Shown here one piece after another: positions 1 to 64,000 of a stretch of 64,000 nt of DNA. Positions within the stretch are counted from its first letter, which is position 1. Each line of letters starts with the position of its first letter. Position numbers and translations under genes: made by a program. Source of the stretch: Thermoanaerobaculum sp. (GTDB lineage: Bacteria > Acidobacteriota > Thermoanaerobaculia > Multivoradales > UBA5704); contig JAJKHS010000136.1 in the NCBI GenBank assembly GCA_021154885.1, positions 124,001-188,000 of the forward strand, in the 5' to 3' direction. Under the pieces are notes generated by a model. It was not told where the DNA came from and did not search any database. It saw only the letters and a list, made by a program, of their open reading frames with translations.

Positions 1-2
1 CG

Positions 3-2396
3 CAGGCCGCCGGGGGAACGCGCCTCGGCCACGACACCCTGGCGCCGCTGGTGCGGCAGCGCTACGACCTCTCGGTGTGGCCGGGTCAGCGCGCCCACCG
101 TATCCTGGCGAGCCGCGGCAGCGAGTGGAAGGGCGGCCGCACGGCGGCGCCCCTCGACGCCTGGGACCTGAAGGTGGTGGAGGCGGGGCTCCCCGGGATG
201 CGGGCGCTGCAGCCGGACGAGGAGCGCCTGCTCGCGGCCAGCCGCAAGCAGCGCGGCCGGCACCGGCGCAACCTCTGGCTGCTGCGGGCCGCGGGCCTCG
301 CCGTGCTGGCGGGCCTCGGCGTGGTCCTCTGGCTGGCGCGGCGGGTGGAGGAGCGCCACCGTCTCTTCGCCACTCCGCAGGAGGTGCAGCGGCTCCTGGC
401 GGTGGAGCCGGTGGCGGGTCTCACCGAGGCCATCGCCGCGGCGGGCGACAGCCTGGACCATTTCGGCCAGGTCTTCACGCCTGTCCAGCTCAGCCTCCTG
501 CGGGCGGTGGAGGAGGCGCGGGAACGCAACCGCTTCAACCACGGCGCGGCCGTCTCCTGCGTGGCGGCCAGCCCGGACGGCCGGATGGTCGCCAGCGCTG
601 GCGAGGACGGCGCCATCCGCCTGTGGGGCCTGAACGGGGAGGCGCCTCGCGTCCTGCCCAAGGCCGGCACCGTGCCCCGCGCCATCGCCTTCAGCCGCGA
701 CGGTCTCCTGGCGAGCGTGGGCGACGACGGGCGGCTGCGCCTGTGGTCCGCCGTGGACGGCACGCTGCGGGCCACCTCGCAGGAACAGCACACCGGCATT
801 ACCTGGACCGTGGCCTTCAGCCCGGACGGCAAGCTCGCCGCCACCGGCGGCGACGATCGCCTGGTCCGCCTGTGGGACCTGCAGGGCAGGCTTGTGGCGG
901 CGCCATTCGAGGGGCATGACGGCGCCGTCCACGAGCTGGCCTTCAGCCCGGACGGCAGCACCATCGCGAGCGCCAGCCAGGACGGCTCGGTCCGCCTCTG
1001 GGACCTGCAAGGCAGGCCCGTGGCCGAGCCGTACCGGGGGCACAGCGGCCCGGTGTATGCCGTGACCTTCAGCCCCGACGGCAAGAGCCTCGCCTCCGGC
1101 GGCGAGGACGGCTCGCTCCGCCAATGGACGCCGGACGGCAAGAACGCCTATCCCCCCCTGCGGCGCCATGAGGGCGCCGTCAATGCCGTGGTCTTCCTCG
1201 ATGGCAACACTCTCGTCAGCGCCTCCGAAGACCAGACGGTGCTGTTCCAGGACCGCGACGGCCACCGTCTCTTCGCCCCTTTCGCCGGCTTTCATGGCAA
1301 CGTCTCCACGATGACCGCCGTCCCCGGCCGGCGCGAGCTGGTGGCCGGCAGCGACGACAAGTCGGTGCGCATCCTCGACCTCGAGCACAGTCAGCTCGGG
1401 CCGCCCCTGGTGAAAGAGCCGGGCAGCGGCAGCATCCGCCTCCTGGCCTTCGCCTCCGGCGACCGCCTCCTCGCCCTGGGCAGCGCGCTGTGGATGTTCG
1501 ACACGAAGAGGAGCGATCACCCGAAGCTGCTGACCCTCGCGGACGTTCCCCCCGACTCTATTTCGGCGCTGGCCCTGAGCCCCGGCGGCAAGCGGCTCGC
1601 TGCCGGTACGAAGGACGGCTCGATCCAGCTCTGGGACGACAACGGCCGGCGGCTGGGCCCTCCCTTCGCCGAGGGCGACCAGAAGATCCTGGCCCTCCGC
1701 TTCTCCCAGGACGGGGGCAGGCTCCTGAGCGGCGACGAGAACGCCAACGTCGTCGTCCGGGAGGTCGACGGCAAGGTCCTGCACAAATTCAGCGGCAACC
1801 GCAAGCTCTCCGCCGTCGCCTTCCGTGCTGACAGCGAGCACGTCGCCGCCGGCACCGACGACGGCACCGTCCTCCTTTGGAACGCCGAGGGAAAGGCTCT
1901 GCGCAATCCCTTGCGACCCTCTTCAGTGCGCATCGTGTCGCTGGCCTGGAATCCGGCCGCCCCGTACCTCGCGAGCGGCGACGACGACGGCTATCTCACG
2001 ATCCTGAACCTCGACTCGGGCAAGAAGGTGTGCCAGGCGAAGGCCCACAACTTCGAGGTCTCCTCGCTCGACTGGAGCCCGGAGGGGGACTCCCTGATCA
2101 GCAGCGGCAGCGACCGCTCCGTCCGGCTCTGGGATCTGCAATGCAAGAAGCTGGGGGAGCTCAACGGCCACTGGAAGTCCGTCGCCGCGGTCGCCTTCTC
2201 CGATGCCGGGGAGGTCGCCGCCAGCGCCGGCCAGGACGGCACTCTGCGGCTCTGGCGCGCCGACTGGCACGACTGGCTCAAGTTGGGCTGCGAGCGCCTG
2301 CGCCAGCACCCCGTCTTCACCCACCCTCGCGATGACCGCAGCCGCCGGGCGCACGAGGTCTGCCAGTCGCTGGCGCGGCTGGAGAAGAAGCCCTAG
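3..2396 (+). CDS. nSTAND/WD40 repeat protein, C-terminal part (5' end outside window)
   Basis: The frame is open from the left edge, so this is the C-terminal part of a longer protein. The first visible residues (LGHDTLAPLVRQRYD, then PGQRAHRIL and DLKVVEAGLPGMRA) match the segment that normally follows a STAND-type NTPase domain in large bacterial WD40 proteins, which often start with a caspase-like domain or a kinase. A single membrane helix is encoded at about 270-345. It is followed by about fourteen WD40 units (FSPDG...ASGGxDGxxRLWDL type) from about 550 to 2262, enough for two seven-bladed propellers. Expected role: membrane-anchored signalling or conflict-response scaffold, with the propellers sensing a partner. 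The NTPase and effector are not visible, so the exact role is open. The stop is TAG at 2394. Confidence 0.85.
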   Translation, partial: QAAGGTRLGHDTLAPLVRQRYDLSVWPGQRAHRILASRGSEWKGGRTAAPLDAWDLKVVEAGLPGMRALQPDEERLLAASRKQRGRHRRNLWLLRAAGLAVLAGLGVVLWLARRVEERHRLFATPQEVQRLLAVEPVAGLTEAIAAAGDSLDHFGQVFTPVQLSLLRAVEEARERNRFNHGAAVSCVAASPDGRMVASAGEDGAIRLWGLNGEAPRVLPKAGTVPRAIAFSRDGLLASVGDDGRLRLWSAVDGTLRATSQEQHTGITWTVAFSPDGKLAATGGDDRLVRLWDLQGRLVAAPFEGHDGAVHELAFSPDGSTIASASQDGSVRLWDLQGRPVAEPYRGHSGPVYAVTFSPDGKSLASGGEDGSLRQWTPDGKNAYPPLRRHEGAVNAVVFLDGNTLVSASEDQTVLFQDRDGHRLFAPFAGFHGNVSTMTAVPGRRELVAGSDDKSVRILDLEHSQLGPPLVKEPGSGSIRLLAFASGDRLLALGSALWMFDTKRSDHPKLLTLADVPPDSISALALSPGGKRLAAGTKDGSIQLWDDNGRRLGPPFAEGDQKILALRFSQDGGRLLSGDENANVVVREVDGKVLHKFSGNRKLSAVAFRADSEHVAAGTDDGTVLLWNAEGKALRNPLRPSSVRIVSLAWNPAAPYLASGDDDGYLTILNLDSGKKVCQAKAHNFEVSSLDWSPEGDSLISSGSDRSVRLWDLQCKKLGELNGHWKSVAAVAFSDAGEVAASAGQDGTLRLWRADWHDWLKLGCERLRQHPVFTHPRDDRSRRAHEVCQSLARLEKKP

Positions 2397-2570
2397 CCGC
2401 GGATTTGCTAGTGGGCCCGATCTCCCCACGCGGCGATCCTCTCCCGGTCGCTCGCGCAACAGACGCTCCCAGCACAGTCCTCCACTTGGAGTAGGATGTG
2501 GTAGTCCCCGAGGCGAAGCAGCCTTGGACGCTCCCGCTCCAGTGGACATCTTCAAGAAAGGAGGCCAGGC

Positions 2571-2984
2571 ATGATCTCCGATCCAGTGGTCGAGCGTGTG
2601 GTGAAGATCATCGCCGAAGCGATCCATCCCCAGAAGATCATCCTTTTCGGGTCGCGGGCCCAGGGCACTGCTCGGCCGGACAGCGACCTGGACCTGGTCA
2701 TCATCTATGCGGGTGAGAAGTCCAAGCGGCAGATCAAGCTCGACATCCACCGTTTGTTGGAACCCGCGAGCTTACCCATGGACCTCTTCGTGCTGAGCCC
2801 GGAAGAAATGCTGCGGCAGCGGCACGTGGCCAACACGCTCGCCAGAGAGGTCGCAGAAAGAGGAGTCACGGTGTATGAGGGGAGCTTTGTGACCGCAGGC
2901 CTTGCGCGAGCCGTTGGCCCTCATCACCCCGGCCCTCTTCTCCCAGCCTCCCCCCCGGCCGCCGGGAGAAGAGGGAGTGGTTAG
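2571..2984 (+). CDS. MNT-type nucleotidyltransferase, orphan
   Basis: 137 residues. The minimal nucleotidyltransferase fold shows as LFGSRAQG followed by DSDLDLVI, the G-S-x-x-x-G and D-x-D metal/nucleotide motifs. Relatives of this size are usually the antitoxin or AMP-transferase half of HEPN/MNT modules, but no HEPN gene lies next to it, so it is either an orphan or acts on something else. The start ATG follows a good Shine-Dalgarno (AAAGGAGG at about 2559-2566). The last 20-25 residues (PHHPGPLLPASPP...) are encoded by an intergenic palindromic repeat that supplies the stop codon, so the original C-terminus was probably shorter or different. Confidence 0.8.
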   Translation: MISDPVVERVVKIIAEAIHPQKIILFGSRAQGTARPDSDLDLVIIYAGEKSKRQIKLDIHRLLEPASLPMDLFVLSPEEMLRQRHVANTLAREVAERGVTVYEGSFVTAGLARAVGPHHPGPLLPASPPAAGRRGSG

Positions 2985-3064
2985 TTCTTCTGAAAAAGCA
3001 GAAAGCCCCCTCTCTCCCGGCGGGCGGGAGTGCGGTGGGAGAGAGGGGGTTGGGGAGTGAGGGG
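2918..3064. repeat. Composite palindromic repeat, family A, copy 1
   Basis: It opens with CCCTCATCACCCCGG, contains two hairpins (CCCTCTTCTCCC / GGGAGAAGAGGG and CCCCCTCTCTCCC / GGGAGAGAGGGGG), and closes with GGGGAGTGAGGGG. The same layout recurs near 21669 and 34765. It overlaps the 3' end of the nucleotidyltransferase gene and could act as a transcription terminator. Confidence 0.8.
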
Positions 3065-3439
3065 CTCGGCGGCGCGGATACCGCTTGGACCAGCCTCTAC
3101 AGGCGAATCGGAGAGGGATCTACTCCCCTCCGAGCTCAGGTTCCAGAGCGCGGCGGCACTGGCCGGCTAGGGGCAGGGCGTGCTCGAAGGCGGCGGCCGA
3201 AGGGGGGCCTGGGCCCCACGCCGGCCGAGCCGCCCCGGCTTTTCCACCACCGGCGCGCAAAATCCAACTCAGGGCACCTTCTTCAATGAGGCAAGGTGAA
3301 TTTCCTCATGACCGGGGAAGCCGGTCCACCGCTTCCCATACCCTCCCAACCGGGAGCCCGCGCTCCGCCCTGGAGCTCTGAAGCGGAACAGCGTCCTTCA
3401 CCGTTCAAAATCAAGTCCGAAACGGAGAGGAGAGAAGGT
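2985..3439. other. Intergenic region with repeat remainder and a gene remnant
   Basis: No convincing gene. The first 80 bases are the second half of palindromic repeat A. Bases 3134-3191 resemble bases 4718-4778 inside the downstream phosphodiesterase-TPR gene: they share the words GCTCAGGTTCCAGAG, CTGGCCGGCT and CAGGGCGTGCTCGAAGGC, with scattered mismatches and a two-base gap that break the reading frame. They look like a decayed piece of that gene or of a paralogue. The last 100 bases are the leader of the next gene, with a purine-rich Shine-Dalgarno just before 3440. Confidence 0.6.
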
Positions 3440-4237
3440 ATGAAGAGGCTTTCCGCAATCTGCATTCTCGGTCTGATGGTACTCGCAGTCCCGGCGCTCG
3501 CCGGCAATCACACCATCTACAACGGCAGCGATCTCTGGATGACCAAGGGGGACGGTACGACGTTCGCCGACTTCACCAAGCAGCCGCTTCCCGCCGGCTT
3601 CTTCTGCAGCAAATCAGAGGCCTTCACCGGCCGGATCGTCCTCAAGGGAGTCCCCATCGCCGGCGGCCAGCCGGGCGTCCTGGGCGCCGCCGACACGATC
3701 ATCCAGCGGCTCGACAACGCCTCGTTCAACAAGAACGGGGTGGCGGTGACGCGCATCCAGATGCGCGCCATGCAGTTCCAGAGCGTGGCTCCGGTGCAGA
3801 CGGCTTGCGGCCAGTACAATGCTTTCGTGACGCTCGACGGCCAACAGCCGGTCACCACCATGCGCATCCTGCGTGACAACGAGAAGGGCGGCCGGTTCTT
3901 CGCCCCGATCTTCGTCAACGTCAAGATCTCCTTCAAGCCTGTCGGGCGGGCCACCACGGAAGCCCTCGAGCTGCGCAAGTCCCTGCGCTTCCCACCCGCC
4001 GTGAACGCCCAGTGGTCGGACCGCGGCACCACCGGCGCGGCGCGCGAAGGCTTCCTGAAGGTGGATACGGACAGCGACGGCATCCCCGACACCTTCGTGC
4101 CGGGAGCGTCGAACTTCGCGGCCGGCCGGCCCTCGGTGGCCCGGAAGTCGGCCGTGTTGGACCAGCCCGCTCCTATCGACGGCAGCGGCTGCCACATCGA
4201 GGATGAAGGGCAGCACTGCCCCTCGCCGTTGAACTGA
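3440..4237 (+). CDS. Secreted protein of unknown function
   Basis: 265 residues. A clean signal peptide (MKRLSAICILGLMVLAVPALA, cleavage after ALA) shows export. The mature part has no motif I recognise. It has a calcium-loop-like stretch (KVDTDSDGIPDTF) near the C-terminus, as in thrombospondin type 3 or dockerin-like loops, and only four cysteines: one near the N-terminus, one in mid-protein and two at the end, where it reads GCHIEDEGQHC. The start was chosen at 3440 because it gives the signal peptide and sits behind GGAGAGGAGAGAAGG; an in-frame upstream start at 3296 would add an implausible leader. It lies alone between a repeat/remnant region and a convergent lipoprotein gene. Confidence 0.75.
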   Translation: MKRLSAICILGLMVLAVPALAGNHTIYNGSDLWMTKGDGTTFADFTKQPLPAGFFCSKSEAFTGRIVLKGVPIAGGQPGVLGAADTIIQRLDNASFNKNGVAVTRIQMRAMQFQSVAPVQTACGQYNAFVTLDGQQPVTTMRILRDNEKGGRFFAPIFVNVKISFKPVGRATTEALELRKSLRFPPAVNAQWSDRGTTGAAREGFLKVDTDSDGIPDTFVPGASNFAAGRPSVARKSAVLDQPAPIDGSGCHIEDEGQHCPSPLN

Positions 4238-4247
4238 CCCCTTCTTC

Positions 4248-4280
4248 ATGCCGGGCCCGGGGCTCCTGCCGGGCCGGCAT
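4248..4280. terminator. Bidirectional hairpin between convergent genes
   Basis: An ATGCCGG...CCGGCAT hairpin of about twelve base pairs with one bulge sits in the 51-base gap between two converging genes. It could end both transcripts. No strong T-run follows on either side, so its efficiency is uncertain. Confidence 0.5.
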
Positions 4281-4288
4281 CTCTACCT

Positions 4289-6244
4289 CTACGTCCCCCC
4301 GATCTCCCCCAGCGCCCGGCGGATCTCCGGCTGGTTGGGGTCGATCTCCAGCGATCTGCGAAAATTGCGCGCGGCGCCGGCGGCATCGCCCAGGCAGAGG
4401 CGCGCGAGTCCGGAGGAGGCCTGGGCCAGGGCGCTCCTGGGATCGGCGGTGGCGGCGTCGAAGTCCGCGAGGGCCTGCTGGCAGTGCCGGCGCTCCAGGT
4501 GGTAGCGGCCGCGCAGGAGGTGGAGGCGGGGGTCGGCGGGCTGGGCCTGGAGGGCGCGGTCGAGGAGGCTCAGGGCCCGCTCGGCCTCGCCCCCCTTGGC
4601 ATAGAGGACGGCGCGGCCCGCCGTGTAGTCCACCCCGTCCGGCAGGCCGGCGGCGAGAGCGCGGACGAGCAGGTCGTCCGAGCGGTCGAGGTCCTGGTGC
4701 TGGGAGTGCAGGAGGTCGCTCAGGTTCCAGAGGGCGGCGGCGCTGGCCGGCTCCAGGGCCAGGGCGTGCTCGAAGGCAGCCGTCGCGGCGGCAGTCTCGC
4801 CGCGCTCGCGCCGGAGCAGCCCCTCGTTGTTGAAGGAAGCCGCCGTGCGCGTGGAGCCATCCGCCGCGGTCTTCCCTGAGGCGCCGACATAGCCAAGAGC
4901 GCGGAGCTTCTCGATCTCCTCCTGATTGGCCTTCGGGTCGGTCTGGCGGGCTGGAGCGGCGGGCCGCCAGTGGTCCCGGTAATTCGTGAGCACGTCCGGC
5001 GAGGCCTCGACGCCGGTGAGGGGAGGGCCGGCCACGCCGCCGGAGGGCGGCATGCCGAGGAGGTTCATGAGAGTGCCGCAGACCTGGATGACGTTCCCCT
5101 GGCCGCGCACGTCCGACGCCGGGACGCCCGGTCCCGCGACGAGGTAGATCCCCTCGTCCCGGTGCCACCGGCCGGCGGTGGCCGCGGCGGCGCTGGAGAG
5201 CTGCGCGGGCCGTCCCTCCTGCCAGCGGAAGCCGTGGTCGGAGGCGATCATCAGTACGGCGCCCGAGGCTTCGGCCAGCTTGCGGTAGTCGCCCAGCAGG
5301 CGGTCGACCTCGGCGAAGTAGAGCTCCGGCACGCGGGAGAAGCGCTGGAAATCCTCCGCGCTCACCGTCGCCTGGCGGGGCGGCGCGTAGGGAGCGAAGA
5401 CGTGGCCGAGGGTGTCCGTGCCCTGGAAGTAGATGACGGCGAGGTCCGGCCTCTCGCGGCCGAGCCATGAGGTGGCCAGGGCATGATAGGCCCGGGTCTC
5501 GACGAGGATGCGGCGCAGGGCGCTCACCGGATGGGCGTAGGGGTCGGGCGCCGCCTTCCAGCGCTCGTACTCCTCTCTCCCGAGCCAGGGGAGATAGGCG
5601 CGCAGGGCGTCGTAATCCACCTCCCTGTCCGCCTTCGCCAGCGTCTCGCGCGCCCACGCCTCCTGGGCCGGCGGATAGACGACGCCGGGCGGCGGCGGGT
5701 CCCCGGCGGCGCCGGAAGTGAACGAGGAGAGGCGGTCCGCCACCAGCAGCCCGCGCACGGGCTCGGCCGGCCACGTCGCCCACAGGCCGAAGATGGCGAC
5801 GCTCTTGCCCGCCTCGGTCGCCAGGTTCCAGATCGCCGGCACCTGCCGTTCGCCGCTGGTGATGGGCTCCAGAGTCCCCGTCTCGGGGTTGCGCCGGGTG
5901 AAGTCGAGGATGCCGTGATCGAGGGGCGAGGTCCCGGTCATCATCGTCGTCCACACCAGGGGGGAGAGGGGAGGGTGGATCGTGGTGAGCACGGCGGTCC
6001 GCCCCTGCCTGGCGAGGGCCGCGAGGTTGGGCATCCGCCCGGACTGCACGTAGCCGTCGAGGAGCTGCCAGTCCGCGCCGTCGAGGCCCACGAACAGCAC
6101 CCGCCGGCCGTCGTGCACCGCGCGGGCGATCTCGGGCACGGTGGCGGGGACGCGGAGGTCCGCAGTCTTCGGCGCCGGCTCCGGGGTCCGCCGGCAGGCC
6201 AGGGCGGCGAGGAGGAGGGCGAGGGAGAGACGACGGAGGTGCAT
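4289..6244 (-). CDS. Type I phosphodiesterase/nucleotide pyrophosphatase-like lipoprotein with TPR tail
   Basis: 651 residues. It starts with a lipoprotein signal (LALLLAALAC, lipobox Cys at about residue 17), so it should be anchored to a membrane outside the cytoplasm. The catalytic part is alkaline-phosphatase-superfamily: VLFVGLDGADW (first metal Asp), a substrate loop with TTIHPPLSPLVWTTMMTG (nucleophile Thr region), then FQGTDTLGHVF and MIASDHGF, which supply further Asp/His metal ligands. The last 170 residues are TPR repeats (FNNEGLL...AFEHALALEPASAAALWNLSDLL). The ATG at 6244 was chosen over the upstream in-frame start at 6343 because it gives the lipobox. Family relatives act on phosphodiesters or nucleotides; the substrate cannot be read from the sequence. 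Confidence 0.85.
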   Translation of the reverse strand: MHLRRLSLALLLAALACRRTPEPAPKTADLRVPATVPEIARAVHDGRRVLFVGLDGADWQLLDGYVQSGRMPNLAALARQGRTAVLTTIHPPLSPLVWTTMMTGTSPLDHGILDFTRRNPETGTLEPITSGERQVPAIWNLATEAGKSVAIFGLWATWPAEPVRGLLVADRLSSFTSGAAGDPPPPGVVYPPAQEAWARETLAKADREVDYDALRAYLPWLGREEYERWKAAPDPYAHPVSALRRILVETRAYHALATSWLGRERPDLAVIYFQGTDTLGHVFAPYAPPRQATVSAEDFQRFSRVPELYFAEVDRLLGDYRKLAEASGAVLMIASDHGFRWQEGRPAQLSSAAAATAGRWHRDEGIYLVAGPGVPASDVRGQGNVIQVCGTLMNLLGMPPSGGVAGPPLTGVEASPDVLTNYRDHWRPAAPARQTDPKANQEEIEKLRALGYVGASGKTAADGSTRTAASFNNEGLLRRERGETAAATAAFEHALALEPASAAALWNLSDLLHSQHQDLDRSDDLLVRALAAGLPDGVDYTAGRAVLYAKGGEAERALSLLDRALQAQPADPRLHLLRGRYHLERRHCQQALADFDAATADPRSALAQASSGLARLCLGDAAGAARNFRRSLEIDPNQPEIRRALGEIGGT

Positions 6245-6325
6245 GGGGGTGAGCGGGGAGCTTATCCCGAAACATCCTCTTCTTCCCCCTCGTAGTGCCC
6301 ACCAGACACGGAGGGACTTGCCGCC

Positions 6326-8803
6326 ATGACCTCGCTGCTCCACAACCTTCGCTATGCCGTCCGTACTCTATGGCGGGCCCCGGGCTTCAGCCTGGTCGCC
6401 CTGCTGACGCTGGCGCTCGGCATCGGCGCCAATACGGCGATCTTCAGCGTCGTCAACGGCGTCCTGCTGCGCCCGCTGCCGTATCCGAAGGCGGAGGAGC
6501 TGGTGCAGCTCGAGCGGGGATTCAAGGATGGACGGTCGACCTCCGTCTCCATTCCCAAGTTCGTGTTCTGGCGGGAGCATGGCGGCGAGGTCTTCAGCGG
6601 CGTCACCGCCTACGAGGTGGTGAGCTCGGGGTTCAACCTGGCGGGCGACGGGCCGCCCGAGCGCATCCCCGGGTCGCGGGTGAGCCGCGACTTCTTCGCG
6701 GTCTTCGGCCGCCAGCCGGAGATCGGGCGGGTCTTCCTGCCCGAGGAGGACCGTCCCGGCGGGCCGAAGGTCGTGGTGCTGAGCCACGAGCTGTGGGCGC
6801 GGCGCTTCGGCGCCGACCGTGCGCTCGTGGGCCGCGCCGTGGTGCTCAACGGCGAGCCCTACACCGTGGTGGGGATCATGCCCGCCGGCTTCCACTTTCC
6901 GTCCGCGGCGGACCTCTGGGCGCCGGCGGACGTCGATCCGGCCAGCCAGGAGAAGGCGAACTACCTGGACGTCGCGGCCCGGCTCAGGGACGGCGTCTCG
7001 CTGCCGCAGGCGGCGGCCGCCTTCAAAGTGGTCGCCCGCCGGTACCGGACCCTGAGGCCAGACGACATGGACCGGACGGAGACCGGCTTCGTGGTGCCCC
7101 TGCGGGAGAGCCTCTACGGCCAGCTCCGCCCGGCCCTGCTGGTGCTCCTGGGGGCCGTGGCCTGCGTGCTCGGCATCGCCTGCGTGAACGTGGCGAACCT
7201 GCAGCTCGCCCGTGCCGCGGCCCGGCGCCGGGAGGTCGCCGTGCGCACCGCCCTGGGGGCCGGGGCGGGACGGATCTTCGGCCAGCTCCTCACCGAGAGC
7301 CTGGTGCTGGCCGTGGCCGGCGGTCTCGCCGGCCTGCTGCTGGGCTACTGGATCCTGAAGCCTCTGCTGGCCCTGAGCCCGGTGGACGCGCTGGGGATCC
7401 AGGGCAGCGGCGGCCTGCCGCCGGTCGGCATCGACGGCCACGTGCTGGCCTTCACCTTCGGCCTCTCGCTGCTCTCCGGCCTCCTCTTCGGCCTCGTCCC
7501 GGCCGTGCAGACGGCGCGCGTCAACCTGCGCGAGCCGCTGCAGGAGAATTCCACCCGTTCCACCGGCGGCGCCCGCGGCGCCCTCGCCCGCCGGCTGCTG
7601 GTGGTGAGCGAGGTGGCCCTGGCCCTGGTGCTCATCACCGGCGCCACCCTGCTGGTGCGCAGCTTCAGCGGCCTGACCCACACCGCCCCGGGGTTCCGGC
7701 CCGAGGGCGTGCTGACCGTCAAGCTCTCCCTGCCGGCCGCGCGCTACTCCGACCCGAAAGCCCTGGAGCGCTTCAGCCGGGAGGTCACCGAGCGGGTCGG
7801 CGGCATCCCCGGCGTGCGCCAGGCGGCGATCGTCTCCACCCTCCCGCTGGAGCCGGGGCCGGACCTGCCGTTCGCCGTCGTGGGCCAGTGGCCCGGCGGC
7901 AAAAGCCAGGAGGGCGTCGGCGAGGCGCAATACCGGACGTCGACGGCGGGCTATTTCCAGGCCCTGGGCATTCCCCTGGCGCGGGGGCGTTACCTCGCCG
8001 CCGGCGACCGGCCGGGCGGCGAGCTCGTGGTGGTGATCAACGAGACGCTGGCCCGGCGCTTCTTCCCCGGGCAGGACCCCCTGGGCCAGCGCATCCACGT
8101 CGGCATGCCCTTCCTCTCCGACCTGGCAGATCCCGCACCACGCCGCATCGTGGGCGTGGTCAAGGACGTGCGGGAGACGGGCCTGGACGAGGCGGCGCCG
8201 CTCATCCTTTACCTTCCCCTGGGGCAGATCCCGGCGCCGGTCGCGGCCCTGCTGGTGCGCCTGATCCCCGTCTCCCTGGTGGTGCAGACCGACGGCTCGC
8301 CGGCCGCGCTCACCCGGCAAATCCAGCGGCAGGTCTGGGCCGTGGACCCGCAGCAGCCGGTCTCGGCCGTGACGCCCATGACCGCTATCGTCGAGCGCTC
8401 CCTGGGCTCCCGCCGCTTCAACACCGTGCTGCTGGGCGCGCTCGCCCTGCTCGCCCTGGCGCTCTCGTCGGTGGGGATCTACGGCGTCCTTTCCTACCTC
8501 GTGGGGCAGCGGACGCGGGAGATCGGCGTGCGCATGGCCCTCGGGGCCACGGGCCGGCACGTGCTGCGGATGGTGGTGGGACAGGGCCTTGTGCCGGTGC
8601 TCCTCGGCGTGGTCGTGGGCCTCGCCAGTGCCCTGGGCCTCACCCGTCTTCTCGGCAGCCTGCTGGTGGGCGTGAGCGCCACGGACCCCGCCACCTTCGT
8701 CCTGGCGCCGGCCGTGCTCACCGCCGTGGCCCTGCTGGCGAGCGCCATCCCGGCTCGCCGCGCCAGCCGGCTGGACCCGCTGCAGGCACTGCGGGCGGAG
8801 TGA
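6326..8803 (+). CDS. ADOP-type ABC transporter permease (MacB/FtsX family)
   Basis: 825 residues with two MacB-periplasmic plus FtsX halves. The N-terminus has [34 protein letters not shown], the hallmark of the acidobacterial duplicated orphan permease family. There is a large periplasmic part, then [15 protein letters not shown] in the first FtsX block, and [17 protein letters not shown] in the C-terminal block near residues 730-745. It ends with the usual [13 protein letters not shown]. As typical for the family, no ATPase is adjacent, so a partner encoded elsewhere or an ATPase-independent role is implied. A Shine-Dalgarno CGGAGGG precedes the ATG. The gene is divergent from the phosphodiesterase gene, with about 80 bases between. 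Confidence 0.92.
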
Positions 8804-8852
8804 GACCCCGGCAAGCAAGTTGCAGTCCTCCTCCCGCCCGGGAGGACGCGAC

Positions 8853-10697
8853 TTGGCCTACCAGCCCATCGAGAACTACGGGATCATCGGCAACATGCGG
8901 ACGGTGGCGCTCGTGGGCAAGCACGGGTCCATCGACTGGTACTGTTTCCCCTACTTCGATTCGCCGAGCATCTTCGGCGCCATCCTCGACGACGGCAAGG
9001 GCGGCCGGTTCCAGATCTGCCCGGTGGGCGACGAGGTCGCCACCAAGCAGCTTTACTGGCCGGAGACCAACGTCCTCATCACCCGCTTCCTGTCGACGGA
9101 CGGGGTGGGGGAGATCGAGGACTTCATGCCCGTGGGGCTGTCGCCGGAAGAGGGCGGGCGGGACCAGCTCGTGCGGCGTGTCCGGGTGGTGCGCGGCGCC
9201 GTCCGCTTCCGGCTGGTCTGCCATCCGGCGTTCGACTACGCCCGGGGCGCGCACGACACGGTGATCGAAAAAGGTGGTGCCTGCTTCCACTCGCAATCCC
9301 TGAGCCTCGGCCTGGCCTCCGACGTACCCCTGACGCGGGACGACACGGGTGTGACCGCGGATTTCACCCTGCAAGAGGGGGAGGTGGCGTCCTTCATCCT
9401 GCGGCCGGTCGACAAGGACGGCTGCGGCGCGGCGCCGTCCACGGCCGAGACCGAGGATCTGTTCCATCGCACCGTGGGGTTCTGGCGGCGCTGGCTCTCG
9501 GCCTGTACTTATCACGGCCGCTGGCGCGAGATGGTCCACCGCTCGGCTCTCGCCCTGAAGCTCCTCACCTTCGAGCCCACGGGAGCGATCGTGGCAGCGC
9601 CCACCTGCAGCCTGCCGGAGCACGTCGGCGGCCAGCGCAACTGGGACTATCGCTACACCTGGATCCGCGACGCCGCCTTCACCATCTACGCCCTGCTGCG
9701 CATCGGCCTGATGGACGAGGCCACCGCCTTCATGGCCTGGCTCGACGCCCGCTGCGCCGAGGCGGACCGCGACGCCGGCCTGCAGATCGTCTATGGCATC
9801 GACGGCCGGCGGGACCTGACCGAGATCACCCTCGACCACCTGGAGGGGTATCGGGGCTCGCGGCCGGTGCGCATCGGCAACGGCGCCGTCGACCAGCTCC
9901 AGCTCGACATTTACGGCGAGCTCATGGACTCCGTCTATCTCTACAACAAGCACGCCTCGCCCATCTCCTACCAGACCTGGCTCAACCTGCGGGAGCTGCT
10001 CCACTACGTGGCCAAGAACTGGCAGCGGGAGGACGAGGGGATCTGGGAGGTGCGGGGGGGCCGCCGGCACTTCGTCTTCTCGAAGCTCATGTGCTGGGTG
10101 GCCATGGACCGCGGGCTGCGCCTGGCGGACCAGCGGGCGTTCCCCACCGACCGCGCGAAGTGGGGAGCGATCCGCGACGAGATCTTCGAGAGCCTGATGA
10201 AAAACGGCTGGAGCGAGAAGCGGCAGGCCTTCGTCCAGTTCTACGGCAGCGACTGGCTGGACGCTTCGAGCCTGCTGATGCCGCTGGTCTTCTTCCTGGC
10301 GCCCAGCGATCCGCTGACGATCAAGACCCTGGACGCGATCCGCAAGCCGCCGGACCAGGGGGGCCTCGTCTCCGACGGCCTGGTCTACCGCTACAACGCC
10401 ACCCACGGCATCGACGGCATTCAGGGCGACGAGGGGACGTTCAACGTCTGTACCTTCTGGCTGGTCGACGCCCTCACCCGCGCCGGCCACCGCGACCCCA
10501 AGCTCCTGGACGAAGCGCGCCTGATCTTCGAGCGCGTCCTCGGCTACGCCAACCACCTCGGGCTCTTCGCCGAGGAGACCGGCCTGCGGGGCGAAGCCCT
10601 GGGCAACTTCCCCCAGGCCTTCACCCACCTCGCCGTCATCAGCGCCGCGTACAATCTCAACCAGGAGCTGGGGAAGGAGCGGTCGGAGGGGTTGTAG
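8853..10697 (+). CDS. Glycoside hydrolase family 15 protein (glucoamylase/trehalase-like)
   Basis: 614 residues. The N-terminal beta-sandwich starts with [20 protein letters not shown] and [18 protein letters not shown], then a barrel of helices with [16 protein letters not shown]. The two catalytic acids expected in GH15 are visible: [14 protein letters not shown] (Glu, general acid) and [14 protein letters not shown] (Glu, base). There is no signal peptide, so it is probably cytoplasmic, cleaving alpha-glucosidic bonds in maltooligosaccharides or trehalose. The start is a TTG at 8853, because GGAGG at 8841-8845 lies seven bases upstream; a TTG at 8820 lacks such a site. It is followed by a long palindromic repeat. 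Confidence 0.9.
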
Positions 10698-10724
10698 GGA
10701 GGGACCCTACGTGCTCTGGGAAAG

Positions 10725-10826
10725 AAAGGACACAAAGGACCTCAGGGACAGCAAGGACAAGAAGGATGATCGCTGGAACCGAGGCTCCCTCGTCCTTGAC
10801 GTCTCTGATGTCCTTTATGTCCCTGC
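10725..10826. repeat. Nine-base-period hairpin repeat, family B, copy 1
   Basis: The left arm is built from AGGGACNNC/AAGGACNNC words repeated every nine bases. The right arm has the complementary GTCCTTNNN/GTCCCTG words, so the whole can fold into one long stem. It lies between convergent genes and may be a terminator. Relatives occur near 21738, 40768, 44005 and 54465. Confidence 0.8.
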
Positions 10827-10856
10827 TCCGGCTTTTCTTTTCTGCCGCTTGGGTCC

Positions 10857-11387
10857 CTACGACGCCGGCGTCAGCGGATCCCCCGTCTTGTGGTCCTCGA
10901 TCTGATCGCGCAGGAACTCGTGGACCGCCTTCAGGGCTTCAGGATCGGTGGTGGTGATTCGCACCCGGGCGCCCCGTTCGGTCTCCTCGTAGCGGTACGA
11001 GATGGCATCCTTGAAGTGGGACATCTCCGGAATTCCCGCCAGGGTCCGGTCGTGCACCTTCTGCGGCATCTCGAAATCACCGGTCGAGAACGCTTTGGCC
11101 ACCTGGGTGAGGTGACCGCGGATCTGGGCCAGGCTCTCCGCGTCTTTGGGATCGTTCGCCTCCACCTGGATGGCGCCGCCGTCGCTGGCGAGCAGGAAGT
11201 GATGGGTGGTGCGGGCGTGCTCGAAGCCCATGACCGCGTCGCCCCGCTGGTCGACGGTGGTTCCGTGGTCGTGGGAGGCCGCCGCCATGTGCTGGGCATG
11301 CAGCGGGCAGGGGTTGGGATCGCTCTGGGCCACGAGAGTGCCCACGGTCGCGCAGGTCAGGAGGGTCGCCATCAGAATCGTTCTCAT
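10857..11387 (-). CDS. Exported His-rich protein coupled to a MerR regulator
   Basis: 176 residues. A signal peptide (MRTILMATLLTCATVGTLVA) is followed by a Cys/His/Met-rich start of the mature protein (PNPCPLHAQHMAAASHDHG), which could bind metal. The rest is a soluble alpha/beta-looking domain with MGFEHARTTHHFLLASDGGAIQV, a pattern seen in acidobacterial proteins of unknown function (some carry misleading names in databases). Its ATG overlaps the stop of the upstream merR gene (ATGA), with a good AGGTGGAG site, so the two are translated together. It is presumably under the regulator's control, perhaps for a metal or oxidant in the envelope. The function is not known. Confidence 0.75.
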   Translation of the reverse strand: MRTILMATLLTCATVGTLVAQSDPNPCPLHAQHMAAASHDHGTTVDQRGDAVMGFEHARTTHHFLLASDGGAIQVEANDPKDAESLAQIRGHLTQVAKAFSTGDFEMPQKVHDRTLAGIPEMSHFKDAISYRYEETERGARVRITTTDPEALKAVHEFLRDQIEDHKTGDPLTPAS

Positions 11388-11857
11388 CGTATCTCCACCT
11401 TTCGTTTCGAGGTGCCCTTCCGGGGCGGCTCTGCGGACAGGGAGTCGAGCAGGCCCGCTCGCTCGCCGGGTCCGACGGCAGCGAGGCGGCGGTCCCAGTC
11501 CGCGAGCAGAGCAGACAGGGAGTCCCGGGCCGCTGTGAGCTCGCGCAGGCGCTCCTCGATCTCCGCCAGCCGGGCGGCTCCGAGGTCGCGCACCTGTCGG
11601 CAGGGGACGCCGCCGCGCTCCCTCTCGGCCAGGATACGGGACAGCTCCTCCACCGTGAAGCCGGTCGCCAGGACGCGACGGATCCACAGCACCCGCTCCA
11701 CCGCCTGGGGTGGATAGACGCGGTAGTTGTTGGGGAGGCGCTCCGGCCGGGGGAGAAGCCCCTGGCGCTCATAGAAGCGCAGGGCGTCCTTGCTCACCCC
11801 CGTCCGCCGGGCCAGTTCGCCGGCTTGCAAGGGTCGCTCGGAAGGGCATGGATTCAT
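11384..11857 (-). CDS. MerR-family transcriptional regulator
   Basis: 157 residues. The N-terminal winged helix shows LQAGELARRTGVSKDALRFYERQGLLPRPERLPNNYRVYP, followed by the AVERVLWIRRVLATGFTVEELSRIL dimer/effector region and a coiled-coil helix. There is a single Cys in the classic position (GVPCRQV). The second and third metal cysteines of MerR, ZntR or CueR types are not in the usual spacing, so the effector may not be a metal. The start ATG at 11857 has no Shine-Dalgarno and lies only nine bases from a possible -10 element, so its mRNA may be leaderless. It heads a two-gene operon with the exported His-rich protein. Confidence 0.85.
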   Translation of the reverse strand: MNPCPSERPLQAGELARRTGVSKDALRFYERQGLLPRPERLPNNYRVYPPQAVERVLWIRRVLATGFTVEELSRILAERERGGVPCRQVRDLGAARLAEIEERLRELTAARDSLSALLADWDRRLAAVGPGERAGLLDSLSAEPPRKGTSKRKVEIR

Positions 11858-11866
11858 GATGAAGGC

Positions 11867-11898
11867 ACTGTAAAGGGTGGAGTCGAGTCCAGAGTCAA
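11867..11898 (-). promoter_or_regulatory. MerR-type promoter with long spacer and dyad
   Basis: On the minus strand, TTGACT (-35) is followed after 19 bases by TTACAG, with TACAGT as an alternative -10. MerR regulators act on such over-long spacers. The spacer holds the near-palindrome TGGACTCGACTCCA, the expected operator position. This predicts autoregulation of the merR operon. Confidence 0.65.
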
Positions 11899-11958
11899 GG
11901 GGGGATGATCGTAATCCGGGAAACCCGGTCCGTCGAGTCTCGATGCGGCAGATTTGAA

Positions 11959-11988
11959 TTGGCATGCCCAATGCCAAGGGCGTAGAAT
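11959..11988 (+). promoter_or_regulatory. parDE promoter and operator
   Basis: TTGGCA (-35), an 18-base spacer and TAGAAT (-10) form a good sigma-70-type promoter. An inverted repeat TTGGCAT-GCCCA-ATGCCAA (11959-11977) covers the -35 and half of the spacer, the usual place for autorepression by a ParD-type antitoxin. The start codon lies nine bases after the -10, so the transcript is probably leaderless. Confidence 0.65.
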
Positions 11989-11997
11989 ACGCCTCCC

Positions 11998-12297
11998 ATG
12001 GAAGTTGCACTGACCAAGGATCTCGAAGAGCTGATCGCAGAGCAGGTAGCGAGCGGCCAATACCCCAGCCCAGGCGAGGTGGTGCGCGATGCTCTGCGCC
12101 TCTTCCAGGAGCTGCTCGTGCTCCGGGAGCGGAAGCTCGACGCCCTGCGCCGGGATGTCCACACCGGTCTCAAGGCCCTCGAAGAAGGCGAGTACGAGGA
12201 CTATGACGCCGATGACACCCGGTCGCTGGCAGCCGAAGTCAAGGGCAGCGGTCGAGAGAGGCTGAAGGCGCTCGGAAAAGATCCGGTGGATGAGTAG
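11998..12297 (+). CDS. parD: ParD-like antitoxin
   Basis: 99 residues. The N-terminal part (MEVALTKDLEELIAEQVASG, then YPSPGEVVRDALRLFQE) is the ribbon-helix-helix DNA-binding and dimerisation segment of ParD/CopG antitoxins. The acidic C-terminal tail (EEGEYEDYDADDT) should wrap and neutralise the toxin. No Shine-Dalgarno precedes the ATG. The next gene starts inside its last codons (8-base overlap), the standard antitoxin-toxin order. Confidence 0.85.
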   Translation: MEVALTKDLEELIAEQVASGQYPSPGEVVRDALRLFQELLVLRERKLDALRRDVHTGLKALEEGEYEDYDADDTRSLAAEVKGSGRERLKALGKDPVDE

Positions 12298-12583
12298 GAA
12301 GATCAGAATTTCTCGCCCGGCCAGAAGGGACCTGGACGAGATCTGGTTCTTCATCGCTCAGGACAGCCTTGCTGCCGCGGACGGCTTTGTCGATGATCTG
12401 ACCGGCAAATTCTCGCTCTTGGCCTCTTTCCCGCAAATGGGCCGAAGCCGGGAAGACCTTGGGCCCGAGCTCCGGAGCTTCCCGGTCAAGAATTACCTGG
12501 TGCTCTACCGCCTCATGAAGGGCCATGTCGAAATCGTTCGAGTCGTCCACACCGCTCGTGACCTGAAAGCCCTCTTCAAGTAG
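12290..12583 (+). CDS. parE: ParE/RelE-superfamily toxin
   Basis: 97 residues with the family pattern ISRPARRDLDEIWFFIAQDS, FPQMGRSREDLGPELRSFPVKNYLVLYRL and VEIVRVVHTARDL. Members either poison gyrase (ParE) or cleave mRNA (RelE); the RDLxPELRSFPV loop and VxRVVHxxRD end favour ParE. It is translated together with the upstream antitoxin through an 8-base overlap. Confidence 0.85.
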   Translation: MSRKIRISRPARRDLDEIWFFIAQDSLAAADGFVDDLTGKFSLLASFPQMGRSREDLGPELRSFPVKNYLVLYRLMKGHVEIVRVVHTARDLKALFK

Positions 12584-12604
12584 CACCCGGCCCTCCTACC
12601 ACCC

Positions 12605-14203
12605 CTACCGCCCCCGCACGGCGATGAGGTGGGTGACCACCGGCCGCTCCTCGCCGACGTGGAACGCCTGGGCCTGCGCTTCGACGTCGCGGTCGGCGTG
12701 GGTGGCGCGCTCGTGCTGGCGCAGATGCTCGATCCAGGATTTGACGAGGAACACCTCGGTGTAGAGGGCGGGATCGGCGGAGTCCACGAACAGGCCCCAC
12801 TGCATGGCGCCGTCGCGCAGGCGGATGCGGCGGACGCCGCGCATGGCCGCCGCGAAGTCGGCGGCGCGGGCGGGGTCGATCTGGTAGCGGACCTCCACCA
12901 GCACGGGGCCGCGCTCGGGCTCCAAGTCGTGGGAGACGATCGGTGCCGGCCACTGGCGGGAGGGCGCCAGGTTGAGCCCCTCGCCGGATTGGAGATGAAT
13001 GCGGAAGGTGCCGGCGAGACCGGCGATCATCCCGGCCGCCGAGGCGAGTAGGGACTTCGACAGGCCGAGGTGCTCGGCCACGGCGCCCCAGAGGACGCTG
13101 CCGCCGGCCAGACCGGCGTAGAAGATCAGCATGTAGACCGAGAGCGCCCGCCCCCGCACCCACGACGGCACCACCGTCTGCACGGCCACGTTGAGGCTGG
13201 AGAGGAGAGAGAGCCAGGCGCCGCCGGCGAGGAGCATGGCGATCATCAACAGCCAGAAGATGCGCACATAGGCGAGGGTCACCGTGGAGCCGGCGAAGAC
13301 CAGCGTCGCCGCCGTCACCACTCCGTCCATCGAGTTGTTGCGCTTGAGACGGGGGAGGACCAGGGCTCCCGCCACCGCGCCCACTCCCAACGCGCCGAGG
13401 AGGAGCCCGTAGCCCTCGGCGCCGGCGTGCAGCTCCCGCTTCGCGATCAGCGGCAGGAGGGCCCAGAGCGAGGCGCCGCAGAGGACGAACGTCGTGCCGC
13501 GGATGATGGGAGCGGTCACCTCCGGCGCATGGCGGACGTAGCGCAGGCCCGTCGTCATGGCGCCCCAGATACGCTCGGCTGGCAGCATCGCCTCCTCCGT
13601 GGGCCGGCGCCAGAAGAAGAGGACGACCAGCACGCCGAGGAACGAGACGGCGTTGACCAGGAAAGTGACGGCCGGCCCGGACGCGGCCACCACCAGGCCG
13701 GCGAGGGCCGGTCCGGCGGCCCGGGCGATGTTGAAGCCGATGCTTCCCAGGGTGACGGCGGCGGGGAGGTCCTCCCGCGGCACCATCTCCGGAATGCTCG
13801 CCTGCCAGGCCGGCCCGTTCAGAGCGGCGCCGAGCCCCAGCAGGAAGGTGAAGCCGAGGAGGATCCAGGGGGTGGTCGCGCCCGCCGCCGTGAACGCCCA
13901 GAGACCGAAGGCCGCGACTGTCATCCAGATCTGGGTGATGAGGAGAAGCCGGCGTTTGTCGAGCACGTCGGCCACGGCCCCGGCCGGCAGCGACAGCAGG
14001 AACATCGGCAGGCTGGTAGCTGCCTGAACCAGGGCCACCAGCGCCGGCGAAGGCGTGAGCGTCGTCATCATCCACGACGCGCCCACGTTCTGGAACCACG
14101 TGCCGACGTTGGAGGCCACGCTGGCGATCCACAGCCAGCGGAACACGGTATGGCGCAGCGGGCTCCAGGTGGAGCGGACCGGGGTAGCCTCAGCCGTCGT
14201 CAC
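12605..14203 (-). CDS. MFS exporter with C-terminal ABM-like domain (MFS_3 type)
   Basis: About 532 residues. The first 400 form a twelve-helix major facilitator (FRWLWIASVASNVGTWFQNVGASWMM, then PAGAVADVLDKRRLLL, the cytosolic loop motif). The last 110 residues are soluble (VLVEVRYQIDPARAADFAAAM ... YTEVFLVKSWIEHLRQHERAT) and look like a dimeric antibiotic-biosynthesis-monooxygenase-type ferredoxin-like fold, the combination found in the MFS_3 'secretion effector' family that includes enterobactin exporter relatives. The substrate is unknown. The GTG at 14203 was chosen because GGAGGG lies just upstream; GTG at 14221 is the longest alternative. It overlaps the end of the HEPN gene. Confidence 0.8.
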   Translation of the reverse strand: MTTAEATPVRSTWSPLRHTVFRWLWIASVASNVGTWFQNVGASWMMTTLTPSPALVALVQAATSLPMFLLSLPAGAVADVLDKRRLLLITQIWMTVAAFGLWAFTAAGATTPWILLGFTFLLGLGAALNGPAWQASIPEMVPREDLPAAVTLGSIGFNIARAAGPALAGLVVAASGPAVTFLVNAVSFLGVLVVLFFWRRPTEEAMLPAERIWGAMTTGLRYVRHAPEVTAPIIRGTTFVLCGASLWALLPLIAKRELHAGAEGYGLLLGALGVGAVAGALVLPRLKRNNSMDGVVTAATLVFAGSTVTLAYVRIFWLLMIAMLLAGGAWLSLLSSLNVAVQTVVPSWVRGRALSVYMLIFYAGLAGGSVLWGAVAEHLGLSKSLLASAAGMIAGLAGTFRIHLQSGEGLNLAPSRQWPAPIVSHDLEPERGPVLVEVRYQIDPARAADFAAAMRGVRRIRLRDGAMQWGLFVDSADPALYTEVFLVKSWIEHLRQHERATHADRDVEAQAQAFHVGEERPVVTHLIAVRGR

Positions 14204-14600
14204 GCCCGCCACCCTCCACACCCGGATGCTCGTCGAGATAGCGGGTGGCCGCGGCGAGGAATCTTCTCCCTTCTGCCATCAGCTCTTCGACGACATCAGG
14301 ATCGACCGCTCTGGCGGTCTCGTAATCGCCGATGTGCCGGAGGTCAAAAGTTCTCGTCAGCAGATGATGAAAAGCGGGATCCAAGAGGCGAGTCCGCGAG
14401 AAGTGAAAACCGTATTGAGCAATGACCTGACCATGACGAGAGAACTCCAAGCCATGGGAGAGAAGCAGGGCCTCCGCGATATAGAAGCAGGCGAAGTAAA
14501 CCCGCGAGCCTGCAATTCCAATGTACCCGCTTTTCCGGAGTAGCTCAGCGGCGTCCAAGGACTCTTCAGCCTTCTCCAGAAAAAGACGAACCTCGTTCAT
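14190..14600 (-). CDS. HEPN-domain protein
   Basis: 136 residues, nearly all helical, with the HEPN pattern: EKAEESLDAAELLRKSGYIGIAGSRVYFACFYIAEALLL at the start and TFDLRHIGDYE further on (the conserved R-x-x-x-DY region; RTFDLRH also gives an R-x5-H that could be the RNase site). It follows a nucleotidyltransferase gene with a four-base ATGA overlap, the arrangement of HEPN/MNT toxin-antitoxin modules in which the HEPN protein is the RNase toxin and MNT blocks it by AMP transfer. Here the order is MNT then HEPN. Confidence 0.8.
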   Translation of the reverse strand: MNEVRLFLEKAEESLDAAELLRKSGYIGIAGSRVYFACFYIAEALLLSHGLEFSRHGQVIAQYGFHFSRTRLLDPAFHHLLTRTFDLRHIGDYETARAVDPDVVEELMAEGRRFLAAATRYLDEHPGVEGGGRDDG

Positions 14601-14929
14601 GCCGCGGCCGGGATGGCCTCTCGCCGGACCGTACGCAGGAAGATGGTCCCGGCCTGTTCGAAGTCCTCGATGCTGACCGGTATTACCGAGAGAGTCAGGC
14701 CCGATTCCAGCGACAGGGGCCACTTCACGGATGACAAGTGCATAATCTCCCGAGCCGCGTTGACCGGTCCTTCGAGGAGCAAGAGCAGATCCACGTCGCT
14801 CCCCTCGCGTTCGTCTCCCCGGGCGTAGGATCCGTACAGAAGAAGTCCGCGAAACCGCTCTCCGTAGAGATCCTTGAGCCCCTTCTCAAGCTCCGAGACG
14901 ACGTTCCGGATGGGTGCTGGCACACTCAT
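14597..14929 (-). CDS. MNT nucleotidyltransferase (partner of HEPN)
   Basis: 110 residues. RGLLLYGSYARGDEREGSDVDLLLLL is the nucleotidyltransferase core: G-S-x-x-R-G plus the D-x-D pair. The start ATG at 14929 overlaps the stop of the upstream luciferase-domain gene (ATGA), and its own stop overlaps the HEPN start (ATGA), so the three are translationally chained. An in-frame ATG at 14938 would add three residues. Expected role: AMP-transferase antitoxin. Confidence 0.8.
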   Translation of the reverse strand: MSVPAPIRNVVSELEKGLKDLYGERFRGLLLYGSYARGDEREGSDVDLLLLLEGPVNAAREIMHLSSVKWPLSLESGLTLSVIPVSIEDFEQAGTIFLRTVRREAIPAAA

Positions 14930-15294
14930 GGCGTCCATTGTACCGGGGAATGCACCACCTCGCCGTACTTCCGAGCCTGCTGCTCGCGCGCCAGCTCGTA
15001 GGAGCGGCGGAGGAGGGCGACGGCGGCATCCACGTCCTCTTCCTTCCTGATGTGGAAGCTCACCCAGCCGCTGTCCGGCAGAATGTGGTGGGGCTCGGCG
15101 AGACCGGCGGCCACCACCTCGTCGCGCACCGGCTTGGGGAAGGCGATGTCGAGGAGGCGGTCGCCGTGGATGTGACCCACCTCCCGCTTGCCGAGAACGA
15201 ACTCGGTCCCGCCGAAGCGGTGAGGCTGGGCCACGACGCCCGGCCAGGCCAGGACTGCCGCTTCGATTTGCTCTCGTGCTCCAGGGACGGCCAT
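14926..15294 (-). CDS. Luciferase-domain protein (DUF5519-like)
   Basis: 122 residues. The stretch FGGTEFVLGKREVGHIHGDRLLDIAFP, then HHILPDSGWVSFHI and ALLRRSYELA, matches a small domain that databases call luciferase because of similarity to a dinoflagellate luciferase domain; its bacterial function is unknown. The conserved His residues (GHIHGD, PHHIL) could form a ligand site. A GGAGAAACT Shine-Dalgarno lies upstream. It is first in a minus-strand operon followed by MNT, HEPN and the MFS exporter. Confidence 0.75.
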   Translation of the reverse strand: MAVPGAREQIEAAVLAWPGVVAQPHRFGGTEFVLGKREVGHIHGDRLLDIAFPKPVRDEVVAAGLAEPHHILPDSGWVSFHIRKEEDVDAAVALLRRSYELAREQQARKYGEVVHSPVQWTP

Positions 15295-16151
15295 AGTTTC
15301 TCCTTCTCCCTCCTTGAACAGCTCAACAGCGGCAATGGGACAGGGGATTCCGCTGCTGCATCCTCCGCAGCCGCAAATGCCTTGTCAGGTGTTGCCACTC
15401 CTGGAGCGGCTCCTGTCGCCGCACATCTGCCAGCCTTCTACTCCGGAAACTAGGCTGCAAATAACTCTCTCGCAGAGGCACGCGCCGAAGTATGAGCCGC
15501 AACTGCATCTTCATATGTTGCCAATATCGCGGCGCGCGGTGCCTTGGTCAATCAAGGTGCCGCATACTCCGGAATCGTGCCGGTTGACGCTGGCCAAGTT
15601 GCAGCAGCGGGCACGAAAGCAGCTCCTCCGGCTTTGGCTCTGGCGGCAGGCATAGAGCCAGTTGCGGCAAATAGTGGGGACGATGCCGCTGCTATTGCGA
15701 GGCGAACGGCCGCTTTCACGACAATTGCGGCTGCTTGACGTTAAGCTGCGGCTTCTGTGTCGGAAGGAATCATTCCTGTTCTGATGTTAGCGGCTCAGGA
15801 GGCATATTTCGCGGCACCTCAAGGTAGGTTTGCGGCTGATAGCACGACCTCGAGCCTAACCACGCCCTCCCTGCGGCTCCCCGCCGTTGTCGAGGAGGTT
15901 CTCGAAGACCTGAAGGAGGCGCTCGGGGCTGGCGCGGACGGGGAGGGGGCCGCCGGGCGCGGACAGTACGATCTTCACCGCCTTGTCGGCGCGTCGGCAG
16001 AAGCCCTCGGCCACCTCTCGCAAGAGAGCGTCCAAGTCCACGACGGCAAAGGCTGAAAATGGTGGCCCGCCTACCGCGAAGTGTTAGAATCTGGCTAAAC
16101 AATCAGCGGCGAACAGGTTCTACTACTAGTGGTCTCTTGAAGGGAGGGCGC
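15295..16151. other. Decayed Ala-rich stretch plus kinase remnant
   Basis: No intact gene. From about 15316 to 15845 both strands read as Ala-rich protein in one frame, broken by several stops. On the plus strand a motif GIxPV (with a GAAPV variant) followed by Ala-rich sequence recurs four times at irregular spacing, so this looks like a decayed repetitive protein gene. It is followed by a truncated copy of the neighbouring histidine kinase (see 15846-16046), then the leader of the membrane-protein gene at 16152. Base composition is clearly less GC-rich than the flanks. Confidence 0.6.
15846..16046 (-). pseudogene. Truncated copy of the creC-like histidine kinase
   Basis: Bases 15886-16046 align without gaps to 18142-18302 inside the intact kinase, with about nine mismatches in 161. 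Bases 15846-15885 align less well to 17866-17905 at the kinase's 3' end. The segment between (17906-18141 in the intact gene) is missing, so this is a fragment with an internal deletion. It encodes the region after the phosphoacceptor helix (MDLDALLREVAEGFCRRADK...ENLLDN), then shifts to Gly-rich and stops. It marks one border of the inserted DUF350/transglutaminase pair. Confidence 0.8.
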
Positions 16152-16700
16152 ATGGCGGACTTCAACATCTCCAGCATCGCGGCGGGTCTGTTGGCCTATG
16201 GAGTGGCGGTTCTCGTCGGAGCTGCCCCGCTGATCTACCTACTGTTCCGGTTCGACATCGAGCTCACGAAGAAGACCGATGAGGAGGCCTTGCTGCGAGC
16301 AGGGCGCCGCTCGATTGCAATTGAGTTGGGGGCGAAGATCTTCTGTCAGGCGCTCCTCGTCCGCCACGCGGTCTTCGTGGTCATGGCAGTGGTGAGGAGC
16401 TTGTTCGTCGACGAGTATTCGTCGAGCGAGGCTGTCTGGCTCGTCGTCCGATGCCTGCTCTCTATAGTCGTCATCGCCGCTCTTGCTCTTGTCTCGGTCG
16501 AGGTGGCCGGGAGGCTTTTCAAGCGTCTGACCAGGAATTTGCAAGAGGATAAGGAAATCTACGAAAGGGATAACGCCGCGATGGCGATATTTTTCTCCCT
16601 TGTTCTCCTGTCGATCACTCTTGTTCTTAACGAGGGAATGGCAGATTTTTCCCGTTCTCTGATCCCATTCGGCCGCACCGGCATCCAGAGTCTGAAATGA
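16152..16700 (+). CDS. Four-helix membrane protein, DUF350-like
   Basis: 182 residues with four predicted membrane helices at about 9-33, 66-84, 94-122 and 142-162. The pattern of a short charged loop (TKKTDEEALLRAGRRSIAIELGA) after the first helix, and DKEIYERDNAAMAIFF before the last, resembles DUF350 (YjfL-type) proteins, which have two such helix pairs. I recall DUF350 genes next to ATP-grasp ligases and phage-shock-type envelope genes. AAGGGAGGG precedes the ATG. The stop overlaps the start of the transglutaminase-like gene (ATGA), so both are made together. Codon use is less GC-rich than the neighbours, pointing to recent transfer. Confidence 0.65.
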   Translation: MADFNISSIAAGLLAYGVAVLVGAAPLIYLLFRFDIELTKKTDEEALLRAGRRSIAIELGAKIFCQALLVRHAVFVVMAVVRSLFVDEYSSSEAVWLVVRCLLSIVVIAALALVSVEVAGRLFKRLTRNLQEDKEIYERDNAAMAIFFSLVLLSITLVLNEGMADFSRSLIPFGRTGIQSLK

Positions 16701-17839
16701 GAAACTCCTCTAAATCGCTATGGAGTGGCGCCTTGGCCTTTGCTCTGTCTCTCGTTGCGCTCGTGGGGCTGAGCCGTCGCGGCTTGGCAAACCCAGACGA
16801 CGACCCAAATGCGACCCGGCTTACGTTGAGAGAGGAGGAGAGGCAATGGGTGCTGCAGTACTCTTTTAGTGGTCCTCTCGGCAAGAGGCGCGAGTTCACG
16901 TGCAGAATCAGTAAAGAAGGAGACCGGAAACTGAGGGAATCAGAGGGTTATCTTCAACAGGATTGGGTGCGGCTCAATGCGGAGCTGGCCGCGAAGCTGA
17001 CCGAAGAAGCCAGGAAGGAAGGCGCACTGCCGTACGGCCAAGCGAAGATCTTTGGCAGGCTTCAAGGCGGGTGGGAATGGGATCCATACGAGCCCATGAA
17101 CCGCAATGATGAGGCCTATCACCGAGACCTGCAGGGAAGGCTTGAGGAGTGGCTCGCGACAAACCTTCAAAAAATGAAGGACGATATCAATTTAGAGTTC
17201 ATGATCAGCCGGGGGTTCTTGCCTCACCAAGGAAAGTGGTTCCTCGACTATTCGAACCTTATCGCCCGAGCGACTCCCGAGCTCGAGGATTGCATTAAGG
17301 TGCTCAATCAGGCGACTTCCGGGGACGCCGAGACGCTGATGGGTTTCTTCCAGATGATGCATTATAGAAAAATCGACGACGTGGAGGGTGGCCGGTTTAC
17401 GAATGGATTCCGAGTCCCTACGTCTGTGCTGATCAAAAATGAGGGTGACTGCGACTCTAAAGCTGCCACCTTCTGTGCCATACAGAGGAATAATCCGGCC
17501 CAGTTGGTAATCTTTCGATCTGCCTGGCCCTCCAACAATCGTAAAAAGGGGCATGCCCTGGTGGGTGTGGAAGCTTGGAAAGAGGGGATGTCCCCTCTCA
17601 AAAGAAGCTGGAATGACGGACCCTGGAAAACTCAGAGGTTGACCTCAATGCTCTATGGAGACCCAATTCTTATGGAAAATCGGTATTACACCCCTGTCGA
17701 CGTTGCTGGATTTGGTCGCACTGAATTTGGCCGGGTATTACCCGGCCGGGAAGGCGAGTATTACGTGATCCCCATCCGTCCGCTCGACAGGTACATTCAG
17801 AAAGCTCCGGCTCGGAAGAGCTCTCACGCCGGAGGCTGA
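16697..17839 (+). CDS. Exported transglutaminase-like cysteine peptidase homologue
   Basis: 380 residues. The N-terminus has a signal or anchor helix (residues 9-25, with RRGLA just after). The C-terminal half holds a transglutaminase-type triad in the right order: NEGDCDSKAATFCAIQ (Cys252), KKGHALVGVEAW (His286) and YYTPVDVAGFG (Asp335). The N-terminal 200 residues are unfamiliar. Members of the fold hydrolyse or form amide bonds; outside the membrane, peptidoglycan peptides or protein side chains are plausible targets, but this is inferred. It is translationally coupled to the four-helix membrane protein and ends 11 bases before the convergent kinase. Composition is again unlike the surroundings. 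Confidence 0.7.
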   Translation: MRNSSKSLWSGALAFALSLVALVGLSRRGLANPDDDPNATRLTLREEERQWVLQYSFSGPLGKRREFTCRISKEGDRKLRESEGYLQQDWVRLNAELAAKLTEEARKEGALPYGQAKIFGRLQGGWEWDPYEPMNRNDEAYHRDLQGRLEEWLATNLQKMKDDINLEFMISRGFLPHQGKWFLDYSNLIARATPELEDCIKVLNQATSGDAETLMGFFQMMHYRKIDDVEGGRFTNGFRVPTSVLIKNEGDCDSKAATFCAIQRNNPAQLVIFRSAWPSNNRKKGHALVGVEAWKEGMSPLKRSWNDGPWKTQRLTSMLYGDPILMENRYYTPVDVAGFGRTEFGRVLPGREGEYYVIPIRPLDRYIQKAPARKSSHAGG

Positions 17840-17850
17840 AGGCTGACAAT

Positions 17851-19404
17851 TTACCCCGGCAACACCACCTCAAACCGCGCCCCGCCCTCCCCGCGGTTCC
17901 CCGCCCGCACAACCCCGCCGTAGCCCTCCACGATCGCCTTGGTGATCGCCAATCCCAGGCCCGTATGGCCGCTGCGGGCGTCCGGCTCGCCGGGGCGGTA
18001 GGTGAAGAAGCGGTCGAAGATGCGGTCCAGGTGGCTCTCGGGGATGCCCGGGCCTTCGTCGTCAATGCGCACGGCGGCGGTCCCGTTCCGCCTTTCGAGA
18101 GTGACGGTCACCGTGCCGCCTGCGGGGGAGAAGCTGCGGGCGTTGTCGAGCAGGTTCTCGAAGACCTGGAGGAGGCGCTCGGGGCTGGCGCGGACGGGGA
18201 GGGGGCCGCCGGGCGCGGCAAGCACGATCTTCACGTCCTTGTCGGCGCGCCGGCAGAAGCCCTCGGCCACCTCTCGCAAGAGAGCGTCCAGGTCCACGAC
18301 GGTTGGAGCCTCGGTCTCCAGCCGGACGTCGATCTCGCCGATCTCCCGCAGGGCGGTGAGCAGCCGCTCCATGCGGGCCACCTCGCGCTGGACCACGGCC
18401 ACGAAGTGCTCGCGGTCGGCCGGATCTTCGATCTCGGCCAGCAACTCGGCGGCCGAGCGGATGGAGGCGAGGGGGTTCTTGAGCTCGTGGGAGACGTCGG
18501 AAGCGAAGGCTTCCAGGGCGTGCTGGTGGGCGGCGAGGCGCGCCGTGAGCTGCTCCAGGGCGCGGGTGAGGTCGCCGATCTCGTCCGCCCGGTGCGGGCC
18601 GCCGAACCGGCCGCGCAGGCGCCCGCGCCGGTCGAGGAGGGCGTTCGCCTCGTCGCGCAGCCGCCGGATGGGGTGGGTGATGGTCCCCGCCAGGAGAAGG
18701 GAGAGGACGGCGGCCACCAGCACCGAGCCGAGAAAGACCTTGAGGACGGCGAGGCGGACCTGATCCAACTCGCGCAGGATGCGCACCGTGGACTGGGAGA
18801 CGAGCACTGCACCCACCACTTGGCCGGCGCTGCGCACCGGGATGGCGCTGTGCAGGGTGAGCGACGGCCGCCACCGCTCGCCGCCCGTGGGCCGGACGGC
18901 GGCGCCGTACTTTCCCGCAAGGGCGGCGGCGACGACGCGGGCGGGGTAGGGCTCCGGGGGCGAAGCGCTCCGCCTCGCCGGTGAAGGAGCCCGCGTCTGG
19001 CGGTACAGCCGGTAGAGTCCGGCCGCGACCTTATATAAGAGGCTGTCCCGCGGCTTGGACGCGGACCGGGAGTAGGCCGCGTCGTCCTCCACCCGGCGGA
19101 GACCCAGCCGGCTGGAGTCGGCCAGGAGGCCGCCGTCGAGGCCGAAGATGCGCAGGCGCGAGTCGGTCCGCTGGTCCAGGCGGCGCAGAACGGCCTCCGC
19201 GCCATTCTGATTCAATGAATCTAATAAGGTCTGCCCGCCCACGGCCGCGGCCAGGAGCCGGCCCTGCTGCACCATGGAGCGCTCCTGGTCCTCGAGGAGC
19301 TGCTCTTCGTAGACGCCCAGGTAGAGGAAGCCCGCCGCCGGCAGGAAGACCAGGAGGACGTTGAACAGGAGGAGCCGGATCGAGATCCGGGAGGGGAGGC
19401 GCAC
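17851..19404 (-). CDS. creC: Sensor histidine kinase, CreC-like
   Basis: 517 residues. Membrane helices at about 11-30 and 219-242 bracket a periplasmic sensor of about 190 residues. HAMP follows (THPIRRLRDEANALL), then a dimerisation helix with the phosphoacceptor in SDVSHELKNPLASIRSAAE (His306) and an ATPase domain with ENLLDNARSFSP, DDEGPGIP and GLGLAI. The GTG start lies three bases after the regulator's stop, with GGAG overlapping that stop. CreC naming rests on the adjacent creB-type regulator and divergent creD; the sensor resembles the ChvG/CreC group. A truncated copy of this gene lies at 15846-16046. Confidence 0.82.
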   Translation of the reverse strand: MRLPSRISIRLLLFNVLLVFLPAAGFLYLGVYEEQLLEDQERSMVQQGRLLAAAVGGQTLLDSLNQNGAEAVLRRLDQRTDSRLRIFGLDGGLLADSSRLGLRRVEDDAAYSRSASKPRDSLLYKVAAGLYRLYRQTRAPSPARRSASPPEPYPARVVAAALAGKYGAAVRPTGGERWRPSLTLHSAIPVRSAGQVVGAVLVSQSTVRILRELDQVRLAVLKVFLGSVLVAAVLSLLLAGTITHPIRRLRDEANALLDRRGRLRGRFGGPHRADEIGDLTRALEQLTARLAAHQHALEAFASDVSHELKNPLASIRSAAELLAEIEDPADREHFVAVVQREVARMERLLTALREIGEIDVRLETEAPTVVDLDALLREVAEGFCRRADKDVKIVLAAPGGPLPVRASPERLLQVFENLLDNARSFSPAGGTVTVTLERRNGTAAVRIDDEGPGIPESHLDRIFDRFFTYRPGEPDARSGHTGLGLAITKAIVEGYGGVVRAGNRGEGGARFEVVLPG

Positions 19405-19407
19405 AGC

Positions 19408-20142
19408 TCACTCCGGCCGCAAGCGGTAGCCCAGGCCGTAGACGGTCTCGATGGCGTCGAAGCCCGGGTCGGCTTCGGCGAGCTTCCTGCGCAGACGCTT
19501 GACGTGGCTGTCGATGGTGCGGTCGCTGGCGTAGGCGTCGTGAGGGTAACCCTCCTCCAGGAGTTGGGCGCGGGTCTTCACGTGGCCGGGGTGGCGGGCG
19601 AGGGCCTGAAGGAGGAGGAACTCGGTGACGGTCAGGGGCACGGGGACGCCGGCCCAGTGGGCCTGGTAGCGCTTGAGATCGAGGCGCAGACGGCCGGCCT
19701 CCAGGAGACGCTCGTCCTCGCCTCCCGCCGGCTCCCCCCGGTGCGCGGCGCGGCGCAGGAGGACCTTCACGCGGGCGGCGAGCTCGCGCATGGAAAAGGG
19801 TTTGCAGAGATAGTCGTCCGCCCCCAGCTCCAGGCCCAGCACGCGGTCGAACTCCTCGTCACGGGAGGTGAGGAAGAGGATGGGCAGGCGCTCGGAGAGG
19901 GCGCGCAGGCGCCGGCACAGCTCCCGGCCGTCCATGCGCGGCATGAGGACGTCGAGGATGGCGAGGTCCGGAAGATCGCGGACATCGCGCTCGAAGCTCT
20001 GCCAGGCGGCGAGGCCGTCGGAGTAGAGCTCGACGCGGTAGCCCTCGCGGCGCAGGGCGAAGCCTACGGTCTCGCGCAGGCTCTCCTCGTCGTCCACCAG
20101 GGCGATGCGCCCGCCGATGCCCGCGGTCGCCGGGGTCGTCAT
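19408..20142 (-). CDS. creB: OmpR-family response regulator, CreB-like
   Basis: 244 residues. Receiver domain with acidic pocket DDEE, phosphoacceptor Asp64 (LAILDVLMPRMDG), the T/S position in LFLTSRD and Lys in DYLCKPFSMREL. The C-terminal winged helix shows LTVTEFLLLQALARHPGHVKTRAQLLE and SDRTIDSHVKRLRRKLAEADP plus IETVYGLGYRL. ATG at 20142 has no Shine-Dalgarno and lies six bases from TACATT, so it may be leaderless. It controls, by analogy, the divergent creD gene. Confidence 0.85.
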   Translation of the reverse strand: MTTPATAGIGGRIALVDDEESLRETVGFALRREGYRVELYSDGLAAWQSFERDVRDLPDLAILDVLMPRMDGRELCRRLRALSERLPILFLTSRDEEFDRVLGLELGADDYLCKPFSMRELAARVKVLLRRAAHRGEPAGGEDERLLEAGRLRLDLKRYQAHWAGVPVPLTVTEFLLLQALARHPGHVKTRAQLLEEGYPHDAYASDRTIDSHVKRLRRKLAEADPGFDAIETVYGLGYRLRPE

Positions 20143-20187
20143 GGAGAGAATGTAGCGCAGATCTCCGGCTCCAGGCCGCTCTCCATG

Positions 20188-20230
20188 TTTCCGCCACAAT
20201 CCTGCGGGTTTCCTCCACGGTTCCGCCGTT
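20188..20230. promoter_or_regulatory. Direct repeats in the creB-creD intergenic region
   Basis: TTTCCGCCAC at 20188 and TTTCCTCCAC at 20209 are spaced 21 bases, two helical turns, with a third related word (TTCCGCCG) at 20221. Such phased direct repeats are typical for OmpR-family regulators. The classical enterobacterial cre tag (two TTCAC words) is not present. Candidate CreB-like binding site. Confidence 0.45.
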
Positions 20231-20291
20231 CTCGCTCCTGGCCGGCGCGGTCCAATTCCCTCAGACCGTAAGGATCCAAGGAGGATGATCC

Positions 20292-21665
20292 GTGATTCCA
20301 GGTGAAACCGAAAAGCGCAGACTCCGCGACTCGACGGGGGTCAAGATGTTGGCCATCGGCGGGCTCATCGTTCTACTGCTCATCCCGCTGATGATGGTGG
20401 GGTCGCTGGTGTCCGAGCGCCAGTCGCGCCGCCAGGAGGCGACCCGGGAGATGGCTGCGATCTGGGGCCGGCCGCAGGTCCTCGCCGGGCCGGTGCTGAC
20501 CGTGCCCTATCTCGTGCACGCCAGGAATGAGAAGGGGGTCGTGACGGAAACCACGACCTCTTTCGCCCGCTTCCTCCCGGAGACGCTCAAGATCGAAGGC
20601 AACGTCGACAGCGAGCGGCGCAACCGGGGGATTTTCGAGGTCGCCGTCTACCGCACCGGTCTGCATTGGACGGGTGCGTTCGAGCGGCCGAGCTTCGACG
20701 CCTGGCGCATCGCTCCTCAGGACGTCCTCTGGCAGGACGCCTATCTCGGGATTGGAGTGCCGGACATGCGGGGCATCACCTCCGGCGTGGGCCTGACGTG
20801 GAGGAACCGCACCCTTCAGCTCGCTCCCGGCGGCGGCGAGCCGGAGCTCTGGCAGTCGGGCCTCAAGGTGACGGTCCCGGACTTGGCAGACGGCAAGCCG
20901 GGGGACGTCTACGCCTTCGCGTTCGACCTCGGAGTGAACGGCAGCGAGACGCTGAGCTTTCTGCCCCTCGGTAAGGAGACCACGGTGGCACTGAAGTCGA
21001 ACTGGCCGTCGCCGAGCTTCAACGGTGAGTTCCTGCCAGCCCGGCGGACGGTCCGCGCCACGGGCTTCGACGCCTTGTGGAACGTCTCCTGGTTCGGCCG
21101 CAGCTACCCGCAGCAGTGGCGGGAGAGCGAGGCCAGGGAGCTGGCGCCGGCCCAGGCCCTCAGCGCCTCGGCCTTCGGGCTGCAGCTCTTCCAGCCGGTG
21201 GACGCCTATCAGAAGACGGAGCGGTCGACGAAATACGGGGTCCTCTTCCTCGTCCTCACCTTCCTGACCTTCTTCCTCTACGAGCAGTTCAACCCGTTCT
21301 CCCTCCATCCGGTGCAGTACCTGCTGGTGGGCTTTGCCCTCTGCCTGTTCTACCTGCTGCTGCTCTCGATCTCGGAGCATGCCCCCTTCGGCCTCGCCTA
21401 TCTGGCGGCGTCGGCGGCGACCGTGCTGCTCATCGGCGGCTATTCGGTGGCCATCCTGCGGGGAGCGCTGCGGGCGCTGCTGATGACCGTGGTGCTCGGC
21501 ACGCTCTACGGCTATCTCTACGTCCTCCTCCAGCTCGAGGACTACGCCCTGCTCCTGGGCTCGGTCGGCCTGTTCCTCATCCTCGCCCTGGTGATGTACC
21601 TGACCCGGCGCATCGACTGGGCGAGCCCGCGGCGGCCCAAGGGGGAAGCCGTGGCCGTGGCTTGA
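20292..21665 (+). CDS. creD: CreD-like inner membrane protein
   Basis: 457 residues. An N-terminal helix (KMLAIGGLIVLLLIPLMMVGSLVSERQSRRQEA) precedes a large periplasmic domain beginning WGRPQVLAGPVLTVPY, the CreD signature. The C-terminus has six helices, starting with KYGVLFLVLTFLTFFLYEQFNPFSLHPVQYLLVG, followed by SEHAPFGLAYL and ILRGALRALLMTVVLGTLYGYLYVLLQLEDYALLLGS. It is the usual target of CreBC, where it affects envelope stress and beta-lactam tolerance in gamma-proteobacteria. The GTG start is behind AAGGAGGATGATCC. It is divergent from creBC. Confidence 0.92.
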   Translation: MIPGETEKRRLRDSTGVKMLAIGGLIVLLLIPLMMVGSLVSERQSRRQEATREMAAIWGRPQVLAGPVLTVPYLVHARNEKGVVTETTTSFARFLPETLKIEGNVDSERRNRGIFEVAVYRTGLHWTGAFERPSFDAWRIAPQDVLWQDAYLGIGVPDMRGITSGVGLTWRNRTLQLAPGGGEPELWQSGLKVTVPDLADGKPGDVYAFAFDLGVNGSETLSFLPLGKETTVALKSNWPSPSFNGEFLPARRTVRATGFDALWNVSWFGRSYPQQWRESEARELAPAQALSASAFGLQLFQPVDAYQKTERSTKYGVLFLVLTFLTFFLYEQFNPFSLHPVQYLLVGFALCLFYLLLLSISEHAPFGLAYLAASAATVLLIGGYSVAILRGALRALLMTVVLGTLYGYLYVLLQLEDYALLLGSVGLFLILALVMYLTRRIDWASPRRPKGEAVAVA

Positions 21666-21668
21666 ACG

Positions 21669-21869
21669 CCCTCATCACCCCGGCCCTCTTCTCCCGCCCC
21701 CTCCCATCCCCCTCCCCGAGAGAAGAGGGAGAAAAGCAAGAAAGGACGACAAGGACAGCAAGGACAAAAAGGACGAGACCAGCAAGACCGCTCCAACCGG
21801 GTTCCCCTCTCCCGGGGAGGGGGGTTGGGAGGAGGCGGGAGAGGGGACAGGGGGGACAGGGGTGAGGGC
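21669..21869. repeat. Composite palindromic repeat, family A, copy 2, with nested family B words
   Basis: It starts CCCTCATCACCCCGG and ends GGGGTGAGGG like the other copies. Its central spacer (21738-21776) carries the nine-base-period AGGACNNCA words of family B, suggesting one element landed in, or recombined with, the other. Located just after creD; possible terminator. Confidence 0.75.
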
Positions 21870-21994
21870 CCTCGGGCGGGGGGCGCTCTGAGGCAAAGTT
21901 AGCGTCTATGGGGCCAGGAGGTGAGGGCTTGAGCCTCGGAGGTACGTTGAAGAAGAGGTGACAACCGTGGTGACAAATTCGTAGCGCGGGGGTC

Positions 21995-22023
21995 TAGACA
22001 AGCGTAGAGAAAGATAGTAGAGT
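21995..22023 (+). promoter_or_regulatory. Candidate promoter of the sulfur operon
   Basis: TAGACA, 17 bases, then TAGAGT. It would start transcription near 22030 and give a leader of about 215 bases before the sulfite reductase start. Confidence 0.4.
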
Positions 22024-22073
22024 GGTCACAAATGAACACGAGGCGCTCCATCTCCCCCCTTGCTTCTCCCGCC

Positions 22074-22229
22074 CAGGTGCTTTGTACCTGTAGCTGGCGG
22101 GTGTGACGGCTCGCGCCAGCCGTCGACATCCGCCTCTCCTGACCTGACAACCCAAGCTTGATTGACCGCCGCGCTCTCGTTTGAGGAGAGCTCAGCGGAC
22201 GCGACAGGTTCATCCCGCTTCGTGGCGGG
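22074..22229 (+). promoter_or_regulatory. Structured leader of the sulfur operon, possible riboswitch or attenuator
   Basis: Four hairpins in a row: CAGGTGC/GTACCTG (22074-22090), GACGGCT/AGCCGTC (22105-22124), CTCTC/GAGAG (22174-22190) and CCCGC/GCGGG (22214-22229). The last abuts the CAGGAG ribosome site at 22233. No known SAM-riboswitch consensus was found, so the ligand, if any, is unknown. Confidence 0.4.
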
Positions 22230-22245
22230 GTGCAGGAGCCCGTGC

Positions 22246-23889
22246 ATGCCCGAGAGAAGCTCAGAGACCGCGGCCCCAACGGTCGAAATCACCTGGGATC
22301 TGGTGCGCAAGCGCAATTTCGTCGAGCGCTTGAAGCACGAGAAGGGTGGTCTCGACGTGATCCGCGACCTGCCGGCGATGATCGCGGCAGGCTACGAGGA
22401 GGTGCCCGAGGAGGACTTCGTGCGCATGCAGTGGTACGGCCTCTACCACGACAAGCCGAAGGTGGGGCATTTCATGCTGCGGGTGAAGACCCCGGGGGGC
22501 GTGCTCACCCCGGCCAGGCTGCGGACGATCGGCGAGATCTCCCAGCGTTTCGGCCGCGGCCATGGCGAGATCACGACGCGGCAGAACTTCCAACTCCACT
22601 GGATCGAGCTGGCCCGGCTGCCGGAGGTCCTCGGGCTTCTGGAGTCCGCCGGGCTCACCACCACCGGCGCCTGCGGCGACAACGTGCGCACCATCACCGG
22701 CTGCCCGGTGTCGGGCCTGGCGGCCGAGGAGCTGTTCGAGGTCCAGCCGCTGATCGAGGAGGTCACGGATTTCTTCATCCGCAACCGCGAGTACTCCGAC
22801 CTGCCGCGCAAGCACAAGATCACCATCTCGGCCTGCCCCCATCAGTGCAACGCGCCGGAGATCCACTGCATCGCCCTCATCGGCGCTTTGCGGGACACCG
22901 AGCCGGGGTTCGGCGTGCGCGTGGGCGGCGGCCTCTCCACCTGGCCGCGGCTGGCGGACGACCTCGGGGTCTGGGTGCCGGCGGCGGAGGCCGTGGAGGT
23001 GCTGCGGGCGATCGTCGACGTCTGGCGCCTGGACCTCAAGTACCGGATGTCGCGCGCCAAGGCGCGGCTCAAGTTCATGGTCCACGACCTCGGCCCCGAG
23101 GCCTTCCGGGCGCGGGTGGAAGAGAAGCTCGGCCGCCGCCTCGCGGACGGCGCCGCGCCGCTCGCGCCCGTGGCAGAGCACGACCACACCGGCGTCCACC
23201 CCCAGAAAGAGGACGGGCTGTTCTACGCCGGCTTCCCCGTCCACCTCGGGCTGATGGACGGCGCCACCATGCTGCGGCTCGCCGACCTCGTCGAGACCTG
23301 GGGGGGCGAGATCCGGCTCACCCGGCGCCAGAACTTCATTCTCAGCCACATCCCGGAAGCGCGGGTCGCAGAGGTCGTGCGCGAGGTGGAGGGGCTCGGC
23401 TTCCCGCTGGCGGGCACCGGGCTGCGGGGAGCCAGCATCGCCTGCACGGGCGATCCCTTCTGCAACTTCACGGTGGCCGAGACCAAGGGGAAGCTGCAGG
23501 AGATCGTCGAGCACCTGGAGCGGGTGTTCGGCGACGAGGCCGCGGGCCTGCGCTTGAATCTCGACGGCTGCCCCCACGCCTGCGCCCACCACTGGATCGG
23601 CGACATCGGCATTCAGGGGACCACCCTGCGCGAGCGCGGCCCCCAGGGCGAGCGGCTCGACGGCTACGACCTCTTCCTCCGCGGCGGCCTGGGGCGGGAC
23701 GCGGCCATCGGCCGGCCGGTGCTCAAGCGGGTGCCGGGGGACGAGGTCCACCTCGTGATCGAAAGGCTCTTCCGCGCCTGGCTGGACGGGCGCCTCAAGG
23801 ACGAGCCCATTCAACAGTTCTTCACCCGCCAGGCCGACGAGGAGCTCGTGGCCCTCGGTTCCGGCGCGGCGGTGTCCGTTGAAGCCTGA
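22246..23889 (+). CDS. Ferredoxin-type nitrite/sulfite reductase hemoprotein
   Basis: 547 residues. Two repeated ferrodoxin-like halves (GEITTRQNFQLHWI and GEIRLTRRQNFILSHI). The siroheme/[4Fe-4S] ligands are C400-x5-C406 (ACTGDPFCNF) and C442-x3-C446 (DGCPHACAHH). It reduces sulfite to sulfide, or nitrite to ammonia; the adjacent APS reductase and siroheme genes favour sulfite. The start at 22246 was chosen because CAGGAG sits seven bases upstream and the sequence before it is unlike protein; an in-frame ATT-type upstream extension is rejected. First gene of the operon. Confidence 0.9.
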   Translation: MPERSSETAAPTVEITWDLVRKRNFVERLKHEKGGLDVIRDLPAMIAAGYEEVPEEDFVRMQWYGLYHDKPKVGHFMLRVKTPGGVLTPARLRTIGEISQRFGRGHGEITTRQNFQLHWIELARLPEVLGLLESAGLTTTGACGDNVRTITGCPVSGLAAEELFEVQPLIEEVTDFFIRNREYSDLPRKHKITISACPHQCNAPEIHCIALIGALRDTEPGFGVRVGGGLSTWPRLADDLGVWVPAAEAVEVLRAIVDVWRLDLKYRMSRAKARLKFMVHDLGPEAFRARVEEKLGRRLADGAAPLAPVAEHDHTGVHPQKEDGLFYAGFPVHLGLMDGATMLRLADLVETWGGEIRLTRRQNFILSHIPEARVAEVVREVEGLGFPLAGTGLRGASIACTGDPFCNFTVAETKGKLQEIVEHLERVFGDEAAGLRLNLDGCPHACAHHWIGDIGIQGTTLRERGPQGERLDGYDLFLRGGLGRDAAIGRPVLKRVPGDEVHLVIERLFRAWLDGRLKDEPIQQFFTRQADEELVALGSGAAVSVEA

Positions 23890-23934
23890 CGTCCGTTTGA
23901 AGACGATTTGAAGCACGACCGAAAGGAAACGACG

Positions 23935-24765
23935 ATGTTCGAGAGAGCGACCGCCATCAAGATCGACAGCCGGGACCTGTTGGACGAGTTCGAGGCCGGA
24001 CAGCTCGCGGTGGAGTGGGACGACGCCACGCCGCAAGAGGTCATCGCCTGGGCTCTCGACCGCTGGGGGTCTCAGGTCGCTCTCTGTACGAGCTTCCAGG
24101 CCGAGGGCATGGCCATCCTGGACATGGCTTGGCGGATCGATCCCCAGGTGCGGCTGTTCACGGTCGACACCGGCCGGCTCCCCCAGGAGACCTACGACGT
24201 GATGGAGCAGGTGCGCCAGCGCTATGGCATCGAGGTCGAGGTCTACTTCCCTGACGCCCGGCAGGTGGAGACCATGGTGCGGCGCTTCGGTCCCAACCTC
24301 TTCCAGAAGAGCGTCGAGGCCCGCCTCCACTGCTGCAACGTGCGCAAGGTGGAGCCCATCCGTGGCGTGCTCGAAGGGCTGGACGCCTGGATTACCGGCC
24401 TGCGCCGCGACCAGTGGGCCAGCCGGGCCAACATCCGCAAGATCGAGATCGATCACGACCACGGCGGCCTGGCGAAGATCAACCCCCTGGCGGACTGGAC
24501 CCTGGAAGAGGTGAAGGAGTACAACGAGGCGCACGACGTGCCCGTCCATCCGCTCTATGCCAAGGGCTACACCAGCATCGGCTGCACCCCCTGCACCCGG
24601 GCCACCCAGGCGGGGGAGGACCCGCGGGCCGGCCGCTGGTGGTGGGAGAAGAACGCGCCCAAGGAGTGCGGTATTCATTGCCCCATCGAGACCGGCGCCT
24701 TCGAGCACGAGGTGGATGCCCTGGTGCAACTGCGGCCGACCGGGCTGCACAGGGTCACGGCATGA
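23935..24765 (+). CDS. cysH: Adenylyl-sulfate (APS) reductase, assimilatory
   Basis: 276 residues. PAPS/APS reductase fold with SFQAEGMAILDMA near the nucleotide site and TGLRRDQWASRA. The four iron-sulfur cysteines are present (C133-C134 in LHCCNVRK and C217-x2-C220 in GCTPC), which marks the APS-using cluster-bearing subtype rather than the PAPS enzyme. The catalytic Cys is in KECGIHC (C245). Produces sulfite for the upstream reductase using thioredoxin. AAAGGAAACG precedes the ATG. It ends with an ATGA overlap onto the next gene. Confidence 0.93.
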   Translation: MFERATAIKIDSRDLLDEFEAGQLAVEWDDATPQEVIAWALDRWGSQVALCTSFQAEGMAILDMAWRIDPQVRLFTVDTGRLPQETYDVMEQVRQRYGIEVEVYFPDARQVETMVRRFGPNLFQKSVEARLHCCNVRKVEPIRGVLEGLDAWITGLRRDQWASRANIRKIEIDHDHGGLAKINPLADWTLEEVKEYNEAHDVPVHPLYAKGYTSIGCTPCTRATQAGEDPRAGRWWWEKNAPKECGIHCPIETGAFEHEVDALVQLRPTGLHRVTA

Positions 24766-25244
24766 GCACGGCGGCCGCAGCGATCGCTCCCGGCGCCGTC
24801 ACCCTCGACGCCGCTCAGCGGGAGGTATTGGGGGAGGAGCTGGCGACGCTCGCGGCCTCGCTTCGGGACCCGGCGGCACGGGCTCCGTACGAGGAGCTCG
24901 CCGCCGCCGTGACTGCCGGGGAGGTGGAGGAGGAGCAGCTCCGGCGGCTGGAGGGGATCCTGGAGATGACGCTCCAGACCGGCCGCGTCCGCAAGGTGTA
25001 CGGCGCCCAGAGTGAGCAGGCCCTGCTGCGGCTTTTCCACCAGACCCCCCGGGGCGCCGCGGCCCGGCGGGCCACCCAGGCCGTCAACGACGCCCTCGCT
25101 ACCCTGGCGGGGCAGACTCTCGAAGGAATGCTGTTCACGGTTCAGGGGCCCGGGGTCTACCGTCTCGGGCTCCAGACCGACCTGTGCCGCCTGACGCTGG
25201 AGATCGACCGCCACGGTTTGACCGTGGAGAGCCTGGAGGTCTGA
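24762..25244 (+). CDS. Unknown protein in the sulfur assimilation operon
   Basis: 160 residues, no membrane helix or signal peptide. The first 80 residues are helical (REVLGEELATLAASLRD, EEEQLRRLEGILEMTLQTGRVRKVYG). The last 50 look like a beta-sheet unit (LEGMLFTVQGPGVYRLGLQTDLCRLTLEIDRHGLTVESLEV). The start overlaps the cysH stop (ATGA) and the next gene begins three bases after its stop, so it is made with the sulfur enzymes. It may be an accessory or regulatory subunit. I do not recognise the family. Confidence 0.75.
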   Translation: MSTAAAAIAPGAVTLDAAQREVLGEELATLAASLRDPAARAPYEELAAAVTAGEVEEEQLRRLEGILEMTLQTGRVRKVYGAQSEQALLRLFHQTPRGAAARRATQAVNDALATLAGQTLEGMLFTVQGPGVYRLGLQTDLCRLTLEIDRHGLTVESLEV

Positions 25245-25247
25245 GTC

Positions 25248-25928
25248 GTGCAGCACTATCCGGTGTACCTGAGCCTCAGGGGACGCAACTGCTTCGTGCT
25301 CGGCGGCTGCGCCCTGGCCGAAGAGAAGGTGAGGGGCCTGCTGGCGGGTGACGCCAGGGTGACGGTGCTGGCTCCGGAGGTCACCCCCGGCCTCGCGGAG
25401 CTGGCGATGCGCGGGCGGATCGACCTGGTCGACCGGCGCTACCGGCGGGGGGACCTGCGCACGGCCTTCCTCGTCCTGGTGGTGAACCAGCCGCGATCGG
25501 TGGTGGACGGGGTGTGGGAGGAGACCCGGGGGCGCAACGTCCTGGTCAACACCCTGGACGACGTCCCGCACTGCGACTTCATCGCTCCGGCGATCGTCCG
25601 CCGGGGCGACCTCGCCGTGGCTATCTCGACGGGCGGCAAGGCCCCGGCGCTCGCCGTGCGCCTGCGCCAGCGGCTGGAGTCGGAGCTGGGGGAGGAGCAC
25701 GCCCGCTTCCTGGAGATCGCCGGCGACCTGCGCGCCCCTCTGGCCCGCCGCTGGCCGGATTTCGAGACCCGGCGGTCGCTCTGGTACCGGCTCGTCGACT
25801 CCGACGTGCTCCACCTGCTGCGGCGGGGGGACGAGACCCGGGCCCGCGCCCGCATCGAGGAGATCCTCGGCGTGCAGCCCGACGCCGCAGACGTCAACAG
25901 AGCAGAGACGGAAGTCCTGGTGGAATGA
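25248..25928 (+). CDS. Siroheme synthase N-domain (precorrin-2 dehydrogenase/ferrochelatase)
   Basis: 226 residues. The NAD-binding start YPVYLSLRGRNCFVLGGCALAEEKVRGLL and the NTLDDVPHCDFIAPAIVRRGDLAVAISTGGKAPALA segment are those of the CysG N-terminal half/Met8p/SirC. It oxidises precorrin-2 to sirohydrochlorin and usually inserts iron, giving the siroheme for the sulfite reductase three genes upstream. The GTG start is behind GGAGG. It is separate here, not fused to the methyltransferase that follows by an ATGA overlap. Confidence 0.9.
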   Translation: MQHYPVYLSLRGRNCFVLGGCALAEEKVRGLLAGDARVTVLAPEVTPGLAELAMRGRIDLVDRRYRRGDLRTAFLVLVVNQPRSVVDGVWEETRGRNVLVNTLDDVPHCDFIAPAIVRRGDLAVAISTGGKAPALAVRLRQRLESELGEEHARFLEIAGDLRAPLARRWPDFETRRSLWYRLVDSDVLHLLRRGDETRARARIEEILGVQPDAADVNRAETEVLVE

Positions 25929-26728
25929 ACGGCCGCGGGATCGTCTACCTGGTGGGCGCAGGCCCTGGCGATCCGCGGCTGATCACCGTGCTGGGTCTCG
26001 ACTGCCTGCGGCGGGCGGACGTGGTGATCTACGATCGGCTGATCTCGGACGCCCTGCTCGCCGAGGCGCACCCTGAGGCGGAGCGGATCTTCGTGGGCAA
26101 GGCGCCGGGCGAGCATTCGTGTCATCAGGAAGAGATCAACGCCCTGCTGATCCACCACGCCCGGGCGGGCCGCATCGTGGTGCGCCTCAAGGGGGGCGAC
26201 CCCTTCGTCTTCGGCCGCGGCGCCGAGGAGGCGCTCGCCTGCGCCGAAGCGGGCGTGGCCTGGGAGGTGGTCCCCGGAGTCTCCAGCCCGGTCGCCGTGC
26301 CGGCGCGGGCGGGCATTCCCGTCACCCACCGCGAGATGGCGGCCGGCTTCGCCGTGGTGACCGGACATTGCGCCGAGGGGGACCGCCAGGACTGGGCGGC
26401 CCTCGCCCGCGTCGAGACCCTCGTCATCCTCATGGGTCTCACCCGCCTGCCGGAGATCGCCGCCGCCCTCCTCTTCCACGGCCGGGGAGCGGACACGCCC
26501 GTGGCCGTCATCGCCCAGGGGACCCTGCCGGGAGAGCGGGTGGTGGTGGCGACCCTGGGGACGATCGCGGGCGAGGTGGCCCGGGCCGGCCTCAAGGCGC
26601 CGGCGACGATCGTGGTGGGGGAGGTGGTGCGGCTGCGGGAGCGGCTGCGGCGGGGTGGCTCAGCGCTCCACGATCTTCCGCAGCCAGAGGTCGTCGGCGC
26701 GCTCCCTCTCAGCCCAAATACCTGGTAA
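25925..26728 (+). CDS. cobA: Uroporphyrinogen-III C-methyltransferase
   Basis: 267 residues. Typical SUMT: VYLVGAGPGDPRLITVLGLDCLRRADVVIYDRL, RLKGGDPFVFGRGAEEA (SAM loop), VVPGVSSPVAVPARAGIPVTHRE and PVAVIAQGTLPGERVVVATL. Makes precorrin-2 from uroporphyrinogen III with two SAM. The last 25 residues beyond RLRERLRRGG look non-native and overlap by 20 bases the end of the convergent toxin gene, so the original stop may have been lost. Confidence 0.92.
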   Translation: MNGRGIVYLVGAGPGDPRLITVLGLDCLRRADVVIYDRLISDALLAEAHPEAERIFVGKAPGEHSCHQEEINALLIHHARAGRIVVRLKGGDPFVFGRGAEEALACAEAGVAWEVVPGVSSPVAVPARAGIPVTHREMAAGFAVVTGHCAEGDRQDWAALARVETLVILMGLTRLPEIAAALLFHGRGADTPVAVIAQGTLPGERVVVATLGTIAGEVARAGLKAPATIVVGEVVRLRERLRRGGSALHDLPQPEVVGALPLSPNTW

Positions 26729-27005
26729 TGTCCAGCGCCCCATGGAAAACGCCGAGAATATCGACGTTCCCTTTCTCTCTGACCAAGTAGGCGATTCGGT
26801 AATGGCCGTAGAGGAGGATTCTTACGGTGCTATCTGGCTGATCGTGGTAGCGGTAGCCCCTCTCCGGAAATCGTGAGAGGCTTTCGGCTTTCTCATAGAT
26901 GCCTTGAACTGTGCGGAGAGCGGCAGCAGGGCTATCCGCGGCGATGTAATCGTGGATCTCGCGGAGCCAATCCTCCGCTTCTCGTGTCCACCTTATCTTG
27001 CCCAT
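26709..27005 (-). CDS. ParE/RelE-superfamily toxin
   Basis: 98 residues: IRWTREAEDWLREIHDYIAADSPAAALR, FPERGYRYHD, STVRILLYGHYRIAYLV and VDILGVFHGALDITRYL. This is the same superfamily as the toxin at 12290 but a distant branch. It is preceded by a small gene that overlaps it by 13 bases and should encode its antitoxin. Confidence 0.8.
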   Translation of the reverse strand: MGKIRWTREAEDWLREIHDYIAADSPAAALRTVQGIYEKAESLSRFPERGYRYHDQPDSTVRILLYGHYRIAYLVREKGNVDILGVFHGALDITRYLG

Positions 27006-27190
27006 GAAGAGATTCTCTGGCCCATCTCCTCATGGCTGATCGTACGGTCGTTCTGCGAATCCTCAAGGCCGCGTTCAATCATGCGAGCCAGAGCCAACTC
27101 TTGCAGGATCTCGTCGAAAGCGCTGTCGTCCGGTTGGCCGTGGACAATCTTCAAGATTCGATCCTTGGCTGTCTCCCTGATGATCGCCAT
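26993..27190 (-). CDS. Small antitoxin-like protein
   Basis: 65 residues. MAIIRETAKDRILKIVHGQPDDSAFDEILQELALARMIERGLEDSQNDRTISHEEMGQRISSW: an N-terminal helical part and a C-terminal arm with the SHEEMGQRI motif common in antitoxins preceding ParE-type toxins. Too short to show a DNA-binding fold with confidence. The start at 27190 is behind GGAGG; an upstream extension to 27244 lacks support. Confidence 0.7.
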   Translation of the reverse strand: MAIIRETAKDRILKIVHGQPDDSAFDEILQELALARMIERGLEDSQNDRTISHEEMGQRISSWAR

Positions 27191-27300
27191 GAATCCCTCC
27201 TTTCGCCCTGCCCGTCTCCTTCGCGGACCAGAGTACCGGCCCACTCAGAGGGCGTCAAGGCGTGGATCTCCAAGAAAGATATCGAGATAACGCAACCGGG

Positions 27301-28521
27301 TCAAGAGGATCCCGGCATCTCCCCCACGTACGCCGCCCGCGGCCGGATCAGCTTCCCCAGGGCGTATTGCTCGATCGCATGCCCGATCCAGCCGATCGTG
27401 CGGCCGAGGGCGAAGAGGGCTAGCGGGGTCCGTTCCGGCAGGTTGAGGGCGCGGGCCAGGGCGACCAGGCCCAAGTCGATCGTGGGGTGCTCACGGATCA
27501 GCTCGCGGCCGGCTTCAGCCAGGGCCAGGGCGCACTCGACGGCGGGGGAGCCGGGGGCGACCTCGGCGGCGATATCCAGCAGGGCCGCTCCCCGCGGATC
27601 GCCGTCGGGGTAGAGGGGGTGGCCGCAGCCGGGGATGTCCTCGCCGCGCCGCAGACGGTCCGCCAGGGCGCGGCGGGCGCCGGCGGCCGATCCCGCCTCG
27701 CGGAACAGGGATTCCACCCGCTCGGTGTGGCCGCCGTGACGGGCTCCCTTGAGCGCCGCGAGGCCGGCGGACACCACGTCGTACGGCGAGGCGGCGGCAG
27801 AGGCCACGCAGCGGGCCGTGAAGGCCGAGACGTTCAGCTCGTGGTCCGCCGAGAGGATGAGGGCCGAGGCGATGGGACCCGCGGCCTCAGGGCGACCCGG
27901 CGCCCAGCCGGCCTGGAGGATGTTCGCGATACCGGCGGGTGGAGGAGCGGGGACTTCTGCGGCGATCCCCGCCAGGAAGCGGAGGATGCGCGCTCCCGTC
28001 GCGGCCACCGCCGCCGGCCGCAGGTCCCACGCCGCGAGGTCCGCCGCGCCCGCCAGCGGGAGGGCCACCTGGCAACGCTCCACGGGCGTCAGGTCCGCGC
28101 CGAGGATCGCGCCGGCCAAGGGCGGCAGGGCCGGCGGCTCGCTCTCAAAGATCTCGCCGGCTGACGGCTCGCCTGTCCAGATGAGCGCCGCCACCTCTTC
28201 GACGCTGGCACTGCGGGCGAGCGCCACGGCGTCCCGTCCCCGGTAGTAAAGCCGGCCATCCTGTACCAGGGTGATGGCGGACTCCAGCACCGGCGCCCCC
28301 CAGGAGAGGGCCTTGGGCGCCGCCTTTTCCGGGTCCTTGCGCAGCTCCTTCTTCTCCTTGAGCCGCAGCACGTCCTCCCGCGGGTACCGCCGGGCGCGGG
28401 GATCGCCGGGCACGGACTCGGAGCGGAGCATCCCCCGGCTGGCATAGGCGTAGAGCGTCGCGAGCGAGATCTCCAGCTCCGCCGCGGCGTCCTGAGCGGT
28501 GAGAAACCGATCCTCCGCCAT
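27301..28521 (-). CDS. Citrate-synthase-family protein with N-terminal helix-turn-helix
   Basis: 406 residues. Residues about 5-65 are a MerR/excisionase-like helix-turn-helix (FLTAQDAAAELEISLATLYAYASRGML). The rest is a citrate-synthase fold with LSADHELNVSAFTARCVASA (His), GARHGGHTERVE, GCGHPLYPDGDPR (His) and IGWIGHAIEQY. The catalytic Asp region near the C-terminus is present in altered form (TIDLGLVALAR). Some relatives are annotated as citrate synthase, but the DNA-binding domain suggests a metabolite-responsive regulator or a 2-methylcitrate enzyme. It is divergent from a plain citrate synthase gene with 85 bases between. Confidence 0.8.
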   Translation of the reverse strand: MAEDRFLTAQDAAAELEISLATLYAYASRGMLRSESVPGDPRARRYPREDVLRLKEKKELRKDPEKAAPKALSWGAPVLESAITLVQDGRLYYRGRDAVALARSASVEEVAALIWTGEPSAGEIFESEPPALPPLAGAILGADLTPVERCQVALPLAGAADLAAWDLRPAAVAATGARILRFLAGIAAEVPAPPPAGIANILQAGWAPGRPEAAGPIASALILSADHELNVSAFTARCVASAAASPYDVVSAGLAALKGARHGGHTERVESLFREAGSAAGARRALADRLRRGEDIPGCGHPLYPDGDPRGAALLDIAAEVAPGSPAVECALALAEAGRELIREHPTIDLGLVALARALNLPERTPLALFALGRTIGWIGHAIEQYALGKLIRPRAAYVGEMPGSS

Positions 28522-28540
28522 GGTCTCAAGCTCCCACACA

Positions 28541-28587
28541 TTGATCGATAAATCAAGATTGACAAGCTATGCGCGCGGGTCGAACAT
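28541..28587. promoter_or_regulatory. Divergent promoter region between the citrate-synthase genes
   Basis: On the plus strand, TTGACA (28559-28564), 17 bases, then GAACAT (28582-28587) forms a promoter for the gene at 28607. Just upstream an inverted repeat TTGAT-6-ATCAA (28541-28556) could be the operator of the helix-turn-helix protein encoded divergently. Confidence 0.5.
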
Positions 28588-28606
28588 GGACAGGAAGGAG
28601 AGGACC

Positions 28607-29752
28607 ATGAACGACACCAAGCACCAAGGACTGGAAGGGGTCGTGGCCGCCACGACCCGTTTGAGCAGCGTCGACGGCGAGGCCGGCGAGTTGCTGATTG
28701 CCGGCTTCCCGGTAGAGGAGCTGGCCCCCCGCGCGACGTTCGAGGAGACCGCCTGGCTGCTGTGGCACGGCAGCCTGCCCACGGCGGACGAGCTGGACGC
28801 CTTCCGCCGCCGCCTGGCCGGCCGGCGGTCCCTGCCGGCGGCGACCCTGGACCTGCTGCGCGCCGCAGCCAGGCGGCGGGTCCCCGCCATGGATGCCCTG
28901 CGCATGGCCGCGGGCACCCTCAGCCTGGTCGAAGGTGCCGGGGAACCGCGGGAGGACGCCCTCACGCTGGTGGCCGCCTTCCCCACCATCGTGGCCGCGT
29001 ACTGGCGGCTGCTCAGGGAGGAAGAGCCGCTGCCGCCTCGGGAGGACCTGGGGCACGCGGCGAGCTTCCTCTATCTGTTGACAGGCGAGCAGCCGGCGAC
29101 GGAGCGGGCGCGGGGCCTGGAGACCTATCTGAATACCGTCTCGGACCACGGCCTCAACGCCTCGACCTTCACCGCCCGGGTGATCGTCTCCACGCGCTCG
29201 GACCTGATCTCAGCAATCACCGGCGCCGTGGGAGCCTTGAAGGGCCCGCTTCACGGCGGCGCTCCCGGCCCGGCCCTGGACATGGTCTTCGAGATCGGCA
29301 CTCCGGAGCGGGCCGAGCCGGTGCTGCGCGAGAAGCTGGCCCGGGGCGAGCGGCTGATGGGCTTCGGCCACCGCGTCTACCGGGTGCGCGATCCGCGGGC
29401 GGACGTCCTGGCCGCCGCGGCGGAGCGCTTCTATCGGAATGGCGGCGACAGAGAGCTGTACGAGCTCGCCCGCTCGGTCGAGGCCACGGCCCTGCGCCTG
29501 CTGCGGGAGAGCAAGCCGGACCGGCGGCTGGATACGAACGTCGAGTTCTACACCGCCCTCCTGCTCCACGGCCTGGGGCTGCCCACCGAGCTCTTCACCC
29601 CCCTCTTCGCCGTGGGCCGCGTGGCCGGCTGGACGGCCCACGCCCTGGAGCAGCTTGCCACGGGCCGGCTCATCCGGCCGCAGTCGGAGTACGTGGGGAA
29701 GCGGGGGCGGCGGTGGGTGGCGGTGGCGGAGAGGGAGGCCGTGACAGTCTGA
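28607..29752 (+). CDS. Citrate (or 2-methylcitrate) synthase
   Basis: 381 residues. Active-site pieces: SDHGLNASTFTARVIVST (His), GPLHGGAPGPALDMV, GFGHRVYRVRDPRADVL (His), and NVEFYTALLL next to the catalytic Asp position (DTNVEFY). WTAHALEQLATGRLIRPQSEYVG is the usual C-terminal. Condenses acetyl-CoA with oxaloacetate. GGAAGGAGAGGACC precedes the ATG. Its neighbour is a regulator-like paralogue, so this pair may be tuned together, perhaps toward propionate/2-methylcitrate metabolism, which the sequence cannot settle. Confidence 0.88.
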   Translation: MNDTKHQGLEGVVAATTRLSSVDGEAGELLIAGFPVEELAPRATFEETAWLLWHGSLPTADELDAFRRRLAGRRSLPAATLDLLRAAARRRVPAMDALRMAAGTLSLVEGAGEPREDALTLVAAFPTIVAAYWRLLREEEPLPPREDLGHAASFLYLLTGEQPATERARGLETYLNTVSDHGLNASTFTARVIVSTRSDLISAITGAVGALKGPLHGGAPGPALDMVFEIGTPERAEPVLREKLARGERLMGFGHRVYRVRDPRADVLAAAAERFYRNGGDRELYELARSVEATALRLLRESKPDRRLDTNVEFYTALLLHGLGLPTELFTPLFAVGRVAGWTAHALEQLATGRLIRPQSEYVGKRGRRWVAVAEREAVTV

Positions 29753-29760
29753 TTGCTTTT

Positions 29761-29869
29761 CCCCTGGGACCGCCGGCGTCCCGCCGGCCTGCTAACTGGC
29801 TTTTTTCTCTTCCCGCTCGGGAGTAAAAGCGGAGTTAGCTGGCCGGCGGGACGCCGGCGGTCCCAGGGG
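29761..29869. repeat. Long perfect inverted repeat, family C
   Basis: Arms 29761-29789 and 29841-29869 are perfect reverse complements over 29 bases (CCCTGGGACCGCCGGCG...). They extend to 37 base pairs with one mismatch, leaving a 35-base loop. Located after the citrate synthase gene; it can end transcription or be a mobile palindromic element. Similar GGACGCCGGCGGTCCC words are common in related genomes, as I recall. Confidence 0.8.
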
Positions 29870-29942
29870 GCGTAGCTGAGGGACCGTGGAAGCAGACGAC
29901 GATCTGTGATATTCCGCTCGGGCCAATCTGGAAGGAGGCCCG

Positions 29943-31250
29943 GTGTTGGAGCTGCGATCCCTCTCCCCTGCGGCGCTCTGCGACGTCCTCGGCCGCGAGG
30001 GCATCCGCCGCTTCTACTTCGTCTGGGACCCGGAGGCGCGCCGGGTCGTCCCCTCCCATTCCCGGCTCGAGCCCCTGGCCCGGCTGCTGGAGTCGGACGG
30101 CCGGGACTTCGACCGCCACGAGGGGATCTTCTGCCAGGTCGCGCCGGAGACGGGCGTGCTCCAGGCCGCCTTCGTCCACCGCACCTGCCGCGGCCAGGGG
30201 GCCGGCGGGGTCCGCTTCTGGCGCTACGACACGGTCGAGGACTACCTGCGCGACGGCCTGCGCCTCGCCCGCGGCATGACCCACAAGAACGCCCTCGCCG
30301 GCCTGTGGTGGGGTGGCGGCAAAGGTGTCATGGCCCGCGAGACCGGCCGCGCCGGAGACCCCGCGGCCCGGCGCCGCATCTACGAGGAGTACGGCGACTT
30401 CATGACCGCCCTCCAGGGGTGCTACGTCACGGCCGAGGACGTGGGCACTTCGGTTGAGGACATGGCCGCCGTCTTCTCCCGCACCCGCTTCACCACCTGC
30501 ATCCCGCCGGAGCTGGGAGGGAGCGGCAACCCTTCGGTGCCTACGGCCCGCGGCGTCGTGCGGGGGATGGAGGCCGCCCTGGAGCACCTGGGGCTGGGGA
30601 CGCTCGCCGGCAAGACGGTGGCCGTTCAGGGTCTGGGCCACGTGGGCGAGCCGCTGCTCGGTTTCCTGCGGGAGAAGGGCGTCGCCCGGGTGGTGGCGTC
30701 GGACGTCGATCCCGCCCGCGCCGCCGTGGCCGGGCACTTCCCCGATCTCGACCTGGAGATCCGTATCGTGCCGCGGGGCGACCTCTCGATCCTCGCCGAG
30801 CCGGCGGACATCGTCGCCCCCTGCGCCACTGGCGGCATCCTCGGCCCGGCCACCATTCCCACGCTCCGCGCTGCCGTGGTCTGCGGCGCCGCCAACAACC
30901 AGCTCGAAGACCCGGAGCAGGACGACCGCCGGCTCCAGGAGCGGGGCATCCTCTACCTGCCCGACTTCCTCGTCAACCGCATGGGGATTGTCAACTGTGC
31001 CGACGAGCAGTACGGCTTCGTGGACGGCGATTCCCGGGTCGAGGCCCACCTCGGGGTCGAGTGGGAGAACAGCATCTACAACCTCTCCCTGACGATCCTG
31101 GAAGAGGCTCGCCGCACCGGCCAGACCCCAGCGCGGGTCGCCCTCGACCTCGCCGAAGAGCGCTCCTTCGACCTCCACCCTCTCTGGGGACACCGCGGCG
31201 CCGCGATTATTCGGTCGCTGGTGGAGACGGAGAGGTTTCTGGAGGGTTGA
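29943..31250 (+). CDS. Glu/Leu/Phe/Val dehydrogenase
   Basis: 435 residues. The catalytic part has MTHKNALAGLWWGGGKGVM (substrate Lys) and TAEDVGTSVEDMA. The NAD(P)-binding half shows VAVQGLGHVGEPLLGFL (GxGxxG) and VASDVDP, with Asp at the position that selects NAD. The C-terminal part (APCATGGILG, GAANNQLEDPEQDDRRLQERGILYLPDFLVN) is standard. Deaminates an amino acid to the keto acid; leucine-type is favoured by the length, but the substrate is not certain. The GTG at 29943 follows GGAAGGAGG. The palindromic repeat lies upstream. Confidence 0.88.
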   Translation: MLELRSLSPAALCDVLGREGIRRFYFVWDPEARRVVPSHSRLEPLARLLESDGRDFDRHEGIFCQVAPETGVLQAAFVHRTCRGQGAGGVRFWRYDTVEDYLRDGLRLARGMTHKNALAGLWWGGGKGVMARETGRAGDPAARRRIYEEYGDFMTALQGCYVTAEDVGTSVEDMAAVFSRTRFTTCIPPELGGSGNPSVPTARGVVRGMEAALEHLGLGTLAGKTVAVQGLGHVGEPLLGFLREKGVARVVASDVDPARAAVAGHFPDLDLEIRIVPRGDLSILAEPADIVAPCATGGILGPATIPTLRAAVVCGAANNQLEDPEQDDRRLQERGILYLPDFLVNRMGIVNCADEQYGFVDGDSRVEAHLGVEWENSIYNLSLTILEEARRTGQTPARVALDLAEERSFDLHPLWGHRGAAIIRSLVETERFLEG

Positions 31251-31331
31251 ACGTCGACTGATCTGAACGCGACGATGTCCCTCCCCTTTGGGAGGAGGGA
31301 TGATCGCGCAGTAGAACCAGGAGAAGGCTTG

Positions 31332-31556
31332 TCACGGCTCGCAGCCTATAACCGAGCCACTATTGCAGTAGACAGGCGGGCAGGAGGAGATGGCGCATTC
31401 CGGGCAGTTGTCGCAGAGACACGCAGCCAATGGAGGTCCGACCGATTGGCAGAATCTTTCGCAAAAGCTGCAATTTGGCCAATCGCTATACGAGGGCACG
31501 GCAAAGGTTGCGGCGAGGATGAGGGTTGTCAGTATCAGCTTAATGATTTTCTGCAT
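31332..31556 (-). CDS. Small secreted Cys-rich protein
   Basis: 74 residues. The signal peptide (MQKIIKLILTTLILAATFAV, cleaved near PSYS) is followed by about 50 residues with ten cysteines, in runs such as CSFCERFC, AACLCDNCPEC and SSCPPVYC. Disulfide-rich or metal-binding folds are both possible. AAAGGATCG precedes the ATG. It is a lone gene, convergent with the dehydrogenase. No family recognised; small size and composition make it hard to confirm by homology. Confidence 0.65.
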   Translation of the reverse strand: MQKIIKLILTTLILAATFAVPSYSDWPNCSFCERFCQSVGPPLAACLCDNCPECAISSCPPVYCNSGSVIGCEP

Positions 31557-31774
31557 GTCTCGATCCTTTCTCGAGGACGAGCACACACCCTGTGGCTCGC
31601 CCTGGCAGATGGCCGGCGACTCAGGAGGGCGCCCTCTGGACATCTCCTGAATGCTTGTGAATGCTTGTTCCTGGCCTATCCAGAAACCGGCTCGATATTA
31701 TTCCAGCTTTTGGCTTTGTGCAAATATAGGCGAGACCGCCTGCCGCTGTCATGCCGTCTGTCCCGTTCCGGCCG

Positions 31775-31780
31775 TACAAT
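31775..31780 (+). promoter_or_regulatory. Likely -10 element of a leaderless start
   Basis: TACAAT lies six bases before the GTG start at 31787 with no Shine-Dalgarno between. A convincing -35 is not visible. Confidence 0.45.
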
Positions 31781-31786
31781 AGCCGG

Positions 31787-34723
31787 GTGACTCCCAAGCT
31801 CGCTCTTCTCGCCCCCACGCTCCTCCTCGCGTTCCAGGCTCCGGCCTCGACCCCGAGCGCGACGCCATCACCCGTGGCGCCGGCGCCGGCAATGGTCCCC
31901 ATCGAGCTCTCCCTCCAAGTCCTCGACGCCAAGGGCGAGGTCCCCCGCACGCTGCAGGCCGGCGACCTCATGGTGGTGGACGGCGACCAGCCCCGCCCGG
32001 TGGCGGAGCTGGCGCCGCTCGCCAGGCCGTGGCGGATCGTCATCTACGTGGACCGGGTGCTCACCGGCGCACGCACCCTGCGGACCGCGGCCGGCTCGCT
32101 GGCCGAGCGGGCCGCGGAGCTGGCGGCCCTCGGCCCCGTCGAGGTGGTGGTGGCCGAGCCCGTCCCCCGGGTGGCGCTGTCGGCGACGCGGAACGTTCGC
32201 GCCATCGACGAGGCCCTGTCCAAGCTCTGGCTGGCGGGCGACGGGCGGGACGACGTGCGCGTCCTCCGTCAGCGGTTCCGCGACCAGAAGAAGGACGAGG
32301 GGCAGGCGGCGGACCGTGCCGGCGAGACCCTGGACCAAGAGGAGCGGCTGGTGCGCCGCCAGGAGGACGCCCTGGCCGAGTGGCTGGTGGCGCAGGAGGG
32401 GAGCGGCCCCCGGGCCCTGCTCCTGGTGAGCGACGGTTTCGACGTCGATCCGGCGAAGTTCTACCGTCCGGACGCCTCGCCCTCCGGCGAAGCCGGCAAG
32501 CCGGCGAGCGAGGGAGTGCTGGAGACAACCGCCCTGGAGACGGCGCGCACGGCCGCGGCCCTGGGCTGGACGGCCTACCCCCTCCCCATGGGCGACTCCA
32601 GCCTTCCGGACCTGCGGCGGGTGCGTCAGAACCCGACGCCGCAGGTCCCGCTGGGCGGCAAGATCATTCTCGGCGGCAAGAAGCCGGAAGAGCCGGCCAA
32701 GGACCAGCCGCCGACCCCGCCGTCCCTGCTGGCGCCCCAGCAGCCGCTGAATTGGATGGCCGAGGCCACGGGCGGCGAGCTGGTCCTCGGGCCGGGATCC
32801 CTGGCCACCGCCCTGGCGCACCTGCGCTCCCGCTTCTGGCTGCGCTACCAGGCGATTCGTGAGCTCGACGGCCGGCCCCACGCCGTGGAGGTGCGCACCT
32901 CGCGGTCCGATCTCACGGTACGGGCCCGGCGCTGGGACGTCGCCGGGGTGCCCGAAGCCGTGGCCGCCGCGCGCGCCGGCCGGCTCCTGGATGGCGAGGA
33001 GGACGGCATCGGCCTGGAGGTCTCGGCCCGGCTCCAGCCGTCGTCCGAAGGTCACCAGATGCTGGATCTGCGCATCGAGTCTCCCGAGCCGCCCCAGGGT
33101 CCCCTGCGGGTGACCGTGGCGGGGCCGGGCGGCCGGGGCGCCACCCATCACATCCTGGCCGCTGCCGATGTCGCGGGCACCGCCGGCGCCACCAGCCCGG
33201 AGCCCAACGTCTACCGGTTGCCGGTCTCCATCCCGGACGGGGCGGACGCCGTGGGAGTGGTCGTGGAGCCGGTGGGCGGCGGTCCCTGGGGGGGCCAGGT
33301 GGTGAACCTGGGCGCTGCCGCGCCCGAGCCCGCCGCCCTCACCGTGGGCCGCCCCGGCATCCGGCTGGTGCAGCCTCCCGGCAGCTCGTTGACCGGCAAG
33401 GTGCGCCTGCGGGTCAACGGCGAAGGTCAGGGGATCGCGAAAGTCGAGCTTCGCCTCGGCGGTCACACGGCCGCGAGCTGCGCCGCGGTCCCCTGTGAGG
33501 CCGAGGTGGACCTGGGGCGCCGCGTCCGCCCGCAGATCGTGCAGGGGATCGCCTACGACGCCGCCGGCAAGGAGCTGGCGCGGGACGCCGTGCGCCTGAA
33601 CGATCCGGGCGAGGGCTTCGGCGTCCGTATCGTAGAGCCGGCGGGCCGACGCGGCGTGGGCGCGGTGGAGGTGGAGGCGGAGGTGCGCGCGCCGGCGGGC
33701 AAGCGGCTCGAGAAGATGGAGTTCTTCTGGAACGACGAGCTGGCCGGCACGGTCTACGGCCCGCCCTTCCGCCACAAGGTGACGATCCCCAGGGACCGGC
33801 CGGTGGGCTATCTGCGGGTTTCCGCCCGGCTCGACGACGGCTCCACGGCCGAGGACGCCATGGCTCTCAACGCCTCGGATCTCGGCGACCGCATCGACGT
33901 CCGCCTGGTGCAGCTCGCCGTGGTGGTGACAGACGCCAACGGCAAGCCCGTCCCCGGGCTGCCGAAGGAGGCCTTCCGGGTGCGCCAGGACGGCGAGCCG
34001 CAGGAGATCGCGGCCTTCGAGAACGCCGGCGAGCTCCCCCTCACCCTGGCGCTCGCCATCGACTCCTCGGCGAGCATGTTCCTCAAGCTCCCCGACGTGC
34101 GCCGGGCGGTGGCCTCGCTCCTCGACACCGGCCTCACCGGCCGCGACCGGGCCATGCTCATCGCCTTCGACGACACGTCGAAGCTGATCCGGCCGGTGAC
34201 CCGCGACCTCTCCTCCGTCACGGCGGCCCTCTCGACCCTCAACCCCGACGGCGGCACGGCCCTCTGGGAGGCCATCACCTACTCTCTGACGCAGCTCCGC
34301 GGGATCAACGGCCGCAAGGCCCTGGTGCTCTACACGGACGGCATCGACCAGAGCGAGCGCGAGCGCCTCTCCTACGGCGAGTGCCTGCGCATCGCCCGCG
34401 ACAGCGGCATCCCCATCTACCTGATCGTCGCCAACCCGCGGGCCAGCCGGGGAGAGGATGGCGGCTTCCTCACCGAGCCCACGTCGGTGAAGTTCAAGCG
34501 CCTGGCCGACGCCGGCGGCGGGCAGGTCTACTTCATCGAGCCCGAGCAGGATCTGACCAGCGTCTACGCCCGGATCCTCTCCGAGCTGCGCAGCCAGTAC
34601 ACCGTGGCCTTCTATCCGAAGGACACCGCTCCGCCCGCGGCCTGGAGCAAGATCGAGGTCGAGGTGGCCGGGAGGAAGGGGCTGACGGCGCGGACGGTGA
34701 GCGGGGTGCCGGGGCGGCAGTGA
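31787..34723 (+). CDS. Large secreted VWA/VWFA-related protein
   Basis: 978 residues with a signal peptide (KLALLAPTLLLAFQAP). The N-terminal half is a VWFA-related domain of the acidobacterial type (LSLQVLDAKGEVPRTLQAGDLMVVDG, then LLLVSDGFDVDP). The middle holds beta-sandwich segments. The last third is a canonical von Willebrand A domain: LALAIDSSASMF (D-S-x-S metal site), GRDRAMLIAFDD, GGTALWEAI and ALVLYTDGIDQSE, ending YTVAFYPKD. A pair of VWA modules in one exported chain suggests adhesion or assembly scaffolding. The GTG at 31787 was preferred to an ATG at 31751 because it starts the signal peptide and lies behind a -10 element. Confidence 0.85.
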   Translation: MTPKLALLAPTLLLAFQAPASTPSATPSPVAPAPAMVPIELSLQVLDAKGEVPRTLQAGDLMVVDGDQPRPVAELAPLARPWRIVIYVDRVLTGARTLRTAAGSLAERAAELAALGPVEVVVAEPVPRVALSATRNVRAIDEALSKLWLAGDGRDDVRVLRQRFRDQKKDEGQAADRAGETLDQEERLVRRQEDALAEWLVAQEGSGPRALLLVSDGFDVDPAKFYRPDASPSGEAGKPASEGVLETTALETARTAAALGWTAYPLPMGDSSLPDLRRVRQNPTPQVPLGGKIILGGKKPEEPAKDQPPTPPSLLAPQQPLNWMAEATGGELVLGPGSLATALAHLRSRFWLRYQAIRELDGRPHAVEVRTSRSDLTVRARRWDVAGVPEAVAAARAGRLLDGEEDGIGLEVSARLQPSSEGHQMLDLRIESPEPPQGPLRVTVAGPGGRGATHHILAAADVAGTAGATSPEPNVYRLPVSIPDGADAVGVVVEPVGGGPWGGQVVNLGAAAPEPAALTVGRPGIRLVQPPGSSLTGKVRLRVNGEGQGIAKVELRLGGHTAASCAAVPCEAEVDLGRRVRPQIVQGIAYDAAGKELARDAVRLNDPGEGFGVRIVEPAGRRGVGAVEVEAEVRAPAGKRLEKMEFFWNDELAGTVYGPPFRHKVTIPRDRPVGYLRVSARLDDGSTAEDAMALNASDLGDRIDVRLVQLAVVVTDANGKPVPGLPKEAFRVRQDGEPQEIAAFENAGELPLTLALAIDSSASMFLKLPDVRRAVASLLDTGLTGRDRAMLIAFDDTSKLIRPVTRDLSSVTAALSTLNPDGGTALWEAITYSLTQLRGINGRKALVLYTDGIDQSERERLSYGECLRIARDSGIPIYLIVANPRASRGEDGGFLTEPTSVKFKRLADAGGGQVYFIEPEQDLTSVYARILSELRSQYTVAFYPKDTAPPAAWSKIEVEVAGRKGLTARTVSGVPGRQ

Positions 34724-34764
34724 TGCTCAGTGCCCCGCCCCAGGCCCGTCGCCCCCACCCAAGA

Positions 34765-34937
34765 CCCTCATCACCCCGGCCCTCTTCTCCCAGCCTCCCC
34801 CCCGCCCGCCGGGAGAAGAGGGAGTGGTTAGCCTGAAGAAAAAAGAAAAAGAAAGCTGTGAACCAGCTCTCTTCAAGCCCCCTCTCTCCCGGCCGGCGGG
34901 AGGGAGGCTGGGAGAGAGGGGGTTGGGGGAGTGAGGG
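34765..34937. repeat. Composite palindromic repeat, family A, copy 3
   Basis: Same layout as the other two copies: CCCTCATCACCCCGG, two nested hairpins, and GGGGGAGTGAGGG. It covers the end of the RND pump gene, whose last residues (ALTPPTPSLPASLPPAGRE) are encoded by it. Lies between convergent genes; a two-way terminator is likely. Confidence 0.8.
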
Positions 34938-37900
34938 CCCGCCCCGAAGGGGCGGCCTTCCGCCGGAACCATCCCCGCACCTTCTGCCGCCACTCCACCA
35001 TGATCTCGTAGATCGTGGGGATCACCAGCAGGGTGAGGAGGGTGGAGGTGATGGTGCCGCCGATCACCGCCCGGCCCAGGGGGGCGCGGAAATCCGCCCC
35101 TTCGCCCAGGCCCAGGGCGACCGGGATCATGCCCGCGATCAGGGCGATGGTGGTCATCAGGATCGGCCGCAGCCGCACCCGGCCGGCTTCGATCAGGGCG
35201 TCGCGCAGCGGCATCCCCTGCTCGTGGTTCCACTTCGCGAAGTCGATGAGCAGGATGGCGTTCTTGGCCACGATGCCCATCAGCAGGATGACGCCGATCA
35301 GGCTCATCAGGTTCAACGTGTCGCCGGTGACCAGCAGCATCAGCACCACCCCCACCAGCGACAGGGGGAGCGACAGCAGGATGGCCAGCGGATCGAGGAA
35401 CGAGCCGAACTGCACCACCAGGATCAGGTACATGAGGAGCACGGCCAGGGCCAGCGCGGCAAAGATCTTGGTGAACACGTCGCTCTGGTTCTTGACGTCG
35501 CCGCCCTGCGAGAGCTGCACGCCGGGCGGCAGGCGCAACCGGGAGGTCCGCTTGTTGATGTCGCGCACCACCTCGGAGAGCGAGCGCCCCTGGACGTTGG
35601 CGCCCACCGTCACCACCTTGTCGCGGTTCAGGTGGTCGATCTGAGCCGGGCCGGAGCTGCGGGTGACGGTCGCCACCTGTCCGAGGGGGAGGATGCTCGG
35701 CGTCCCGGATGCCCCGGCCGCTCCGACCTCCCCCGGCGCACCGGCAGGGGAGACCGTGGCGCCGCCGTTCGTACCCGGGGTCACCACCAGCGGGAGCTGC
35801 TCGATGTCGGTGAGGTTCTCCCGCGCCGCGGGGGCCAAGCGCACGTCGACGTGCCGCGTCTTGCCCAGCGGATCGATCCAGTCGCCGGCTTCGATGCCGG
35901 CGAAGGCGGGGCGCAGCGACTGCGCCACCTGGCTGACGTTGAGGCCCAGGGTGCCGGCGAGGCCGCGGTTGAGCTGCACCACGAGCTCCGGCCGCTGGCC
36001 GCGGGTGGAGAGGCCCACGTCCGCGGCGCCCTGGACCTGACGCACCTCGCTCTCCATGGCCAGCGCCGCCCGGTTGAGGGCCGTCATGTCCTGGCCCCGG
36101 AGCTGAAGCTGGATCTGCCGCTGGTTGCCACCCGGGCCGCCGCTCGCCGCGAGGTAGGCCGTCACGCCGCCGACGCGCTGCATCTCCTGCCGGATCACCT
36201 CGGCGAGCTGCTGCTGGGAGACGTGGCGCTGCTTCTTCGGCACCAGCTTGACGTAGATGCTGCCGGTGTCGACCGAGCCCGAGCCCGTGCTGCTGCCGAT
36301 CGTCGTGTAGGTGTAGGCCACCTCTTTGTGGGTGCTGGCGATGGCGCCGAGAGCCTTCGCCTTGAGGGCCGTGTAGTTGAGGTTCGACCCCGGGGGCGTC
36401 TCCAGCGACAGGTTGATCTCCGAGCGGTCGCTGTCCGGGATGAAGCCGCCGCCACCGACGAGCACCTGCAGGGCGATGGCGCCGAAGAACGCCACGGCCA
36501 CGATGCCGATCACCGCCAGCCGGTGGTCGAGCGCCCAGGCGATCACCCCCTTGTAGCGATCGGCCTGGCGGTCGAACCAGGCATTGAAGCGGTCGAGGGC
36601 CCGCGCCACGGGGTTCTTCCGCTCGTGCGCCTCGAGCTGCGGGTCGGGCCAGTAGGCGGACAGCATGGGGTCGAGCGAGAAGGAGACGAAGAGCGAGACC
36701 AGGACGGAGCAGGCGATGGTGAGCGCGAACGGCTTGAACCACTGGCCGGCGATCCCCTGCATGAAGGCGACGGGCACGAAGACGCAGACGATGGAGAAGG
36801 TCGTCGCCGCCACGGCGAGGCCGATCTCGTCCGTGGCCTCGTGCGAGGCCTGCACGTGGTCCTTGCCCATCTCCACGTGGCGTACGATGTTCTCCCGCAC
36901 CACGATCGCGTCGTCGATCAGGATGCCAATGGCGAGCGAGAGGCCCATCAGCGACATGGTATTGAGGGTGAAGCCGAAGGCCCAGACGGCGATGAAGGAG
37001 GAGAGCACGGAGACCGGCAGGGCGAGGCCGGTGATCACCGTCGAACGCCAGGAGTTGAGGAAGAGGAAGACGACGAAGACGGTCAGCAGGGCGCCCTCGA
37101 TCAGCGCCTCCTCGACGTTGCGCACCGAGTTGTGCACCCGCTCGCCGGCGTCGCGCACCACGTCGAGCTTGACGCCCGGGGGGAGCGTCTGGCGGACGTT
37201 GGCCAGGGCGGCCTTGACGGCGTCGGCCACCCGGGTGGTGCTCGCTCCCTTGGACTTGGTGATGTCGATGCCCACGGCCACGCGGCCGTTGAAGAGGGCG
37301 AGCGAGCGCTGCTCGGCCGTGCCGTCCCGCGTGTCAGCCACGTCGCCGAGGCGGATCAGCCGGCCGCCCCGGGAGCCCACCACGAGCTGCGCGAACTGCT
37401 CCGGCGTCTCCAGCCGCCCTCGCAGGCGGATCGCCTGCTCGGTCAGCTTCCCCTCGACGTGACCCACGGGGGCGGCGAGGTTCTGCGCCTGGACGGCCTG
37501 CACCACCTGGCCGACGGTGACCCCCGCCGCCGCCAGGTCCGCCGGCCGCACGTCCACCGACAGCTCGCGGTCCACCCCGCCCTGCACGGTCACCTGGGCC
37601 ACGCCGTTGATCCCCCGCAGGGCGCGAGTGATGCCGGGATCGGCCAGCAGGGTCAGCTCGGGCGTCTGCAGGCGGTCGGAGGAGAGGGTCAGCGAGACGA
37701 TGGGCAGGTCATCCGGGTCGAACTTGCGCAGCACCGGCTCCTTCATCTCCGTGGGCAGGTCGTTGCGGATGCCGGAGATGGCGTCGCGCACGTCCTGGGC
37801 CGCCTGGTCCGGGTCCTTGCTGAAGACGAACTGCACGATGATGGTGGCGAAGCCGTCGAGCGAGGTGGAGCGGATCTCGTCCACGCCGGAGAGGGCGTTG

Positions 37901-38112
37901 AACGCCTCCTCCATGCGCTCCACCACCTCCTGCTCGGCCTGCGAGGGGGAGGCGCCGGGGTAGGGAACGGAGACGAAGACGATGGGGTTCGAGAGGTCCG
38001 GGAACTCGTCGACATCGAGGTTGACCAGGGCGAAGATGCCGAAGATGACCAGCGCCAGCATCACCACGACGGTGACGATGGGGCGCTTGATGGCGAAATC
38101 GGAGATCATCAT
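34873..38112 (-). CDS. RND efflux pump subunit (AcrB/HAE1 family)
   Basis: 1079 residues, twelve membrane helices and two large periplasmic loops. It opens MMISDFAIKRPIVTVVVMLALVIFGI and has the family segments DEFPDLSNPIVFVSVPYPGASPSQAEQEVV, TVFVVFLFLNSWRSTVITGLALPVS, MSLMGLSLAIGILIDDAIVVREN (proton-relay Asp pair) and GDTLNLMSLIGVILLMGIVAKNAILLID. Exports hydrophobic drugs or lipids using the proton gradient. Its ATG overlaps the stop of the adaptor gene. The last 25 residues come from a palindromic repeat, so the native C-terminus was probably shorter. Confidence 0.93.
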   Translation of the reverse strand: MMISDFAIKRPIVTVVVMLALVIFGIFALVNLDVDEFPDLSNPIVFVSVPYPGASPSQAEQEVVERMEEAFNALSGVDEIRSTSLDGFATIIVQFVFSKDPDQAAQDVRDAISGIRNDLPTEMKEPVLRKFDPDDLPIVSLTLSSDRLQTPELTLLADPGITRALRGINGVAQVTVQGGVDRELSVDVRPADLAAAGVTVGQVVQAVQAQNLAAPVGHVEGKLTEQAIRLRGRLETPEQFAQLVVGSRGGRLIRLGDVADTRDGTAEQRSLALFNGRVAVGIDITKSKGASTTRVADAVKAALANVRQTLPPGVKLDVVRDAGERVHNSVRNVEEALIEGALLTVFVVFLFLNSWRSTVITGLALPVSVLSSFIAVWAFGFTLNTMSLMGLSLAIGILIDDAIVVRENIVRHVEMGKDHVQASHEATDEIGLAVAATTFSIVCVFVPVAFMQGIAGQWFKPFALTIACSVLVSLFVSFSLDPMLSAYWPDPQLEAHERKNPVARALDRFNAWFDRQADRYKGVIAWALDHRLAVIGIVAVAFFGAIALQVLVGGGGFIPDSDRSEINLSLETPPGSNLNYTALKAKALGAIASTHKEVAYTYTTIGSSTGSGSVDTGSIYVKLVPKKQRHVSQQQLAEVIRQEMQRVGGVTAYLAASGGPGGNQRQIQLQLRGQDMTALNRAALAMESEVRQVQGAADVGLSTRGQRPELVVQLNRGLAGTLGLNVSQVAQSLRPAFAGIEAGDWIDPLGKTRHVDVRLAPAARENLTDIEQLPLVVTPGTNGGATVSPAGAPGEVGAAGASGTPSILPLGQVATVTRSSGPAQIDHLNRDKVVTVGANVQGRSLSEVVRDINKRTSRLRLPPGVQLSQGGDVKNQSDVFTKIFAALALAVLLMYLILVVQFGSFLDPLAILLSLPLSLVGVVLMLLVTGDTLNLMSLIGVILLMGIVAKNAILLIDFAKWNHEQGMPLRDALIEAGRVRLRPILMTTIALIAGMIPVALGLGEGADFRAPLGRAVIGGTITSTLLTLLVIPTIYEIMVEWRQKVRGWFRRKAAPSGRALTPPTPSLPASLPPAGREGA

Positions 38113-39239
38113 AAAGCTTGCCCCAGCCTTTCCGCCTGCTGCTGAACCGACGGCGCCAGGCGCACCGGCGTGCCCGGCGCGATCTCCTGGGCTCCACCCA
38201 CGAGGACGACGTCGCCCGCTGCCACGCCGCGCCGGACCTCGACCCGCTGGTCGCGGTCGTCCTCCAGGCCCAGCTCCACCTCGACCCGCTCCACCTTGCC
38301 GTCGCGCACCCGCAGCACGGCGGGCTTCGCCATGCGCCGGTCGATGGCGCCGAGCGGCAGGGTGAGCGCCGTCCGCGATTCGCTCTCCACCCGTCCCTCG
38401 GCGTAGAGGCCGGCCACCAGGGCACCTCCGGGGTTGGGGATCTCGGCATAGATCCGCACCTGCCGGGTGGCGGGATCGGCGCTGGGGTTGATACGGGTGA
38501 TGCTGCCGCGGAAGGCGCGGCCCGCATAGCCGGTGACGTTGAACTCGATGGGGGAGCCCACGCGGAGCACGGCGAGCTGCTCGGCGGGCACCGCGGCCTC
38601 GAGCTGCAGGATGGAGGGATCGAGCACCGTGAAGAGGGCGGTGCCGGCCTGCACCACGTCGCCGGGCGAGACCGGCCGCTCGCTCACCACGCCGGCGAAG
38701 GGTGCGGTCACGCGTGCGTTGCCGAGCTGCTTGGCGGCGTTGGCGAGCTGCGCGCGGGCCTGAGCCAAGGTTGCCTGAGCCGCGACCACGGACTGCTGGG
38801 CCGTCTCCACGTTGCGCTGGGCCACGGCACCAGCCGCCTCCAGAGTCTTCTGCCGCTGCGCCTCCCGCTCGGCCACGGCCAGGCTGGTGCGGGCGCTTTC
38901 GACGGCCGCCTGGGCCGACGTGTAGGCATCGGTGAGGGACGTGGTGTCGAGCCGGGCGAGCACCTGGCTGCGGCGTACCGGCTGGCCTGGCTGGGCGTAG
39001 GTTTCCAGCACCGAGCCGGCGAGCTGGGACCGGATCGTCGCCTGGGTCTTGGCCGCCAGCGTGCCGGTGACGGCCGGACCGCTCTGGATGGGCGCCTTCA
39101 TCACCAGGGCCGTGTCCTCCGCTCCCAGGGAGAGGGCCGGCGGGGGAGCCTTGGCCGCCTGATTTCCTCCGCGGCGGCAGCCGGCGAAAAGCATCAGACC
39201 GATCAGACTGATCAGACCGATCCGAAGTCTCAAGCTCAT
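38109..39239 (-). CDS. RND periplasmic adaptor lipoprotein
   Basis: 376 residues. A lipoprotein signal ends in LMLFAGCRRGG (lipobox Cys at 21). Then the barrel-sandwich hybrid: TLAAKTQATIRSQLAGSVLE, YAQPGQPVRRSQVLARLDT, a long helical hairpin (ESARTSLAVAEREAQRQKTL...), and VTAPFAGVVSERPVSPGDVVQAG. Links the pump downstream to the TolC-like channel upstream. Both junctions are ATGA overlaps, so stoichiometry should be coupled. Confidence 0.92.
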   Translation of the reverse strand: MSLRLRIGLISLIGLMLFAGCRRGGNQAAKAPPPALSLGAEDTALVMKAPIQSGPAVTGTLAAKTQATIRSQLAGSVLETYAQPGQPVRRSQVLARLDTTSLTDAYTSAQAAVESARTSLAVAEREAQRQKTLEAAGAVAQRNVETAQQSVVAAQATLAQARAQLANAAKQLGNARVTAPFAGVVSERPVSPGDVVQAGTALFTVLDPSILQLEAAVPAEQLAVLRVGSPIEFNVTGYAGRAFRGSITRINPSADPATRQVRIYAEIPNPGGALVAGLYAEGRVESESRTALTLPLGAIDRRMAKPAVLRVRDGKVERVEVELGLEDDRDQRVEVRRGVAAGDVVLVGGAQEIAPGTPVRLAPSVQQQAERLGQAL

Positions 39240-40735
39240 GGCGTGCTCCCTCCTGGGCCGGAGATCCCCGGGATCGTCACCCCGCCGGTGGAGGGCTGAG
39301 CCGGCCGCGCGGACTGTGCCGGAGCCGGGGTTTGGGCAGCAGCGCCCACCGCCTGGGCCGCAGCCGCGCTGCTGCCGGCGAGCGGCAGGTCGCGCAGCAG
39401 TGCGAGCTTCGCCCGCGCCACCTGGACGTTGCGCAGGGCCCGCGCCTGGTTGACCTCGGCCTGCTCGAACTGGAGGCGCGAGTCCTGAAGCTCGATCTGG
39501 CTCGACAGCCCCTCGCGGAAGCGGAGCTGGGCGATCTCATAGGCGCGCCGCGCCTGCTCGACCGTGCTCTGATTGCTCTTCAGGGTGGCCTCGGCGTCGG
39601 CGAGGTCGTTCTGCGACACCCGGGCGTCCAGCTCCGCGGCCTCCCGCGTCTGCTTCAGACGCGCCCTGGCTTCGGAGAGATTCCCCCGCGCCGTCAGCTC
39701 GTCGCCGGCCAGCCGGCCGCCGGTGAAGATGGGGACGGAGAGGCTGAGCGTCACCGTCCAGTTCTCCCGGAAGTCGGGGATGGACGGCAGCACCCCCTGA
39801 GCTGGATAGGCCACCGGGTTGTAGAACGAGGAGAGGGAGATGGACGGCCACCGCTCGCCGAGCGCCCCGGAGAGCAGCTCGCGGTTGGCTCGCACGTTCT
39901 CCTCGGCCTGGCGTACGGGTGCCCGCCCCTCGGTGGCCGCGTCCGCCGGTTGGGCGAAGCGCGGCGGCAGGTCCTGGATGGTGGTGGTGAGGCGGACCTC
40001 GTCGTCGAGCGGCACGTTGAGGAGCTGCTTCAGCCGCCAGTAGGCCGACTGGCGCTGGCTGCGGTTCTGGAGCACCACCGGAAGCTGGTTGTCGCGCGCT
40101 ACCCGGGACTGCAGCAGCTCGAACTCGGACTTCTCGCCCACCTGTTGCGCCACGCCGGTCTGGCGCAGCAACTCCTCCTGCTCGGCGAGGGAGGCCTCGG
40201 TGATCTCCACCAGCCGGTCGTCCAGCAGGGCGTCGAAGTAGGCGCTGGTGGTGTCGAGCAGGGTCTGGGCCCGGGCCGCGTCGACGTCGATCTCCGCCGA
40301 CCGCTGGCGGGCCTGGGAGGCGCGGGTGCGGGCCAGCACCTGGCCGCCGTCGAAGAGGAGCTGGGAGAGGGAGAGGCCGAGGCTGTACTGGTTGAGCTGG
40401 AAGAAAGGGAGGTTCTGGAGCCCTTGCGAGCTGCCGCTGCCACCGAAGTTGATGCCGCTGAACTGCGAGCGCAGCGTCCGCTGGTACGAGGCCGAGCCCG
40501 AGAGCTGGGGGAAGAGGCCGCTGCGGGTCGTCATCTGGGTGCCCACCGCCCGCATCACCCCGGACTCGGCCACCCACACTGTCTCGCTCTCGCCGGAGGC
40601 GATGCGCAGCGCGTCCTCCAGGGAGAGGAGGAGGATCTTGGGCTGGCCGGGAGGGGCCTGGGCTGCGAGGGAGGCTCCGGCCAAGACGGTGAGAATGAAG
40701 AAGGTTCCTGCGATTTTTCCCCGCGCCTCACGCAC
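39236..40735 (-). CDS. TolC-like outer membrane efflux protein
   Basis: 499 residues with a signal peptide (GTFFILTVLAGASLA). Two OEP repeats: LSLEDALRIA, YSLGLSLSQLLFDGGQVLARTRASQARQRSAEI, then NWTVTLSLSVPIFTGGRLAGDEL and ARRAYEIAQLRFREGLSSQIELQDS. Forms the trimeric channel across the outer membrane. The C-terminal 40 residues are Ala/Pro/Gly-rich and probably disordered. The GTG start has no Shine-Dalgarno, and TACAAA lies eight bases upstream, so it may be leaderless. First gene of the efflux operon. Confidence 0.88.
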   Translation of the reverse strand: MREARGKIAGTFFILTVLAGASLAAQAPPGQPKILLLSLEDALRIASGESETVWVAESGVMRAVGTQMTTRSGLFPQLSGSASYQRTLRSQFSGINFGGSGSSQGLQNLPFFQLNQYSLGLSLSQLLFDGGQVLARTRASQARQRSAEIDVDAARAQTLLDTTSAYFDALLDDRLVEITEASLAEQEELLRQTGVAQQVGEKSEFELLQSRVARDNQLPVVLQNRSQRQSAYWRLKQLLNVPLDDEVRLTTTIQDLPPRFAQPADAATEGRAPVRQAEENVRANRELLSGALGERWPSISLSSFYNPVAYPAQGVLPSIPDFRENWTVTLSLSVPIFTGGRLAGDELTARGNLSEARARLKQTREAAELDARVSQNDLADAEATLKSNQSTVEQARRAYEIAQLRFREGLSSQIELQDSRLQFEQAEVNQARALRNVQVARAKLALLRDLPLAGSSAAAAQAVGAAAQTPAPAQSARPAQPSTGGVTIPGISGPGGSTP

Positions 40736-40767
40736 GGGGGGAATTTGTAAGCGAAGGTGATGCCAGG

Positions 40768-40860
40768 GTCAGGGGGACAGGGACAGCAGGGACTTCAGGG
40801 ACAGCAGGGACAAAGAAAAGCCGATCCTCTGTGTCCCTGCTGTCCCTGAAGTCCCTGCTT
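40768..40860. repeat. Nine-base-period hairpin repeat, family B, copy 2
   Basis: Arms 40786-40811 and 40833-40858 are perfect reverse complements over 26 bases, built from CAGGGACNN words every nine bases. The loop is 21 bases. It lies between two divergent genes, so a terminator function is less likely here than for the other copies. Confidence 0.85.
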
Positions 40861-40890
40861 CGAGCTCCCGCACTCCCTTGACACCTCAGG

Positions 40891-40896
40891 TATATT
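40891..40896 (+). promoter_or_regulatory. Likely -10 element of a leaderless start
   Basis: TATATT lies seven bases before the ATG at 40904. No ribosome site is present. A TTGACA at 40878 is too close (7 bases) to be its -35. Confidence 0.5.
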
Positions 40897-40903
40897 CGCC
40901 GCC

Positions 40904-42577
40904 ATGGCCAAACCCGTCCTGTTCGCGATCGATGACGACACCGAGGTGCTGCGCGCCGTGGACCGCGACCTGCGGCGCAAGTATGGGGAGCAGTACCGCG
41001 TCATGCGGGCGAGCTCGGGGCCGAGCGCGCTGGAAGCCGTGGAGCAGCTCCAGGTCCGCAAGACTCCGGTCGCCCTGTTCCTGGTGGACCAGCGGATGCC
41101 CCAGATGTCCGGCGTCGAGTTCCTGGAGAAGGCCATCCCGCTCTTCCCGGGGGCCAAGCGGGTCCTGCTCACCGCCTACGCGGATACGGACGCCGCCATC
41201 CGCGCCATCAACACGGCACGGATCGACTACTACCTGCTCAAGCCCTGGGACCCGCCCGAGCAGTGCCTCTACCCGGTGCTCGACGACCTGCTGGGGGACT
41301 GGCAGGCCAATTTCCGCCCGCCCTTCGAGGGCATCCGGGTGGTGGGACACCGCTGGTCGCCCGAGGCCTTCCAGGTGCGTGACTTCCTGGCCCGCCACCA
41401 GATCCCCTACCAGTGGCTCGACGTCGAGGAGCACGCCGAGGCCCGCGAGCTGGTGGCGACGGCCGAGAAGAGTGCCGGCGACGGCAAGGCCCACCTTCCC
41501 CTGGTCTTCCTACCAGACGGCACCTGGGTCGCCGACCCCTCCCGCGGCGAGCTGGCGGAGAAGATCGGCTTCAGGACCCAGGCCGAGAAGCCGTTCTACG
41601 ACCTGGCCATCGTGGGCGGCGGACCTGCGGGACTGGCGGCGGCTGTCTACGGCGCCTCCGAGGGGCTGCGCACGCTCATGATCGAGGGCGATGCTCCGGG
41701 CGGCCAGGCCGGCACCAGCTCCCGCATCGAGAACTACCTCGGCTTTCCCGCCGGCCTCTCCGGCGCCGACCTCACCCGCCGGGCCGTCACCCAGGCCCAG
41801 CGCTTCGGCGTCGAGATCCTCACTCCCCAGGAGGCCAAGGGGGTGCGCCTGGAGGACCCGTACCGCATCGTGGTCCTCGGCGACGGCAGCGAGGTCTCCT
41901 GCCATGCCCTGCTGATCGCCACCGGCGTCTCCTACCGCAAGCTCGACGTCCCCGGCGTCGACCAGCTCACCGGCGCCGGCGTCTACTATGGCGCGGCCAT
42001 GACCGAGGCCATGGCCTGCCGCGACGAGGACGTCTTCATCGTCGGCGGCGCCAACTCCGCCGGCCAGGCGTCCATGTACTTTTCGAAGTACGCCCGCCGG
42101 GTGATCATGCTGGTGCGCGGCGGCTCCCTCAACAAGGGGATGTCGCAGTACCTCATCAACCAGCTCGGCCAGATGCCGAACATCGAGGTCTGGTACCACA
42201 CCAACGTCGCGGCCGCCCACGGCGACGGCCACCTGGAGTCGATCGACGTGCACAATTCCGAGTCCGGCGAGGTGACGAACCACCCGGCGCGATCCCTCTT
42301 CATCCTCATCGGCGCCCAGCCCCACACCAACTGGCTGGAGGGGATCGTGGAGCGCGACGCCCAAGGCTTCATCCTCTCCGGTCCCCAGCTCCTGCACGAC
42401 GGCAAGCGCCCCGCGAGCTGGAAGCCGGACCGCGATCCGTTCCTGTTGGAGACCAGTGTCCCCGGCATCTTCGTGGCCGGCGACGCGCGCCACGGCTCGG
42501 TGAAGCGAGTGGCCTCGGGCGTGGGCGAGGGCTCGATCGCCATCTCGTTCATCCACCAGTACCTGTCCAATCTCTAG
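40904..42577 (+). CDS. Receiver domain fused to Cys-less thioredoxin-reductase-like flavoprotein
   Basis: 557 residues in three parts. Residues 1-125 are a response-regulator receiver (AIDDDTE, Asp62 in FLVDQRMPQMSG, Lys113 in LLKPW). Residues 140-235 resemble a thioredoxin/glutaredoxin-like fold, VVGHRWSPEAFQVRDFLARHQIPYQWLDV, with SPEA where a CPYC-type motif would be. From about 238 it is an FAD/NAD(P)H oxidoreductase (VGGGPAGLAAAVYGASEGL, DAPGGQAGTSSRIENYLGFP, VFIVGGANSAGQA, GIFVAGDAR). The CxxC redox pair of thioredoxin reductase is missing (GVYYGAAMTEAMAC). It could pass a redox signal to the downstream kinase. The downstream gene follows after 15 bases. Confidence 0.85.
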   Translation: MAKPVLFAIDDDTEVLRAVDRDLRRKYGEQYRVMRASSGPSALEAVEQLQVRKTPVALFLVDQRMPQMSGVEFLEKAIPLFPGAKRVLLTAYADTDAAIRAINTARIDYYLLKPWDPPEQCLYPVLDDLLGDWQANFRPPFEGIRVVGHRWSPEAFQVRDFLARHQIPYQWLDVEEHAEARELVATAEKSAGDGKAHLPLVFLPDGTWVADPSRGELAEKIGFRTQAEKPFYDLAIVGGGPAGLAAAVYGASEGLRTLMIEGDAPGGQAGTSSRIENYLGFPAGLSGADLTRRAVTQAQRFGVEILTPQEAKGVRLEDPYRIVVLGDGSEVSCHALLIATGVSYRKLDVPGVDQLTGAGVYYGAAMTEAMACRDEDVFIVGGANSAGQASMYFSKYARRVIMLVRGGSLNKGMSQYLINQLGQMPNIEVWYHTNVAAAHGDGHLESIDVHNSESGEVTNHPARSLFILIGAQPHTNWLEGIVERDAQGFILSGPQLLHDGKRPASWKPDRDPFLLETSVPGIFVAGDARHGSVKRVASGVGEGSIAISFIHQYLSNL

Positions 42578-42592
42578 GATTGGAGGCGCCCC

Positions 42593-44014
42593 ATGCTGCA
42601 CGATCCCAAGGAACAGTCCCTCTTTCCGAGGCTGACCGAGGAGGCCCTCCGCCACATGCGCGAGGTGGGGGAGGAGGTCGAGCTCGCGGACGGCGAGGTC
42701 CTGTTCGCCGAGGGGGAGACGGACTACTCGCTGTTCGTGGTCCTCGACGGCGAGGTCCGCGTCACCAAGCGGGTGGCCAATGAGGAGACGCTCCTCGCCA
42801 TCCACGAGCACGGCGAGTTCAGCGGCGAGATCTCCATGCTCACCGGCGGCCCGGCCATCGCCACCGGCCGGGCCGCGGGCAAGGTGCGGGCCCTGCGCCT
42901 GGACCCGGACAAGCTCCGCCGGCTGGTGGCCGAGTGCCCGCCGGTGGCGCGGGTCGTCCTCGGGGCCATGGCCAGCCGCACCATGGACGTGAACGCCCAG
43001 ATCCGCCAGAACGAGAAGATGGCCGCCCTCGGCAAGCTTTCCGCCGGCCTCGCCCACGAGCTGAACAACCCGGCGGCGGCGGCGGGACGGGCGTCCGGCC
43101 AGATCCGCGACTCGCTGCGCTGTCTCCAGAAGCTGGTCCTGGAACGGGAGCGCCCCTTCACCGCCGAGGAGCGGCAGGTGATGCTGGAGGTGCAGCAGGA
43201 GGCCCTCTCCGCCGTGGCGCACCGCAAGGAGAAGCCGCCCGTCGATCCCCTCGCCCTGAGCGACCTGGAGGACGCGGTGAACGACTGGCTGGAGGACCAC
43301 AAGGTCGAGAACGCCTGGCGCCTCGCCCCCACCCTGGCTTCGGCCTGCCTCGGCCCCGAGCGGCTGGACGCCATCGCCGGCCGCATCGGCGACGAGTCTC
43401 TGAGCTGCGTCTTCCCTTGGATCGACGGGTTGCTCAACTTGGCCGAGCTGCTCGACCAGGTGGAGCAGAGCACCTCCCGCATCTCCGAGCTGGTGGGCGC
43501 CATCAAGGAGTACTCCTACCTGGACCAAGGGGGACAGCAGGAGATCGACGTCCACGACGGCCTGGAGAGCACGCTCAAAATGCTCTCCTACAAGCTGCGC
43601 AAGGCCAACGTCGAGGTGGTGCGCCAGTACGACCGCACTCTGCCCCGGGTCTGCGCCTACGGCAGCGAGCTCAACCAGGTGTGGACCAACCTGATCGACA
43701 ACGCCGTCGACGCCCTGAAGGGAAAAGGGCAGGGGACCCTCACCCTGCGCACCTCCCGCAATCGGGACGACGCCGTGGTGGACGTCGTCGACGACGGCCC
43801 GGGCATCCCGCCGGAGGTCCAGCCGCGGATCTTCGATCCGTTCTTCACCACCAAGGGCGTGGGGGAGGGGAGCGGCCTGGGGCTCGACATCGCCCGCCGC
43901 ATCGTCAAGATGAGACACAAGGGGGAGATCCGCTTCGAGTCGAAGCCGGGGGAGACCTGCTTCGAGGTGAAGCTGCCGTTGTGCGACGGCAGAAAAGCCG
44001 AAGCCAGGACATAA
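42593..44014 (+). CDS. Histidine kinase with N-terminal cyclic-nucleotide-binding domain
   Basis: 473 residues, no membrane helix. Residues about 15-130 are a cNMP/Crp-like sensor (LADGEVLFAEGETDYSLFVVLDGEVRVTKR, GEFSGEISMLTGGPAIATGRAAG). Then a phosphoacceptor helix, MAALGKLSAGLAHELNNPAAAAGRAS, and an ATPase domain with NLIDNAVDAL, DDGPGIPPEVQPRIFDPFFTTK and GSGLGLDIAR. GGAGG precedes the ATG. It forms a likely pair with the upstream receiver-flavoprotein: the kinase may phosphorylate Asp62. The ligand (cyclic nucleotide or other) is not known. Confidence 0.87.
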   Translation: MLHDPKEQSLFPRLTEEALRHMREVGEEVELADGEVLFAEGETDYSLFVVLDGEVRVTKRVANEETLLAIHEHGEFSGEISMLTGGPAIATGRAAGKVRALRLDPDKLRRLVAECPPVARVVLGAMASRTMDVNAQIRQNEKMAALGKLSAGLAHELNNPAAAAGRASGQIRDSLRCLQKLVLERERPFTAEERQVMLEVQQEALSAVAHRKEKPPVDPLALSDLEDAVNDWLEDHKVENAWRLAPTLASACLGPERLDAIAGRIGDESLSCVFPWIDGLLNLAELLDQVEQSTSRISELVGAIKEYSYLDQGGQQEIDVHDGLESTLKMLSYKLRKANVEVVRQYDRTLPRVCAYGSELNQVWTNLIDNAVDALKGKGQGTLTLRTSRNRDDAVVDVVDDGPGIPPEVQPRIFDPFFTTKGVGEGSGLGLDIARRIVKMRHKGEIRFESKPGETCFEVKLPLCDGRKAEART

Positions 44015-44105
44015 GGGACACCAAGGACATCAAGGACGAGAAGGCGGGTTCAGAGGTTTCCTTCCTGTCCCTGTTTGTCCCTGAAGTCCCTGCTGTCCCT
44101 GTCCC
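44005..44105. repeat. Nine-base-period hairpin repeat, family B, copy 3
   Basis: AGGACNNNA words on the left (44005-44039) and GTCCCTGNN words on the right (44067-44105), both spaced nine bases. The left end overlaps the kinase stop. It lies between convergent genes; a terminator role is plausible. Confidence 0.75.
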
Positions 44106-44115
44106 CACCTTCCGG

Positions 44116-44307
44116 CTACGGACCACACGCCGTCCCGACGCACGTTTCGCAGGTCGGGGGGCAGGTGGCGCAACTGAACGGACAGGTGGCCTCGTTGCAG
44201 GTCCCGTTCAGCGTCGGGCGTCCGCCCAGGGCCTCCCCGAGATCGTTCCCGGAAAGACGTCGGATGGACTCCCTGCTCAGCGTCAACTTTCTGACGGCCT
44301 TCTTCAT
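44116..44307 (-). CDS. RiPP precursor-like peptide with lanthipeptide-type leader
   Basis: 63 residues. The leader MKKAVRKLTLSRESIRRLSG followed by NDLGEALGG has the KLTLSRE(S/T)I pattern and a double-Gly end seen in class I lanthipeptide precursors of several phyla. The rest (RPTLNGTCNEATCPFSCATC, then PPTCETCVGTACGP) is a Cys/Thr/Ser-rich core with seven Cys, suited to thioether rings or other Cys modification. GGAGGAAGGATG precedes the ATG. It lies 33 bases after the zinc-finger gene on the same strand, so the two probably share a transcript. No LanB, LanC, peptidase or exporter is in the window, so modification is unproven. Confidence 0.65.
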   Translation of the reverse strand: MKKAVRKLTLSRESIRRLSGNDLGEALGGRPTLNGTCNEATCPFSCATCPPTCETCVGTACGP

Positions 44308-44340
44308 GGCATCCTTCCTCCTTGAGAGAGCAGGATACTC

Positions 44341-44607
44341 CTAACCCGGCTCCATCATCACCTCGTCGACGTAGCACCAGATCCAGTCCTCGCCCGGCTC
44401 CAGGGACTGAATGAGGGGGTGCTTCGAGGCGTGGAAGTGCCTGGTCGCGTGCTTGTTCTTCGAGGAATCGCAGCAGCCCACGTGGCCGCAGGAGAGGCAC
44501 AGCCGGAGATGGACCCAGGTGTCGCCCATCTTCAGGCACTCCTCGCATCCCCGCGTGTGGGGCTTCACGTCGTGAATCTGATCCAGGTGGGAACAGACCT
44601 CTGGCAT
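44341..44607 (-). CDS. UBP-type zinc-finger protein
   Basis: 88 residues. CSHLDQIHDVKPHTRGCEECLKMG, LRLCLSCGHVGCCDSSKNKHATRHFHASKHPLIQSLEPGEDWIWCYVDE: the Cys/His arrangement and GHVGCCDSS...HxxxH order are those of the ZnF-UBP fold, which in eukaryotes binds the ubiquitin C-terminus. Bacterial copies are often found near thioredoxin-reductase-like genes, as I recall. Here it faces the receiver-flavoprotein/kinase pair across a hairpin and is upstream of a RiPP-like peptide. The start at 44607 is behind GGGGAGG; 44637 is the longest alternative. Confidence 0.82.
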   Translation of the reverse strand: MPEVCSHLDQIHDVKPHTRGCEECLKMGDTWVHLRLCLSCGHVGCCDSSKNKHATRHFHASKHPLIQSLEPGEDWIWCYVDEVMMEPG

Positions 44608-44696
44608 CGCGCGCCTCCCCTCGTCCTCCGGTTCCAACAGCGGGGCCGGAGGATTCAGAGTATACGCAGTGTCAAGAGGGCGCCGAGAGCTGCGGC

Positions 44697-44978
44697 CTAC
44701 TTCACCGCGCTCTGGAACTGCTCGAGCAGACTCTTGCCGGAGACGGACTTCGAGTAGGAGTCCGCCGCGACTAGGAGCACCCCCACGGGGCCGAACGCCA
44801 TGCGGGCGAGCGTCCCGACCACGAGGTGGGCCACACCGGACGCAACCTCCCCGTCGAGGAGCAGGCTGGCTCCCGGGGCCACGGTCTCTCCCGCGAGTTT
44901 CAGACCACGAGCCAGAATGACGCCGCCGGACAGTTCGGATGCCTCGGGTGCCGGGGCCGGATTCGGGGTGCTGTCCAT
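44697..44978 (-). CDS. Small protein, DUF6072-like
   Basis: 93 residues. A short polar start is followed by GVILARGLKLAGETVAPGASLLLDGEVASGVAHLVVGTLARMAFGPVGVLLVAADSYSKSVSGKSL. The Gly-rich hydrophobic run AHLVVGTLARMAFGPVGVLLVAA may be a membrane helix. This resembles a small family of unknown function (my recollection is DUF6072). GGAGGGACTGCA precedes the ATG. The neighbouring zinc-finger gene is 90 bases further along on the same strand. Confidence 0.6.
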   Translation of the reverse strand: MDSTPNPAPAPEASELSGGVILARGLKLAGETVAPGASLLLDGEVASGVAHLVVGTLARMAFGPVGVLLVAADSYSKSVSGKSLLEQFQSAVK

Positions 44979-45024
44979 TGCAGTCCCTCCACGAAGATCA
45001 CAGTTTCAGTAAGCATAGCACAGG

Positions 45025-46326
45025 TCACCGCTTCCCCTGGTCCTTCACCACGGCTCCCCCTTTCATCACGAACCGGACCCGCTCGAGCTCGGTGACGTCG
45101 GCGAGCGGGTCGCCGTCGACCGCGATGAGGTCGGCGTAGCGGCCGGGGGCGACAGTGCCGACGCGGTCGCTCCAGCCCAGAAGGTCCGCGGCGTTGACAG
45201 TGGCCATGCGGATCACCTGCCGGGGGGTGAGGCCGAGCGCCAGGAGGGAGTGGAACTGCTTCGCGTTCTGGCCGTGGGGGTAGACGCCAGCGTCCGTGCC
45301 AAAGGCGAGCTTGACACCGGCGTCGATGGCCCGCCGCCAGTTGACGAGCTGGTTCTTGCGCAGCTCCTTCTCCTTTTCAATCATCTTCTGGGGCAGGCCG
45401 AGGTGATCGGCCTCGGCGAGGATGTACTCGTCGGTGTAGATGTCCGGCACCAGGTAGATGCCGCGCTCCTTGAGCAGGTGGACTCCCTCCTCGTCGATCA
45501 TGCCGCCGTGCTCGATGCTGGCGACGCCGGCCCGGGCCGCGCGCTTGATCCCCTCGGCGCCGTGAGCGTGGGCCGCGACCTTCTTGCCCCACATGGCCGC
45601 CTCCTGCACGACGGCATTCATTTCTTCCTGCGAATACTGGGGCGCGCCCACCGATCCCTCCTCAGAGAGCACGCCGGCCGTGGCCATCACCTTGATGAGG
45701 TCGGCGCCGCGCTTGACCTCGACGCGGATGAGCTTGCGGATTTCGTCCACCCCGTCCGCGATCCCGGAAAAACCCTCGAACCGCAGGTACGGAGAGAAGC
45801 CGGTCAAGTCGTTGTGCCCGCCGGTCGATCCCACCGCCAGGGTCGCCACCAGCATCCGCGGCCCCACCACGTCGCCGCGGTTGATGGCGTCGCGCAGGGC
45901 CACGTCGATGAATTCGCGGGCCCCCACGTTGCGCACCGTGGTGAACCCCGCCTCCAGCGTCCGCCGGGCATAGACGTGGGCCATCACCGCCTCGTCGATG
46001 GGACTGCGGCGGAAGAGGTCCTCGTAGTAATTGCCGGACTGGCTGGTGATGTGCGTATGGCAGTCGATGAGACCGGGGAGCACGGTGGAGCGGGAGAGAT
46101 CGACCACCTCATACCCGGCCGGAATGGCGAGCCCGGGTCCCACGGCCGTGATCCGATCCCCCTCTATAAGGATGACGGCGTCGCGGATCGGCTTGGCGTC
46201 CGAGCCGTCGAGGAGCCGGCCGGCACGAACGGCGACGTGGCGTGGGGGAGCCGCAGCCTCAGCAGCCAGCGCCGCAGTGGTCAGGGTGAGAGCGAGGGCG
46301 GCGGGAATCCAGAAGGCTCGTGGCAT
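45025..46326 (-). CDS. Exported amidohydrolase (Xaa-Pro/imidazolonepropionase-like)
   Basis: 433 residues with a signal peptide (WIPAALALTLTTAALAAEA). Metal ligands of the amidohydrolase barrel are all seen: DCHTHI (two His), KVMATAGV (carboxylated Lys), AAHAHGAEGI (His), ASIEHGGM (His) and FGTDAGVYPHG (Asp). Such exported enzymes commonly remove C-terminal Pro or hydrolyse dipeptides or carboxamides; the substrate is not set by sequence. GAGGAGACCG precedes the ATG. Confidence 0.88.
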   Translation of the reverse strand: MPRAFWIPAALALTLTTAALAAEAAAPPRHVAVRAGRLLDGSDAKPIRDAVILIEGDRITAVGPGLAIPAGYEVVDLSRSTVLPGLIDCHTHITSQSGNYYEDLFRRSPIDEAVMAHVYARRTLEAGFTTVRNVGAREFIDVALRDAINRGDVVGPRMLVATLAVGSTGGHNDLTGFSPYLRFEGFSGIADGVDEIRKLIRVEVKRGADLIKVMATAGVLSEEGSVGAPQYSQEEMNAVVQEAAMWGKKVAAHAHGAEGIKRAARAGVASIEHGGMIDEEGVHLLKERGIYLVPDIYTDEYILAEADHLGLPQKMIEKEKELRKNQLVNWRRAIDAGVKLAFGTDAGVYPHGQNAKQFHSLLALGLTPRQVIRMATVNAADLLGWSDRVGTVAPGRYADLIAVDGDPLADVTELERVRFVMKGGAVVKDQGKR

Positions 46327-46391
46327 TGGGCGGTCTCCTCGGGAGGATGGAGACCGTATCCTGCCACGGAATCCGCGCCATGCCGAGACCG

Positions 46392-47369
46392 TCAGCGCCC
46401 ATCCACCTTGGCGCGTAGAAGGGCAAGCTCGGCTTCAACGGTCTTCCGGGCCTCGGCCTCCTGAGCAGCGCGCTGCTCGGCGGCGATCCGGGCTTCGGCG
46501 TCTCGGGCAGAGTGCTCCTCAGCGACCTTCCGGGCCCCGGCCTCGCGGGCAGCGCGCTGCTCGGCGGCGATCCGGGCTTCCTCAGCGACCCCCCGGGCCT
46601 CGGCCTCCTGAGCGGCGCGCTCCTCGGCGGCATTCCGGGCAGACGAAAGCTGGCTTTGATTCAACAGCCGCTCGCCGGTCCGGGCGTTGATCACCAGGAA
46701 CGAGCGATCCTCATCGATGCCGAAGAGGAGGCCGGTGGTTTCCGAGAGCAGGCGGCCCTCGCCGTCCGACTCAATCCTCTGGTAGCGTCCGTCGAAGCCG
46801 AGGCGGTAGCCGGTCCATTGGCGTATCGGGCCTCCCGGGACTTGATACTGCTCAACGATCAGGTACTCCGGGATGCCGGCGCGCTCATAGATCTCCTTCT
46901 TCCTCACATAGTCGTTGCGCCGGACCTCCTCGTACTTCGGCGAGACGACCTCGATGAGGAGGCAGGGACGCACCCCTTGCTGCACCACGTCGAAGCACTC
47001 GCGGACCTCGTCCTTGGCTCGAGCTCCCCGGATCACGGCGATATCCGGCGCCGGCTCCTTGAGCCCTGGAATGCCCCAGAGCATCTTCACGTCGTGAGTG
47101 ACCAGCACGCCAGCGTCCTTCTCGAAGAGCACAACGAGGAGGACGTAAAGGAAGGAAGAGAGTTTCGCGTGCGGGTCGCCCTCCAAGATCACATCTCCAA
47201 GCTGGGGATCGAGAAGATCCTCCGCCGTCAAGGGAATGCGCTGCTCTTCGACCTTGCCCCCGGGCAGGCGGACATACCTCGGCCGCCATCCATAGCGGAA
47301 GGGATCGGCCTCCTCGGAAGCGGGCGTCAGCTCCCATTCGGCCGGCATCTTGGGGACGGGCTCGGCCAT
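46392..47369 (-). CDS. Uma2-family nuclease-like protein with coiled-coil tail
   Basis: 325 residues. Residues 40-210 are a Uma2 (DUF820) fold: APDIAVIRG (Asp), RPCLLIEVVSPKYEEVRRNDYVRKKEIYERAGIPEYLIV (Glu, Val and Lys of the nuclease core). The last 75 residues are repeats of AAEQRAAxEAEARKVAEE type that should form a coiled coil. Uma2 proteins are restriction-like nucleases of unknown target, abundant in cyanobacteria and acidobacteria. The ATG at 47369 has no Shine-Dalgarno, and TACACT lies six bases upstream: likely leaderless. An open frame continues upstream through the minisatellite but is not thought coding. Confidence 0.8.
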   Translation of the reverse strand: MAEPVPKMPAEWELTPASEEADPFRYGWRPRYVRLPGGKVEEQRIPLTAEDLLDPQLGDVILEGDPHAKLSSFLYVLLVVLFEKDAGVLVTHDVKMLWGIPGLKEPAPDIAVIRGARAKDEVRECFDVVQQGVRPCLLIEVVSPKYEEVRRNDYVRKKEIYERAGIPEYLIVEQYQVPGGPIRQWTGYRLGFDGRYQRIESDGEGRLLSETTGLLFGIDEDRSFLVINARTGERLLNQSQLSSARNAAEERAAQEAEARGVAEEARIAAEQRAAREAGARKVAEEHSARDAEARIAAEQRAAQEAEARKTVEAELALLRAKVDGR

Positions 47370-47788
47370 GGAGGAAGTGTAGCGGAATCTCCGGTAGGTG
47401 TCAAAAGTGTCGCCGGATCGCGACTGGGCACTCGGCTCAGGCCCCCCTGCGCTTCCTCGGTTCGGGCTCGAAGACTCGGCTGCGGGATCGCGAAGCCTGT
47501 GGCGAAACTCGCGAGGCCCATATGAAAACTCGCGAGCCCCATATGAGAACTGGCGGGCCCGAACGGGGGCTGGGGAACTTTGCAGCAGGCCTCGCGAAGC
47601 CCGGCAGAGGGATCGGGAGCCTTGCAGCAGGGATCGCGAACTTTGCAACAGGCTTCGCGGAGCTTGCAGCAGGGCTCGCGAGGCCCAGGCCGGGGATCTG
47701 GAATTCGCGACAGTGGCAGGGCGTCCCTGGCGGTGGGGAGGAGGGGTCTTGGGCTAGAATATCTCCTGACCCTTCTCACCGCCTCTCC
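47370..47788. other. Intergenic region with a 21-bp minisatellite and dnaB leader
   Basis: No gene. The first 15 bases hold the -10 of the Uma2 gene. From 47487 to 47717 it is an array of 21-base units. TAGAAT at 47755 is a -10 candidate for dnaB, giving a leader of about 20 bases. Confidence 0.7.
47487..47717. repeat. 21-bp tandem minisatellite, eleven degenerate units
   Basis: Units align on a TCGCGA core: ATCGCGAAGCC..., CTCGCGAGGCCCATATGAAAA, CTCGCGAGCCCCATATGAGAA, ATCGCGAACTTTGCAACAGG, TTCGCGGAGCTTGCAGCAGG and so on. One unit is 20 bases, the others 21. Because 21 is a multiple of three, several frames stay open as seven-residue repeats on both strands, which explains long ORFs here that are not genes. 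It lies between Uma2 and dnaB. Confidence 0.85.
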
Positions 47789-49147
47789 ATGATCGACACC
47801 CTCCCCCAGCAGAAGGCCCTCCCGCACAGCGAGGAGTCCGAGCGGGCCGTGCTCGGCGGCGTGCTGCTGGATCAGACGGTGCTGCCCACCATCTCGGGAC
47901 GGCTGCGGGCGGAGGACTTCTATGGCGAGCGCCATCAGATCCTCTATCAGGCCATGCTCGATCTCCAGGAGGAGCAGGTGGAGATCGACCTGCGGACCCT
48001 CCAGGCCAAGCTCGAGCAGCGGGGCCAGATCGAGAGGGTCGGCGGCCTCGCCTATCTGACCGGCCTCGACCTCGACCTGCCTGACCTCGGCCGCATCGAC
48101 ACCTATGTCGAGATCGTCAAGGAGCGGTCCGTCCGCCGCCGGCTGATCCACACGGGAGGCGAGATCATCCGCAACTGCCTGGACGGCGGCCTGCCGGCGG
48201 CGGAAGCGCTGGGGCGGGCGGAACAGGCGATCCTCAGCCTGGGGGAGGAGGCGATCCAGCGCGGGTTCGCCCAGCTCTCGCACGTCCTCCACACCACCCT
48301 GGAGGAGCTGGAGGAGCGCCCCGGCACCATGCTCACCGGGGTGCCCAGCGGTTTCATCGACTTCGACCGCATCAGCCAGGGGCTCAACCGCGGCAACCTC
48401 ATCATCATCGCCGGCCGTCCCGGCATGGGCAAGACCAGCTTCGCCCTCAACGTGGCCCAGCACGTGTCCATCCGCGAGCGCAAGGGCGTGGGCGTCTTTT
48501 CCCTGGAGATGAGCCAGCAGGAGCTGGCGCTGCGCGTGCTCTGTTCGGAGGCCGACATCTCCTTCGCCCGCCTGCGCTCGAACCGGGTGTCGCAGAAGGA
48601 GTGGACGCGGATCATCCAGACTGTGCGCAACATCGGAGACGCGCCCCTGTTCATCGACGACTCGCCGAACCCGACCCTGCTGGAGGTGGCGTCCAAGTCG
48701 CGCCGTCTCAAGGCGGAGCGGGGCCTCGCCCTGGTCGTGCTCGACTACCTTCAGCTCATGCAGGCCGGCGGCCGCTACGAGAACCGCAACCTGGAGATCG
48801 CCGCCATCAGCCGCGGCATGAAGCAGCTCGCCAAGGAGCTGGAGGTCCCCGTCATCGCCCTCTCCCAGCTCTCCCGGCAGCCGGAACGGCGGGGGAGCGA
48901 TCATCGTCCACAACTTGCGGATTTACGCGAGTCTGGATCTCTCGAACAGGACGCCGACATGGTGGCCTTCATCTATCGCGACGAGGTGTACAACCCCAAG
49001 GACGAGAACAAGGGGCTGGCGGAGCTGATCATCGCCAAACACCGCAACGGCGAGACCGGTACGGTCGAGCTCGTGTTCCTGGGGGAGACCACCAGCTTCC
49101 GCAATCTCGACCGGCATGGCATGGAACCCAGTGGCGCTCCCTTCTGA
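47789..49147 (+). CDS. dnaB: Replicative DNA helicase
   Basis: 452 residues. N-terminal domain (PHSEESERAVLGGVLLDQTVL, EDFYGERHQILYQAMLDL), linker helix and RecA-like motor with Walker A AGRPGMGKTSFALN, FSLEMSQQELALRVL, Walker B VVLDYLQLM and ALSQLSRQPERR...LADLRESGSLEQDADM. Unwinds DNA at the replication fork. The ATG at 47789 fits the family N-terminus; an open frame extends upstream into the minisatellite. The alanine racemase gene starts inside its last 32 bases. Confidence 0.97.
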   Translation: MIDTLPQQKALPHSEESERAVLGGVLLDQTVLPTISGRLRAEDFYGERHQILYQAMLDLQEEQVEIDLRTLQAKLEQRGQIERVGGLAYLTGLDLDLPDLGRIDTYVEIVKERSVRRRLIHTGGEIIRNCLDGGLPAAEALGRAEQAILSLGEEAIQRGFAQLSHVLHTTLEELEERPGTMLTGVPSGFIDFDRISQGLNRGNLIIIAGRPGMGKTSFALNVAQHVSIRERKGVGVFSLEMSQQELALRVLCSEADISFARLRSNRVSQKEWTRIIQTVRNIGDAPLFIDDSPNPTLLEVASKSRRLKAERGLALVVLDYLQLMQAGGRYENRNLEIAAISRGMKQLAKELEVPVIALSQLSRQPERRGSDHRPQLADLRESGSLEQDADMVAFIYRDEVYNPKDENKGLAELIIAKHRNGETGTVELVFLGETTSFRNLDRHGMEPSGAPF

Positions 49148-50402
49148 ACCTTCCGAGATCGCCGAGGCCGAATTCCCGCTCTACGAGTCGCCGGATGCGG
49201 AGGACCTCGAGGCCGCTCTGCGCCCGGCGTGGGTGGACGTGGACCTCTCCGCCCTGGAGCACAACCTGGTCAGGATTCGCGAACGGCTTTGCGGCAGCGG
49301 CTCGACGGCGCTGACCATGGCGGTGGTGAAGGCGGACGGCTACGGCCACGGCGCCGTGGGGGTCTCGCGGGCGCTGGCCGGGGCCGGGGTGGACTGGCTG
49401 GGGGTGGCCCTGCTGGAGGAGGGGGCGGAGATCCGCCGCGCCGGGGTGGAGCTGCCCATCCTCGTGCTGGGCACGGCGCGGCCGGCGAAGATCGCCCTCT
49501 ATCGCCGCTACCGCCTCACCCCCACGGTCTCGTCGCTCCACGAGCTGAGGCTCTGGCGGGACTGGACGGCGGGCGAGGCCGAGGCGCAGCCCGTCCACCT
49601 CAAGGTGGACACGGGGATGGGCCGGCTGGGAGTGGCGATGGACGAGGTGCCGCGGGCGCTGGAGATCCTGCGCGATCATCCCGGTCTCGCGCTGGCGGGC
49701 ATCCTCTCCCACTTCGGCGACGCGGACGATCTCGCGAGCCCCAGGAACGCCGCCCAGGAGGCCCGCTTCGCCGCCGTGCTCGCCCAGCTCACGCCGGAGG
49801 AGCGGGAGCGGGCGATCGTCCACATGGCCAACAGCGCCGCCGCCCTCCACCTGCCGGAGAGCCGCTTCTCCCTGGTGCGCCTGGGGATCGCCATCTACGG
49901 CCTGGAGCCCGCCGAGCGGCCGGGCCAGCCGCTGCCGGCCACGGAGCGCACGGACCTGCGGCCGGTGATGGCGGTCAAGGCGCGCATCGTCCAGCTCCGG
50001 GAGGTGCCGGCAGGCACGGCGGTCTCCTACGGCGGGCGGACGGTGACGCGGCGGCGGAGCCGGATCGCCGTGGTTCCTGTAGGCTACGCCGACGGCTACG
50101 CTTGGCGCCTGACCGGCAAGGCCGAGGCCCTGGTGCGGGGACGGCGGGTCCCCGTGGCCGGATCGGTTACGATGGACATGACGCTCCTCGACGTCACCGA
50201 CGCCGGGGCCGAGCTGGGGGACGAGGTGGTCCTGCTCGGGCGGCAGGGGAGCGAGGAGGTCACGGCCCTGGAGCTGGCGACGCACGCCGGCACCATTCCC
50301 TGGGAGATCCTGTGCCACCTGGGGTTGCGGCTGCCGCGGCGCTATGTGCGGGAGGGACGAGTGGAAGAGCTGATGTCGCGTTTCTCGCGGGAGGAGTCAT
50401 GA
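49116..50402 (+). CDS. alr: Alanine racemase
   Basis: 428 residues. PLP Lys in MAVVKADGYGHGA, the RLGVA loop (DTGMGRLGV), Tyr in AVSYGGRTVT and RIAVVPVGYADGY are those of Alr. Supplies D-alanine for peptidoglycan. About 35 extra N-terminal residues precede WVDVDLSALEHNL, and the true start may be nearer to it. It overlaps dnaB at the start and mlaE by ATGA at the end, so the five genes dnaB-mlaD read as one transcriptional unit. Confidence 0.95.
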   Translation: MAWNPVALPSEPSEIAEAEFPLYESPDAEDLEAALRPAWVDVDLSALEHNLVRIRERLCGSGSTALTMAVVKADGYGHGAVGVSRALAGAGVDWLGVALLEEGAEIRRAGVELPILVLGTARPAKIALYRRYRLTPTVSSLHELRLWRDWTAGEAEAQPVHLKVDTGMGRLGVAMDEVPRALEILRDHPGLALAGILSHFGDADDLASPRNAAQEARFAAVLAQLTPEERERAIVHMANSAAALHLPESRFSLVRLGIAIYGLEPAERPGQPLPATERTDLRPVMAVKARIVQLREVPAGTAVSYGGRTVTRRRSRIAVVPVGYADGYAWRLTGKAEALVRGRRVPVAGSVTMDMTLLDVTDAGAELGDEVVLLGRQGSEEVTALELATHAGTIPWEILCHLGLRLPRRYVREGRVEELMSRFSREES

Positions 50403-51154
50403 CCCTGCCGCACCCCGTCGAGGGCTTCTTCGAGGAGATGGGGCGCTTCTTCCAGTTGGTGGGGCGCATCTTCGCCTGGACGCCGCGCCCTCCCTACGAT
50501 TTTCGGGAGCTGTTCCGGCAGATGGTGAAGGTGGGGGTGGACTCGGTGCCGGTGGTGTTCCTGACCGCGCTCTTCACCGGCATGGTGCTGGCCCTCCAGA
50601 CCTTCTCCGTGCTGAACCGCTTCAAAGCCCAGGACTTCGTGGGCTCGCTGGTGGCTCTCTCGATGGTGCGCGAGCTGTCCGCCGTGCTCTCGGGCCTCAT
50701 CGTGGCGGGCCGTGCCGGCTCGGCCATGGGAGCGGAGCTCGGCACCATGCGCGTCACCGAGCAGATCGACGCCCTGGAGGTGATGGCCACCGATCCCGTC
50801 CACTACCTGGCCGTTCCCCGGGTGTGGGCCTCCACGATCATGCTGCCGCTGCTGGTGATCATGGGCAACGGCGTGGGCATCCTCGGCGGCTACCTCGTCG
50901 CGGTCGTCCTGATGGGCGCCAACCCGGTCTCTTATCTCGATCGGACCTTCCAGTTCATGGACCTGAACGACCTGGTCTCGGGGGTCGTCAAGGCGTCCGT
51001 CTTCGGTTTCCTGCTGGCTGCCATCGGCTGCCAGCAGGGGTTCTACACCACCGGCGGCGCCGAGGGCGTGGGGCGCTCGACCACGGCGGCGGTGGTGGTG
51101 GCGAGCATCGCGATCCTCATCTCGGACTTTTTCCTCACCCGGTTATTGTTCTGA
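50399..51154 (+). CDS. mlaE: MlaE-like permease
   Basis: 251 residues, five to six helices. FLTALFTGMVLALQTF, RELSAVLSGLIVAGRAGSAMGAELGTMRVTEQIDALEVMATDPVHYLAVPRVWA and GCQQGFYTTGGAEGVGRSTTAAVV are the MlaE/YrbE signatures. Moves phospholipids between inner and outer membranes with the ATPase and MCE protein that follow. Coupled to alr by ATGA. Confidence 0.94.
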   Translation: MTLPHPVEGFFEEMGRFFQLVGRIFAWTPRPPYDFRELFRQMVKVGVDSVPVVFLTALFTGMVLALQTFSVLNRFKAQDFVGSLVALSMVRELSAVLSGLIVAGRAGSAMGAELGTMRVTEQIDALEVMATDPVHYLAVPRVWASTIMLPLLVIMGNGVGILGGYLVAVVLMGANPVSYLDRTFQFMDLNDLVSGVVKASVFGFLLAAIGCQQGFYTTGGAEGVGRSTTAAVVVASIAILISDFFLTRLLF

Positions 51155-51160
51155 GATCCA

Positions 51161-52018
51161 ATGCCTGAAGCCGTCAAGATCCACATCCACGACCTCCACA
51201 AGTCGTTCGGCTCCAAGGTGGTGCTGGACGGGGTGAACGTGGACGTCGTGCCGGCCGAGTCGCTGGTGATCATCGGCGGCTCGGGCACCGGCAAGAGCGT
51301 GCTCCTGAAGCACATCATCGGCCTGCTCAAGCCCGACTCCGGGACGGTGGAGGTGGACGGCCAGGCGGTGGAAAAGCTGGGCAACCGGCAGATCACCGAG
51401 TTCCGGCGCAAGTTCGGCATGGCGTTCCAGGAGGGTGCCCTGTTCGACTCGATGACGGTGTGGCAGAACGTGGCCTTCCCATTGCAGCGGCTGACGAAGA
51501 TGTCCCGTGGTGAGATCGGCGACCGGGTGGAGGAGTGCCTGACCATGGTGCGGCTGGAGGGGGTGGGGGAGAAGCTGCCGTCGCAGCTCTCGGGCGGCAT
51601 GCGGCGCCGGGTGGGCTTCGCCCGCGCCGTCGCCCACCAGCCGGAAATCCTCCTCTTCGACGAGCCGACCACCGGGCTCGACCCGATCACCACGGCGCTG
51701 ATCGACGAGGTCATCCTCGACCTTTCGGACCGGCTGAAGACCACCAGCGTGACCATCACCCACGACATGGAGAGCGCTTTCCGGATCGGCGACCGGATCG
51801 CCATGCTCCATCAGGGTAAGATCATTGCCGAAGCGCCGCCGGAGGAGTTCCGGCGGCTCGACGATCCCCGCGTGCAGCAGTTCATCCACGGCAGGGCGGA
51901 CGGTCCCCTTTCCGAGGAGACTCCGGCACGCGGGCCGCGGGACTCGAAGGACGAGACGGGCTCGACGAACGAGGGGGAACCGGCAGGGGCGGGCGCTCGC
52001 GAGCTGGAGAGATCATGA
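51161..52018 (+). CDS. mlaF: MlaF-like ABC ATPase
   Basis: 285 residues. Walker A IGGSGTGKSVLLKH, Q-loop FQEGALFDSMTVWQN, signature LSGGMRRRVGFARA, Walker B ILLFDEPTTGLDP and THDMESAFRIGDRIAML. The C-terminal 35 residues beyond FIHGRADG are unlike the family and low-complexity (GPRDSKDETGSTNEGEPAGAGA). Six-base gap from mlaE; the mlaD start overlaps its stop. Confidence 0.93.
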   Translation: MPEAVKIHIHDLHKSFGSKVVLDGVNVDVVPAESLVIIGGSGTGKSVLLKHIIGLLKPDSGTVEVDGQAVEKLGNRQITEFRRKFGMAFQEGALFDSMTVWQNVAFPLQRLTKMSRGEIGDRVEECLTMVRLEGVGEKLPSQLSGGMRRRVGFARAVAHQPEILLFDEPTTGLDPITTALIDEVILDLSDRLKTTSVTITHDMESAFRIGDRIAMLHQGKIIAEAPPEEFRRLDDPRVQQFIHGRADGPLSEETPARGPRDSKDETGSTNEGEPAGAGARELERS

Positions 52019-53511
52019 AATCAGTCATCAAGGTCGGCATTTTTGCCACCATCTGTCTGGTCGTCCTGGGGCTCCTCATCTGGAAGATCGAGGACCTCAA
52101 CCTGTTCCATGCCAAAGGGCAGCGCATCGACGCCGTCTTCGGCACCGTGGCCGGCTTGGACGACAAGGCCTCGGTCCGCGTGGCCGGCGTCAAGGTGGGG
52201 CACGTGGACGGCGTCGGCCTCCAGGGTTCCCAGGCCCGCATCACCATGGCGCTCGACAAGCCGCTGCCGCTCACCGTCGGCACCACGGCCCGCATCGCCA
52301 ACCTCGGCCTGCTGGGGGAGAAGTACGTGGAGCTCGTCCCCGGCCCACCGGGAGCGCCGCCGCTGCCGCCCCACACCGTGCTGATCGGCAAGACACCCGT
52401 CAGCTTCGACGACGCCATCGCCAAGATCGACGAGATCGGCGGCTCGATCCAGAAGGTCACGAGCCAGCTCTCCGGCGGCGACGTGGGGGGCAACATCAAC
52501 AGCCTGATCCGCGACATCCAGCTCACCTCGACCGAGCTGCGGGCCATGATCGCCGAGAACCGGGCCAACCTCTCCTCGACGGTGCACAACTTCGACGTGG
52601 TCGGCGCCACCCTGGCCCGCGAGCTGCCGCGCCTGGCCGGCCAGACCAACCGCGCCATCGACCAGATCTCCGAGCTGCTGGCGGAGAACCGCGGCAACGT
52701 CTCGGGCACCACGACCAACCTGCGCGAGCTGACCACCAAGCTCCAGACCTCGGCCGACAACCTCAACCGGATCTCGGAGAAGATCGCCAGCGGCCAGGGG
52801 ACGATCGGCAAGCTGGTCAACGACGACAAGGCCTACAACGACGTCATCTCGACCCTCGACAGCATCAAGGGCGGCGTCGACACCCTGAGCGGCACCCTGG
52901 GCGCCATCAACAAGTTCAAGATCGACCTCGACCTCCAGGGCTATTACCTGAAGAATTCGATCCCCGCCACCGACTCGGGCAGTTCCAAGAGCTCGCTGAC
53001 CAGCTTCAAGGTCGACATCGACCCGCAGGACAAGAAGCACCTCTATCGCATCGGGATCGTCAACAGCCCCGAAGGCAAGCTGCGCGACAAGACCCAGACC
53101 ACCACCGTCACGGGTCCGAACGGCATCCCGCGGACGACGACGACCCACACGCTGACGCAGGAGCAGGCCTACACCGCCACCGGCCTGTTCGGCTATAAGG
53201 CGCCGTACGACGCGCGCGTGTGGGCGGGCATCATCGAGGGCACGGGCGGGGCGCAGATCGAGTACCCGCTGCCGGTGCTCAACCGCAAGCTCCTGATGTC
53301 CTTCGAGGCCTTCGACTTCAACCGGCAGGACAACAAGTCGGCCCACCTGCGCCTGATGGGCCGCTACCAGTTCCACCCCAACCTCTACCTGATCGGCGGC
53401 TACGACGACCCGCTCGCCAACCACTCCCTCTTCCTCGGCGGCGGCATCCGCTGGACCGACGAGAACATCAAGTACCTGCTGGGGACCCTGGGCGGGCTTG
53501 CGGGGCGGTAG
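52015..53511 (+). CDS. mlaD: MCE-domain lipid transporter with C-terminal barrel-like domain
   Basis: 498 residues. An inner-membrane anchor (KVGIFATICLVVLGLLIW) is followed by one MCE domain (AVFGTVAGLDDKASVRVAGVKVGHV, GEKYVELVPG), then about 150 residues of helical, coiled-coil sequence (LISELLAENRGN, DNLNRISEKIASGQGTIGKL). The last 190 residues are beta-rich with alternating polar/hydrophobic strands (LFGYKAPYDARVWAGIIEG, KLLMSFEAFDFNRQ, HLRLMGRYQFHPNLYLIGGYDDP, SLFLGGGIRW), suggesting an outer-membrane barrel or a sheet that meets one. Standard MlaD is only about 180 residues. Confidence 0.88.
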   Translation: MKSVIKVGIFATICLVVLGLLIWKIEDLNLFHAKGQRIDAVFGTVAGLDDKASVRVAGVKVGHVDGVGLQGSQARITMALDKPLPLTVGTTARIANLGLLGEKYVELVPGPPGAPPLPPHTVLIGKTPVSFDDAIAKIDEIGGSIQKVTSQLSGGDVGGNINSLIRDIQLTSTELRAMIAENRANLSSTVHNFDVVGATLARELPRLAGQTNRAIDQISELLAENRGNVSGTTTNLRELTTKLQTSADNLNRISEKIASGQGTIGKLVNDDKAYNDVISTLDSIKGGVDTLSGTLGAINKFKIDLDLQGYYLKNSIPATDSGSSKSSLTSFKVDIDPQDKKHLYRIGIVNSPEGKLRDKTQTTTVTGPNGIPRTTTTHTLTQEQAYTATGLFGYKAPYDARVWAGIIEGTGGAQIEYPLPVLNRKLLMSFEAFDFNRQDNKSAHLRLMGRYQFHPNLYLIGGYDDPLANHSLFLGGGIRWTDENIKYLLGTLGGLAGR

Positions 53512-53517
53512 GGGGGC

Positions 53518-54429
53518 CTACAGCGCCGGCTCCCGCCCGGTGAGCCGCTGGAAGGCCTCGACGTAGCGCTCCAGGGTGCCCCGCACTACGTCCCGGGGCA
53601 GCTCGGGAGGCGGCGACTCCCTGTCCCAGCCGGTCTCGTCGAGCCAGTTGCGGACGTACTGCTTGTCGAAGGAGACGGGCTCCTCGCCGGGGACCCAGTG
53701 CTCGACGTCCCAGTAGCGGGAGGAGTCGGGGGTGAGGACCTCGTCGATCAGCAGCAGCTCGCCCGTGTCCAGGGCATGGCCGAATTCAAATTTGGTGTCG
53801 GCCAGGAGGAGGTCCCTGGCGGCGGCGTGCTCGGCGCCCCGGTCGTAGAGCCTCAGGGTGAGGTCGCGCAGGGTGACGGCGAGCTCGGGACCGAGGGCAG
53901 CCTCGACGGTGGCGAAATCCACGTTCTCGTCGTGCCCGGTCTCGGCCTTGGTGGCGGGGGTGAAGATGGGCTGCGGCAGCCGGCTCGCCCGTTGCAGTCC
54001 TGAGGGGAGGGGAATGCCGCAGACCGTGCCGCTTTTCTGGTACTCGCGGAAGCCGCTGCCGGCGAGGTAACCCCGGGCCACGCACTCGAAGGGGATCACC
54101 CGCGCCTTGCGCGCCAGCACGGAGCGGCCCCGCAGGAGCTCCCGGAACGGGGCGAGGACGGCGGGGAAGTCCTCGGGCTCGGTCGCCAGGAGGTGATTGG
54201 GTACCACGCCCGCCAGGTGGCCGAACCAGAAGTTGGAGAGCTGGTTGAGGATCTTCCCCTTGCCCGGGATCCCCGGCCGCAGTACGTGGTCGTAGGCCGA
54301 CAGCCGGTCGGCGGCCACGATCAGCAGGGCATCGCCGGCCTCACCCCCCAGATCATAGACGTCGCGCACCTTGCCCTGCCGCGGCGGCGGCAGGCCGGGC
54401 AGGCCGGTCTGCCAGAGAGCTTCGGTCAT
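53518..54429 (-). CDS. purC: Phosphoribosylaminoimidazole-succinocarboxamide synthase
   Basis: 303 residues. GKVRDVYDLG, LIVAADRLSAYDHVLRPGIPGKGKILNQLSNFWF, FECVARGYLAGSGFREYQKSGTVCGIPLP, TPATKAETGHDENVDF, LADTKFEFG and LIDEVLTPDSSRYWD are the SAICAR synthase signatures. Purine pathway. AAGGAACCCCC precedes the ATG. Convergent with mlaD with a six-base gap. Confidence 0.97.
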   Translation of the reverse strand: MTEALWQTGLPGLPPPRQGKVRDVYDLGGEAGDALLIVAADRLSAYDHVLRPGIPGKGKILNQLSNFWFGHLAGVVPNHLLATEPEDFPAVLAPFRELLRGRSVLARKARVIPFECVARGYLAGSGFREYQKSGTVCGIPLPSGLQRASRLPQPIFTPATKAETGHDENVDFATVEAALGPELAVTLRDLTLRLYDRGAEHAAARDLLLADTKFEFGHALDTGELLLIDEVLTPDSSRYWDVEHWVPGEEPVSFDKQYVRNWLDETGWDRESPPPELPRDVVRGTLERYVEAFQRLTGREPAL

Positions 54430-54464
54430 GGGGGTTCCTTTCGCCGTGGCGCCGGCGCCGGCTG

Positions 54465-54546
54465 AGGGACAGCAGGGACTTCAGGGACAACAGGGACGAG
54501 GAAAGCTCCGGTCCCTGGAGTCCCTGGAGTCCCTGAAGTCCCTGCT
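54465..54546. repeat. Nine-base-period hairpin repeat, family B, copy 4
   Basis: Left arm AGGGACAGCAGGGACTTCAG and on; right arm of GTCCCTGGA/GTCCCTGAA words. It lies between two genes on the same strand, just before purC and after the stop of the upstream gene. Confidence 0.8.
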
Positions 54547-54556
54547 TCGGGCACCC

Positions 54557-56560
54557 TCACACCCGGGCCCCGACGGCGGACTCCCGCTCGACGGCGGCGG
54601 CCAGCCGCACACCGCGGATCTGGGTGAACGCCGCCGGGTCCACCCCGGCACCGTCCACGATCTCATACACCGCCAGTTTTTCAAGCCCCTTGAGGTGGGC
54701 CATGCCCAGCTTGCGAAAGCCCACGGACAGCTTGTCGCCGGCGCTCTCCAGGACGAGGAAGACGTACGCCCTGTCGCCTTCGCGGCCGTGGAAGAGGGGG
54801 CAGCCGGTGAGCTCGCGCTCGAGCTGGGCGATGAAGGCGCCGGTCGCCACCATGCCGTTGTTGTGCAGGGTGCCGTTGCGGTTGATGTAGGCGTAGAACT
54901 GCCGCAGCTCCTCGGTCTTGTCCACCACGTCCACGTTCTTGGAGGAGAGGGGGGAGAAGAACCGGTGCACCGTCGCCTCGGGGTAGCCCTGGTTGATCAG
55001 CATGGTCTTGACCTCGTCGACCTCCTGGGTCGCCTTGCCCGTGGTCAGGCGCGACAGCTCGACGAGGCCGGGGCCGAAGAACTCGTAGCGCTCCCCCTCT
55101 TCGGGGCGGCTGCCCATGGGGATGAGACGGTAGGGTCCGTAGTTCAGGGCGATGCGCATGCCGCGGTCGAAGGGGAGACCATCGCGCACGGCCTCCACGT
55201 AGTAGCGCTGGAGGTGGATCGAGCAGAGCAGGAGATTGGTGGCCTCGCGGCTGGAGTAGAAGGCGCCGTCGCCCAGGTACTTCTCCAGCTTGGCGCGGTG
55301 GGAGACGGCCAGGCGGTTGATCCGCCGCTGGAAGCGGAACATGGCCAGGAAGGCGTCGTCCTGGCGCTCGTTGCCCGCCCGGTGGAGCATCGACAGGGTC
55401 TGGGAGAAGTCGCTGATGTCGTAGATCATGCCGTAGCGCTCCACCCGCGGGTCCACCACCCAGGGCTCCATGAAGTCCAGGGGCCGGGTGGCGGTGGAGA
55501 GGACGAGGTCGCCGCCGGGGAAGGCCCGGCCGGGCGGGAGCTCGCGCCCCACCATGCGGCCGTCCGCCTCGACCTCGATGGGCACCAGCAGCCGGCGCAG
55601 GCCGTGGAGCAGCTCGAACTCCTTGAGCTTGAGCAGGAGGCCCTCCCAGACCTGGAGGACGGCCGGCGGCAGCAGCCGCGCCGGGTCGTATGACTTGAGC
55701 GTCGCGAGGTAGGGGACGTAGCCGGGGCGGCAGAGGAGGTCGCGGCTGTCGCCCCGCGGATCGGCACGCAGCAGGTGGGTGACGACGGCGCGCAGGCCGG
55801 GATCGGCGGCGAGCTGCTCAAAGTGCCAGCGGGCGAGGTCGTCCAGCCGTTTGCGCAGGTCGCGGCCGTCGATCCCCAGGGAACCGTTGAAGTAGCTGCC
55901 GAGCTCGGACAGATCGCGGCTGATGTAGTCCTCGGTGAACAGCAGGACGTTGTCGCGCATGCGGGAGAGCACGCGCGGGAAGAGCTCCTCCTCGGCCTCC
56001 TCGGTGGTGCCGGCCAGCCGTTGCACCAGGTCGTAGCTGGTGGCCAGGACGCGGTCGAGGAAGCGGTCGAAGATCCGGTATTTGACGGCGTCGCCGTGAC
56101 GGCGGCCGAGCTCGGTGTCCCGCCGCAGCATGCGCTTCGGCACCTCTTTGAGCAGGCGTGCCACGTCGAGCGAGTGGAAGAGCCAGAACACGGCGGGATA
56201 CTGGCGGCCGTAGCTGGAGATGGTGGCGTTCTCCAGGGCGCGGGAGAGCAGGGCGACGTAGCGCTCCCAGGCCAGGGTGTGGGCCCGCACGTCGTGCCCC
56301 TCGCGCCGCAGGCCGGCGACCTGGACGGCCTCCTCGGCCAGGACGTATTCGCGCAGGGCGGCGCGCAGCTCGAGCATGCCGCGCGAGAGGGAGATGGGGA
56401 AGCCCTGGAGGGGGGTGGCGTTCTCGTCTTCGAGGAAGATGGGGCGCGGCTGCGGCAGGAGACGCTGGAGGTCGGGTATCAGGCGCCGGACCTCGTCGGG
56501 CTCCGGACGCAGGAAGTTGAACGGGCCGGGCAGCATCTGGAGAAGAGACGTGGGGTTCAT
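54557..56560 (-). CDS. Unknown protein with class III nucleotide-cyclase-like C-terminal domain
   Basis: 667 residues, no signal peptide. Residues 1-370 are helical and unfamiliar. From about 378 a cyclase-homology pattern appears: GMIYDISDFSQTLSMLHR (metal Asp), AKLEKYLGDGAFYSS (K...GDG, second metal Asp), MRIALNYGPYRLIPMG and FFGPGLVELSRLTTGK. These line up with D...FT, GDG, R-x-x-G and the late N/R region of class III cyclases and related guanylate-cyclase folds. The residues that complete transition-state stabilisation (Asn-x3-Arg) are not clear, so it may bind nucleotide rather than make cAMP. An in-frame TTG at 56590 is an alternative start. Confidence 0.6.
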   Translation of the reverse strand: MNPTSLLQMLPGPFNFLRPEPDEVRRLIPDLQRLLPQPRPIFLEDENATPLQGFPISLSRGMLELRAALREYVLAEEAVQVAGLRREGHDVRAHTLAWERYVALLSRALENATISSYGRQYPAVFWLFHSLDVARLLKEVPKRMLRRDTELGRRHGDAVKYRIFDRFLDRVLATSYDLVQRLAGTTEEAEEELFPRVLSRMRDNVLLFTEDYISRDLSELGSYFNGSLGIDGRDLRKRLDDLARWHFEQLAADPGLRAVVTHLLRADPRGDSRDLLCRPGYVPYLATLKSYDPARLLPPAVLQVWEGLLLKLKEFELLHGLRRLLVPIEVEADGRMVGRELPPGRAFPGGDLVLSTATRPLDFMEPWVVDPRVERYGMIYDISDFSQTLSMLHRAGNERQDDAFLAMFRFQRRINRLAVSHRAKLEKYLGDGAFYSSREATNLLLCSIHLQRYYVEAVRDGLPFDRGMRIALNYGPYRLIPMGSRPEEGERYEFFGPGLVELSRLTTGKATQEVDEVKTMLINQGYPEATVHRFFSPLSSKNVDVVDKTEELRQFYAYINRNGTLHNNGMVATGAFIAQLERELTGCPLFHGREGDRAYVFLVLESAGDKLSVGFRKLGMAHLKGLEKLAVYEIVDGAGVDPAAFTQIRGVRLAAAVERESAVGARV

Positions 56561-56698
56561 GCTCGTGCTCGCGACGGGGCGTTCGTTCAACTTGAAATGG
56601 AGGGATTACGTATACCATACCGCTCCGTGACTGGCCATGGAGGCGCGACTGCTAGACTCGGACACCGAGGTAGCTGAAAAGCTGGAGGAAAGGATCTC

Positions 56699-58171
56699 AT
56701 GGGGCATATCGCGTCGATCGACGTCGTCTCCGGGAGCCGTCCGGAGGCCGGTCTCCTGGCCGTGGGGTGCTTCGAGGACGAGGCTCCCGCGGCCGACGGC
56801 TTGAGCGAGGGGAGCCGGCGGGCGGTGGAGCGCCTGGCGGCGAGGGCGGGCTTCAAGGGGGCCGAGGAGCAGTGGGGGCAGACGGAGGCGGGCCCCGACG
56901 GGCCGGTCGTCGCCCTCTATGGCCTGGGAGCGCGGCACGACTTCACCTGGACCAAGCTCCTGCGCTGGCTCGGCCGCGCCGCCGAGGACGCCCGCCACGG
57001 CGGCGAGCGGCGCCTCGCCGTGGCGTTGCCCGCCCACGCCGAGACCTCCGGCCCCGCCGCCGGACGCATCCTGCGCGCCATGGCCCTCGCCGTGTATCGC
57101 TTCGACCGCTTCCTGAGCGAGACCGACAAGGCCGGCCGGGTGGAGCGGCTGACCGTGGTCCCGCCGGCGGGGACGGAGGCCGCCTTCCGCGACGCCCTCG
57201 CCGTCTCCGGCGTCGTGGCCGGGGCTGTGGCCTTCGCCCGCGACCTTGCCAACTCGCCGGCCAACGAGGCCACGCCCACCTGGATGGAGGAGCGCGCCCG
57301 CGAGCTCGCGGCCGACCGCGGCCTCGCCGTCACCGTGCTGGACGCCGGGGAGCTGGCGGCCCGCGGCATGGGTGGCCTGCTGGCGGTGGGCGCCGGCTCC
57401 GCTCATCCGCCCCGCCTGGTGCGGCTGCAGTGGGGCGACCGCGGGCCCCGCATCGCCCTGGTGGGCAAGGGGATCACCTTCGACACCGGCGGCATCTCCA
57501 TCAAGCCCGCCGCCGACATGGACGAGATGAAGTACGACAAGAGCGGCGCCTGCGCCGTGCTGGCGACGGCCCGCGCCGTGGCGGAGCTGGCGCTGCCGGT
57601 GCGGCTCACCGTCTACGCCCCGTTCGCCGAGAACATGCTCTCCGGCAGCGCCTACCGGCCGAGCGACATCGTCCGCTGCTACAACGGCAAGACGGTGGAG
57701 ATCACCAACACCGACGCCGAGGGGCGGATGATCCTCGCCGATGCCCTGGGCTGGGCCGCCGAGGAGAAGCCGGACGCCCTGATCGAGCTGTCGACCCTGA
57801 CCGGCGCCTGCATGGTGGCGCTCGGGCACCTGGCGGCGGGGATGTTCACACCGGACGACGGCCTGGCGGGCGAGCTGGCCGCCGCCGCCGAGGAGGGGGG
57901 CGAGCGCCTGTGGCGGCTCCCCCTCTTCCCGGAGTTCCTGGAGGAGATGAAGGGCACCCACGCCGACCTCCGCAACTCGGCGGGCCGCTGGGGCGGCGCG
58001 AGCCTGGCGGCCGCCTTCCTTTCCGAGTTCGTCGGCGAGGTGAAGCGCTGGGCCCACCTCGACATCGCCGGGGTGGCCAACGTCAAGGTGGAACAGGGGG
58101 CGCCGGCGGCCGGCGCCACCGGCTTCGGCGTGGCGTCGCTGGTGAGCTGGCTCCGCCGGGCCGAGACTTAG
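56699..58171 (+). CDS. pepA: Leucyl aminopeptidase (M17)
   Basis: 490 residues. KGITFDTGGISIKPAADMDEMKYDKSGA (metal Lys/Asp), NTDAEGRMILADAL (family signature with Asp and Glu ligands) and WAHLDIAGVANV are in the C-terminal catalytic half; the N-terminal half is a macrodomain-like part. Cytoplasmic hexamer removing N-terminal residues. GGAGGAAAGGATCTC precedes the ATG. It is followed by two peptide-type ABC ATPases after 13 bases. Confidence 0.95.
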   Translation: MGHIASIDVVSGSRPEAGLLAVGCFEDEAPAADGLSEGSRRAVERLAARAGFKGAEEQWGQTEAGPDGPVVALYGLGARHDFTWTKLLRWLGRAAEDARHGGERRLAVALPAHAETSGPAAGRILRAMALAVYRFDRFLSETDKAGRVERLTVVPPAGTEAAFRDALAVSGVVAGAVAFARDLANSPANEATPTWMEERARELAADRGLAVTVLDAGELAARGMGGLLAVGAGSAHPPRLVRLQWGDRGPRIALVGKGITFDTGGISIKPAADMDEMKYDKSGACAVLATARAVAELALPVRLTVYAPFAENMLSGSAYRPSDIVRCYNGKTVEITNTDAEGRMILADALGWAAEEKPDALIELSTLTGACMVALGHLAAGMFTPDDGLAGELAAAAEEGGERLWRLPLFPEFLEEMKGTHADLRNSAGRWGGASLAAAFLSEFVGEVKRWAHLDIAGVANVKVEQGAPAAGATGFGVASLVSWLRRAET

Positions 58172-58184
58172 GACGCGGCCGGAC

Positions 58185-59030
58185 GTGACCCTTCTCGCCG
58201 TGCGGGGGCTCACCATCGCCTTCCCCGGCTTCGCTGGGGAACGGAGCTGGCGGCCGGTGGTGCGCGGCGTCTCGCTGGCGGTTGAGCGCGGCGAGATCTT
58301 CGGGCTGGTGGGGGAGTCCGGCTCGGGCAAGACGCTGACGGCCCTCGCCATCCTGGGACTGCTGCCGCCGAACGCGCGAGTGACGAGCGGCAGCGTCGAG
58401 CTCCAGGGGGCTGAAGGAACGGTGGACCTGCTGGCCCTGGGTCCGCGCGAGCTGAGGCGGGTGCGCGGCGGCCGGATCGGGCTCGTCTTCCAGGAGCCGG
58501 CGACGGCGCTGAATCCGGCGTACACTCTCGGCTTCCAGATCGTCGAAGCGGTGCGGGCCCACCGTACGCTGTCGCGGCACGAGGCCCGCGACGAGGCCGT
58601 CCGCCTGCTCGACCGGGTGGCGATGCCGGATGCCCGCCGGCGCCTGGACGACTACCCGCACCAGCTCTCGGGCGGGCAGCGGCAGCGGGTGATGATCGCC
58701 ATGGCGCTCGCCGGCGGACCGGACCTGCTGCTGGCCGACGAGCCGACGACGGCGCTCGACGTGACGCTCCAGGCGCAGATCCTGGAGCTGCTGGAGGATC
58801 TGCGCCGGGACCTGGGGCTGTCGGTGCTGCTCATCACCCACGACCTGGGAGTGGTGGCCGAGACCTGCGACCGGGTGGCGGTGATGCGCGCCGGCGAGAT
58901 CGTGGAGGAGGCGGCGGTCGAGGCGCTGTTCCGCGCCCCCGCCCACCCCTACACCCGCGCCCTGCTGGCGGCGGTGCCGCGGCTCGGGGCGCTGTCGCCG
59001 GTCGTGGAGAAGAGGGAGGAGAGGGCGTGA
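58185..59030 (+). CDS. Peptide/nickel ABC transporter ATPase (OppD-like)
   Basis: 281 residues. Walker [22 protein letters not shown]-loop [13 protein letters not shown], signature [44 protein letters not shown] and [28 protein letters not shown] start. It overlaps the next ATPase by GTGA. No permease or binding protein is adjacent. Placement after pepA suggests peptide import and breakdown. Confidence 0.9.
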
Positions 59031-60061
59031 CGCCGCCGCTGCTGGTGATCGCGGGGCTGCGCAAGGAGTACGCGGTGCGGCGCGGAGCTCTGCGGCGGCG
59101 CACCGGTACCCTGCGCGCCCTGGACGGGGTCGACCTGGAGGTGGCGGCCGGCGAGTGCGTGGCCCTGGTGGGCGAGTCCGGGAGCGGCAAGACGACGCTC
59201 GGCCGTTGCGCCGTGCGGCTGATCGAGCCCACGGCCGGCCGCATCGTCTTCGCGGGCGAGGACCTAGCGGCGCTCGCGGGGCACGAGCTGCGGCGGCGCC
59301 GCCGACGGTTCCAGATGGTGTTCCAGGACCCGTACGGCTCGCTCGACCCCCGGCAGCGGGTGGCGTCGATCGTCGCGGAGCCGCTGGCGATCCATACCCC
59401 CCTCGACCGCGCCGGCCGGGCGGCCCGGGTGGCCGAGCTGCTGGCCCTGGTGGGGCTCGCGGCGGAGCTGGGAGACCGCTACCCCCACGAGCTGTCAGGC
59501 GGCCAGCGGCAGCGGGTGGGGATCGCCCGGGCGCTGGCGCCGGGGCCGGAGCTGCTGGTGGCCGACGAGCCGGTATCATCGCTCGACGTCTCGGTGCGGG
59601 GGCAGGTCCTGGCCCTGCTGGCGGACCTGCGGCAACGGCTGGGGCTGACGCTGCTGCTCATCGCCCATGACATGGCGGCGGTGGAGCAGCTCGCGGACCG
59701 GGTGGCGGTGATGTACCTGGGGCGGATCGTGGAGCTCAACCGGCGGGCGGAGCTGTTCCGGCGGCCGCTGCACCCCTACACGGCGAGCCTGCTCTCCGCC
59801 GTGCCGGTGCCGGACCCCGGCCGCCGGCGGGACCGCATCGTGCTCCCCGGGGAGCCGCCCAGCCCGCTGGCGCCGCCGTCCGGCTGCCCGTTCCATCCGC
59901 GCTGCCCCAGCGCCCGCCCGCGCTGCGCCGCCGAGCGGCCGCCGCTGGCGCTGGTGGCGGGAGAGGTAGGAGAGGTAGAGGAATGCGGGCGAATGGTAGC
60001 ATGCTTCTATCCCGGGGAGCTGTCTCCGAGAGGTGTAAGGAACGGGCAGGGCCCGTCGTAA
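59027..60061 (+). CDS. Peptide/nickel ABC transporter ATPase (OppF-like)
   Basis: 344 residues. Walker [73 protein letters not shown] and the OppF-type Cys-rich C-terminus (GCPFHPRCPSARPRCA), where OppD/F proteins bind an iron-sulfur cluster or zinc. Partner of the preceding ATPase. GTG start in the GTGA overlap. Confidence 0.9.
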   Translation: MTPPLLVIAGLRKEYAVRRGALRRRTGTLRALDGVDLEVAAGECVALVGESGSGKTTLGRCAVRLIEPTAGRIVFAGEDLAALAGHELRRRRRRFQMVFQDPYGSLDPRQRVASIVAEPLAIHTPLDRAGRAARVAELLALVGLAAELGDRYPHELSGGQRQRVGIARALAPGPELLVADEPVSSLDVSVRGQVLALLADLRQRLGLTLLLIAHDMAAVEQLADRVAVMYLGRIVELNRRAELFRRPLHPYTASLLSAVPVPDPGRRRDRIVLPGEPPSPLAPPSGCPFHPRCPSARPRCAAERPPLALVAGEVGEVEECGRMVACFYPGELSPRGVRNGQGPS

Positions 60062-60167
60062 ATCAGACGGGACTCGTGAACTTTTGCGCGGCTGGGCCGT
60101 ATGTCCGCGGAGAGGCACGCCGCGATTCGTGCAAGCAGTCATCCAGATTAAGGTGAGGGGCCACTCA

Positions 60168-61796
60168 ATGAGGACAACGCGTTTGCGATTCAATTCAGCG
60201 AAAAACCGGAGGGCGGTCCTCGTCCTCCTGCTGGGGCTGCTGACGGTCGGCGGTCCCGCGCGGGCCGCGGAGGTCCGCGTCAACACCCAGGCGGTGCGGC
60301 CGCCGGTCGAGCCGCCGGTCCTGGACGTCAAGGCCGGCAAGGTGCAGCTCTCCCTCGATCAGGCGGTCGAGATCGCCCTGCGCCAGAACCTCGGCCTGGT
60401 CGTCGAGCGCTACGTCCGCACCCAGCAGCGCCTGAGCATCGTCCAGAGCCTGGGGATCTACGACCTGCTGCCCAATGCCACGCTGTCGGACCTCTCCTCC
60501 ACGTCACCGGCCATCTCCCAGGTGCAGGGATCGAAGAACGACATTCAGAACCTCAACTTCAGCTTCACCCAGCGGGTGCCCACCGGCGGCGACCTGACCC
60601 TGGGGTTCACCAACCAGAGGTCGGTGAACAACAGCCCCTTCCGGGCCGCCGCCACCCTGTTCAATTCCGGCTTCACCTTCAGCTACAACCAACCGCTGCT
60701 GCAGAACTACGGCCGGCTGGCCACCGAGCGGGGCATCCTCATCGCGCGCAACAACAGCGACGTCGGCCGCCAGCAGTTCAATCTGCAGGTGACGGGGACC
60801 ATCCAGTTGGTGGAGAACGCCTACTGGAGCCTGGTCCAGGCCCGGGAGCAGCTCGACGTGGCGCAGCAGAGCCTCGGGCTGGCCAAGGAGCTGCACGAGC
60901 GCAACCGCATCCAGGTCGAGGTCGGCACCCTGGCCCCCCTGGAGCTGGTGCAGAGCGATGCGGCCATCGCCACCCGCGAGGAGGGGATCATCGGCGCCAC
61001 GGCGGCCGTCGGCAACGCCGAGGACGTGCTCCGCCGCCTGCTCAACGTACCGTCGGGCACGCTGTGGGAGACCCCCATCGAGCCGACGACGCCGCCGGAG
61101 ACCGAGCGCATCGCCATCAACGTCGACGAGGCCATCCGCACCGCCTACGAATCGCGGCCCGAGCTGCGGACCCAGGACCTCCAGCTCACCCTGGCGCGCC
61201 TCAATGCGCAGTTTTTCCGCAACCAGTTGAAGCCCTCCCTCGGCCTCCAGGTCAGCTACGGCTTCAACGGCGGGGCGACCTCTTTCAACGATACCGTCAG
61301 CCAGGTCACCGGCCTGAGCTTCAACTCCTGGCAGGCCCAGCTCGTGTTCGCCTACCCGCTCCAGAACCGCTCGGCGCGGGCGCAGAGCGCCATCGCCAAC
61401 CTGGACGTCGACCGTTTCAACCTCCTGCTCGAGCAGGAGAAGACGATCGTCGCCACCGAGGTGCGGCAGGCCGCCCGCGGCGTGGTCACGGCGGCCAAGC
61501 AGATCGACGCGGCCCGCAAGGCCACCGAGTTCCAGGAGAAGAACCTGGAAGCGGAGCGCAAGCGCTACGAGAACGGTATGTCCACCAGCTTCAACATCAC
61601 CTCGATCCAGGACCAGCTCACCCAGGCCCGCAGCAACCTGGTTTCGGCCGTCGTGACCTACCGCACGTCGCTCGCCGAGTACTACCGGGCGATCGGCCGG
61701 CTGCCGGTGCAGGAGGGGGTCACCATCGACGATCCGGAGGATCCCAACTACAGCCGCTTCAGTCTGCGTCGGGACAAGCTGCCCGGGGAGAACTAA
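60168..61796 (+). CDS. TolC-like outer membrane protein
   Basis: 542 residues with a signal peptide (VLVLLLGLLTVGGPARA). OEP repeats: QLSLDQAVEIALRQNLGLVVERY, RVPTGGDLTLGFTNQRSVNN, VENAYWSLVQAREQLDVAQQSLGLAKELHERNRIQVEVGTLAPLELVQSDAAIATREE and AERKRYENGMSTSFNITSIQDQLTQARSNLVSA. AAGGTGAGG precedes the ATG. Start of an operon with YIP1 protein, adaptor and ABC ATPase, so a MacAB-TolC-like exporter is likely. Confidence 0.9.
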   Translation: MRTTRLRFNSAKNRRAVLVLLLGLLTVGGPARAAEVRVNTQAVRPPVEPPVLDVKAGKVQLSLDQAVEIALRQNLGLVVERYVRTQQRLSIVQSLGIYDLLPNATLSDLSSTSPAISQVQGSKNDIQNLNFSFTQRVPTGGDLTLGFTNQRSVNNSPFRAAATLFNSGFTFSYNQPLLQNYGRLATERGILIARNNSDVGRQQFNLQVTGTIQLVENAYWSLVQAREQLDVAQQSLGLAKELHERNRIQVEVGTLAPLELVQSDAAIATREEGIIGATAAVGNAEDVLRRLLNVPSGTLWETPIEPTTPPETERIAINVDEAIRTAYESRPELRTQDLQLTLARLNAQFFRNQLKPSLGLQVSYGFNGGATSFNDTVSQVTGLSFNSWQAQLVFAYPLQNRSARAQSAIANLDVDRFNLLLEQEKTIVATEVRQAARGVVTAAKQIDAARKATEFQEKNLEAERKRYENGMSTSFNITSIQDQLTQARSNLVSAVVTYRTSLAEYYRAIGRLPVQEGVTIDDPEDPNYSRFSLRRDKLPGEN

Positions 61797-61799
61797 GCC

Positions 61800-62507
61800 A
61801 TGGCCATGGAAGACTCCAGCTTCGGGCGCCTGCTGGGCGCCCTCGTCTCGCCCGTCAAGACGTTCCGCTCGATCGCCGAGCGCCCCACCTGGGGTGCGGC
61901 GCTGCTGGTGCTGCTGGTGGCGTCGGGCGCGGTGGCCTACGTCGTGGGGATGCGCACCGACTACCGCGACGTGATCACCCAGACCCTGAAGGAGAAGGGC
62001 CGGGACGTCCCGGAGGCTCAGCTCGAGCCCCAGATCAACATGATGCAGAAGGCCGGACCGATCATCTCCGCGTGCACGGTCCCGGTCTTCATCGTCCTGG
62101 TCGTGCTGCTGGGGGCCCTCGTCTACTGGGTCGTCTTCAAGCTCCTGGGCAGCGACTTCAGCTTCAAAACGAGCTTCGCGACGACCTTGCATGCGGGGAT
62201 GCCGGGGGTGATCGCGGCGCTGCTCACCCTGCCCGTGATCCTGAGCCGTGCGTCGCTCGGCTATGCGGACGTCAAATCGGGCACCTTCCTGCAGTCCAAC
62301 CTCGCCTTCCTCGCTCCGGCGGACGCCAAGGCGTGGGTGACCGCGCTCTACGCCAGCGTCGATTTCTTCAGCCTCTGGAGCGTGGTGCTCTCCATCATCG
62401 GCTACAAGGCGGTATCGCGCCTGTCGACGCAGCAGGTCGCGGCGGTCGTCGTCCTGGTGACGCTGCTGTTCATCGGCGTCCGCGTCGGCCTGGCGGCCCT
62501 CCGTTGA
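61800..62507 (+). CDS. YIP1-family membrane protein
   Basis: 235 residues with five helices in the YIP1 arrangement. The start LLGALVSPVKTFRSIAERPTW and VPVFIVLVVLLGALVYWVVFKLLGSDFSFKTSFATTLHA are typical. Role unknown; in this setting a helper of the exporter. Three-base gap from the tolC-like gene. Confidence 0.85.
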   Translation: MAMEDSSFGRLLGALVSPVKTFRSIAERPTWGAALLVLLVASGAVAYVVGMRTDYRDVITQTLKEKGRDVPEAQLEPQINMMQKAGPIISACTVPVFIVLVVLLGALVYWVVFKLLGSDFSFKTSFATTLHAGMPGVIAALLTLPVILSRASLGYADVKSGTFLQSNLAFLAPADAKAWVTALYASVDFFSLWSVVLSIIGYKAVSRLSTQQVAAVVVLVTLLFIGVRVGLAALR

Positions 62508-62517
62508 AGGAGTCCCT

Positions 62518-63768
62518 GTGAAGAAGATCGTGATCTGGACCCTGGTCCTGCTGGTGCTGGCGGCCATCGTGTTCGCCAGCGTCCGCGGCCAGAGCCGTGA
62601 CAAGGGCATCAAGGTCTACACCGAGGAGGTGGCGCAGCGCGACGTGTCGCAGGTCGTCAAGGCGAGCGGCGGGCTGGAGCCGCGCATCAAGGTCAACATC
62701 TCGGCCCACGTCATCGGCAAGATCGACAAGCTGTGGGTGCAGGAGGGCGACCGGATCGAGAAGGGGAAGCCCTTCCTGCGCCTGGAGCAGCAGGCCTTCC
62801 TCGCCCAGCGCGATCAGTCGGCGGCCCTGCTCAGGAGCGCCCAGACCGCCGTCCAGCAGGCCCAGGTCTCCCTCGCCGACAGCCGCAACAAGCTCAACCG
62901 CGCCCAGAAGCTGAGCGCCGACGGCATCGCCACCCGGGAGCAGCTCGAGGCGGCCCAGCTCGCCGAGGCCTCGGCCCGCCTGCAGCTCGACAGCTCCCGC
63001 GAGCTGGTGCAGCAGTACCAGGCCAGCCTGGTCAACGCCCAGGACGCGCTGACCAAGACCACCATCTATGCTCCCTTGACCGGCCGGGTCATCGCCCTCA
63101 ACGCCAAGGAGGGGGAGGTGGTGGTCTCCGGCACCATGAACAACCCGGCGTCGGTGATCGGCACCATCGCCGACATGTCGGAGATCCTGGCCACGGTCGA
63201 CGTGGACGAGACGGAGATCGTCAACGTCAAGGTGGGCGAGCCGGCCGTGCTCAAGGTCGACGCCATCCCGGCCAAGGAGTATCACGGCAAGGTGGTGGAG
63301 GTGGGCAGCTCCGGCTTCAGCCGGGCGAACCAGCCGGACGTGACCTTCTTCAAGGTCAAGATCCTGCTCGACGATCCGGACCCGGACCTGCGGGCCAGCA
63401 TGTCGGTACGGGCCGAGATCCACACCGACGCCCATCCCCGTGCGCTGGTGGCGCCCATCGCGGCCGTGGTGGAGCGGGAGCCGGTGACGGAGGATGGCAA
63501 GGCCGCCTCCACCAAGAAGGAGGACACGGTCAAGGTCGTCTTCGTGGTGGACCAGGGCAAGGCCCATCAGCGGCGGGTCACGACCGGGATCTCCGACGAG
63601 ACGCACGTCGAGCTGACCTCCGGCGCCAAGATCCGTGAAAGGGTCGTCACCGGCCCGTACCGGACGCTCAAGGACCTGAAGGACGGCGATGCCATCATCG
63701 AGAGCAAGACCTCCGAGGACGAGGACCGCAAGAGCGGGACCTCCCCGGGCTCGGCGAAGAAAGGGTAG
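62518..63768 (+). CDS. HlyD/MacA-family periplasmic adaptor
   Basis: 416 residues. N-terminal anchor ([20 protein letters not shown]), then the lipoyl half ([27 protein letters not shown]), a coiled hairpin ([40 protein letters not shown]), and [40 protein letters not shown]-terminal 25 residues are Lys/Ser/Asp-rich. GTG start behind AAGGAGTCCC. Connects the ABC unit to the TolC-like channel. Confidence 0.92.
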
Positions 63769-63776
63769 GGAGCGAG

Positions 63777-64000
63777 ATGGGGCTGATCGATCTCAAGGAC
63801 ATTCACAAGGTCTACGACATGGGGGCGGAGAAGGTGCGCGCCTTGAACGGCGTCGACCTCACGGTGGAGCGCGGGGAGTACGTGGCCATCATGGGCTCGT
63901 CGGGCAGCGGCAAGTCGACGCTGATGAACCTCGTCGGCTGCCTCGACACCCCGAGCTCCGGCAGCTACGTCCTCAACGGTGTCGCCGTGCAGGAGCTCGA
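63777..64000 (+). CDS. ABC exporter ATPase, 5' part (MacB/LolD-like)
   Basis: 74 codons before the right edge. It reads [56 protein letters not shown]: Walker A and the LNLxGCLDxPxxG run of the LolD/MacB group. GGGTAGGGAGCGAG precedes the ATG at 63777. The permease should lie beyond the edge. Confidence 0.9.

Follow-up and report, generated by a model that had tools for sequence, protein, structure and literature searches.

A DUF350 membrane protein and a transglutaminase-like protein encoded as a recurrent gene pair in distant bacterial phyla

Why do two overlapping genes, one for a small membrane protein and one for a putative exported enzyme, stand together in an acidobacterial genome, and do their products work together? 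We analysed a stretch of 64,000 nucleotides, hereafter the window, from Thermoanaerobaculum sp. (contig JAJKHS010000136.1), whose genome of 8.2 Mb is labelled G000; G001 denotes a relative of the same genus, G003 a relative of the same family and TG the family of the second gene. Gene 1 occupies positions 16152-16700 of the forward strand and encodes 182 residues. Its start at 16152 lies downstream of a Shine-Dalgarno-like AAGGGAGGG (16140-16148, forward strand, from direct reading of the letters) and aligns with the starts of its relatives. Gene 2 (16697-17839, forward strand) encodes 380 residues, and the two open reading frames overlap in an ATGA stop/start junction at 16697-16700, as an initial sequence-only reading of the locus had proposed. 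The cassette converges on a histidine kinase gene (17851-19404, reverse strand; Pfam HisKA and HATPase_c). Between 17851 and 21665, this kinase gene and a response regulator gene, both on the reverse strand, adjoin creD on the forward strand; relatives of the kinase are also present in G002 and G003, where CreD-like genes lie close by as judged by eye.

The sequence-only reading took gene 1 for a DUF350-like protein with four helices, and both assignments hold. Gene 1 scores 46.6 bits (E 4.7e-12) with the Pfam model PF03994 (DUF350/YjfL), whose cut-off is 26, and its AF2 model consists of four long helices (pLDDT 86). All 27 members of A5, an alignment of the DUF350s that adjoin TG, likewise match PF03994 at E <= 0.01. 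The protein consists of a two-helix hairpin in duplicate: aligning its halves with hhalign gave a probability of 99 and an E of 6.9e-18, and in the half-versus-half control with 10 column shuffles E was at most 1.1. Single-hairpin DUF350s of about 72 residues (most 70-110 residues; loci L178-L197) were found in many Acidobacteriota, and four-hairpin DUF350s of about 281-404 residues in other Acidobacteriota. The coexistence of single-, two- and four-hairpin forms fits a duplicated series in which the hairpin is the DUF350 unit. A Foldseek search with the gene 1 model gave no match with E below 1.6, and VIA returned a miscellany of helical bundles, with Z values reaching 8.6, that we considered uninformative.

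Gene 2 is recognised less directly. Single-sequence searches of Pfam, NCBIfam, PADLOC and PDB sequences returned no match for it, nor did the profile of a mixed TG alignment (A3) searched against PDB sequences; the NCBIfam matches of A3 were scattered over one or two members each and were taken as chance. However, Transglut_core (PF01841) is matched by 15 of the 23 A3 members at an E of 1 or less, with a best value of 5.7e-5. Neither the window protein nor any of the 20 members of A4, an alignment of mostly DUF350-paired sequences, matches PF01841 at E <= 1, whereas 13 of 15 unpaired TG relatives (alignment A6) do so at E up to 1. Since the A4 profile matches the A6 profile (E 1.6e-42) and most A6 members in turn match PF01841, gene 2 probably belongs to the transglutaminase-like (TGL) superfamily as a distant member, recognised only via its relatives. 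The AF2 model of gene 2 (pLDDT 79) resembles TGL and papain-like proteins. Its fold matches are modest and include PeiP (Z 8.2, rmsd 3.6 over 131), 4u65_E from an entry with LapG (Z 8.1, rmsd 4.6 over 141), TglA of S. pyogenes (Z 7.6, rmsd 3.5 over 129), PeiW (Z 7.5), 4fgq_A, which is LapG (Z 7.4), and TG2 (Z 6.7, rmsd 5.0 over 158), although a Z near 8 may be generic; Foldseek gave no match for this model at E <= 0.001. The relatives' PF01841 matches and the TGL-like fold model support the earlier description of gene 2 as transglutaminase-like.

That description extended to an export signal and a Cys252/His286/Asp335 triad; a hydrophobic N-terminal segment and the three residues are indeed present. 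Gene 2 has an N-terminal hydrophobic segment, predicted to be an export signal or anchor and modelled by AF2 as a helix of residues 10-26 (16724-16774, forward strand), and its relatives likewise start with hydrophobic segments. Proteins of the TGL superfamily are expected to place the Cys at the start of a helix and the His and the acidic residue at strands. By sequence order and secondary structure, gene 2 follows this layout: in the AF2 model and the alignment, Cys252 (17450-17452) opens the helix 252-263, His286 (17552-17554) immediately precedes the strand 287-292 and Asp335 (17699-17701), at the third triad position, comes after a strand. What does not carry over to the family is the third residue itself. 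Across 77 aligned sequences including that of the window, position 335 is Glu in 75 and unreadable in one, and Asp is peculiar to the window. The His is present in all 77 and Gln219 in 76; the Cys is also found in 77 of 77, a count that is partly due to construction because rows were picked by the pattern GxC[D/E] and L128, which lacks the pattern, was dropped. Having Asp in place of Glu does not necessarily inactivate the enzyme of the window, since the third residue of HvyA, a periplasmic TGL homologue from Caulobacter (BTLCP) that requires its Cys, His and third residue, can be changed with function kept: the D241N variant is functional and D241A is not (PMC4241560). HvyA differs from gene 2 in belonging to another family, and no comparable membrane partner gene is named in the excerpted text of that paper.

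The earlier reading had pointed to recurrence in unrelated genomes as a check on the pairing, and pairs were indeed found in Elusimicrobiota, Acidobacteriota and Myxococcota. In 198 Elusimicrobiota genomes, the TG profile matched 30, of which we left out four weak matches in open reading frames over 1,100 residues, yielding 26 TG genomes and loci. At 25 of these 26 loci, a DUF350 gene is adjacent on the same strand and within 60 bp, in either gene order. The 26th is an unpaired TG on contig C29 of G633, a genome that carries a TG-DUF350-TG cluster elsewhere (G633:C60:2193-4744). Counted over the 198 genomes, both families are present in 26, TG alone in none and DUF350 alone, above the Pfam cut-off, in two (Fisher p 1.6e-30, taking genomes as independent); two more genomes have a DUF350 below the cut-off and no strong TG. 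The window's class (148 genomes) presented nine TG matches, four of them strong and all paired (G000, G001, G003 and G710) and five weak and all unpaired. Finally, 329 genomes of Myxococcota, the phylum in which the tree tool placed G459, gave 41 TG matches, with five pairs among the first 30 loci and two further pairs in G830 and G802. TG comes first in 26 of 35 paired rows and DUF350 in nine. On the TG tree, the paired state clusters, requiring 4 changes versus 25.7 for shuffled labels.

The pair is nonetheless not obligate, because most DUF350s occur without this TG and many TGs without a DUF350. Among 19 TG loci from named genomes, three are paired and 16 are not, and all 16 unpaired loci have no DUF350 nearby. 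Three genomes from the same family as G333 (G164, G340 and G420) possess TG and no DUF350 genome-wide. TG was detected in a single one of 149 Planctomycetota genomes, the seed genome, and was unpaired there. Conversely, DUF350 is present in 72 of 297 Acidobacteriota genomes, and among the 30 loci listed only that of G333 has a TG beside it. The unpaired TGs with a GDCDSK motif from Pseudomonadota, Planctomycetota and Myxococcota are of the same family and have the same Cys-His-Glu residues as the paired ones, but no DUF350 adjoins them in the loci examined. We looked for other partners of these enzymes. The neighbours of unpaired TGs in Gammaproteobacteria, which we take to be PhoH-like and RapA-like genes, looked like ordinary chromosome order. 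A cluster present at 17 of 24 Myxococcota TG loci was judged to be an antisense reading of TG itself, and a gene that is presumably OmpA-like lies near TG at three of the 24.

DUF350 has been associated with other enzymes. The family is listed as YjfL among predicted folds (PMC4602095) and occurs in PspA, CesT/Tir and polyamine operons (PMC11237479); its members were also detected in our control genomes of E. coli, B. subtilis, Caulobacter and Corynebacterium. The PspA and polyamine operons share with our pair the combination of DUF350 with an enzyme acting on amide bonds, but the fold of that enzyme is different: in those operons it is either an ATP-grasp ligase or a protein resembling spermine synthase. 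It is conceivable that TG carries out a matching formation or cleavage of amides at the outer face, as part of a polyamine-type chemistry like that implied by the operons that join DUF350 to spermine synthase-like and glutathionylspermidine synthetase-like genes (PMC11237479). We regard this as very unlikely, as the pair has no constant neighbour family: when the neighbouring genes of 20 larger Elusimicrobiota neighbourhoods were grouped by clustering, without naming them, no third conserved gene emerged and no other family was found in more than five of the 20 loci. PspA, CesT/Tir, spermine synthase and ATP-grasp partners were likewise absent from the window genes scanned. The word transglutaminase does not appear in the main text of PMC11237479, and the open-access literature that we searched contains no description of a DUF350-transglutaminase pairing, in agreement with the sequence-only reading, which did not know the pairing as a described system.

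A more specific tie between the two proteins comes from the C-terminus of DUF350. The DUF350s adjacent to TG continue for about 20 residues beyond the last helix, and this extension closes with a motif resembling LxP-x-[P/G/F]-xxG, whose Pro and Gly are among the most constant tail positions and are kept in the window copy. In gene 1, this tail spans residues 163-182 (16638-16697, forward strand); the extension past the last membrane helix is a feature of the subfamily and lies outside Pfam's definition. Two-hairpin DUF350s from Gammaproteobacteria (134-138 residues) end at the last helix and have no tail. Scoring a tail as present when the DUF350 match extends to the end of the A5 profile, we detected it in 28 of 28 TG-adjacent DUF350s versus 2 of 42 others, many of the 28 being themselves members of A5 because that alignment was built from paired sequences. 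One of the two exceptions, L142, sits at a contig start with its upstream side missing. The other, L143 (G623:C119), is a second DUF350 copy that bears a tail and has no TG within 1.5 kb; its genome contains a normal pair as well. A follow-up on 140 Myxococcota genomes gave seven DUF350 matches, with tails in all three beside TG and in none of the four away from TG; of the three positives, G830 (LLPLPTLG) and G802 (LLPLPELG) are new and G797 (L102) had already been counted in the first comparison. The recurrence of the pair in distant phyla and the association of the tail with the enzyme suggest that DUF350 and TG are probable partners in acting on the cell envelope.

On which side of the membrane would the tail lie? 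Lys and Arg are denser in loop 1 (1.59 per 10 residues) and loop 3 (1.81) than in the N-terminus (1.06), loop 2 (0.85) and the C-terminus (1.14), which predicts that the DUF350 termini, including the tail, are periplasmic. This is modest evidence that both ends of the protein probably face the periplasm.

We favour, with a probability of roughly 45%, the reading that the pair forms a two-protein module of the inner membrane in which a TGL enzyme is docked, held or gated by DUF350 via the tail. Gene 2 would be an exported, N-terminally anchored enzyme of the TGL fold with a Cys-His-Glu centre (Asp in the window), and it may act on peptidoglycan or on a protein of the envelope by hydrolysing or exchanging an amide bond. 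Gene 1 would be its dedicated membrane partner, with four helices and a conserved cytoplasmic loop present twice, and its C-terminal tail on the periplasmic side would dock TG and hold or gate the enzyme. The overall logic would be that of LapD and the TGL protease LapG, with a membrane protein of another kind in LapD's place. LapD, which has a periplasmic output domain and serves as a receptor for c-di-GMP, recruits and controls the periplasmic cysteine protease LapG (PMC3032545). An inner-membrane protein is combined there with a periplasmic TGL protease, and LapG entries are among the top fold matches of gene 2; DUF350 differs from LapD in consisting of only four helices and a short tail. 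The analogy concerns the way of working and not the family, given that the LapG/BTLCP Pfam model is unmatched at E <= 1 by gene 2 and by the members of A3, A4 and A6.

Alternatively, the tail might be the substrate: TG would cut or cross-link it, and DUF350 would be an effector activated in this way, such as a channel or signal, rather than the holder of an enzyme. The association of the tail with the enzyme, its predicted location on the enzyme's side and its comparatively constant Pro and Gly would all suit a substrate, but a docking motif would appear identical. Moreover, the tail has no constant Gln or Lys (it ends in RLP in G001 and in ELP in G003), and we find it unlikely that the tail is what TG acts on.

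The docking module proposed above concerns the family, and the window copy requires separate consideration. The sequence-only reading had described the cassette as unlike all its surroundings in base composition and as a horizontal insertion beside the kinase gene. The GC content of the cassette (about 50-60%) is indeed below that of the kinase (about 70%), but a HEPN-MNT gene pair and most of the left gap are similarly low (about 53-62%). The same pattern is observed at third positions, where GC is 0.73 and 0.63 in the two cassette genes, 0.64 in HEPN, 0.75 in MNT and 0.92 in the kinase. HEPN (14190-14723; PF05168) and the nucleotidyltransferase MNT (14597-14938; PF01909) together cover 14190-14938 on the reverse strand and adjoin the pair in G001 as well; their third-position GC is low in both genomes of the genus (738-1480 of L004 in the relative). 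The claim of a recent insertion is not supported. An outer marker, an MFS_3 transporter gene (12605-14221, reverse strand; PF05977), HEPN and MNT on the reverse strand and DUF350 and TG on the forward strand follow one another in the same order in the window and in G001, and this conserved order rules out a fresh insertion beside the kinase as the simplest reading.

Sequence identity between the window and G001 is 92.6% over 244 residues for MFS, 46% for HEPN, 62% for MNT, 48% for DUF350 and 28% for TG. The TGs of G001, G003 and G710 are 43-45% identical to one another and 27-31% identical to that of the window, which forms the longest branch on the TG tree (2.26). Third-position GC of TG is 0.63 in the window versus 0.88-0.95 in these three genomes. 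The window copy is thus unusually divergent and GC-poor, and its cassette has either evolved fast in this lineage or been replaced in place by a relative's copy. One could take a further step and view the pair together with HEPN-MNT as a variable, possibly defensive island that is exchanged in place between relatives. Such exchange would account for the low identities of HEPN, MNT and TG beside the well-conserved MFS and for a cassette that is GC-poor in the window alone among the four related genomes. Yet the pair has different neighbours elsewhere. Gene 2 matched none of the PADLOC defence models, the sole match of gene 1 was RTasSLATT (E 2.2), and a plasmid search with the window TG gave no match. 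An island of this kind seems distinctly improbable.

Alternatively, the window copy could be decaying or repurposed under relaxed constraint, which would be compatible with the docking module as the explanation of the family. Its long branch, the change from Glu to Asp, insertions near residues 276-326 around the active site and AT-shifted third positions all point in this direction, and to the extent that this copy may be drifting, these features count against the module. However, both cassette frames are intact and the Cys, the His, GDCDSK, Gln219 and the Pro and Gly of the tail are retained, and we think decay or repurposing rather unlikely.

The region between MNT and DUF350 also differs between the two genomes, as the window has a luciferase-domain gene (14926-15294; PF17648) and a kinase fragment there and G001 has neither. 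The fragment, which the sequence-only reading had not mentioned, is a remnant of the 3' half of the kinase gene with an internal deletion (15843-16046, reverse strand), and it sits across the cassette from the intact kinase. Its segment 15885-16046, which a second alignment extended to 15871-16046, is 94% identical to 18141-18302 and its segment 15843-15885 is 79% identical to 17863-17905. This suggests a local duplication or recombination. The way the remnant is oriented would be consistent with one possible history, a tandem duplication of the cassette with the kinase end and a later loss of one cassette. However, a search of 15295-15842 for a second cassette gave only scores within those of shuffles.

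Turning back to the docking module, a wider reading is that the tail-bearing DUF350 is both the dedicated receptor and the gate of an outer-face TGL enzyme with a Cys-His-Glu centre. The two would form a widespread envelope system that relays a signal outward in the manner of LapD-LapG, through a sensor unrelated to LapD, and the LxPxPxxG tail would be its coupling element. We put this forward tentatively and would sooner doubt it than rely on it. A DUF350 subfamily that is tied to one enzyme by both adjacency and its tail provides a handle on DUF350 function, and the pair, being small and having no constant third gene, is suited to laboratory testing. More generally, DUF350 proteins may be partners of amide chemistry in the cell envelope.

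Follow-up and report, generated by a model that had tools for sequence, protein, structure and literature searches.

A probable class I lanthipeptide precursor among about 50 dispersed across a Thermoanaerobaculum genome

Here, we examine a short open reading frame (ORF) in a 64,000-nucleotide stretch of Thermoanaerobaculum sp. DNA (the window). The evidence makes it probable that this ORF, at 44116-44307, is one of about 50 dispersed class I lanthipeptide precursors with a common leader, on which the modifying enzymes act in trans. The argument rests on the leader, on the enzymes encoded in the genome, and on relatives in which the same leader lies beside these enzymes.

Results

The precursor gene and its surroundings

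The ORF is genuine. It encodes a peptide of 63 residues, MKKAVRKLTLSRESIRRLSGNDLGEALGGRPTLNGTCNEATCPFSCATCPPTCETCVGTACGP, and ends with the stop codon TAG. An earlier reading of this DNA, made from the letters alone (the sequence-only reading), had given the correct coordinates; the strand, which it left unstated, is minus. It had described a 63-residue product with the KLTLSRESIRRLS motif, a double Gly, and a core of seven Cys with Thr and Ser, all of which are found in the translation, and the good ribosome site it noted corresponds to the AGGAGG listed below. Shine-Dalgarno sequences of comparable kind precede most of the sister precursors described in the next section. The features of the locus are as follows.

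44116..44307, minus strand: precursor peptide gene, 63 amino acids plus stop (ORF translation; jackknife leader HMM, 39.3 bits)
44221..44307, minus strand: leader, residues 1-29, KLTLSRESIRRLS...LGG, with a double Gly end that is the presumed C39-type cleavage site (aligned with sisters)
44119..44220, minus strand: core, residues 30-63, RPTLNGTCNEATCPFSCATCPPTCETCVGTACGP, with 7 Cys and 8 Ser/Thr (residue count)
44317..44322, minus strand: Shine-Dalgarno sequence AGGAGG, 9 nt before the ATG (sequence inspection)
44341..44637, minus strand: UBP-type zinc-finger protein, directly upstream, possibly co-transcribed, link not conserved (PF02148, 2.3e-15)
44697..44978, minus strand: DUF6072 protein, of a family of unknown function, upstream of the zinc finger and possibly the first gene of a shared transcript (PF19549, 1.5e-18)

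The double Gly occupies residues 28-29, and the seven core Cys lie at positions 37, 42, 46, 49, 53, 56 and 61. Every one of these Cys is preceded by a Ser or Thr at a distance of one or two residues, and other Ser/Thr residues lie further back, so the ring topology is not predictable. The core does contain both of the residue types needed for (methyl)lanthionine, namely Cys (seven) and Ser/Thr (eight).

The zinc-finger gene ends 33 nt upstream of the precursor, on the same strand, and had been read as probably co-transcribed with it. A shared transcript is possible, but the case for it is weakened by comparison with G001, a genome of the same genus. There, the zinc finger is 92% identical and another gene takes the precursor's place. 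No syntenic orthologue of the precursor is seen in the same genus, either beside the G001 zinc finger or in G002 and G003, which lack any zinc-finger homologue. Because a different gene adjoins the zinc finger in G001, we judge the adjacency to be probably incidental, and a functional link between the two proteins was set aside on the same grounds. A scan of the precursor locus returned neither a sigma-70-like promoter nor a terminator; for this lineage, the sigma-70 consensus is perhaps an unreliable indicator.

No modifying enzyme had been noticed nearby, and this observation stands. Comparison of the window ORFs with a LanB/LanC/LanM set gave no homologue of any of the three, and a Pfam scan of 20 neighbouring genes (about 30-62 kb) gave no RiPP enzyme and no radical SAM protein. 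These neighbours include an efflux pump, a sensor kinase, an amidohydrolase, DnaB, alanine racemase and transporters. On the plus strand, the product of a gene at 40904-42577 is a fusion between a response regulator receiver domain and a pyridine nucleotide-disulphide oxidoreductase, and the gene that follows it (42593-44014) encodes a cNMP-binding sensor kinase.

A leader family dispersed through the genome

The leader of the 44116-44307 peptide belongs to a family that recurs throughout its own genome, as judged with a profile built from other members. A jackknife HMM of 38 sister peptides, from which the peptide itself was left out, scores it at 39.3 bits (E 1e-11). With the same HMM, the runner-up among the 514 window ORFs reaches 8.7 bits, and 10,000 shuffles of the peptide peak at 8.0 bits; the match is far beyond chance. 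In a direct comparison, the window ORF recovers itself at 100%, followed by sisters of the same leader family at E 3e-5 and weaker. The family consensus is KLxLxRETLRxL...GG, in which the 44116-44307 leader has ESI instead of the commoner ETL. When aligned with its sisters, E13 and L18 are invariant, and L8, L10, T/S14 and G28 are nearly so.

Among curated models, NF038153 (lant_leader_L1a), which describes a family of class I lanthipeptide leaders, is the sole NCBIfam match of this leader, at 14.6 bits (E 0.028), which is below the curated cut-off of 22; TIGR04149, a family of radical SAM-modified RiPPs, was not matched in the same search. Sisters score higher. NF038153 gives 22 matches over the cut-off in the genome, and the sister precursor beside LanC on contig C75 reaches 27.4 bits. 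A sister leader from the related genome G010 matches TIGR04149 at 27 bits. When GTDB contigs were searched with degenerate patterns from the 44116-44307 peptide alone, the sole match was a weak one to the leader, in a Desulfomonile metagenome-assembled genome.

The host genome (8.2 Mb, 161 contigs) contains about 50 dispersed precursors with this common leader. With a profile built from 35 members in this genome, 53 matches were obtained, spread over 32 contigs, a number to be read as a census rather than a test because the profile includes the members themselves, and the weakest few matches are uncertain. Grouping matches within 5 kb yields 44 separate places, 37 of which hold a single gene. 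Of the 53 precursors, no more than three have a class I LanB or LanC at a distance of 10 kb or less (C75:2273, C1:110762 and C1:32820).

Leaders and cores have diverged to different degrees, with mean pairwise identities of 46% for leaders, 30% for cores and 26% for shuffled cores. Cys makes up 16% of core and 0.2% of leader residues, Ser/Thr makes up 22% of core residues, and the number of Cys per core ranges from 3 to 14 among the 48 sisters examined. In a few adjacent sisters (for example on C69, C46 and C66) the cores are clearly duplicated, which suggests that the family has grown by local duplication as well as by scattering. One member on C88 (L083:8986-9174, equivalent to G000:C88:14985) has an intact leader and GG followed by a hydrophobic core with no Cys at all. 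Lanthionine is therefore impossible in this peptide, which is possibly a different product made from the shared leader.

Class I enzymes in the genome

In class I chemistry, LanB dehydrates Thr and Ser by way of glutamyl-tRNA, and LanC closes the rings. The genome encodes three PF04738 dehydratases, 16 LANC_like matches and six LanM N-terminal domains. On C75, a sister precursor is followed directly by a 423-residue LanC, and the locus also encodes a LanB of 1112 residues. The LanB is full-length, with both the glutamylation and the elimination domain (PF04738, 2.3e-171; PF14028, 1e-69), and its sequence matches the solved lantibiotic dehydratases 5ehk and NisB (4wd9). The LanC (PF05147) matches NisC (2g02), and its zinc-site motifs AHG, WCYG and CHG align with their NisC counterparts. 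Both enzymes are thus encoded in trans to the 44116-44307 gene. A second LanB/LanC pair is encoded on C1; its LanB is about 30% identical to the C75 LanB and to the orthologues of the latter in relatives.

The sequence-only reading had argued that a remote or unusual enzyme would be needed. Remoteness is borne out, as the LanB/LanC pair adjoining a sister precursor is encoded on a different contig; nothing unusual is called for. It had also proposed searching the genome for LanB and LanC and for sisters with the same leader, the lack of either to count against it. Both are present, and with about 50 sharers of the leader in the same genome as LanB and LanC, its assignment of the peptide to the class I lanthipeptide-type precursors is upheld.

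Other RiPP enzymes are also found. The dehydratase of C83 consists of two proteins, one for elimination and one for glutamylation (L058:8303-11819), with a C39 protein about 7 kb away and a small ORF upstream; split N- and C-domain dehydratases are an arrangement known from thiopeptide-type systems. In all, the genome encodes three C39 proteins, on C81, C83 and C45, none linked to the 44116-44307 gene. The six LanM dehydratase domains lie on C45, C42, C143, C141, C126 and C156, and the genome is rich in lanthipeptide genes. Just upstream of the C143 LanM is a mersacidin/lichenicidin-type precursor, unlike the 44116-44307 leader type. We ranked LanM low as a candidate modifier, since these enzymes sit at separate loci and the one examined, C143, has its own mersacidin-type precursor.

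Leader, LanC and LanB in related genomes

In genomes of the same order, LanB and LanC genes beside the leader are orthologues of the C75 pair, with LanB identities to C75 that reach 74-75% within the genus, 64% at the level of the family and 43-60% in other members of the order. A compact and complete cluster is found at G010:C255 (L129), where six tandem precursors, their leaders near-identical, lie between a C39 ABC transporter and LanC-LanB. A precursor, LanC and LanB occur at G010:C240 and G023:C44; LanC, LanB and two precursors at G029:C35; and LanB, precursor and LanC at G024:C175. In G003, a precursor adjoins LanB on C101, and several precursors surround one LanC on C196. Thus, members of the family neighbour LanB or LanC at C75 and in G010 (two loci), G023, G029, G024 and G003, the 44116-44307 gene itself being unlinked. 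It is possible that the G010:C255 cluster models the ancestral arrangement.

The leader and the enzyme also co-occur. Eight of 59 genomes contain a leader match at E<=0.01, and all eight have a LanB at E<=1e-60. A ninth genome with a strong LanB, G024, has a leader peptide adjoining that LanB, so that leader and strong LanB are found together in nine of the 59 genomes, the others having neither. Fisher's test on the counts 8/0/1/50 gives 4e-9, with phylogeny ignored. Some genomes without the leader (for example G033) encode weaker, different LanB-like proteins. No orthologue of the core of the 44116-44307 peptide was found in the relatives, and hence the product of this particular gene may not be maintained.

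Discussion

The observations above fit a pathway in which the full-length LanB of C75 would bind the leader (KLTLSRESIRRLS...), then glutamylate core Thr and Ser residues and eliminate to give Dhb and Dha. The C75 LanC, or a paralogue, would add Cys thiols to these, forming as many as seven (methyl)lanthionine rings within TCNEATCPFSCATCPPTCETCVGTAC. Finally, a C39-type transporter/peptidase would cut after the GG and export the product. The GG of the precursor, together with the C39 transporter beside the G010 cluster, suggests cleavage after residue 29. The ORF, the leader family and its dispersal, the enzymes in the genome, and the clustering of leader with LanC-LanB in relatives and their co-occurrence are observed; we infer which enzyme acts, the steps from dehydration and cyclisation through cleavage to export, and any bioactivity. 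The C1 LanB/LanC pair, instead of that on C75, could be the real partner.

Several findings count against processing in trans as a class I lanthipeptide: the sub-threshold NF038153 score, ESI in place of ETL, the lack of an orthologous core, the lack of a recognizable promoter or terminator, and the resemblance of sisters to TIGR04149. This last finding, and the fact that most sisters have no adjacent enzyme, would fit a leader that recruits some other enzyme, for example a radical SAM maturase with Cys-rich cores as its substrates (of the ranthipeptide or TIGR04149 type), in which case the LanB/LanC link would apply to only some sisters. We consider this quite improbable, since LanC and LanB are the identified neighbours of the leader in the relatives' clusters and the leader co-occurs with LanB, the scan for radical SAM genes having covered 20 genes around the precursor. 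A silent or decaying gene, a true family member by descent that is unexpressed or no longer modified, would account for the absence of a conserved core, of a syntenic orthologue in relatives and of a consensus promoter, as well as for the low NF038153 score. Yet the frame is intact, the ribosome site strong, and the leader and its GG complete; the core is balanced in Cys and Ser/Thr, with no visible damage, and a sigma-70 consensus may mislead in this lineage. Decay is, in our estimation, improbable.

It is also conceivable that the Cys residues are free or disulphide-bonded and bind metal, with the peptide acting together with the adjacent zinc-finger protein. The proximity of that gene and the Cys-dense tail are in keeping with such a role, which we nonetheless regard as highly improbable: the leader ends in GG, the family is found beside LanB and LanC, and the same-genus zinc finger has no neighbouring precursor. 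Our preferred reading, that the gene encodes a class I precursor processed in trans, extends to a broader proposal towards which we lean, with appreciable doubt: that a single conserved LanB/LanC pair processes some 50 dispersed, fast-diverging precursors, that this system arose in one genus from a G010-like cluster by scattering of precursors, and that its products are unlike any described class I lanthipeptide.

How does such a system compare with those already known? The nisin precursor sits in its own gene cluster and is not known to have a GG/C39 arrangement. The present system resembles the nisin type (NisB/NisC) in its two-enzyme logic of LanB plus LanC, and differs in having about 50 precursors, nearly all unlinked to the enzymes. 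With lant_leader_L1a (NF038153) it shares the leader architecture and GG end, and 22 sisters from the same genome exceed the cut-off, whereas the 44116-44307 peptide, at 14.6 against 22, is not filed as a member on its own score. Searches of the open-access literature, for dispersed class I precursors and for this leader model, turned up no matching system and no class I system of comparable size, which is not proof of absence. One mining study was confined to seven genes on either side of lanC (PMC7268733), and mining of this kind would overlook almost every member of the family described here.

Neither the leader type nor the enzymes are new, and a single promiscuous synthetase serving scattered precursors has precedents in class II. 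ProcM and SyncM are promiscuous synthetases whose precursors, 29 substrates for ProcM and 79 for SyncM, are scattered over the genome (PMC10783134), and a review of promiscuous lanthipeptide enzymes draws on class II enzymes to illustrate large natural libraries (PMC12328550). If a single LanB/LanC pair does handle about 50 cores, it would amount to a natural experiment on the handling of diverse cores by a glutamyl-tRNA-dependent dehydratase and a separate cyclase, and the precursors would form a substrate set at hand for peptide engineering. Like the prochlorosins and synechococsins, the family described here combines many scattered precursors, a conserved GG leader and hypervariable cores. 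The 44116-44307 peptide is not itself a prochlorosin, however: those systems pair Nif11 leaders with LanM (class II), whereas here an L1a-type leader goes with LanB and a separate LanC (class I).
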